DNA from: Oscillospiraceae bacterium
GTDB taxonomy: Bacteria > Bacillota > Clostridia > Oscillospirales > Oscillospiraceae
Direction: 5' to 3'
Assembly: GCA_031260605.1 (NCBI GenBank)
Contig: JAISLF010000075.1
Location: 1-36,612, forward strand
DNA length: 36,612 nt
How positions within the stretch are numbered: the first letter of the stretch is position 1; the number at the start of each line of letters is the position of its first letter. Positions 1-36,612 of this stretch are shown one piece after another. Under the pieces are notes generated by a model. It saw only the letters and a list, made by a program, of their open reading frames with translations, was not told the DNA's origin and made no database searches. A program made the translations under genes and the position numbers.

Positions 1-180
1 GCTGAGCGCCTACGCGGCGGGCGGTTCCTTTCTTGTCTTGGCAAGAAAGGAACCAAAGAAGCCGCTTTTGGGCTTAGGCAGGTTGCGGTGCGGCAAGTGT
101 AGGTGTCCGTACGTCCGAACCCTGACAGAATTGCCGAGTGACGGGCTTGCGCCCTATGTGCCAGAGGTAAGTGCAGGCGG

Positions 181-750
181 GTGCCAACCAGAATTTGGCG
201 AAGCCCACCCGCACCGCGCCCTGCGCTGTGTGGTGCGGCAAGCAGTTGCGTGTCCCGACGCGCAATGCGCGGAGATAGACGAGCGCACCCGCCGCACCCA
301 CATAGCAGGGTGCAGTGGTACAACGCAAAGTGCGGCGGCAAACCAAACCAGGGACGTCGAGGACGCCGTCCCCTACGGAGATTGTTGCGGTAACGGGACG
401 GTGCCGTGAACCGTAAGTATACACTGACCGTCACAACAACCTCCGCCCCGACGGGACACGCACCGCATTGCCGCACAATGTGCGGCAGCAATCGTAGCAG
501 CAATGACCTTCCGGTTGGCACCCGTAGGCAGTTTGCGGCAACTTACAGACCTACCTAAGTCACCAGCCTCGCCCCTGTGTGCGGCGCAGCGTAGGCGTTC
601 GCGCACTCCACCGCAATACGTAGCGGGGAAAGGCACACGCTGCATTGCTACCACTGCAGTTCCCGTATAGAAAAAAGATTGCTTCTTCTAAAGAAGTCAC
701 CTCTTTTTGGTTACTTTTTCCTGCGAAGCGGAAAAAGTAACCGCCCGCCG
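181..750. repeat. Large non-coding dispersed repeat, copy A
   Basis: Same order of blocks as 3660-4370 (e.g. GGTGCCAACCAGA..TTGGCGAAGC, GGGACGTCGAGGACG..GTCCCCTACG, ATTGCCGCACAATGTGCGGCAGCAATCGT, AAAAAAGATTGCTTCTTCTAAAGAAGTC, hairpin GGTTACTTTTTCC..GGAAAAAGTAACC). Confidence 0.8.
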
Positions 751-930
751 CGCAGGCGCTCAGCAGCGCGGCGAGGCGACGCTTCGCCGCAATTTCAAAC
801 ACTGCACCTTGCGCCGCAGTTCTACGGTTGCACCCGAGTAAAAGCAAACCCACGCGAAGAAGCAAACAGCGGGCGACCGGGGACGGTCGCCCCTACGGCG
901 TGCGCCATAAGAAATGCGCCAAACAAACCT
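670..930 (+). repeat. Inverted-repeat arm flanking the radical SAM/DUF5714 pair (left)
   Basis: GCTTCTTCTAAAGAAGTC..GGTTACTTTTTCC..GCGGAAAAAGTAACCGCCCGCCGCGCAGGCGCT..GACGCTTCGCCGCAATTTCAAACAC..CACCCGAGTAAAAGC..GGGCGACCGGGGACGGTCGCCCCTAC is matched in reverse complement by 3290-3500. Confidence 0.75.
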
Positions 931-1097
931 CCAGGCGGCAGAATGTCGCCCCGATGTCCGCCAAAAACCCGCCGGAAACCGCGACAACGGTATGCTGAGG
1001 GCATCGGCCCCTGCAAACGCAAAGCCCCGAAAAAGGTCAAGCCCGCCACCGCACAAAAACACTTGCAAAGCAAGCCCCTTTGTGGTTTAATACCAAT

Positions 1098-2297
1098 ATG
1101 GACAAATACGAAATAAAAGGTCGGCAGCTAAGCTCCGTTGAGCTGAAATGCTTGCTTGTCAGCCGCGGCGTGTCGGTTGACAAGGCGGTCTACCGTGAGC
1201 TTGGCGGGCAGTCCCGGCTGAATATCAACCCGCTGACGTGCAACTGTATGCTCCTGCCGGACAGCACGATTGTGCAGCTGACAGATGTGAAATTTCACCT
1301 TAATTACCTGTCGGGAATGCTTTCGTGGGACAACCTGAAGTTGCTGAAATACGCGTCACAGCTCGGTACGCCTTATTCCCTGCGAATGCAGGACGGCAAG
1401 GCGGCTCTGTTCTGCGAAAAGGAGTTTGTGACCTTTGTCACATTCCCGGATTACACGGACTTCTATTCGCAAAAAACATCAGGAGGACTGCCGTTTATCG
1501 GAAACGCGGTTTTGCAGGGTCTGGACTGGGTTTCTTTCCAGTGCCTGTGGCACTGCGAGTTCGCGGCAAGCGGACGGCCCTGCGAATTCTGTTTTTCCGG
1601 CGCCGATCATCAGGCGCTTGCCGCAAAAAACACGCCTATGCCAGACGCGGTTTCCGCCGACGATGTGCGCGAAATTGTGCGCTACGCGCAGGAGCACACC
1701 GGCGCGTCCGCCGTGCAGATTACCGGCGGCTCAACCTTTGACGGCAGAAGCGAGGCGGAGCATATTCGCGCGTACCTCGCGGCGCTTGACGGCTTCGAAT
1801 TGGAGGAACTGCTGCTCTATATCACGCCGCCGTCTGACACCGCGACGGTGGATGAGTATTTTGCGCTTGGCGCAAGCCGTATCGCGTGCAGCCTTGAGGT
1901 TTGGGACACGGCACGGGCAGCAAGTATCACGCCCGGCAAAATCGAGTACACGACGCGCCGCCGACATCTGGACATTTTAGAGTACATTGCCGCAAAATAC
2001 GGCGCGGGCACGGCGTTTTCAAACTTTATCATCGGTCTTGAACCGTTTGAAACGCTCAAGGAGGGCGCGACATACCTTGCCGAGCGCGGAATTATCCCCA
2101 GCGCATCTGTGTGGATGCCGATGGGGCGGCCGGTTATGGGAAGCATGACTGCGCCGGAACTTGACTATTACAGCCGCGTAGTTGACCTGTTCGGCGAGCT
2201 TTACGCGCGGTATAAGCTTGAGCCTGCCGGCTGCTGCGGGCTGAATGTGTGCATGGAGAGGGATATATGGCGACTGCAAAATCCGGCGGCTGTTTAA
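1098..2297 (+). CDS. Radical SAM family protein (atypical Cys cluster CLWHCEFAASGRPCEFC)
   Basis: Long ORF; Cys motif plus GG-S-like segment (ITGGSTFDG) and TIM-barrel-like radical SAM pattern; ATG at 1098 preferred over the ORF-track start. Confidence 0.8.
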   Translation: MDKYEIKGRQLSSVELKCLLVSRGVSVDKAVYRELGGQSRLNINPLTCNCMLLPDSTIVQLTDVKFHLNYLSGMLSWDNLKLLKYASQLGTPYSLRMQDGKAALFCEKEFVTFVTFPDYTDFYSQKTSGGLPFIGNAVLQGLDWVSFQCLWHCEFAASGRPCEFCFSGADHQALAAKNTPMPDAVSADDVREIVRYAQEHTGASAVQITGGSTFDGRSEAEHIRAYLAALDGFELEELLLYITPPSDTATVDEYFALGASRIACSLEVWDTARAASITPGKIEYTTRRRHLDILEYIAAKYGAGTAFSNFIIGLEPFETLKEGATYLAERGIIPSASVWMPMGRPVMGSMTAPELDYYSRVVDLFGELYARYKLEPAGCCGLNVCMERDIWRLQNPAAV

Positions 2298-2968
2298 TCT
2301 GCGGCGCGCCGCTTGAGTATAGAACGGCGGCGACCTTACATAAATGCGCCCTGTGCGGCAGACCGGTTGTTTCTTCAATAATATGCGAGCACGGCCACTA
2401 TGTTTGCGACAAATGCCACGCAGACGGCGCGATTGCACCCGCAAAGCTGCTGTGCCTTAACTCGCAGAGCTGCGCCCCGTGGGAAATTGCGCTTGAGATT
2501 ATGCGCCTTGAGGGCGTTAATATGCACGGACCGGAGCACCACGTAATTGTTGGCTTTGCGCTTGCGGCGGCATACTGCAATGCGTCAGGGCGGCGCGCAC
2601 AGCTGCCGAAAATGCTGAATACGATTGAAAAACGGGCAGAAAAAATTCCAGGCGGCACCTGCGGTTATTGGGGAGCCTGTGGTGCGGGGCTCGGCGCGGG
2701 TGTTTTTTTAAGCGCGGCGCTTGGCGCGACTCCGCTCGGCGGCGGCAAGCTCTGCAATCAGCTGACGGCTCGGTGCCTTGCGGCAATAGCCGCAGTCAGT
2801 GATGTGCGCTGCTGCAAGCGAAACGTAGGGATTTCGCTGCGCGAGGCGGTTGCGTTTTTACGAGAGAACAGCATAGCGGAGCTTGGAGAGCCGGAGATTT
2901 TGTGCGAGTTTAGCGGGAGAAATGCGGAGTGTATCGGTGATGAGTGCCCCTGGCGGGGTGGGGCTTAG
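2267..2968 (+). CDS. DUF5714 domain protein with N-terminal Cys-rich zinc-ribbon-like region
   Basis: HHVIVGFALAAAYCNASG and GTCGYWGACGAGLGAGVFLSAALGATPL...RCCKRN are DUF5714-like; overlaps the end of the radical SAM gene. Confidence 0.75.
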   Translation: MATAKSGGCLICGAPLEYRTAATLHKCALCGRPVVSSIICEHGHYVCDKCHADGAIAPAKLLCLNSQSCAPWEIALEIMRLEGVNMHGPEHHVIVGFALAAAYCNASGRRAQLPKMLNTIEKRAEKIPGGTCGYWGACGAGLGAGVFLSAALGATPLGGGKLCNQLTARCLAAIAAVSDVRCCKRNVGISLREAVAFLRENSIAELGEPEILCEFSGRNAECIGDECPWRGGA

Positions 2969-3006
2969 CACGGCGGGGCGTGGACTGGTTTCGGGGGGGG
3001 GCGTGT

Positions 3007-3049
3007 GCAAGCCCTGCGGCGATGTTTCGCCGCAGGGCTTGCTTTATTT
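3007..3049 (+). terminator. Rho-independent terminator downstream of the DUF5714 gene
   Basis: Perfect 15-bp stem GCAAGCCCTGCGGCG/CGCCGCAGGGCTTGC, 6-nt loop, then TTTATTT. Confidence 0.8.
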
Positions 3050-3289
3050 AGGCTGGAGGTAGGGGCGACAGACTGCCGCCCGGGGTTTGTTTTGCTTTTA
3101 CTTGGTTGCAAATGCAGACCTTTGGCGCAGGGTGCTGTTTTTGGCGGGATTTATCTTTTTTCAGGGCTTCGCTTCTGTAGGGGACGCTGCCCTCAGCGTC
3201 CCTTGTTGCGGTTGCCGCCGGACTTTTTGTCGGACGTTGGGGCGGCAATCTGCCGCCCGGGGGCGCGGGGCGGATTTCTCGCGGCGCAC

Positions 3290-3500
3290 GGTGTAGGGGC
3301 GACCGTCCCGGTCGCCCGTTCCTGCGGGGCTTTTACTCGGGTGTAAGCGTATTGCCTGCGGCGCAGGTTACGGTGTTTGAAATTGCGGCGAAGCGTCGCC
3401 GCTTCGCGCTGCAAAGCGCCTGCGCGGCGGGCGGTTACTTTTTCCGCTTCGCCGGAAAAAGTAACCAAAAAAGGGGCGACTTCTTTAGAAGAAGCAATCT
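3290..3500 (-). repeat. Inverted-repeat arm flanking the radical SAM/DUF5714 pair (right)
   Basis: Reverse complement of 670-930 with the same block order. Confidence 0.75.
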
Positions 3501-3659
3501 TTTTTTATACGGGAACTGCGGTGGCAACAAGGGGGACTGTGCCTTTCCCCGCAACGTATTGCGGTGGTAGCGGCGAATGTTTACGCACCGCCGCACACAG
3601 GGTCACAGCCTGTCGCGGCGTTGGCGACTCGGGTAAGGCTGTAAGTTACCGCGAACTGC

Positions 3660-4370
3660 CTACGGGTGCCAACCAGACTTGGCGAAGCACGCCCGCACCG
3701 CGCCTGCGCTGTGTTGTGCGGCAAGTGAGTGTGTCGCCTGTTGCCGCAAGTTCGGCGGACTGACCACCGCGTTCCGCGGTGGTCTCCACGATGGTTTGGA
3801 GTAAAGCGAGGGGGTGCCCTGCGTTGTTGCGGTAGCCTCATACCCGCGTGTCACGACGCGCAAAGCGCGGAGAAAGACGAGGGCACCTGACCGCACCCCA
3901 TATAGCAGGTTGCAGTGGTTCGACGCAAACGTATGCGGCAAACAAGACAAGGGACGTCGAGGACGTAGTCCCCTACGAACATTGTTGTGGTTACGGAGTA
4001 TGCAGTTGAACCGCAAGGACGCACCCACCGCCACCCACCGCCACCACACCCCCACCGCGTCGGGACACGCACCGTATTGCCGCACAATGTGCGGCAGCAA
4101 TCGTCCGTGCAATATCCTTCCGGTTGGCACCCCCACCGCACCTCGCGGCAACCTACCGCCATACCTAAGTCTTTAGCCCCGAACAAGCTTCGCCCCTGCG
4201 TGCGACGGTGCGCTGGCGTTCGGACGCTACTCCGCACCTGTCGCGGGGTGGGAACGCACCTATTTGTAGCGACAGCTGTGCCCGGCATAAAAAAAGATTG
4301 CTTCTTCTAAAGAAGTCGCCCCTTTTTTGGTTACTTTTTTCCGGCGAAGCGGAAAAAAGTAACCGCCGCC
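3660..4370. repeat. Large non-coding dispersed repeat, copy B (direct relative to copy A)
   Basis: Colinear similarity with 181-750, judged by eye. Confidence 0.8.
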
Positions 4371-4591
4371 ACGCGCAGTGGCATGTCTGCGCAACCACCA
4401 GCGCCACCGGTAAACAAGCCATTAAGCAGAACAAAGCAGAAGTCCTCAAACATAAAAACCGTCCGCCAAAACACCGGTACACAAGGCAAACAAAAGCCCG
4501 AAAAAACAAAGCTCACGCCCCGCATTTGACAAATCCGAAAAAACAGAGTATAATACATAAAGTATCCTGTGAAAAACCAAGGAGACGAATT

Positions 4592-4852
4592 ATGACTTCA
4601 AAAAAAGTACAAATGCGCGTTATCACGGCGCTGATTGTTATCGCGGCGCTTGCGCTGGGCTTCGGCGCAGGCTCACTCATTGCGGCGAATTCCGACCCCG
4701 GCTCGTCCGGCGACCCGCTTGTTTCAAAAAGCTATCTTGACAGCACCTTCCGTCCGCAAATCGAGGCAGCGTGGGACGCTGCAATCAGTGCGCGCGAGGC
4801 TCAGCTTGAGGCGCAGCTTCAGGCAAAAATATACGAGGCTCTGGGGGCGTAG
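4592..4852 (+). CDS. Small predicted membrane-anchored protein (86 aa)
   Basis: ATG after AAGGAG; N-terminal TM segment VITALIVIAALALGFGAGSLIAA followed by a coiled-coil-like Ala/Glu/Gln-rich tail. Confidence 0.6.
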   Translation: MTSKKVQMRVITALIVIAALALGFGAGSLIAANSDPGSSGDPLVSKSYLDSTFRPQIEAAWDAAISAREAQLEAQLQAKIYEALGA

Positions 4853-5035
4853 CAGCCCGGCGCGCAGCCGACAAGGTGCCACAGACGCATTTTCGGCGAG
4901 GAGCAAACCGGGGAAGCAGATTCCCCGGCTTATTTTCCATACGAATAGAATGCGTAATGGCAAATGGGATTTCCTTTATATACCATTTGACATTACGTAT
5001 TTTGTATTATATAATTATTAAGCTGTTTTCGCTAT

Positions 5036-5112
5036 CCGGGCATGGCGCAGTTTGGTAGCGCGCCTGCTTTGGGAGCAGGAGGCCGTGGGTTCAAGTCCCG
5101 CTGCCCGGACCA
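5036..5112 (+). tRNA. tRNA-Pro (TGG), CCA encoded
   Basis: Acceptor CCGGGCA/TGCCCGG, anticodon arm CCTGC TTTGGGA GCAGG, T-loop GTTCAAGTC. Confidence 0.95.
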
Positions 5113-5203
5113 AGAATGTGCTGCTTTTGCGCAGGAAACAGCGAAAAATGACGAACCTTGAATTTTTTGCAGAAAAGCTTGCGCAAACGTCTGCACAATA
5201 TAC

Positions 5204-5279
5204 GACCTGTTAGCTCAGTTGGCAGAGCACCTGCCTTTTAAGCAGGGTGTCCGGAGTTCGAATCTCCGACAGGTCACCA
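5204..5279 (+). tRNA. tRNA-Lys (TTT), CCA encoded
   Basis: Acceptor GACCTGT/ACAGGTC, anticodon loop CTTTTAA, T-loop TTCGAATC. Confidence 0.95.
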
Positions 5280-5413
5280 TCGGACTTTACTTACATTCGC
5301 GGCAAGCGCGCGCAAAGCGGCGCATGGTAAAGTCCTGAAACCAAATTTACTTTTTGCATAGTTCTGCGCTTATTACACAGCAAAGCGCAGATATGAAAGC
5401 TGCAATATTTTGC

Positions 5414-5442
5414 TTGACAACATCAGGCAAATATGCTATAGT
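5414..5442 (+). promoter_or_regulatory. Sigma-A-type promoter for the downstream tRNA-Met/Glu/Ala genes
   Basis: TTGACA (5414-5419), 17-nt spacer, TATAGT (5437-5442). Confidence 0.75.
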
Positions 5443-5454
5443 AAGTTTCACTTT

Positions 5455-5531
5455 GGCGGTATAGCTCAGTTGGCTAGAGCACACGGTTCATACCCGTGGT
5501 GTCACCGGTTCGAGTCCAGTTTCCGCCACCA
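5455..5531 (+). tRNA. tRNA-Met (CAT), CCA encoded
   Basis: GGCGGTA acceptor, anticodon arm CACGG TTCATAC CCGTG. Confidence 0.93.
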
Positions 5532-5567
5532 ACCGCTGCCGGGGTCATAACAGACGCCGGCAACTGC

Positions 5568-5642
5568 GGCCCGTTGGTCAAGAGGTTAAGACACCGCCCT
5601 TTCACGGCAGTAACACGAGTTCGATTCTCGTACGGGTCACCA
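5568..5642 (+). tRNA. tRNA-Glu (TTC), CCA encoded
   Basis: GGCCCGT/ACGGGTC acceptor, anticodon loop CTTTCAC. Confidence 0.93.
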
Positions 5643-5694
5643 AGCTGCCTTTTGGCAGACGCAAAAATGAAAAAATTGCGATGCGGCAAAATGT

Positions 5695-5770
5695 GGGGGT
5701 ATAGCTCAGCTGGGAGAGCGCCTGAATGGCATTCAGGAGGTCAGCGGTTCGATCCCGCTTATCTCCACCA
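5695..5770 (+). tRNA. tRNA-Ala (GGC), CCA encoded
   Basis: GGGGGTA/TATCTCC acceptor, anticodon arm CCTGA ATGGCAT TCAGG. Confidence 0.93.
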
Positions 5771-5810
5771 CAACCCGAAAGCAGCACGGACGTATTGTCC
5801 GTGCTGCTTT
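5737..5810 (+). repeat. 74-bp perfect direct repeat, left copy (tRNA-Ala 3' part + terminator); candidate att site
   Basis: Identical to 15380-15453. Confidence 0.9.
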
Positions 5811-6019
5811 GTTGTCGGTGCTTCACCGGTTGTATCTGCTGCTCAAAAGCGGTAATTCAAATATAGAAAATACACAAAGCTAAGCTGTGGTTCGTGAAGG
5901 TATGACTGATTTGCAGTTATACCGCTACTCGCAGAACAAAGGCTACTACATTGCAAAAAAGGCAGCGGGTTTGGCAACACGCCGCGCCCGCTGTCAGTGC
6001 ATACCGCGCCCGCAGGCAA

Positions 6020-9000
6020 CTATCTCACGTTCTCGGTAAACCGCCACAGCAGGGTTGCCACCTCTGCTCGTGTTGCGTTGCCCTCGGGGACAATTGTGGT
6101 CTCGGTCCTGCCGCTGAGCAGCCCAATCGCGTTTGCCCACTTGACCGCTGCAAGGGCGTAATCCGACACCGCCGCCGCGTCTGTGTACCTTGAAATGTCG
6201 GTTGTAGCCGACACATCGTAACCCTTGAGCTTGGCGTAGCGGTACAGAATCGCAACAATCTGCTCACGCGTAATGTTGTCGTTTGTGCCGAAAATGCCGT
6301 CGCCGTAGCCTGCCACGATTCCCTCGGCGTTTGCCCAAATCACGGCATTTGTGTACCACTGCTCCGCCGCAACGTCGCTAAAAGTGCTTGCTCCGGAAAC
6401 CCTCGGCTGACCCGCTATGCGGTACAGCACCGTTGCAAGCATTGCACGCGTCATCGGAGCGCCCGGCGCGAATTCTGTTGTCGAAACACCTGCCATCAGC
6501 CCGTTTTTCGACACATACTCAACAGCTCCGGCGAACCAGTCCTTTGCCTGAACGTCGGCAAAGGGGTTTGTCCAGGGCGTGTTGCCCTCCGGCGTGTCGT
6601 CCCCCGGCGGGGTTACTCCCGCCTTGTCCTTGAACACCGCCGAAATCACGACATTTGCGTTCGGCATAACGAAGCTTTTTGCCGCCGTAATGTCAACCGC
6701 CGAACCGCCGTTCGGCGTAAACGTCAGCTTGTCAAGCTCTTTTCCTGCAGGTGCGGTGACGTAGACCGTGACGGTTTCGTTCTTTTCAGCCTCATTTGCG
6801 GGGCTTGTGGTGACCGTTGCGCCCGCCTCAAGCGCCGGGTCGATTGCGATTATATAGGTAAGGCTTGCCGTGGGGTTCTCGTCGTAGTTCAGCACCTTCA
6901 GTATCGGGTAGCCGTCGTTGTACCCCGTGTCAGCCGAAAACGCGCTGCCGAGTGTTGTAACAAACGACAAATCCCGCATTTGCAGAGCTAATCTTGCTCC
7001 CGTACTGTTCACGCTTCCTGTCGCAAGGAAATACCCGCCGTCAACCGCGCTGCTCTGCAAATAGTACGTGTTTGTCACCGTGCCGCCGCCGCCGTTCCGC
7101 GTGCCGATTGCCATTGCGTAGCCGCTGCCCGCCTTGATTGTGCCTACGTTATAGCAGTTAATAATCGGTATCTCAACCGAGCCTGCGATTCCGCCTGTGA
7201 CTGATGCGGACGTATTCGTCACATCGCCCGCGTTGTAGCAGTTTCGGATTACTCCGCCGTTCCAAGCCGCGCCGACTATTCCGCCCGTACCCTTTTTGTC
7301 CGTTGCGCGGATTGTTGCGTAATTCGCGCAGTTCTCAATGATTCCGCCTGTCGAGCCGTCGAACGTTGCGCCTGAGGACGCCGTGGTTTTGCCGATTTTG
7401 CCGACTATTCCGCCGACGCTGCGGTTCGCGTAAATGTAGCCCGTGATTGCGAGGTTTTTCACACCCGGATTCACGGGTCGCAGCTCCACGGGGTCGTTAT
7501 CGTGCACGCCGAGCCGTCCGATTAGCCCCACAGACTGTCCGTCGCCGAAGGTAGCGCCGGCGTTTCTGCTGCAATAAATGTTGTAGATGAAGTGACCGCC
7601 GCCGTCCAGCGTTCCGCAGAACGATGAGCTGATTTTTGTATCAGAATTGCCCGGCGTCATGAGATACTGCCCGCCGATTGGCATATAATTCGGTCCGTAC
7701 CACGAGCCGTAGCTGTACACGCCGCCCATATCGATTGCGTTTTTCAGGTGGATTGTCTTGCCGTTAAAGTCAAACGCGCCGTAGTGGTAGGTTGCGGTTG
7801 AGAGGTTATTGCTGTCGTCCTTGTCGCCAATGTCTGACTTAACGTAGTCCGGGTTTGCGTTCCACTCCGCCGCCGAAACGGTTGAGCCGTCCCACAGATA
7901 CAGCGTTGTATTCTCGTTCACAAGCCCGTTGACCAGCGCCGCAAGCCCCGCAAGCTGAGCCGGACTGCCGATGTAAAAGTCTGTCGTTGCCGCATATGTT
8001 GACGGCGCGAACCACGTCAGGTCGATGGTTTCCCCGTCCCACGCCGCCAAGCAGTCCGCCGACGGCATCCTCGCCGTAAACGCGCCCCGTGTTTGCACAG
8101 CCGACTATTTTCAGCGTCGGCGCATTGTAAACGCCGTTTACAACACACATTATCCCGCCGACAGCCGAATATGCCGCTAAATTCCCTGAATTTGAGCAGT
8201 TTTCAATAAGAATTCGTGATTCGTCATAGGGCTGCGGCGCGCCGTTTACATGTGTTCCGTTGCTTGGCCAGTTTGTGTTGGGTCCGAGAATACCGCCTAC
8301 ACTGTATCCGGTGGTACACGTTACATCGCCGAAATTACGGCAGCCTTTAATCGAAATCGCACCTGAACCGCCGCCGACAACTCCGGCTCCAGTGCTCATC
8401 GTGGCGAGTATCGTCCCGTAGTTCACACAGTCCTGAACCACTAAAGACTTGCCGCTCAGCGTGGCATTTTGACCCGTTTGCAGCGTCCCGTAATATGTAC
8501 CGAGAATGCCTGCCACGAAGCCGTTTTTGCCCGTTTCCGTTACAGCCGCCTTGTTTGTGCAGTTGTATATAAATACGTTTCCTGAGGCATAGCCCGCAAT
8601 TCCGCCTATTGCTGAAATTCCGGTTAAATCTCCCTCGACGTTCAGGTTCTTTATTGTTGCGTCGAAAATGCAGCCGAATAGACCCGCGCCGTCCTCCGCC
8701 GGGTTAATTGTACTTGTGCGCTTCATGAACAGCCCTGAAATTGTGTGTCCCGCGCCGTCAAACGTGCCGGAGAACGGCTTGTCGTCGCTTGTACTTATCG
8801 TGCCGTTTATCGTTCCTATCGGATCCCACCCTTTTGGCTGCGGGCATACCGAGGCTGCGTCTATATCCGCAGTCAGCCGCACTACCTTGCCCGCAAACGT
8901 ATTGCCGCCGTTTACCGCGTTTGCAAAATCAGCAAGCTCCTGTGGCGTACCTATTTCCAAATACGCGGGCGCGGTGTTCGGCAGTACCGTTACATCGCAC

Positions 9001-9719
9001 GTTTTGGCAATGCCGCCGTCCTCCGCCGTTACCGTCAGCGTAGCCGTGCCCGGCTGAATTGCGTGAATTTGTCCCGCGCTGCCGACTGATACCACAAGGC
9101 TGTCTGAGCTTTCCCATGTATATTTTTTGTTTGAGGCGTTTGCCGGCGTGAACTGCGGGGTGTACGTCAGACTATCGCCCTCGGTCAGCGTCAGCGTGCT
9201 TTCGGGGATTGTAATATCCTCAACGTCCGCGTAGTATGACGTTATGTGCAGTGTTGCCGCAATATCTCCATCGGTTGTGTATACCGTAAGGTACATCTCA
9301 CCGGGGGACTGTGCGGACACACTGAACCGCGAAACCATGCGGTTATAGTCGGCGCTTACGGGATTGAAATAGCCTATATTCTGATAGCTGCCGATATTAT
9401 CGCCTGTTCTTACCGGATATGTCTGATTATACGCGTTTTCTGCCGGGTCTGTGCCGTAAACCGAGCGCACGGTTGCGTTTATCGGCTGAACGTCTGCCGT
9501 GATAAACACGTTTTGCCCGATTGCAAGGGAAAGCTCCGTTACGTCATACTCGTTTGGCAGGGTTTCCGCAGTATAATGTATTACATCAAACTTCACCCCT
9601 GTTGCCGCAACGTACTCCGGCTCTTCGTCCACGGCAAACGCCGCCGGCGGCAGCAGTGACAAAAGCATTAGCAGACAAAGCGCCGCCGCCGTTAATTTAC
9701 GCAGTAATTTTGCTGACAT
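6020..9719 (-). pseudogene. SLH-domain surface protein with Ig-like (BIG2-type) and GLUG-like repeats, disrupted by a frameshift near 8041-8060
   Basis: N-terminal signal peptide (MSAKLLRKLTAAALCLLMLLSLLPPAAFA) in one frame; downstream frame carries AWDGETIDLTWF..YIGSPAQLAGLAALVNG and three C-terminal SLH repeats. Confidence 0.85.
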
Positions 9720-9768
9720 ATGGAGTATCCTTATTTCCGAAAATAATAATCCGCTTGCCTGAACCCGC

Positions 9769-9805
9769 AAAAAAAGCGGGTATCCTCCGCATGAGAAGAA
9801 CCCGC
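9769..9805 (-). terminator. Intrinsic terminator in the 5' leader of the minus-strand SLH gene
   Basis: Minus strand GCGGGT-(18 nt)-ACCCGC followed by TTTTTTT, upstream of the ATG at 9719. Confidence 0.65.
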
Positions 9806-9825
9806 CGTGTTTTCAGCGTGGGTAT

Positions 9826-9948
9826 CTCCTCCTCAAAATGCGTGAGGGCTGTGCCTTTCGGCGGCAACCTGTGTGCAGACCGGGTAACAGCCCGCACAGG
9901 CGCTGCAATCCGTAGGAGTAACCCCCGTAGGCTTGCAGGCTTGGAGAA
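9826..9948 (-). ncRNA. Structured 5' leader RNA (candidate riboswitch-like element), copy 1
   Basis: CTCCAAGC...CACACAGGTTGCCGCCGAAAGGCACAGCCC-TCACGCATTTTGAGGAGGAG; closely matches copy 2 on the opposite strand; preceded by a promoter and followed by a terminator. Confidence 0.7.
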
Positions 9949-9969
9949 TATAGTATTCTATTATTATAT

Positions 9970-9997
9970 ATTTTACCACTGTATCTTTATTTGTCAA
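9970..9997 (-). promoter_or_regulatory. Promoter for leader RNA copy 1 / minus-strand SLH gene
   Basis: Minus strand TTGACA, 16-nt spacer, TAAAAT. Confidence 0.65.
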
Positions 9998-10049
9998 GAG
10001 GGGTAACCTTGCGCTTCTGCTGAAAAATTTTGCTGCCTCAAAAAAGTGC

Positions 10050-10078
10050 TTGACATTTCTTTCACGGTCGGCTAAACT
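10050..10078 (+). promoter_or_regulatory. Promoter for leader RNA copy 2 / plus-strand SLH gene
   Basis: TTGACA, 17-nt spacer, TAAACT. Confidence 0.6.
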
Positions 10079-10104
10079 ATAATAAAACATATACAATTAC
10101 ATAC

Positions 10105-10228
10105 CTCTCCAAGCTCTTAAACCTAAAGAACATCTGTTCCACGGTTTACGAGCCTGAACCTTGATGTTTGAGGTTCACACAGGCTGCCGCCTAAAGGCGC
10201 TGCCCGTCACGCATTTGAGAAGGAGAGC
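10105..10228 (+). ncRNA. Structured 5' leader RNA (candidate riboswitch-like element), copy 2
   Basis: CTCCAAGC...CACACAGGCTGCCGCCTAAAGGCGCTGCCCGTCACGCATTTGAGAAGGAG; stems AAACC/GGTTT, GAACA/TGTTC, AGCCTGAACC/GGTTCACACAGGCT and GCC/GGC-type hairpin. Confidence 0.7.
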
Positions 10229-10266
10229 ACCGCTGCCGCTTTAATTTTTTGTTGTTAAAGGGTAAT

Positions 10267-10301
10267 AAGGGGTGTTCTTCTTTTAGAAGAACACCCCTTT
10301 T
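10267..10301 (+). terminator. Intrinsic terminator between leader RNA copy 2 and the SLH gene
   Basis: AAGGGGTGTTCTTC-TTTTA-GAAGAACACCCCTT then TTT. Confidence 0.8.
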
Positions 10302-10393
10302 CTGTACAGAAAAGGCGAAATTTTTCGGTAATATCCTGCAAGGGTTTTTACATAAATAAAACAAACAAAAAATATTAGGAGAAAAAATTGTAC

Positions 10394-12666
10394 ATGAAGA
10401 AGTTCAGACAGAAGGCTCTCAGCGTTGCGCTCAGCATTGCTATGCTGCTCTCGCTTGTGCCGATATTCGGCATTTCGGCTGCCGCGACCGATGGCACATG
10501 GGATGGCACCGGCACGGAGGACGACCCGTATATCATCGCGGACTTAGCCGATTTCACCAAGCTGCGCGACGATGTTAACGCAACCGCAACTATCAGTTAT
10601 GCCGATACGTATTTCCGGCTGGACACGGACCTTTCCCTCACAAGCTTTGCCGTTGTCGGCAACGCGGCAACAAAGACCTTTAACGGCATTTCGACGGAAA
10701 CGGGCATACAATAACAATTGCCTCCGGCTCGGGAGTGTTTGGTTACATTAAAAGCGCGACGATAAAGAACGTCACCACCGCCGGAACTGTCGGCACCGGG
10801 ATAGGCGGCACCGGTGCGCTTGTTCAGTACATAGACAACCGCGGACCTGCGGATGCGGCAGTTCCCGCGGTAATCGAAAACTGCGTGAATTACGCCAATG
10901 TGTCCGGCACCGGGACAAACGGCACCGGCGGACTGATCGGACGGATATATACCTCGGTGAACCCCGGACCGGTATACATAACAGATTGCGTGAACTACGG
11001 CACAATCAGTCTTTCCGGCTCTACCCCAACCAACGCCGGCGGAATCGCCGGTATTGCGTGGTACGGAGTGATTACCTTCTCAGGCTGCGTGAATAACGGA
11101 AACGTATCGTCAACGATCAATCCCTCAAACTATCTTGGCGGTATCTCAGGGAATGTTAACAGTGGCGCGAAGGTTGTTTTTGAATATTGCGGAAACAACG
11201 GAAACATTAGCTGCACCACCCTTAACGGTAACGGCAACGGCGGCGTAGGCGGCATAACCGGAGATATGTGGGGCTATGCCCTGCTCTTCAAGGGTTGCTA
11301 CAACACCGGCACGATTACTCAAGGTCCCCAAGGCAACGGCACTAAGTACTACTACATCGGCGGAATTGCTCCTTCGGGACGGGTTGTCGAAGACTGCTAC
11401 AACACAGGCGCGATTGTTGTCGCCGGCACCGGTAACAATGTCGCGGCAGGCGGTTTGATCGGCGCGCCATTTAGTCAAGGCACGCCCAAAACGCTTTCTA
11501 TCACAAACAGCTATTCCGCAATGGACGGCTTTACCGGTACGCCGACCGCCACGACTTCATACCACCCGCTGGCTGCCCGCTGGGGCATAAGCGGCTCTGA
11601 AGAGCCTACATTTGATAACGCGTATTACCTGCTCACGGCGGGAGTCGCCATCACTATGCCGGCAATCGACACATCAGCCTATGAAGTTGCCGACAAGGAC
11701 GCTCTTATCGCGGCGGTTCTCGGCATTACTGACACGCCGTTTGCGCCTGACATCACGCCCAACATCAACAACGGCTACCCGATTTTGAAGTCGCAGCTTC
11801 CCGCGCCGACAATCACAATCGACACAGACCCGGCAAACGTAACGGTAACAGAGGGCGAAATCACGGAAAGCCTGACGGTTGCGGCAAGCTCAGACCTCGG
11901 CTTTGAGCTGACATATCAGTGGTATGACGAGGACGGCGCAATTTCGGGCGCAACAGACGCGACGCTTGCAATCCCCACAGGTCTTGCAGTCGGCACGTAT
12001 GACTATTATGTTGAGGTTTCCTCAACAACAGGCTTTAAGTCAAGCACAGAAACCTCTGCAACGGCAACTGTAACAGTTGAGGAAAAGGTAACGATACCTG
12101 AAGCAAAGCCGTGGGTAAATCCGTTCACGGATGTTTCAGAGGACGATTGGTTCTACAGCGCGGTTGAGTTTGCAAGCAAGAACAAATTAGTCTCCGGCAC
12201 AAGCGACACGACGTTCTCGCCGAATGTTGAGCTGACACGCGGTATGCTCGTAACAATCCTGCACAGCCTCGAAGGCAAACCTGCGGCAACTGCGGAGAAA
12301 TTCACCGATGTTGCCGAGGACGCATACTACGCAAAAGCAGTAGACTGGGCGCGGGCAAACAAAATCGTCGCAGGCGTCACGGATACCGAGTTTGCGCCGA
12401 ACGCGTCAATCACGCGCGAGCAGCTCGCGACAATCCTGTACAGCTACGCCAAGTACAAGGGCTACGACATTGCTGCGGCAGTGAGCTTTGCGGCGTACGG
12501 CGACGCAGGCGAAGTGTCTGATTACGCGAAAACCGCGATTTCGTGGGCAGTGGCGCAGGGCTTTATCAAGGGTCGCTCTGAAACCGCGATTGAGCCGCAA
12601 GGTACGGCGACGCGCGCCGAGGTAGTAACAATGCTGAAGCGTCTGATTGAAAAATACAGCGCATAA
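10394..12666 (+). pseudogene. SLH-domain surface protein with GLUG-like repeats, disrupted by a 1-nt frameshift near 10689-10692
   Basis: Signal peptide MKKFRQKALSVALSIAMLLSLVPIFGISAAA; restoring one T (ATTTCGAC to ATTTTCGAC) gives FNGIFDGNGHTITIASGSGVFGYIKSATIKN; three SLH repeats at the C-terminus. Confidence 0.85.
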
Positions 12667-12696
12667 ATAGCGGGTTTTCAAATACAAACAGTGAAA

Positions 12697-12740
12697 ATAA
12701 TGAGGGACGGTGCGTGTGAATTCGCACCGTCCCTCATTAT
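12697..12740. terminator. Perfect hairpin downstream of the SLH gene, possible terminator
   Basis: ATAATGAGGGACGGTGCG / CGCACCGTCCCTCATTAT, 18-bp stem, 8-nt loop, weak T-tract. Confidence 0.6.
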
Positions 12741-12964
12741 CGCAGGAAAGAGTACAGAAAGACCTCGTATTGAACGCCGACGTTCAGGAAACGTCGGTTG
12801 AAGTCTCAAACAACACGCAGCTGCGGGCATTTGCAAATATTCAGGCAAGGCTTCAACAATTACACAAGTAAAAGAAGCGAATCCATATTATGCTGAACCG
12901 ACGTAAAAGCGCCTTGTACGAATATTATTGTTGACTCCACTTTGCCCGTTGTTAGGCTAACCCC

Positions 12965-13170
12965 ACCCGGCGAGCAGGGCGTGCTGGACTCCAAAGGAGT
13001 CCGCACGCAACTCGCCGGGGAGTGCCCCGGTCCCCCTGATCGCCGCCCCAAGGGGCGACAGCTGCGCGGCGTTGCCGCTATTTTTACAGGCACAGTCAGT
13101 ATTTCTAAAGAAAAGGTATTCACTCAATAACCAAAGCTACAACTTCTCGCGCTCCGCTTCGTGACCGCGC
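12965..13170. repeat. ~200-bp dispersed non-coding repeat, copy 1
   Basis: ACCCGGCGAGCAGGGCGT..GGACTCCAAAGGAGTCC..ACTCGCCGGGG..CCGGTCCCCCTGATCGCCGCCCCAAGGGGCGACAGCTGCGCGGCGTTGCCG..ACTCAATAACCAA, shared with 25957-26175. Confidence 0.85.
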
Positions 13171-13192
13171 TCACGCGTGTCCACTCCAAGCA

Positions 13193-13338
13193 GCTAATCC
13201 GCGTTCGCCTTTGCCGTCAAGACCGCCCGCGTTTCCGTTTTTATCGCGCGGTACTCGGCATAGGCTTTTTCTTTTCGCCAAGCACCTGCGCATACTCCGT
13301 CCGCAGCTGCTTGACGGACGGCAGGCGTTTCTTTCGGT
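13193..13338 (-). pseudogene. C-terminal remnant of a relaxase/mobilization protein (ICE-type)
   Basis: Minus strand LPSVKQLRTEYAQVLGEKKKAYAEYRAIKTETRAVLTAKANAD (one frame change within the poly-A run); resembles Tn1549-type relaxase C-termini from memory. Confidence 0.5.
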
Positions 13339-13566
13339 CATCTTAATGCTTAGCAAACTCACTCCTTATGTTTGCCTACTCCGGCGCAACCGCGCCAGAC
13401 TTAAAACTCCGGCGCGTGTGATACACACGAACATCACGCTGCTGCGGCTGCGCGGACAAATGAATAACAAATTCGCCGGTCTTGGTTTTTGTTTTTGCAT
13501 GACGAAAGGCGAACTTTTTCGGCTCGCCTTTCGGGGCTACTGCTATTGCGTTTCGAGGTTGTATTA

Positions 13567-14298
13567 TCACGCCTCACGGTCTTGCTCGGTTCTGCGTTTT
13601 TTTCGCGCGGCACTAAGTATTGCACCTAATTTATCGTCTTTTAGTTCGCTTATATTATCCTTTTCAACGCTCAGCAGAATTTCCCTTGCTTGTTTTTCAC
13701 TTTTGCGAATCTCACTGTACACCCGTTCATAGTCGCCGCTTTCGAAGCAGTCTTCAATGAATTGAGCGGCAGCATCGGGAATTTTCGCGGATTCACCATA
13801 GAGCACAGCTATGGCTTTATCTACAGCATCACGCGCAATCGGAGTTCCGTTTCTCTGATGTTCTAAAAGAATTCCCGCAACATCTGAAAGGTCGTGCTTG
13901 TATTGTCTGCCGCTCATCAGTTTCATTGCAATGAGATATTCGGCAGCAATGGTCCGCACTGTCAGCACTTTTGAAAATGACTTGTAGTACATGGACACCT
14001 CGGACAATTTGCCGGAGTATGACGTGGTTCTTGTAAAGTCCGTGTTCAGCCATCCATTCGGAAGCTTGAGGCTGTCGCCAACGATATTAACAGCCTCTTT
14101 CATAACAGAGGACGCGTGAATTATTGCGTCAATGTCGTATGTCGTTTCTCGAAAACCGTAATTGGCAAGCACCGCCGCGCCGCCGATTAGTATAATTTCC
14201 GCAGGCATTGCCGCTCCGCCGCGCTTGCGGTATTCTTTGCCAAGCTCGGTTAAGTATCGGTCGAGATTTTCTTTCGTAAATTCCTTTTCAGCAGACAT
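13567..14298 (-). CDS. Nucleotidyltransferase-fold protein (DUF6036/AbiEii-like), probable toxin-like partner
   Basis: EIILIGGAAVLANYGFRETTYDIDAII; overlaps the XRE gene by 11 nt. Confidence 0.75.
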   Translation of the reverse strand: MSAEKEFTKENLDRYLTELGKEYRKRGGAAMPAEIILIGGAAVLANYGFRETTYDIDAIIHASSVMKEAVNIVGDSLKLPNGWLNTDFTRTTSYSGKLSEVSMYYKSFSKVLTVRTIAAEYLIAMKLMSGRQYKHDLSDVAGILLEHQRNGTPIARDAVDKAIAVLYGESAKIPDAAAQFIEDCFESGDYERVYSEIRKSEKQAREILLSVEKDNISELKDDKLGAILSAARKKRRTEQDREA

Positions 14299-14857
14299 TT
14301 CTCACCTCGCTTTCAACGATATTGCACCGCCGAAATTCGGGTATCGCTCGTTCAAAGCTGTCTTGCTTATATTTCTCATTTCCGCTTACCGCGCATATTG
14401 CAATTATGCTTGCGGGATATACCGGCTCTTGCAGCTTTTCCGCACGAATATCCGCGTAATCGCGGCACAGTGCCAAGCCGTTTTCGCGGCTTAAATAGTC
14501 TGTCATTGCAAGCAGATACAAGCTCTCGGCATACCACTTTTTCTCGTACAGCTCGCGGATTTCTCCGGATTCCAGAGTAGCAATGATGAAGTCCAAATCG
14601 CCCATATCGTGAACCCTGTGGCACACCGTACTTTTGAACGCCTCAAAGCTCATTCGATACTCCATTTTATCCGCAACAAGCTCTTCCATTGTCACATCAA
14701 GCGTTTTTGCGAGTTTATACAGCGTAGCGGCAGAGCAGTTTTCCAAACTCGTCTTGCCCAAGCAAATATCGCTGACAGTAGCGTAAGGAATAGTGCTTTG
14801 CTTTGCCAAGCTGTACTTCGTCAGTTTCTTTTCTTTTAGAATTGTGTTTATATTCAT
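14288..14857 (-). CDS. XRE-family HTH regulator with C-terminal extension, probable antitoxin/autoregulator
   Basis: MNINTILKEKKLTKYSLAKQSTIPYATVSDICLGKTSLENCSAATLYKLAKTLDVTMEEL. Confidence 0.8.
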   Translation of the reverse strand: MNINTILKEKKLTKYSLAKQSTIPYATVSDICLGKTSLENCSAATLYKLAKTLDVTMEELVADKMEYRMSFEAFKSTVCHRVHDMGDLDFIIATLESGEIRELYEKKWYAESLYLLAMTDYLSRENGLALCRDYADIRAEKLQEPVYPASIIAICAVSGNEKYKQDSFERAIPEFRRCNIVESEVRNVC

Positions 14858-14874
14858 AACCGAACCTCTGTGTT

Positions 14875-14904
14875 CATTATAACGGATAACCGTTATAATG
14901 TCAA
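14875..14904 (-). promoter_or_regulatory. Consensus promoter with embedded perfect operator palindrome for the XRE-NTase operon
   Basis: Minus strand TTGACA, 17-nt spacer, TATAAT; perfect inverted repeat CATTATAACGG-ATAA-CCGTTATAATG at 14875-14900. Confidence 0.85.
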
Positions 14905-14999
14905 CCTCTTTTTCATAGTATGCCCGTTTTGCCGCTCGCGCTCTGGTTCACCGTACATCAGTGATGAGAATTCACATACCGAAGGGGTGAACGATTCGT

Positions 15000-15191
15000 T
15001 CACCCCTTCTTTTGCGGATTCTTGTAGCCGAGAATTCGCGCACACTCTGTAGCGGGGAAGTAAGGCTTGCCGGATTGCACAAGGATAGCGAATTCGCCGA
15101 ATTCGGCACGGCTGAAGCTTTGGCGTGGGTTGTATGTTGTGTTAGGCAAGGGATTTTCATCGTGGCTTGAATTAAAAGCTCTCAATGCCAT
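15000..15191 (-). pseudogene. Truncated BRO-N-like antirepressor fragment
   Basis: FGEFAILVQSGKPYFPATECARILGYKNPQKKG* followed by stop. Confidence 0.55.
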
Positions 15192-15331
15192 TCATCCGCC
15201 TGAAAAACGCACACGACCGTTTCGTTAGCGCATTAGTGTACTATCTGAAAAAAACGCATATTTTCCACTAACGTTCTTCGCGCAACATCGTTGATACATC
15301 AGCGTATTTTACGCAATTCCAGCCGCAGTTT

Positions 15332-15413
15332 GGGGGTGCGTTACCAACCCGTCCGCCAGAGCACTTGAATGGCATTCAAGAGGTCAGCGGTTCGATCCCG
15401 CTTATCTCCACCA
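15332..15413 (+). pseudogene. tRNA-Ala-like pseudogene with degenerate D-arm, intact anticodon and T arms
   Basis: CTTGA ATGGCAT TCAAG anticodon arm, AGCGG TTCGATC CCGCT T-arm, TATCTCC acceptor strand and CCA; no recognisable D-arm. Confidence 0.7.
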
Positions 15414-15453
15414 CAACCCGAAAGCAGCACGGACGTATTGTCCGTGCTGCTTT
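15380..15453 (+). repeat. 74-bp perfect direct repeat, right copy; candidate att site
   Basis: Identical to 5737-5810. Confidence 0.9.
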
Positions 15454-15460
15454 CGGGTTT
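15415..15460 (+). terminator. Extended tRNA-Ala terminator hairpin (20-bp perfect stem)
   Basis: AACCCGAAAGCAGCACGGAC-GTATT-GTCCGTGCTGCTTTCGGGTT then T. Confidence 0.75.
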
Positions 15461-15791
15461 ATCGGCGTCCCCGAAATATATAGCTTCTTGGGTAAACCGT
15501 AGTGCGATATGAGGTGTTTGATGTTCGGGTAGCCATTGGCACATTACTGGAAAACGAATGCATCTTGGAATGCCGTTAAAAGGGATTTTAGCTGACCCGT
15601 TGGACTGTTTCAGTGAATAGCTTTCAAAACAACTCGAAATGTATTTAGACGCGATCTCAAAGCAATGATGAGCTCGTGCCTATTTTGTTTATACTTGTGT
15701 TTTTCAACAGATTAAGCTATAATATAAGTAAATTGTGATATTATTTTAGGGAATTGTGCAATTACAACAATAAATTTGATGAGGGAATAGT

Positions 15792-18700
15792 ATGGCTGAA
15801 AAACTTAAAACAACAGAAACGTCGGACCCAAATGAACCAGCGAACACATCTAAACAACCCCTCAATTTTCAAAAACTCACACCAACTGATGAAGTAGAGC
15901 TTGGTACTTACCTCAATGCATTAGATTTTGTTTTTGAAAATGATGACTTGACAAATGTTGCAATTTCAGGTGCATACGGCGCAGGCAAAAGCAGCATTTT
16001 AGAGTCATATAAAGCGCGACGATCAAATAAGCGGTTTATTCATATTTCGCTTGCTCATTTTGAAACAACCGAGAGCAAAGAAAAGCAACAGAGCAAAACA
16101 ACGCCACCCGAAATTAAGCAGGCAGTACTTGAGGGTAAAATACTAAACCAGCTTATTCATCAAATTTCACAGAAAAATATACCACAAACAAATTTTCGCG
16201 TAAAGCGTGAAGCAAAGCCGCACAAAATAATATCTTGGGCAATAGGAGCTGTTCTATTTGCATTGCTTCTTCTGCATACCATCTTTTTTGAAACCTGGCA
16301 GACCTATGTAGAAAATCTAACACACTTTTGGCTGCGACAGCTATTGAGTCGGACAACCAATAGTAGTGTTTTGCTTGTAACAGGACTATTACTTGCCGTT
16401 GCAATTGGCTTGTGTGTGTTTCATATTATCAAAGCACAAATCAACCGAAGTATATTAAAGAAAATAAGTGCAGACAAACTTGAAATTGAAATATTCAAGG
16501 ACAGTGACGATTCTTTTTTTGATAAATATCTCAATGAAGTCCTCTACCTTTTTGAAAAGTGCGATGCCGACGTTATTGTGTTTGAGGATTTAGATAGGTA
16601 CGATGTCAACCATATATTTGAACGATTGCGTGAAATCAATAGCTTGATAAACGCTAAGCGCAAAAAAGGGCGTATTAAAGAGCAAAAGCCGCCGCTGCGT
16701 TTTCTATACCTGCTTCGTGATGATATATTTACCTCAAAGGACAGGACAAAATTCTTTGATTTTATTATTCCTATCGTTCCAATAATTGATGGTTCAAACT
16801 CGTACAACAAATTTATTGAGCTATCAAACAACACCCAAGCTAAGATTTTTGACGATGCCTTTTTGCGCGGACTATCGCTTTACATAGACGATATGCGTAT
16901 ACTGAAGAACATTTACAACGAATATCTGATTTACGAAAGCCGCGTTAATAAGATTGAATTGAATCACGATAAGCTGCTTGCGATTATTGTGTACAAAAAC
17001 CTATTCCCGCAAGATTTCAACGATTTGCAATTGAGGAAAGGGTTTGTTTTTGCACTGTTTGATGAAAACAGAGTTAATAATATTAGAGCTAATAAACTTA
17101 CTGCGCTTAATGAAGACTTAAAAAAAGCACGCGACGCATACCCAAAAAACAGTAAGATAGAGGACAAAATAGGTTCAGATGCTGAAATGGTTGCGATTGA
17201 ATCCGAACTTGGAGAAGCTAGATTTGCCACACTTAAAGAGTTAATAAATCCAGGAAACATTGACGAAATTTTTGCAGTTACAAGCACAAATGCTGTCGGC
17301 AAACGATTTGACTACACCGCCGTTCGCAGCAATAAGTATTTTGACTTGCTTAAATACCTAATCCGCGACGGATATATCGACGAGTCGTACACGGATTACA
17401 TGACTTACTTTTACCCAAATAGCCTTACTACGAGAGATAAAATATTTCTGCGCAGCGTAACTGACCAAAAGCCTAAAGAGTCAACCTATAAGTTGGACAA
17501 CCCTGAAATGGTATTTGCATGGTTAAGCGAAAGGGATTTTGAGCAACCAGCGGTGGTAAATAATGACTTGCTTTTTTTCTTGTTAAAGAGCTGCGCAAAA
17601 TTTCAAAGAGTAATAGAAGACAGTGGCAAAGATGAAGCTGTTAGCATGGTTTATAATAGTTATGAACCATACTTTGAAGAAGACAATTCAATCGAAATTA
17701 AGCGCTTGGTAAATATGCTTTACCTTTTTCCAAAAACTGATATGGATAATTTGTTTGATTCAGTGAAAGATGTTCAATTAAACTATCTTGTTAACTGTCT
17801 AAATGCGTTTTATGCACCAAAATTATCGCACACTAATTCAGAGACTTTTGTATTTAGAACTCTGATTGCCACGGATGTAGATGATATGTTAACCGGCAAA
17901 CAAGACAAACCTATATTTCTTGAGTCTCACCTGAAACAATACATTTCTGCACACAGCTCATTAATCTCTCGTAAAGCGTTTGACAACCTTGAAAACCTAT
18001 ATGGTACAGGAGTAAAGGATCCGTCGAAAGAAGTTGTTGGCATTGCCCAACTACCTGATAAGTTTGTAAAAAAGCTAATCCGTATTGGCGTCCGTTTCAC
18101 AGATCTTGACCCTGAGCAAGCGCGACAGTCTATTTTTGAGTTAGTTTACTTACACAACCTATACGAACTCAACTTTGGCAACATTTCGAGAATACTTAAA
18201 TCCGAATACGGCATAACAAGTGATGAGGATATTGCACACAAAAGCTATACGCTTATCCGCTCAAAGCCCAAAAGTTCGCTTGCGATGTATGTTAAGGACA
18301 ATATTGATGGATACATTGCTGTGGTACTTGATACGTACGACGCTGAAATTGATGACGAACGAACTGATGCACTCGCTATACTTAATAATGAAAATGTGTC
18401 CGAGGAACATAAGGCGGAATACATTAGAGTTTACAAACGTATTTGGTATCGCTTAACAGACATAACTGACAAATCACTTTGGCAGTTGCTTATTGAAAAC
18501 AAGCGCGTGTCACATAATGTCCAAAACACACTTGACTATTTCAGCTATTGCGGATACGAACTAACATACGAATTACGAAGATTCATAGTTGACAGTAATA
18601 TCGATTCGCAAGACTATACGACCATTCGCAAAACATATGACGACGAAGCTTTGCGGGAGCTCTTCAACGCCGTTATTAAGTGTAACGACTTGGATAATGC

Positions 18701-19523
18701 ATACTATAGCCAAATCCTCAAATCCCTCGATTTCTCTTATTCCAATAGCTTTGACATTGAGGATATCTCGGACGATAAAGTTCTGATTTTAGTAGATATT
18801 GGAGTTATTCGAATGGCAACCGACTCGCTGCTATTTATGCGTGAGCATTACCCCAACGCCGTTTTGCCATACATAACGAAAAATATTGAAAAATATATTA
18901 CCGAAATTATTGAAGGCGATAGCTTTGAGTTTGACCTAAAAGAGGTGCAGTGCGTTGTTGCAAGCAATGAACCCGGCGTAACCGACAAACGCAAGCAACG
19001 TCTGCTTCACGCATTTTGCAAGCCAATAACTGCCCAAAACAAGGCTCATTCAGACACAATTAAGGAGTATATTTTGCTGCACAACCTTGACACCGGCGAT
19101 CTGCAGCACTTTATTTTAGTCTATTCACGCGAAAAGGCAAATACAAAATCTGCAATTGAGAGAATCACGGTTAGTAACATTGACGCTATTTTTGAAAATA
19201 GCTATACTATTGATAAAGCCTTGGTAGATAAACTTTTGTCGTGCAGTGACATACCTGCCGACACCAAGCAAAAACTGTTTGCACTATTATTGCCGAATTT
19301 TGACATAGCGCAGTGCACACAGTATTTGCAACAGCTAAAGTTGAACGATTTGCTTAGCTTATTTGACGGAAAACTCCCGCTTATTCACGATAGCGACATT
19401 AACGAAAGAATACTTAACATTTTCAAAACCAACAACTGGATAAGCAGCTTTGCGCTTGATAAGAAATCGACCGATTGTTTCCGTCCATATATACGAAAAT
19501 CAGCCACAAGAGACTGGGCTTAG
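15792..19523 (+). CDS. YobI-like (KAP-related) P-loop NTPase with internal TM pair, 1243 aa; candidate defence protein
   Basis: Walker A GAYGAGKSS, Walker B VIVFEDLDRYD, RFLYLLRDDIF, two TM segments between them; long helical C-terminal region. Confidence 0.75.
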   Translation: MAEKLKTTETSDPNEPANTSKQPLNFQKLTPTDEVELGTYLNALDFVFENDDLTNVAISGAYGAGKSSILESYKARRSNKRFIHISLAHFETTESKEKQQSKTTPPEIKQAVLEGKILNQLIHQISQKNIPQTNFRVKREAKPHKIISWAIGAVLFALLLLHTIFFETWQTYVENLTHFWLRQLLSRTTNSSVLLVTGLLLAVAIGLCVFHIIKAQINRSILKKISADKLEIEIFKDSDDSFFDKYLNEVLYLFEKCDADVIVFEDLDRYDVNHIFERLREINSLINAKRKKGRIKEQKPPLRFLYLLRDDIFTSKDRTKFFDFIIPIVPIIDGSNSYNKFIELSNNTQAKIFDDAFLRGLSLYIDDMRILKNIYNEYLIYESRVNKIELNHDKLLAIIVYKNLFPQDFNDLQLRKGFVFALFDENRVNNIRANKLTALNEDLKKARDAYPKNSKIEDKIGSDAEMVAIESELGEARFATLKELINPGNIDEIFAVTSTNAVGKRFDYTAVRSNKYFDLLKYLIRDGYIDESYTDYMTYFYPNSLTTRDKIFLRSVTDQKPKESTYKLDNPEMVFAWLSERDFEQPAVVNNDLLFFLLKSCAKFQRVIEDSGKDEAVSMVYNSYEPYFEEDNSIEIKRLVNMLYLFPKTDMDNLFDSVKDVQLNYLVNCLNAFYAPKLSHTNSETFVFRTLIATDVDDMLTGKQDKPIFLESHLKQYISAHSSLISRKAFDNLENLYGTGVKDPSKEVVGIAQLPDKFVKKLIRIGVRFTDLDPEQARQSIFELVYLHNLYELNFGNISRILKSEYGITSDEDIAHKSYTLIRSKPKSSLAMYVKDNIDGYIAVVLDTYDAEIDDERTDALAILNNENVSEEHKAEYIRVYKRIWYRLTDITDKSLWQLLIENKRVSHNVQNTLDYFSYCGYELTYELRRFIVDSNIDSQDYTTIRKTYDDEALRELFNAVIKCNDLDNAYYSQILKSLDFSYSNSFDIEDISDDKVLILVDIGVIRMATDSLLFMREHYPNAVLPYITKNIEKYITEIIEGDSFEFDLKEVQCVVASNEPGVTDKRKQRLLHAFCKPITAQNKAHSDTIKEYILLHNLDTGDLQHFILVYSREKANTKSAIERITVSNIDAIFENSYTIDKALVDKLLSCSDIPADTKQKLFALLLPNFDIAQCTQYLQQLKLNDLLSLFDGKLPLIHDSDINERILNIFKTNNWISSFALDKKSTDCFRPYIRKSATRDWA

Positions 19524-19566
19524 CAGTTATTGACCTCATTTATAACGACTTCAGGAGATTTCTGAT

Positions 19567-20853
19567 ATGAAAAACAAAAGCAAGTTTTCATCCTTCCGAT
19601 TGCTATTATGTTCTTGTCTGGCAATAGCAATTATCATATGCCCACAAGCGTCTTGTGCCGTGAGCGGCGGCACTGTTAGTTACTTTGGTGAAGCAGTTGT
19701 CTGCAAAAAGGACAATGACTTTAAGCCAAATATAAGCATTCCGTCAATTCCTACGGATAATCCGCACTTCGCGTAGAGTTTGGGTCAGTTCTACGTCAAA
19801 GGCTATTCGGATAAATCCGGTACAGAGGATAATGTGTTTCTCAAGACCGTCGGCGACCAAATCGAATTTGGGTTTAGATTAACGCAAGATATTGATGTGT
19901 TGAACGGCAATTTAAATATAAAGATCGTCAATGACAATATGAGTATTGAAGACCCGCCGCTTATAAAGACAAACATTGGACGCGGTACGCTTGTTATAGT
20001 CAAGACGGATTATCAGGGAAACAAAACGCAAAGTGAATACACAAACTTTTTAGAGGCAAAAAGTGTTGATGCAGACACAAAAGTTGGAATTTTTGAGGAA
20101 GGTGACTATCGCGTAGTCCTTGTATACGAGATTCAGAAAGTAAGCGGACTGTTTGGCTTTTTTAAGAATTATTACAACTACCGTATGGAATCAAGCTTCA
20201 AAATCAGAAACGCAAACAGTATGCTCTTCATCCAAGACACAAAAACCGGCAGTGAGTTAGCAAATGAGGACTTTACTGAAAGCGGCTTCAAAATTGATTT
20301 AGCGCAATCTCATTATCTGCACGTTAGCGCAAAAAAAGAAGTGTTAAATGATACGGGTGATGGGATTGTAGAGGATATTCGTTTCAACACGCTTGTGAGT
20401 GATGGAACTGTCTTTACTGCTCCGGGAAAATATACGCTTACCGTCAGTAATGATTATAATGATATGAAAACTCCAAAGGTCATCTACATCGGAGTGGACT
20501 ACAAGATAGTTAAAGCAAGTGTTGTAAACAATACCAGTGTACTTGCTATTAAGCAAGCCCTTGACGACGGAGCAACACTGTCTGATAACTGGAATATTAT
20601 CAATGCACCTGAGTCTTTGCCCACACGGTCCCCGGAGCTACCGACTTTACCGGCACAAACTTCACCTGAAAGTTTACCGGACAATTCGGTTACTCCCGAT
20701 ATAACTCCTGAAATTCCTCTCGATAATGGCGAACAAAATGCGATAATACTTTGGAGTGGCATCGGAACCGCGATATTAATAATTGTGCTTGGTGTAGGTG
20801 CTTTTGTCTATGCTCACATGAAGAAAAAACATCACGAGGAGGATAAACTGTGA
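19567..20853 (+). pseudogene. Signal-peptide, single-TM surface protein interrupted by one in-frame TAG (19774-19776)
   Basis: 19567-19776 and 19780-20853 are in the same frame (..TDNPHFA*SLGQFYVKGYSD..); C-terminal TM + KKKHHEEDKL. Confidence 0.7.
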
Positions 20854-22103
20854 AACGACTGATAGCATTAACCCTATGCCTTGCGTTGCTGCTCGCAAGC
20901 TGTGAACCGGGGACAATGGCACCCACAGCACCCGATGGACAAACAGCCGGGTTACCTGAAGCCCCAAACAATTCGGCTGATACCGCACCGACAGAAGCTG
21001 CAAATGAGCCGGTAATTCCAACTCCGGAAGACAACTTTCCGGGACTTAACGCCGCCGTCTTGCTGCGGTCTGTTGAGGACAGCGTCTACGCAAATATCAT
21101 TGCAGAACTCGACAGCGATTTGTACTTTGTTGAAAACGTAAGCGCGATATACATTTCGCAGGAATACATAGACGAATTGTCATATAACTCACAGGCAAAT
21201 ATCTACTTCGGCTATACTCTTTCTGAACTTGAAGAGCAATTTCAGGGCGCAAAATTTGTATTCACGCTCAGAGATGATGGTCAAACTGCTGTGAAAGAAT
21301 TTGAAGAGTATGACGACACTTACGACAGAGTAATCAGAAATGTCGCAATTGGAACAGGCGTAATATTATTGTGCGTGACGATTTCGGTTGTTACCAGTGG
21401 TGGTGCTGCGCCTGCGATATGTGCCATCTTTGCGGCGTCGGCAAAAACAGCAACCATAGCTGCTATTTCCGGTGGTCTGTTCAGCGGAGTTACCGCGGGC
21501 ATTGTTACGGGTATTCAGACAAAAGACTTCAACGATTCATTAAAAGCCGCCGCGCTTGCGGGCAGCGAAGCATTCAAGTGGGGTGCAATAACAGGGGCAA
21601 TCTCCGGCGGAGCGACAGAAGCCATTGCGCTTAAAGGCGCGACGCTCAATGGGCTTACGATGAATCAAGCTGCTGTTATCCAACATGAATCGAAACTTCC
21701 ATTGTAGCTGATTAAAAACTTCAAGTCAGTTGATGAATATAACATTTATAAGAGTGCAAATTTAGTGCCAAAAACTTTTAATGGTAAGCTATCTCTAATC
21801 CGTCAAGTTGACCTTAATCGCATCGACGAAGCTGGACGCGCAAATGCACAGAGGATATTAGAAGGATTGTCCCCACTTGACGACATGGGAATAGCGTATG
21901 AATTACATCACATTGGGCAAAAAACGGATTCTCCTCTTGCAATATTAACAAAAGCTGAACATATGTCTCCTGGCAATAACACGATATTTCATAACACATC
22001 AATTGAGACTGGAGTACACGCAGAAATTAGTACTGCTGCTTGGCAAAAAGAAGTTAAAGAGTTTTGGAATGCTTATCTTAACCTATCACAAGAAGGATTC
22101 TGA
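20850..22103 (+). pseudogene. Lipoprotein polymorphic toxin with C-terminal LHH (HNH/EndoVII-like) nuclease, interrupted by one in-frame TAG (21705-21707)
   Basis: Lipobox LLLASC; Gly-rich hydrophobic region; SKLPL*LIKNFKSVDEYNIYK then IAYELHHIGQKTDSPLAILTKAEHMSPGNNTIFH in the same frame; start overlaps the previous stop (GTGA). Confidence 0.75.
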
Positions 22104-22105
22104 TT

Positions 22106-22495
22106 ATGTCCGAATTTGTTGCGCTGTTGCACTCAAAACCAAATTTTCGAGCAATAATTGGTGCGTCCAACGAGCAAATAAATGAAGCTGAAAACGCGCT
22201 GGAGTTGCAGTTTTCTGATGAGTACCACGAATATTTAGCAGCCTTTGGCGTTGCCTCGGTTTATGGACACGAATTCACCGGGATTTGCGCATTTCCGCGC
22301 TTGAATGTTGTTAACGTCACCTCGGAAGCAAGAGCACTTGAGGGAAATATTCCTGCGGACTGGTATGTTATCGAGCAAGCGCATATAGACGGCATTGTAA
22401 TTTGGCAGTCAAGCGCGGGCGAGGTATACCAAACAATGCCGAATGCACTGCCGACAAAACTATGCGATTCGCTATACGAATATCTTGAACTGTAG
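22106..22495 (+). CDS. SMI1/KNR4 (SUKH) family immunity protein
   Basis: IGASNEQINEAENALELQFSDEYHEYLAAFGVASVYGHEFTGI; starts 2 nt after the toxin stop. Confidence 0.8.
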   Translation: MSEFVALLHSKPNFRAIIGASNEQINEAENALELQFSDEYHEYLAAFGVASVYGHEFTGICAFPRLNVVNVTSEARALEGNIPADWYVIEQAHIDGIVIWQSSAGEVYQTMPNALPTKLCDSLYEYLEL

Positions 22496-22601
22496 TTTGT
22501 AATTGTGCTCACATCGGAATAATAGAATTGAAATTGAAAATTAACTATTGATATAATTCCGATAATGTGGTATACTGTTGGAGTGAAAGTGAGGTATCCA
22601 T

Positions 22602-23003
22602 ATGGAATTTATGACTGCGAAAGAAGCGGCGGCGCGTTGGGGTATTTCCGACCGCCGCGTAAGAATCCTTTGCGCCGAAGGAAAAATTGACGGCGTAACA
22701 CAAAAAGGGCGGGCGTATTTGATTCCCGCAGATAGCTTAAAGCCTGTCGATGGAAGGGCATATCGCGGTGTGGAATTATCGGAACAATATGCTCCGCTGT
22801 TCGCTGCCGTTGATGCACAAAAAAGTGAGCTTGACCGCCGCCGTCCCTTAACGCAGGGGGAACTCCAACGGCTGCGTGATGAATTTTTGGTGGACTTCAC
22901 CTACAACTCCAACGCTATCGAGGGCAACACTCTAACGCTTAAGGAAACGGCGCTGGCGTTGGAGGGTGTGACCATCGACAAAAAGCCGCTCAAAGACCTT
23001 TAA
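22602..23003 (+). pseudogene. Truncated Fic-family protein: N-terminal HTH-like region plus inhibitory-helix motif, no Fic catalytic core
   Basis: AKEAAARWGISDRRVRILCAEGKIDG; FTYNSNAIEGNTLTLKETALALEG; stops before any HPFxDGNGR. Confidence 0.7.
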
Positions 23004-23116
23004 TACATCAAATACAAAATCATATTGCCACGCCAATTCGCGAACACCTATACACTGCAAATCTAAAGCGTTTCTGATCAGGTTTTCGGGAAGGAGATTA
23101 GTCATTATATGCCCTC

Positions 23117-23281
23117 CTACCGATTAGGCTGAAACAGCCTATGGTTTACAGTGACTCCGTCAGGTTCGATGATATACTCGAATACTCCTGCCTGCCCATT
23201 GTATGAGCCAGGTATTTCTATTTTGGTTCGTATAATACCGTCACCGCCAAGTCCCCTGAAAAATATAGGTATTTGCCTCAT
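23117..23281 (-). CDS. Small ORF (54 aa) resembling a polymorphic-toxin C-terminal tail, coupled to the upstream lipoprotein
   Basis: MRQIPIFFRGLGGDGIIRTKIEIPGSYNGQAGVFEYIIEPDGVTVNHRLFQPNR*; ATGA overlap with the 23278-24438 gene; absent from the ORF track because of size. Confidence 0.5.
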   Translation of the reverse strand: MRQIPIFFRGLGGDGIIRTKIEIPGSYNGQAGVFEYIIEPDGVTVNHRLFQPNR

Positions 23282-24438
23282 AAAAACTCCACGCCGGTTA
23301 CTGCGTCAATCAGCACCCAAAAGGTTCGTGTGCCCTCTGAGGCGGGGTACATAGCGACGGCGGGGATTGGATATTTCTCGATTATTGCAAACAGCCAAAC
23401 CGGCTCAAGCCATTGCTGCGACAGTGTTGATTTGTAGAAATAGCGAAGCTCGACCCCTGCAATTGTATAGTCATTGTCGCTGATAATGTCGGTATACTTG
23501 CCTACCACAGCGTCTATTGCCGCGCCGCCTGAAATAATTTCTACTTCAGACAGAACCTCCGAGTCTTCACGGCAAATTGCTTTTGCCTGCAAAAACACAC
23601 AGCCGCGCGGCGAATAAATCGCAATTGCCTGTGCGCCGCCGACATACGCCTCGGATTGTAAAGAAATATCCATTGTGTTTACATCAATACCGTAAAAATC
23701 CGCGGACGCGCTGCTTTTGAAAAATATCAGGTAGAAATCGTCCGCTTCTGTCCAAATAAGTTTTTTTACCCGCTCATTTTTTTCCGGGTCAAGGCTGAAT
23801 TCATAAATATCTGTCAGGACGTTATCCGTCCACCACCTTTGAAGCTCGTTATGGTCAATTGAATACACCTTGTCAAGCGAAATGGCGGTAATGCCAACCG
23901 ATGCAAAGTCGTTTTTCGCGCGCTCAACGGTTTCTTCAACAGTCGCAAACGGCAGCTCAACATTTTGCGGCCAAGTATTTAGATTGTAATCTAAATACTC
24001 AGGATTCCAACGCAAAGTGTGAGAAATATATCCAAACACGTATTCTGACGAAATGCCGTACATAAATTCAGATAAGTCCTCAGGATATTGCAAGAAAGCC
24101 GCATCATCGTCACGCTTATCAAAGTTTTTGTCATTGTGCAGCTCTTCAGCCGCCGCCCTGCCGCGCTCAAAAATCGCCTCTAACGCGGCGATGCTTACCG
24201 TTTCAACCTCTCTTTTGATTATCCCGACGGTTCTTTTTTCGTTTAGGTCAAAATTGATGACCGCGTTTATATGCAAATTATCCGCGTAATCCTCTTTGAT
24301 CCTGTACGGGAGGGGCTGTGCGGTATTTGCGGCGTCGGTTTGTTGTGCGGGCGGAGTTTGTTCGGCGGAAGGCGCAGGGGAATTGTTGCAGCTCGCAAGC
24401 AGCAGGCTGAGCAGCAGTATCGGTAAGAATTTCTTCAT
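23278..24438 (-). CDS. Predicted lipoprotein of unknown function
   Basis: MKKFLPILLLSLLLASCNNS lipobox. Confidence 0.75.
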   Translation of the reverse strand: MKKFLPILLLSLLLASCNNSPAPSAEQTPPAQQTDAANTAQPLPYRIKEDYADNLHINAVINFDLNEKRTVGIIKREVETVSIAALEAIFERGRAAAEELHNDKNFDKRDDDAAFLQYPEDLSEFMYGISSEYVFGYISHTLRWNPEYLDYNLNTWPQNVELPFATVEETVERAKNDFASVGITAISLDKVYSIDHNELQRWWTDNVLTDIYEFSLDPEKNERVKKLIWTEADDFYLIFFKSSASADFYGIDVNTMDISLQSEAYVGGAQAIAIYSPRGCVFLQAKAICREDSEVLSEVEIISGGAAIDAVVGKYTDIISDNDYTIAGVELRYFYKSTLSQQWLEPVWLFAIIEKYPIPAVAMYPASEGTRTFWVLIDAVTGVEFL

Positions 24439-24566
24439 TTGTATAGCTCCTTTGGTGTGTATGTTTATTGGTGTCTTGTGTCTCTACCATAATAACGAAT
24501 AAGCAATAGCAAATATTGCAGCATTTTAAGAAAAAAACTTTGTTTTTTTGAAAACAGTAAATATTC

Positions 24567-24610
24567 AAAAGCCGTAAATCGTTGCTGTTACGACAATTTA
24601 CGGCTTTTTT
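24567..24610 (-). terminator. Intrinsic terminator downstream of the sigma/DUF4367 operon
   Basis: AAAAGCCGTAAAT..ATTTACGGCTTTT hairpin with T/A tracts on both sides. Confidence 0.7.
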
Positions 24611-24627
24611 AGGACTGCAAATTTTTT

Positions 24628-25326
24628 TTACTTTTCGGAAATCTTCTTTACAGATAGTGCAACTTTAAGCAATTCGTCTTTATCAAGCGTCGCAGAAAGA
24701 ACAAAATCATACTCCTTTGCTTGCCAGAAAATCACCGTGCCTTTATCAGGCGGTAAGATTTCGAATATGTGGTAGTCAACCCCATTGCGGGAAATCACAG
24801 AATACTCAACATCTTCGTTATCAATATTAGTCTGTCCGGAACCAATAGGATAGGCATCAAACGCAATATACTCTTCACTCGTATACTCGTAAGCCAAAGC
24901 GGTTACGCCCACAGCATATACAGCGTTTGTTAAAACAAAATCATCAGGTATTTTCGTCGGCCGCCACTCGGTGTTTTGTGCGGTTCGCTCACTGTCGTAG
25001 TCGCTGAAGCTTGCAAACCTGCTTGTCCACTTTATCAGCACATCTTTTGCGGCGGCTCGAATACTGCTGTTTGTCAAAAATAAAATTGAAATGGCGGCAA
25101 AAACGGTAATAATGGCGGCAATAGGTCGGCGAACAACACGCCACATACGGTGCGCGGCGGAACGATAACGCTCGCGTGAAAACAAGCGGTGTATTTTTTT
25201 GTCAAGCAGTGCAGATATGTTTATCGCGCTTTTGTCGTTTTGCAAGTTTTCTAAAGCACGCTCATGATTTTCAATAATCGCAGCCTTTAGAATTGCCTCT
25301 GCAACAGCAGTGTTTTTAATGTTCAT
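24628..25326 (-). CDS. DUF4367-type membrane protein (probable sigma-factor partner)
   Basis: TM after a basic N-terminal region; ALAYEYTSEEYIAFDAYP..; directly downstream of the ECF sigma gene; ATG at 25326. Confidence 0.65.
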   Translation of the reverse strand: MNIKNTAVAEAILKAAIIENHERALENLQNDKSAINISALLDKKIHRLFSRERYRSAAHRMWRVVRRPIAAIITVFAAISILFLTNSSIRAAAKDVLIKWTSRFASFSDYDSERTAQNTEWRPTKIPDDFVLTNAVYAVGVTALAYEYTSEEYIAFDAYPIGSGQTNIDNEDVEYSVISRNGVDYHIFEILPPDKGTVIFWQAKEYDFVLSATLDKDELLKVALSVKKISEK

Positions 25327-25327
25327 A

Positions 25328-25873
25328 CTACTTGCTTCCTCCCTCAATAATTTTCCGCAGCTTTGCTTTTGCCCGTGAAATTCTCAAAGTCACATTACTA
25401 TATTCAACTCCGAGCACCTCCGCGATTTCAGTGTTTGACATTTCGTGATAACATCTAAGCTCAAGCGGAATGCGATAGTATTCAGGAATTTCTGCAACGC
25501 AGTCAACAAGAAAATCAAAACGCTCTTGGTTCTGCAAAACAGCAGCTAAATCCTCGCTTTCGCTATCAATGTCGGCAATGTTTTCGTCAAAACTTATAAG
25601 CTTTTTTTCGCGGCGTAGAATATCAATTGCGCGGTTCTTCACCATAATAACGATTAACGACCGCCAATTATTGCAGGGTCGGCGAAAAAACTTTTCCCAA
25701 CCATCAATTATTTTCATAAAGGTGTCGTGCAGCGCGTCCTCAGCAATCGCTGTATTTCCGCCCGTAACAATCATTGCAGCGCGCAGAGCGGCAGTGCGAT
25801 GCGCAGAATACAGCTTTTCAAACTCTGATTTTTGTTGCGGGTCATCAATAATTGAAAGATAATATGTAAGCAT
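25328..25873 (-). CDS. ECF-type RNA polymerase sigma factor
   Basis: DALHDTFMKIIDGWEKF..SLIVIMVKNRAIDILRREKK; region 4 EIPEYYRIPLELRCYHEMSNTEIAEVLGVEYSNVTLRISRAKAKLRKII. Confidence 0.9.
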   Translation of the reverse strand: MLTYYLSIIDDPQQKSEFEKLYSAHRTAALRAAMIVTGGNTAIAEDALHDTFMKIIDGWEKFFRRPCNNWRSLIVIMVKNRAIDILRREKKLISFDENIADIDSESEDLAAVLQNQERFDFLVDCVAEIPEYYRIPLELRCYHEMSNTEIAEVLGVEYSNVTLRISRAKAKLRKIIEGGSK

Positions 25874-25956
25874 TAATGCACGCCTTAGATGTTTTGGTCT
25901 ATTGTATCACATTTTAGGGTTAGGAGCAAGGGCAAGCAAGAATTTTGTCCGTATTC

Positions 25957-26175
25957 ACCCGGCGAGCAGGGCGTACCGGACTCCAAAGGAGTCCTGACAC
26001 GCAACTCGCCGGGGGAGTTTTGCCTTCCCCCGGTCCCCCTGATCGCCGCCCCAAGGGGCGACAGCTGCGCGGCGTTGCCGCGGGTTTTGTGTTGCGCAGG
26101 TGCAGTCAGTGTTCCTGAAGAAGAGGTGTTTACTCAATAACCAAGGCTACACCTACTCGCGCACCGCTTCGTGAC
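25957..26175. repeat. ~200-bp dispersed non-coding repeat, copy 2
   Basis: Same blocks as 12965-13170, same orientation. Confidence 0.85.
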
Positions 26176-26399
26176 ACCATTCGGCAGACGTTGAATCGTG
26201 ACGAATATCTTCGTGTTGAAACCGGGCACCTGTTAAAAAAATGCATATAAAGCCTTGCTTTTAGCAGAAATATCGGTTATACTGAAACTGTGCAAATAGG
26301 TCGCATTCTGTGGCGAGCCATCTACAGAACCCACGGGCGGATAGACACTGCCGCCACGCAACAGCACTATTTGAAATATTATAAAAGAGGTATTTTACA

Positions 26400-27203
26400 A
26401 TGTTAGATTCTGACCTGTTGTCAATGAAAGAGTTTGCAAAGTACACCGGGTTTTCACAAACCAATCTGCGTTATTACGATGAGATCGGTCTGCTCAAGCC
26501 CGTCAAACGCGGCGAAAATAATTATCGGTACTACTCTGCGCAGCAGATTGTTACCATTAATATGATAAACGTGCTGCGCAGTTTAGGAACCCCCCTTAAT
26601 GAAATTGCAGAATTGGAGTCCAACCGCACGCCTGAGCTTATTTTAGATCAGCTCAAACGGCAGGAGCGCAAGCTGACTGCCGAGCTTCGGCGCATTTATG
26701 AAGCGCAATCCGTTATTCATATTTATTCGGATATGATTGAAGCGGGACTGCACATTAATGAAGACAAAGTCATTGAATACGAGGCAGAAGATATGCCGAT
26801 TGTTTTGGGACCCAAAACAGATTTTGAAGATAACAAACCGTTTTATGAGGCGTTTCTTGAATTTTGCGAAAGAATGAAGCAACTGGGCTTGAATTTAAGC
26901 TACCCGGTGGGCGGATATTACGACAGCATGGATTATTTTTTAGAGCATCCGTCGCAGCCCTCTCGTTTCTTTTTGGGCGACCCTAAGGGCGGGTTCCATA
27001 AAATGGCGGGGAGGTATTTAAGAGCATACACGCGCGGGTACTATGGTGTGCTCAACGATGTGCCGACACGAATTGCGGACTATGCCAAAGAGCATTCCCT
27101 GGATATTGTCGGTCCGGTATATGTCATTTATTTGCACGACGAACTGAGCGTCAAGGACCCTGACCAATACCTCTCACGCGCCTCAGTTTTAATTAAGAAA
27201 TAA
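26400..27203 (+). CDS. MerR-family regulator with GyrI-like effector-binding domain
   Basis: MKEFAKYTGFSQTNLRYYDEIGLLKPVKRGENNYRYYSAQQIVTINMINVLRSLG; ligand-binding-like C-terminus. Confidence 0.9.
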   Translation: MLDSDLLSMKEFAKYTGFSQTNLRYYDEIGLLKPVKRGENNYRYYSAQQIVTINMINVLRSLGTPLNEIAELESNRTPELILDQLKRQERKLTAELRRIYEAQSVIHIYSDMIEAGLHINEDKVIEYEAEDMPIVLGPKTDFEDNKPFYEAFLEFCERMKQLGLNLSYPVGGYYDSMDYFLEHPSQPSRFFLGDPKGGFHKMAGRYLRAYTRGYYGVLNDVPTRIADYAKEHSLDIVGPVYVIYLHDELSVKDPDQYLSRASVLIKK

Positions 27204-27230
27204 AGGTAAAATAGCAAGCATATCTGAAAG

Positions 27231-27278
27231 ATAAAAGAGCTAAAACTCTCACCCACTTGAGAGTTTTAGCTCTTTTAT
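27231..27278. terminator. Bidirectional terminator-like hairpin after the MerR gene
   Basis: 20-bp perfect stem ATAAAAGAGCTAAAACTCTC/GAGAGTTTTAGCTCTTTTAT. Confidence 0.85.
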
Positions 27279-27431
27279 TTACCTAAAAATTACCAATAAA
27301 TCAACTATTCGTAGACTGAATTTGTCCTTTTTCAAAAAAATATGCTGCCGAAAAACCCGAAGCTTTCAAGAAAAAACAAGTTTTATGCAGTCTTAACATT
27401 AAAAAAATTAAAAAAAAAATTAAAAACCTAC

Positions 27432-27462
27432 TTGACTCTCCAGTTTATAGAGACGGTACAAT
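27432..27462 (+). promoter_or_regulatory. MerR-type promoter (19-bp spacer) driving the SipW/TasA/sortase operon
   Basis: TTGACT (27432-27437), 19-nt spacer containing CTCT-N9-AGAG dyad material, TACAAT (27457-27462). Confidence 0.75.
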
Positions 27463-27609
27463 AAAGCTGTAATCAGAAGAAAGGCAAGGACAAAAAAATC
27501 ATACAGCGAAGTGGGGAAACGGAAAGGAAGATGTCTCAAATTCAAGAGCCGTCCCGAAAACATTTTAACATATTGATTAGCCCCAAACGGCATAAAGGAG
27601 GTGTAACGT

Positions 27610-28575
27610 ATGCCAAACTATGATTCTTATCTAAACGATATATTCAACGATGACCCGGAAATGCAAAAAGTTCTGGACAGCATCAGACAGTCTCTTGAAC
27701 CCCATGATATGCCCGCAAGCGGCACAAAATATGTACGACCTCCGTCCCCGGCGAATTCGCAGGCGCCATCAAACCAAAGGACAAATGCGCCACCGCCGGA
27801 AGCAAAACAGACGCTAAAAGCGCAGCTGGCACCGCAATGGCAGAATCCGGCAACTGCTTCCGAATTCAGGCAAGCAGACGTGGTTGCCGACGAAGAGCTT
27901 CCTATGCCGAAAGCTTTGTTGAAGCAGCAAGAAAAAATGGAAGTCCGCGAGCAAGCCACGGCAGGGAAGCAAAGCAAACCGGCAAAGCCCGTCACAGGGA
28001 CGCGCAAGTTCGTGAAAACCGTGAGTGATGTCATCTTTTGGGTTGTTTGCGTCACATTTATAGTGGGAGCTGTCCTTTTCGCCACAAGCAAGGACCCGCG
28101 CAAAAGCTATTTTGGGTATCGCACCTATAATGTCATAACCGGCAGCATGACGCCGCAGGCGGACAGTCCGCCGGGCGGGTTCAAAGCCGGAGATGTCATT
28201 ATCACCAAGATGTGCAGGCCGGAAGATATTAGAGTCGGTGATATTATTACCTTCAATCCCAGCACAAGAGACGATGGCAACACATCCTTTTTGACTCACC
28301 GTGTTGTGGAAATCAAATACGAGCTTGGCGGCAAGAGCGGCATCTACTTTGTGACGAAGGGCGACGCCAACCCGTCAGCAGACCCTCCTATCTCCGGCGA
28401 TATGCTAATTGGAAAAAAGGTGTTTCATGTTCCGGCTGTTGGCAAAATTCTGCAAGCCATGCGCAACAACTTCAAGGCAAGCATTCTTACGGTTATCTGC
28501 TTTTTCAGTTTCATTTTCCTGACCAAATGGTATTTTGCCAAACCGAAGGACTTGCAGAAACCGGCGCAGGCATGA
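27610..28575 (+). CDS. sipW: SipW-like (S26B) signal peptidase I with a long N-terminal cytoplasmic extension
   Basis: YNVITGSMTPQ..FKAGDVIITKMCRPEDIRVGDIITFNP..LTHRVVEI..FVTKGDANPSADPPI; flanking TM segments. Confidence 0.85.
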   Translation: MPNYDSYLNDIFNDDPEMQKVLDSIRQSLEPHDMPASGTKYVRPPSPANSQAPSNQRTNAPPPEAKQTLKAQLAPQWQNPATASEFRQADVVADEELPMPKALLKQQEKMEVREQATAGKQSKPAKPVTGTRKFVKTVSDVIFWVVCVTFIVGAVLFATSKDPRKSYFGYRTYNVITGSMTPQADSPPGGFKAGDVIITKMCRPEDIRVGDIITFNPSTRDDGNTSFLTHRVVEIKYELGGKSGIYFVTKGDANPSADPPISGDMLIGKKVFHVPAVGKILQAMRNNFKASILTVICFFSFIFLTKWYFAKPKDLQKPAQA

Positions 28576-28701
28576 CAAGCCCGCTGATGTAAAGCGCACC
28601 GCCGCACGCAGCGGCAAACAAATCTGATATGCACTTCCGACCGGAAAACGGAAGTTTGTGTATATAAAAAATGCCTATAAGGCAGAAGAGAGGTTCCTAT
28701 T

Positions 28702-29901
28702 ATGTTTAAGAACAAAAAACTCATTGGAGTCGCAGCGGTTGTACTGGCTATTATGACTGTCGCCTCCGCATCATTTGCTTGGTTTACCAGCAACGATAGT
28801 ATCACAAACCACTTGGAGTCCGGTCAATTCTCCAACGGCGATGTAAAACTGGTCGAAATTTTCGATCCGGACACGCCTCTTGATCCCGGTGTGGATGTAA
28901 ACAAAGACGTGTGGGCCGTGAATATCGGCAGCGTAGACGCGCTTGTGCGTCTCTCCTTCGCCGAGGTTCTGCAGAAGCTTGTTGCTGACGGAAATAATCC
29001 CGAGCAACCCGAAATTACAAATTTCGGCGAGGTTTACGGTAGCACATCTAAAAGCACAGCAGGCGTTTTTCCGATTCTGTTTAACGCGGATGCTCTCGCC
29101 ACAGGCGGTGCGTACGCAGCTCCGGATTGGCAAAACCTCGCCACAAATCCCCCGGCTAATCTGACTGTTCCTGCAGGCACGATTCCCGATGGCGTAACGA
29201 TTCTGTACAAAGCTCTTACCGCAAACGGAAAGACTACATACGTCTTTGTCGCTTACGCAGCGCTGTCCGGCGATTATAACGGCAAATACCAGGCTATCAC
29301 CGCAAACTATAAGGTCAGCGAAGCCGCGCCACGCACACTCACCATCTCCGGCGTGAACTACCAGGTTGTTACTCAGAGCCCGACTATTGAGAAGGCAAAA
29401 TGGGCTGCTCTTGCCGGACATGACGGCGATGCATACAAGACTACAAATATGAATCCGGCATTTGACGGTCTGTTTGGCGATTTCTTCACAGGCATTCCCG
29501 CCGTTCCGCAGCTAACTGCACAGTTCACTGATGACGGAACTTATTACACCTTTGCAAAGACAGAGGTTGACAACGCCAATCATTACATCGAGCTGGTCTT
29601 TGCTCCGAGCAAAGTAACGCTGGTGCCCACGGCAAACAAATGGTGGTACAACCCGGCTGACGGCTACTTCTACTTTGTCGGTAAGGTTGCCCCGGGGCAG
29701 TCTACTCCCGAACTGCTGGACGCGGTACGTTTGAACAACGGGTCAGACAGCATTTACAACAAGCTCAGCTATGACCTTATTGTCAAGATGGACGCCATAC
29801 AGAACCTTCAGGAAGCGCTCAACGGCACTGCCGGCTGGAATGTGAATGTAGATGACCTCACAAACGAGCTTATAGCCGCAAACGCATTTGCAGCAGGTTA
29901 A
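28702..29901 (+). CDS. TasA/CalY-like SipW-dependent matrix protein
   Basis: MFKNKKLIGVAAVVLAIMTVASASFAWFTSNDSITNHLESGQF..DVNKDVWAVNIGSVDALVRLSFAEVLQ. Confidence 0.85.
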   Translation: MFKNKKLIGVAAVVLAIMTVASASFAWFTSNDSITNHLESGQFSNGDVKLVEIFDPDTPLDPGVDVNKDVWAVNIGSVDALVRLSFAEVLQKLVADGNNPEQPEITNFGEVYGSTSKSTAGVFPILFNADALATGGAYAAPDWQNLATNPPANLTVPAGTIPDGVTILYKALTANGKTTYVFVAYAALSGDYNGKYQAITANYKVSEAAPRTLTISGVNYQVVTQSPTIEKAKWAALAGHDGDAYKTTNMNPAFDGLFGDFFTGIPAVPQLTAQFTDDGTYYTFAKTEVDNANHYIELVFAPSKVTLVPTANKWWYNPADGYFYFVGKVAPGQSTPELLDAVRLNNGSDSIYNKLSYDLIVKMDAIQNLQEALNGTAGWNVNVDDLTNELIAANAFAAG

Positions 29902-29982
29902 TCTCGTCCGCACCTGAATTAGACTATGCCGCCCGCAGCAACCCGCTGCGGGCGGCAGGAACCCTAAAAGGAGGGCTATCAT

Positions 29983-30717
29983 ATGTTACGTAAATTTCGA
30001 AAAGCAATTTGCTCCGCAGTATCTGTACTCGTTCTTTTTAGCGTGATTTCCGGCACGTTGACTGCGCGCGCTGCAGAAACCGTAACAAGAGAACTCCCTG
30101 CGGGCATCCTTATCGGGGATCAGGACGGCATTCATGTGGACGCTCACGGCTATTACTACATTGACGCCCGAAAACTGAAGCCCGGTGAAGTAATCCACAA
30201 AATAATTACTATCGAGAACCTTGAGTATAACGACCCGACCCCTGAGGCTAAAATCCCTTATGTCGTCACTATGATGGCAGAACCCGTTATGAGTAAGGGC
30301 CCGGTTGATTTGCTTAACACGCGCTGCGTCATTAAGCTGGACGGGAAGATAGTCTACGACGGCACTGTCCGGGGCGACGGTACACCAAATATGAACATAA
30401 CGCCGTTAGAGCTGGGCAAATACAATTTAGGCGACCGGCACATTCTTGATGTAACGCTAACGGTAGACCCGAACGCCCAGTTCGGCGAAGAGTTAAGCGA
30501 GGCGGATTTCAAATGGATCTTTTACGCTTATCGCTCGCTGGATGTAGCCCCGCCAAAGACGGGAGTAGCGGCATTTATTGATTCTTACGGGTATCTGATT
30601 CCCGTTGCCGCGCTGTTGCTGTGCGGTGTCATTCTGATTCCGCTGAAGAAAAAGCGTGACGAAAAGCTACGGGCGCAAGCAAAAACATCGTCTGACGGAA
30701 GGTATTGGCGTGCTTAG
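29983..30717 (+). CDS. Surface protein with C-terminal PPKTG sorting signal
   Basis: Signal peptide; PPKTGVAAFIDSYGYLIPVAALLLCGVILIPLKKKRDEKLR. Confidence 0.8.
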   Translation: MLRKFRKAICSAVSVLVLFSVISGTLTARAAETVTRELPAGILIGDQDGIHVDAHGYYYIDARKLKPGEVIHKIITIENLEYNDPTPEAKIPYVVTMMAEPVMSKGPVDLLNTRCVIKLDGKIVYDGTVRGDGTPNMNITPLELGKYNLGDRHILDVTLTVDPNAQFGEELSEADFKWIFYAYRSLDVAPPKTGVAAFIDSYGYLIPVAALLLCGVILIPLKKKRDEKLRAQAKTSSDGRYWRA

Positions 30718-30815
30718 CGCAATGCTGTCCGCTTCAGACCCTTAACTGTGAGAAAAACAAGATTGAAAATCTTTGACGATAGAAGACCGATTTAGACTGA
30801 AAAGGAGGAATGACC

Positions 30816-32789
30816 ATGAAAAAACAATTGAAAGAATCCCGGCGGCGGAACACAAATTGCGCCAAACAGTTGCTCAAATGCAAACCGCTGGTTTTTGTAA
30901 CCAGCGCGGCTCTCGCTTTTGTGATGACGCTTGGCAGCACGGCGGCTTGGTTTACATCTTCCGATTCGAATACGAACAACTTCCGGGGTCCGGACTTAGA
31001 CTACGTCAACACTGACTCCGGGGAAATTGACGGCGGCGGAAACGGCGGCACACCACACAGTTCATTTCAGGTGTCATACTCCAATGCGGCGACAGGCGGA
31101 CCGTTCTCGGAGGGTCTGCACCCGATTTTGCTCCAGGGAAGCACTCAGCCGCGCACATTGACCTTTACTGCAGACATCGTGACAAATGATGTACCGGGAC
31201 GTCCGGCATACTGGACAGTCATCCCGGGAAGCGGAACAGACGGCTTTGCCGGCAAGACCACGGCAGATCTCGTTGGAACAAATCCCTCCACTACGATTAA
31301 TTTGCCCATTCCGGCCGCTGCAACCGGCAAAATCACCATCCGCGCAACATCAGTGGACAACCCGAATGACTATGTGGATTTCACTATTATGCTTGGTATC
31401 GTTTGGGTTAACAAAGAGCTTGAGGATGTAAACGACTTTCACCGCAGCCTGCAGATGTTTGACTCGACGACCCCTTACAATGTGTTTATCTACAATGGTC
31501 AGTACTATTTGCAGGGAACACAGGCGACGATGGCAAATGCCCCCACCAGCTTTGCGACAGGAGTTACGGGAAACCAGCAATATCCTATACCAATGAAGTG
31601 GAGTGCGGCGGCAGGCGACTATATGACGGTTGAGAACGTCAGCAAGATGATTCTTAACACCTCGGGCATACATGTTCTGAAACGCAGCGACGACATCTGG
31701 TATTTTACCGGACAGGATTGCTACGGCATTGGCTCGGTAGGGTCAGCAGATATTACTCAAGCCAGCGGAACGACGTATCCATGGCCTGTGCCGCAAAAAT
31801 GGAGTGCGGCAGCCGGTGATTATATGACAGGCGCAAGCACAGTGAAGATTATCAACAACCAGAGTGATTCGTACATACTGAAAAACGACGGTTACTGGTA
31901 TAGCTCAGGAATGAATACAGCGACCTATCCCATGAAGGGGGACGGGACGACTACTATGGCACGTTATCCGACAAGGATGAAGTGGAACGCAGGTACTGAT
32001 ATTGCCGCAGCGGATATTCTGAATATTCGGGTAGCGCAGAACATCATCCTGTTGCTGCGCCAAGAAGCAAACGGTGAACAAAACTGGTATTCAATCGGCA
32101 TGAACACGGGCGGAGCGCGCTGCGACGGTACAGTATCCACTGAAGCTGCGCCACCGGATCCCTATCCGACACAAATGCTGTGGAGCGCGGGCAACAAGAT
32201 GACGGCACAAAACGCAGATATGTCCTACAACAACGGACAGCGGTATGTGGTGTATATTCTGAACAAGACGGACAACATCTTCTATGCCTCAGGCGAAAAC
32301 GCCAGCGGACTAACATTGCAGGGCACAGGCGCAGGCAACACAGGCGGTTATCCGCTGCCAATGCAGTGGAACAGCACGACATATCTCGCCACCGGCAATG
32401 TCAAGCAGATAGAAACCTCCTGGTACGGAATCTACATTTTGAAGACAGACGGCACCTGGTGGGCAGCGGGACTCAATGCAAACGGCGAGCTGTCAGACGG
32501 CACGACGCAGGGAAAAAGCTTGCCGGTGCAAATGAAGTGGAGCGCGGCAGCGGGCGATTACATCACCGAAGCCAGTGTTAAGAACATTAAGGGCGGACGC
32601 GGCTTTATCGCGCTGGAAAAGCAAAATGGTGTTTGGTATGGCGCGGGTGTTTGCAACAAGGTGCTTAACCAGTACACCAGCTTCCAGATAGTCGGCAACA
32701 GCGGAGAAAACTATGTGTATCCGCAGCAGATGTACTGGAGCAGCGGAGTACCGCTGGTGACCTACCGCTTGTACCCGTTTGATGAATAG
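30816..32789 (+). CDS. SipW-type secreted protein with RCC1-like beta-propeller repeats
   Basis: GSTAAWFTSSDSNTNNF matches the TasA-like leader; about seven repeats of P.qMkWSaaagdymt..vk.I...g.yiLk.dg.WY.sG.N. Confidence 0.75.
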   Translation: MKKQLKESRRRNTNCAKQLLKCKPLVFVTSAALAFVMTLGSTAAWFTSSDSNTNNFRGPDLDYVNTDSGEIDGGGNGGTPHSSFQVSYSNAATGGPFSEGLHPILLQGSTQPRTLTFTADIVTNDVPGRPAYWTVIPGSGTDGFAGKTTADLVGTNPSTTINLPIPAAATGKITIRATSVDNPNDYVDFTIMLGIVWVNKELEDVNDFHRSLQMFDSTTPYNVFIYNGQYYLQGTQATMANAPTSFATGVTGNQQYPIPMKWSAAAGDYMTVENVSKMILNTSGIHVLKRSDDIWYFTGQDCYGIGSVGSADITQASGTTYPWPVPQKWSAAAGDYMTGASTVKIINNQSDSYILKNDGYWYSSGMNTATYPMKGDGTTTMARYPTRMKWNAGTDIAAADILNIRVAQNIILLLRQEANGEQNWYSIGMNTGGARCDGTVSTEAAPPDPYPTQMLWSAGNKMTAQNADMSYNNGQRYVVYILNKTDNIFYASGENASGLTLQGTGAGNTGGYPLPMQWNSTTYLATGNVKQIETSWYGIYILKTDGTWWAAGLNANGELSDGTTQGKSLPVQMKWSAAAGDYITEASVKNIKGGRGFIALEKQNGVWYGAGVCNKVLNQYTSFQIVGNSGENYVYPQQMYWSSGVPLVTYRLYPFDE

Positions 32790-32820
32790 TGTATAAAAGC
32801 ACAGGGAAAGGAGGATGCAT

Positions 32821-33636
32821 ATGAAAAACTTAAAAAAACGGATATACTGCGTCCTCCTGCTTCTCTTAGCGGGGATAGTAATCTTCGCAGCATACCAGAT
32901 TCGGGCGGAAAAAATTCTGATTCAGGATTCAGACGCGCAGATGGCACTCAAGCCGTCTCTGATAAGCCCTCCGCCGGAGGCAACACACGAAAGCACACCG
33001 GACGGTATACCGGATGATTCACCTGAGGCGGAAGCTGAGAATTCATCTGAGACTGCCACGGAAGACACAACTCCCGCATTGCCGATGATGGATTTCAGCG
33101 AGGTTCAGGCAAAAAATCCTGACATTGTGGCGTGGCTGGTCATTGACGGTCTCGGTATAGATTACCCCATTGTGCAGGGAACAGACAACAGCTATTATCT
33201 CAACCATACTGCGGAAAATAAATACAACAAGCTTGGTGCATTGTTTGAGGACTTTCGCAACAACCCGGATTTTAGTGATTTTAACTCTATTATCTACGGG
33301 CACAACAGGAAATCACCGCAGGTGTTCGGACGCCTGAGCCTTATGAAGGATCAGGAGACCTTCGACAAAATCACCACAGGTTATTTGTACACGCCTGCAA
33401 AAACCTACCGCATAGATATTTTTGCGATAGTAGTAGGCGGCTCGCGAAGCGAGTTTTACAACTACATCTTCGCCTCTGCGCAAGCAAAACAGTGGCATTT
33501 GGATATGATCCGGCAATATGCAATGCATTACCGTGACATTGACATAACGGCGGAGGACCGCATTTTGTCCCTGTCTACATGTTCCTATGAGTACAAGGAT
33601 GCCCGAACCATTCTTATTGCAAAATTATCTGATTAG
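32821..33636 (+). CDS. srtB: Class B sortase
   Basis: DIVAWLVIDGLGIDYPIVQGTDNSYYLNHTAENKYNKLGALFEDFRNN..SIIYGHN..LSTCSYEYKDARTILIAKL. Confidence 0.93.
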   Translation: MKNLKKRIYCVLLLLLAGIVIFAAYQIRAEKILIQDSDAQMALKPSLISPPPEATHESTPDGIPDDSPEAEAENSSETATEDTTPALPMMDFSEVQAKNPDIVAWLVIDGLGIDYPIVQGTDNSYYLNHTAENKYNKLGALFEDFRNNPDFSDFNSIIYGHNRKSPQVFGRLSLMKDQETFDKITTGYLYTPAKTYRIDIFAIVVGGSRSEFYNYIFASAQAKQWHLDMIRQYAMHYRDIDITAEDRILSLSTCSYEYKDARTILIAKLSD

Positions 33637-33666
33637 ATTAGCACACCATGCCAAGGGGGTGAGCCA

Positions 33667-34332
33667 ATGAAAAAGCAAATAACCCAAGTAAGCATAGAGG
33701 ATTTAGAGCAGAACCCAACGATTTGTCCTGACATTGAGGATGTGTTTGCGTTACTTCCTTCTCCCTTGCAGGCGCACTGCCTGCGGGTTGGGAAAAGTAT
33801 GCCCTTGATAGTGAAATATGCGCCGTATCTTGTAGATACATACCGATTCAAGGATATGGATGAGCTCCAGTGCGCCGCTTATTCCGGCGGAATTCACCAT
33901 GACATCGGAAAGGCAATCACTTCTGCACAATTTTCATCGAGCGTTTTTGAAAGAGTAAGCCATCCGATTTTAGGACGAGCGTATTTCGATCTGAACATAG
34001 CAAACTTTGATTACGATGAAGCAAAAAATATGATTTTACGCGACATAATAAGCTATCATCACGAAAGACAAGACGGCAAAGGGATCCCATATGGAAAATG
34101 CGGCACGGAGATTCCGCTTGCATCTGCAATTTGTTCAATTGCAGATATGCTGGATCACCTGCTGCTTGCGCCGGGAAGAGGCAGGAAAAGACTTGATTTT
34201 GACCGGGCACTGATATATATTCAATCGCAGCTGGGTGTGATGTTTAGCGGAACTGCTGTCAGTGTCTTCTCTGAGGCAAAGGATGAACTGCTGGCGAATT
34301 ATGAAACCTATACCCGCGAAAAAGCAGTCTGA
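33667..34332 (+). CDS. HD-GYP-like phosphohydrolase domain protein
   Basis: HHDIGKA and YHHERQDGKGIPYG; starts about 30 nt after the sortase stop. Confidence 0.8.
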   Translation: MKKQITQVSIEDLEQNPTICPDIEDVFALLPSPLQAHCLRVGKSMPLIVKYAPYLVDTYRFKDMDELQCAAYSGGIHHDIGKAITSAQFSSSVFERVSHPILGRAYFDLNIANFDYDEAKNMILRDIISYHHERQDGKGIPYGKCGTEIPLASAICSIADMLDHLLLAPGRGRKRLDFDRALIYIQSQLGVMFSGTAVSVFSEAKDELLANYETYTREKAV

Positions 34333-34521
34333 AACGGGCTGTAATGCCGAACAAACCCCGATTATAGTGGAAGTGGATTCCGATATAGTCGGGTTTTGTT
34401 ATATGCGCTCGCACCGAGGCGACGCGATATTTCGGAATTTCAAGGCTTGTGTTTGCAGGCGGAATGTTGTATAATCAGCGTATACAAATAGAAATTGCCT
34501 GTAAAAGGGGAGCCGGCTGCG

Positions 34522-35982
34522 GTGGACATTACAATTGGAATCATCATAGAACTTCTTGCGCGTGACGGAATTGACACCCGGCAGCATGCGGCGGAGGGCG
34601 CGGTTGTCCGCAGCTTTGCGCGGCTGACGGAGAATCCCAAGCCGCCGGACTCCGGTACGCTCTACCTCTGCGACGAAGCTTCAGACGCCGAGTGTATGTG
34701 GCTTTGCGCCGCCGGGTGCGGCGCCGAGGAGCTGCTTTCTCACGTTCAGGCGATATTTTTACTGATGCACGAGTGGTACGAGACTATGCAGGACGCGCTC
34801 CTGTCGCAGCAGGGAATACAGGAGATACTTACGCTGTCTGAGCCGGTGATCGGAAACTTCATCTCCGTGTCAGATTCCGCGCTGGCGCTGCTGGCATATA
34901 CAAAAAACATCAGCACAGACGACCCCGTGTCGCTGTATTTGATTGAAAACGGCCACCACTCCAACGAGACCTACCGCAAGTTCGTCGAGCAGAAGAGATT
35001 TAAGGCGTGGACCTCCGGTAACGGACTTATCGTCAACGATAACCGAACCATTGCAAAGCACACCGTCGTGAGCCGGGTGTTCACGTTTAACCGCGCGTAT
35101 TTTACGCACGTCGTAATGAGCTGCAACAATCATGAAATCTCCGCCGGACTGCTCGACCTGTTTACGATTATGTCGAAAATAATCGACCGCTATGTCAAAC
35201 ACGAGTGGGACGCCGTGAGCTTTTACAGTCAGGGCTATAACTCGCTTGTGTCGGAGCTTGTCGGCGGCAAAATCGGCGACTACGTCGATGTTGTTGAGCG
35301 CGCACATATCGCCGGACTGAAGCAGGGCGAAGAATACGTCGTGCTGCTGATCAGCGAGGGCAGCACCAATGCCGCGTTCCCCGGACGGCTCGCCCGAGAC
35401 ATTTCGGAGCAGTTTTTTCCCATCAGGCCGTTTTATTACGGCACCCGGCTGCTGTTATTTCTGCAGTGCAAAGACGTGAGAGCGTATCTGGAGGAACGGG
35501 GCAACGGGAAGCTGCTCACCGAATTCTTCGACTCGCACGGACTGCACTGCGGAATAAGCGATGTGTTCACAGATTTGCTGAATATGTCGGCGGCGTACAA
35601 GCAGGCGAAGCTTGCGCTGACAGCAAACGTAAAGAAGACGACCGTCGTTTTTTTCGAGGATGTGTTCGTAAAATACGCGTTTAACAACGACCCCGAGATG
35701 TTGCGCCTGTTCCGCAACGGCAGGTACGGCAATATGCTCCGCGCGCTCCGCGAATCCGACCACGAGAAGCATAAGAACGATTTTGACGTGCTGAAGACCT
35801 ACCTTTTTAACGAACGCCGCCCGGCCGAGAGCGCGGAGAAGCTGTTTATGCACAGAAATAACGTGGTTTACCGCGTGTCTAAAATTGAAGAGCTGCTCGG
35901 TATTAGCCTTGAAGACCCGCAGACGAAGCTCAACCTGTTTTTGACTTTTTTGCTTGAAGACGCATTTCATATATTTGATTGA
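34522..35982 (+). CDS. PucR/CdaR-type transcriptional regulator with C-terminal HTH (GTG start preferred; TTG at 34495 possible)
   Basis: LKTYLFNERRPAESAEKLFMHRNNVVYRVSKIEELLGISLEDPQTKLNLFLTFLL. Confidence 0.8.
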   Translation: MDITIGIIIELLARDGIDTRQHAAEGAVVRSFARLTENPKPPDSGTLYLCDEASDAECMWLCAAGCGAEELLSHVQAIFLLMHEWYETMQDALLSQQGIQEILTLSEPVIGNFISVSDSALALLAYTKNISTDDPVSLYLIENGHHSNETYRKFVEQKRFKAWTSGNGLIVNDNRTIAKHTVVSRVFTFNRAYFTHVVMSCNNHEISAGLLDLFTIMSKIIDRYVKHEWDAVSFYSQGYNSLVSELVGGKIGDYVDVVERAHIAGLKQGEEYVVLLISEGSTNAAFPGRLARDISEQFFPIRPFYYGTRLLLFLQCKDVRAYLEERGNGKLLTEFFDSHGLHCGISDVFTDLLNMSAAYKQAKLALTANVKKTTVVFFEDVFVKYAFNNDPEMLRLFRNGRYGNMLRALRESDHEKHKNDFDVLKTYLFNERRPAESAEKLFMHRNNVVYRVSKIEELLGISLEDPQTKLNLFLTFLLEDAFHIFD

Positions 35983-36136
35983 ATCGCCCTGCTTATAGTA
36001 TTGTAAAAATTCAATAAACCTACCCGGCATTTTTTCTAATTTTCACATTGACTTTCAATTCTCTTCGTGGTAATTATTAAGTATACACATATGAACCGCA
36101 AAGTTCATAAATTTAATAGTATATAGGAGGATTGAA

Positions 36137-36612
36137 ATGAAAAAGATAGTAGGATTACTACTCGCACTGTTGATGGTGTTTTCGCTCGTCGCATGTGGAA
36201 AAACCACGGTGCCTGACGAACCCGTAAGCACTCCCGAGGCGTCCGACGTGACGACGCCCGCGCCTACGCCCACACCTGCTGAGGATGCCGACGTTTCGGC
36301 GACGGAGAACGCAATCGGCTACTTCTCGAGCGGAGTAGACCCCGCGTCCCGCGATAAGTACCAGATCGTGTGGGCATACATGCGTCCGATGGCTCTGTTC
36401 CAGAACATCGAGTCCGCGCTTATTGAGCTTGAGACAAAGCTCAACTTCAAAACAACGTCGTACTGCGCAAACAGCGACATTGACGCGATGATTCAGAACA
36501 TCGAAATCTACGCGGATCAGGGTGTTGACGGATTCCTCATCGTTATCGATCCGACAGCGTCGGCGCGTATCAAGGAAGTGCTCGACGGCACCGGCATTCC
36601 GTATGTCGCAAT
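36137..36612 (+). CDS. Sugar-type ABC transporter substrate-binding lipoprotein (partial, runs off the window)
   Basis: MKKIVGLLLALLMVFSLVACGK lipobox; IQNIEIYADQGVDGFLIVIDPTASARIKEVLDGTGIPYVA. Confidence 0.8.
   Translation, partial: MKKIVGLLLALLMVFSLVACGKTTVPDEPVSTPEASDVTTPAPTPTPAEDADVSATENAIGYFSSGVDPASRDKYQIVWAYMRPMALFQNIESALIELETKLNFKTTSYCANSDIDAMIQNIEIYADQGVDGFLIVIDPTASARIKEVLDGTGIPYVA

Follow-up and report, generated by a model that had tools for sequence, protein, structure and literature searches.

A divergent pair of Moco riboswitches upstream of SLH surface-protein genes in an Oscillospiraceae bacterium and a candidate surface-protein regulon in its genus

The analyzed stretch of DNA (36,612 nt, hereafter the window) represents the whole contig C44 of the 74%-complete draft genome (1.9 Mb in 103 contigs) of an Oscillospiraceae bacterium. 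The intergenic region 9720-10393 is occupied by two divergent promoter–leader–terminator units, each directed towards a gene for an SLH-domain surface protein:

6020-9719, minus strand: surface-protein gene; signal peptide, Big_2 (E 1e-13), GLUG/InlB-type repeats, three C-terminal SLH domains (E 4.5e-31)
9769-9806, minus strand: intrinsic terminator of the minus leader; hairpin 9806-9776 of about -18 kcal/mol, then a U-run
9810-9958, minus strand: Moco riboswitch aptamer (RF01055), P3-containing; cmscan 38.0 bits; upstream of the minus SLH gene
9970-9997, minus strand: sigma-70-like promoter of the minus leader; TTGACA-16-TAAAAT, 11/12 matches, spacer 16
10050-10078, plus strand: sigma-70-like promoter of the plus leader; TTGACA-17-TAAACT, 10/12 matches, spacer 17
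10095-10241, plus strand: Moco riboswitch aptamer (RF01055), P3-containing; cmscan 58.8 bits; upstream of the plus SLH gene
10267-10303, plus strand: intrinsic terminator of the plus leader; hairpin 10267-10299 of about -24 kcal/mol, then a U-run
10394-12666, plus strand: surface-protein gene; signal peptide, Ig-like region, three C-terminal SLH domains (SLH E 1e-29)

The first-pass annotation of this DNA had noticed a divergent pair of related structured leaders at this place. The pair is present, with bounds set by the covariance model at 10095-10241 (plus) and 9958-9810 (minus). After screening of the window against Rfam 15 with cmscan, both leaders were identified as RF01055 (Molybdenum/Tungsten riboswitch aptamer, Moco RNA motif), with scores of 58.8 and 38.0 bits for the plus and minus leader, respectively. 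The gathering score of this family is 36, and both matches cover the full model (positions 1-135 of 135). Hence, the assignment of both leaders to the Moco riboswitch class is near certain, although the minus aptamer exceeds the gathering score by only 2 bits, which weighs against the interpretation preferred below. The implied new class of RNA had to be abandoned because both leaders score above this threshold; a strong match to a family with a known ligand had been named beforehand as the outcome that would end the novelty, and so it did for the RNA class. The earlier exclusion of the S-box, cobalamin, TPP, GEMM, M-box, ydaO and T-box families was borne out, as none of them scored above its gathering score in the window, where RF01055 and tRNAs were the only Rfam matches. 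The Moco riboswitch was not among the families so excluded. The ligand of the window leaders is presumed to be Moco, a compound whose instability rules out straightforward binding assays in vitro.

The two leaders share a conserved 3' half, and the arms of P2 and P3 differ in sequence yet pair in both of them, just as the first-pass annotation had described. P2 is formed by AAACC/GGTTT in the plus leader and CTGCAA/TTGCAG in the minus leader, and P3 by GAACCT/AGGTTC and GTGC/GCAC, respectively. The multi-stem layout of RF01055 (P1, P2, P3, P4, P5) was found in both leaders in the cmscan alignment and is supported by a covariation analysis. For the latter, 22 homologous RF01055 leaders, taken from the genus plus one additional genome, were aligned and analyzed with RNAalifold; 19 of the 22 predicted pairs had at least one sequence changed on both sides with the pairing kept. 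Homologues with covarying stems, also in front of SLH or surface-protein genes, had been anticipated and were found. The P3 helix is present in both window leaders according to the cmscan alignment. P3-containing RNAs accompany Moco genes, and P3-less ones accompany tungsten-cofactor genes (Regulski et al. 2008, PMC2408646). With P3 in both leaders, the tungsten-cofactor type is not favoured.

A promoter-like pair of hexamers precedes either aptamer at a distance of 12-17 nt, in agreement with the earlier claim of a separate promoter for each leader; three sigma-70-like sites were found in the region vs 1.0 expected in shuffles. The terminators claimed between each leader and its ORF were also located, with a hairpin and a U-run in both cases. 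The 3' arm of the terminator resembles the 3' strand of P1 in both leaders, which gives the terminator 5' arm two alternative pairing partners. The duplex between the P1 3' strand and the terminator 5' arm reached -20.7 kcal/mol in the plus leader (0/1000 shuffles as low) and -17.9 kcal/mol in the minus leader (10/1000 shuffles as low). When the transcripts were folded up to the terminator loop, the antiterminator pairing was formed in both leaders and was more favourable than the fold with P1 forced, by 4.9 kcal/mol in the plus leader and by 3.9 kcal/mol in the minus leader. The minimum-energy fold of the complete plus leader holds P1 and the terminator together. That of the complete minus leader favours a long alternative pairing over P1 and the terminator, which makes the prediction for the minus switch weaker. 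Altogether, the folding revealed in both leaders an expression platform in which the terminator alternates with P1, and the transcription-attenuating layout upstream of SLH genes that had been suggested for this locus is judged to be right.

In the absence of the ligand, the terminator 5' arm and the P1 3' strand would form an antiterminator and the SLH gene would be transcribed; binding of Moco would stabilise P1, the terminator would form and transcription would stop. The anatomy of the leaders gives good support to the prediction that both act as transcriptional OFF switches, with the surface genes expressed at low Moco. The OFF direction corresponds to that demonstrated for E. coli moaA (Regulski et al. 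2008, PMC2408646).

Both window proteins contain three stretches matching PF00395 (SLH; E 4.5e-31 and 1e-29), and their signal peptides were recognized by eye. The second half of the minus protein shows 39% identity over about 500 aa to a 1623-aa protein of the same genome and 38% identity over about 500 aa to a protein encoded directly after a Moco riboswitch in a related genome (G002). In this assembly, both ORFs are frameshifted by one base, the plus gene near 10694 within a short T run (six-frame reading) and the minus gene near 8045 (reading frames), on which the first-pass annotation was silent. The frameshifts may reflect an assembly error, pseudogene formation or decay, or phase variation. 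They were counted against the preferred interpretation, as were the absence of any Mo- or pterin-related domain in either window protein in the domain search and the state of the genome, a draft of 74% completeness that is rich in SLH domains (121 matches).

Besides the window pair, two further RF01055 matches were detected in the same genome, one before modA (L002) and the other (L003) before a third SLH protein, so that three of the four riboswitches precede SLH proteins. The L003 riboswitch is followed by genes for a 555-aa SLH protein, a Big_2 membrane protein, a MotA/TolQ/ExbB-family protein and the 1623-aa SLH+GLUG protein; genes for a FecCD permease, an ATPase and a binding protein lie just upstream. 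No cobalamin riboswitch was found in the window's genome as a second controller of the surface genes. In the genus, 26 RF01055 matches (one of them below the cut-off) were present in 11 of the 12 genomes. One riboswitch lies at a contig end with an unreadable first gene and was excluded; among the remaining 25, the first gene encodes a secreted or SLH surface protein in 14 cases and belongs to molybdate transport in 11, being modA, modB or a methyltransferase gene with a FecCD-family transporter behind it. The targets include a fusion of an SLH protein with ModA (G003; TIGR01256, 155.6 bits at a cut-off of 62.5). Orthologous pairs are preserved across species for an SLH protein (G000/G008) and for a GLUG protein (G000/G002, 58% identity over 886 aa). 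The G007 riboswitch is followed by an operon for a lipoprotein whose match to PF00174 stays below threshold (E 1.3e-4, 22.1 bits vs the curated cut-off of 24), together with an ExbB-like protein, a metallophosphatase and SLH proteins, among them one that has a Shr-like haemoprotein-interacting domain. Molybdenum enzymes are widespread in the genus (PF00384 in 12/12 genomes, MoeA in 10/12), and tungsten-type AOR occurs in 4/12.

Five genomes of the same family but of other genera (G112, G244, G155, G086 and G229) also have surface proteins behind Moco riboswitches, and a sixth (G162) probably does. Elsewhere in the class, no SLH or GLUG first genes were seen among the readable genes behind the 30 best-scoring Moco RNAs, a sample inspected by eye and biased to high scores; these first genes resembled tungstate/molybdate transport, MoaA, redox enzymes and small secreted lipoproteins. 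A plasmid search with the window intergenic region gave no match. The open-access literature, to which the search was confined, contained no report linking a Moco riboswitch to S-layer, SLH or surface proteins. The RNA is of a known class, and the new part is the set of its target genes; within the open-access literature, both the surface-protein regulon and the surface-only aptamer subclade described below appear to be unreported.

In the aptamer tree, a clade with a support of 100/99 unites the window pair with three leaders, those of a GLUG protein in G002, the SLH-ModA protein in G003 and a cohesin-domain protein in G005. All five aptamers, from four species, precede surface genes. The clade has CUCCAAG where the family reads CUCCGAGC and most other leaders have CCGAGC, and its 3' half is shifted. 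The other surface-gene leaders fall outside this clade. The surface and transport labels in the tree were more clustered than in shuffles, requiring 3 changes vs 6.7.

Neither Pfam nor NCBIfam gave a name to the repeat domain present in the 555-aa SLH protein and in its relatives. AlphaFold modelling of this SLH-linked domain from a homologue (pLDDT 85.4, pTM 0.83) gave as the best PDB match PruR, the pterin-binding protein of V. cholerae (7kp2; probability 1.00, E 5e-3, TM 0.46/0.54), followed by the sulfite dehydrogenase SorT. The model is suggestive of a PruR/sulfite-oxidase-like pterin-binding fold. Proteins of the PruR type are similar to sulfite oxidases except that the Mo-ligating cysteine is missing (PMC13259868), and judging from the alignment the SLH-linked domains also seem to have no cysteine at the expected place. 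For a second putative sulfite-oxidase-like operon protein (A4), the AlphaFold model had a pLDDT of 39.6, too low for use. In S. wolfei, two Moco RNAs are followed by sulfite-oxidase-like genes (Regulski et al. 2008, PMC2408646), which is a possible precedent.

The genomic link of these riboswitches to molybdenum, namely modA under RF01055 in the same genome (L002) and SLH-ModA in a relative, stands beside window targets devoid of any Mo-related domain. We consider it likely, with a probability of roughly 0.78, that the window pair are P3-containing Moco riboswitches acting as OFF switches and recruited to a cell-surface programme for the acquisition of Mo/W or pterin. The expanded Moco regulon of the genus and family would comprise molybdate transporters and secreted wall-anchored proteins, the latter including SLH-ModA, SLH proteins with PruR/sulfite-oxidase-like domains and GLUG-repeat SLH proteins, together with ExbB-like and FecCD transporter operons. 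Under Moco shortage, the surface system would be displayed to capture molybdate/tungstate or molybdopterin. We infer acquisition as the most likely purpose through guilt by association, because the companions are ModA, PruR-like, FecCD and ExbB-like proteins and because the surface genes would be derepressed at low Moco. A smaller but real chance is given to the idea that the same Moco riboswitches control adhesins or S-layer components that have nothing to do with Mo uptake, with Moco as a proxy for the metabolic or redox state and low Moco switching adhesion or the cell coat. The adhesin-like GLUG, Big_2 and InlB-type repeats of the window proteins, which lack a metal-related domain, and the large M26N/FIVAR/GLUG proteins after other Moco riboswitches speak for it. 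So does a known case of pterin-controlled attachment, the PruR–DcpA signalling of proteobacteria (PMC13259868). However, the same riboswitches drive SLH-ModA and adjoin FecCD transporters and PruR-like proteins, which fits acquisition better.

The aptamer of the surface clade might also be a specificity variant that senses the tungsten cofactor, a molybdopterin precursor or another pterin instead of Moco, as hinted by the grouping of the window pair with three surface aptamers of other species, the CUCCAAG replacement, the shifted 3' half and the low score (38 bits) of the minus member. We regard this as unlikely, since the scores remain above the family threshold, P3 is retained, which argues against the tungsten type, and other surface genes have aptamers outside the clade. 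Chance proximity of Moco riboswitches to abundant SLH genes, or decay of riboswitch copies, would be in line with 121 SLH-domain matches in a 1.9-Mb draft and with the two frameshifted ORFs; it is made very improbable by the recurrence of the same-strand leader–terminator–ORF order in 14 of the 25 genus cases, by the orthologous SLH and GLUG pairs conserved between species and by stems that covary instead of decaying. Practically no weight is left to the new, unassigned class of leader RNA proposed at first, whose sole support was the lack of a match in the first-pass annotation and which is contradicted by the RF01055 matches, above the gathering score and along the complete model in both leaders.

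In comparison with the described Moco riboswitches (Regulski et al. 2008, PMC2408646), the window leaders share the full-model sequence and structure, the P3 stem, the OFF layout with intrinsic terminators and the presence of modA under the same RNA in their genome. They differ in their targets, SLH surface proteins instead of the published Mo transport, Moco synthesis and Moco-using enzymes, and in forming part of a sequence subclade whose members all precede surface genes. The regulon would resemble the Isd/Shr surface haem acquisition of Gram-positive bacteria in combining wall-anchored ligand-capturing proteins with a FecCD-family ABC transporter, switched on at nutrient scarcity, and one of its SLH proteins carries the Shr-like domain mentioned above. 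Unlike Isd/Shr, it relies on SLH and not sortase anchoring, on a Moco riboswitch and not Fur, and on predicted PruR-like and ModA domains and not NEAT. With PruR (PDB 7kp2; PMC13259868), the regulon SLH repeat domain shares the predicted fold, the secretion and, from the alignment, the apparent lack of a Mo-ligating cysteine, but it is fused to SLH anchors in Clostridia, stands under a Moco riboswitch and is unpaired with DcpA; the window's own two proteins have no PruR-like domain.

An apparently orphan RNA has thus been placed in a known class, and the class in turn points to a function for surface proteins without a known role, turning these proteins of an uncultured gut bacterium into candidates for the capture of molybdenum, tungsten or pterin. 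If the acquisition programme is confirmed, monoderm gut bacteria would be able to obtain Mo or its cofactor by an Isd-like route, and the scope of the Moco regulon would extend far beyond transport, synthesis and enzymes. A bolder and rather doubtful proposal is that the window pair represents a surface-specific subclass of Moco riboswitches with a ligand preference shifted to a molybdopterin form or another pterin, governing a wall-anchored Mo/pterin scavenging machine of SLH-ModA, SLH-PruR-like proteins, an ExbB-like motor and a FecCD transporter, the molybdenum counterpart of Isd/Shr haem uptake in monoderms. The window leaders offer natural aptamer variants for studying how Moco riboswitches discriminate between related cofactors.

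Several minor observations were made at other Moco-riboswitch loci. A second divergent pair is located at 6179-7326 of L061 (G003:C84), with a methyltransferase–FecCD–ATPase–binding-protein operon as the target on one side and a 2339-aa M26N/GLUG/FIVAR surface protein on the other. In three genomes (L065, L141, L140), genes for a MoxR-type ATPase and a DUF58-like protein, named by eye, follow a surface or transporter operon under a Moco riboswitch. At two loci elsewhere in the class (L164, L176), the genes after Moco riboswitches encode small secreted lipoproteins that by eye resemble sulfite-oxidase-fold domains.

The remaining part of the window contains five clustered tRNA genes (Pro, Lys, Met, Glu, Ala) at 5036-5770 (plus). 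At 13567-14857 (minus), a gene for an HTH protein overlaps one for a DUF6036 nucleotidyltransferase, which looks like a nucleotidyltransferase-type toxin–antitoxin pair. A 1243-aa YobI-like P-loop NTPase (Pfam E 2.4e-121) is encoded at 15792-19523 (plus), with its first third also matching the PADLOC model Tmn (E 7.5e-71); this locus is a candidate for anti-phage defence, and two unnamed ORFs lie downstream of the NTPase gene at 19780-21707. Finally, a small protein with an LHH-type nuclease domain, followed by a SUKH (SMI1/KNR4) protein, is encoded at 21765-22495 (plus), an arrangement that looks like a polymorphic toxin–immunity pair.
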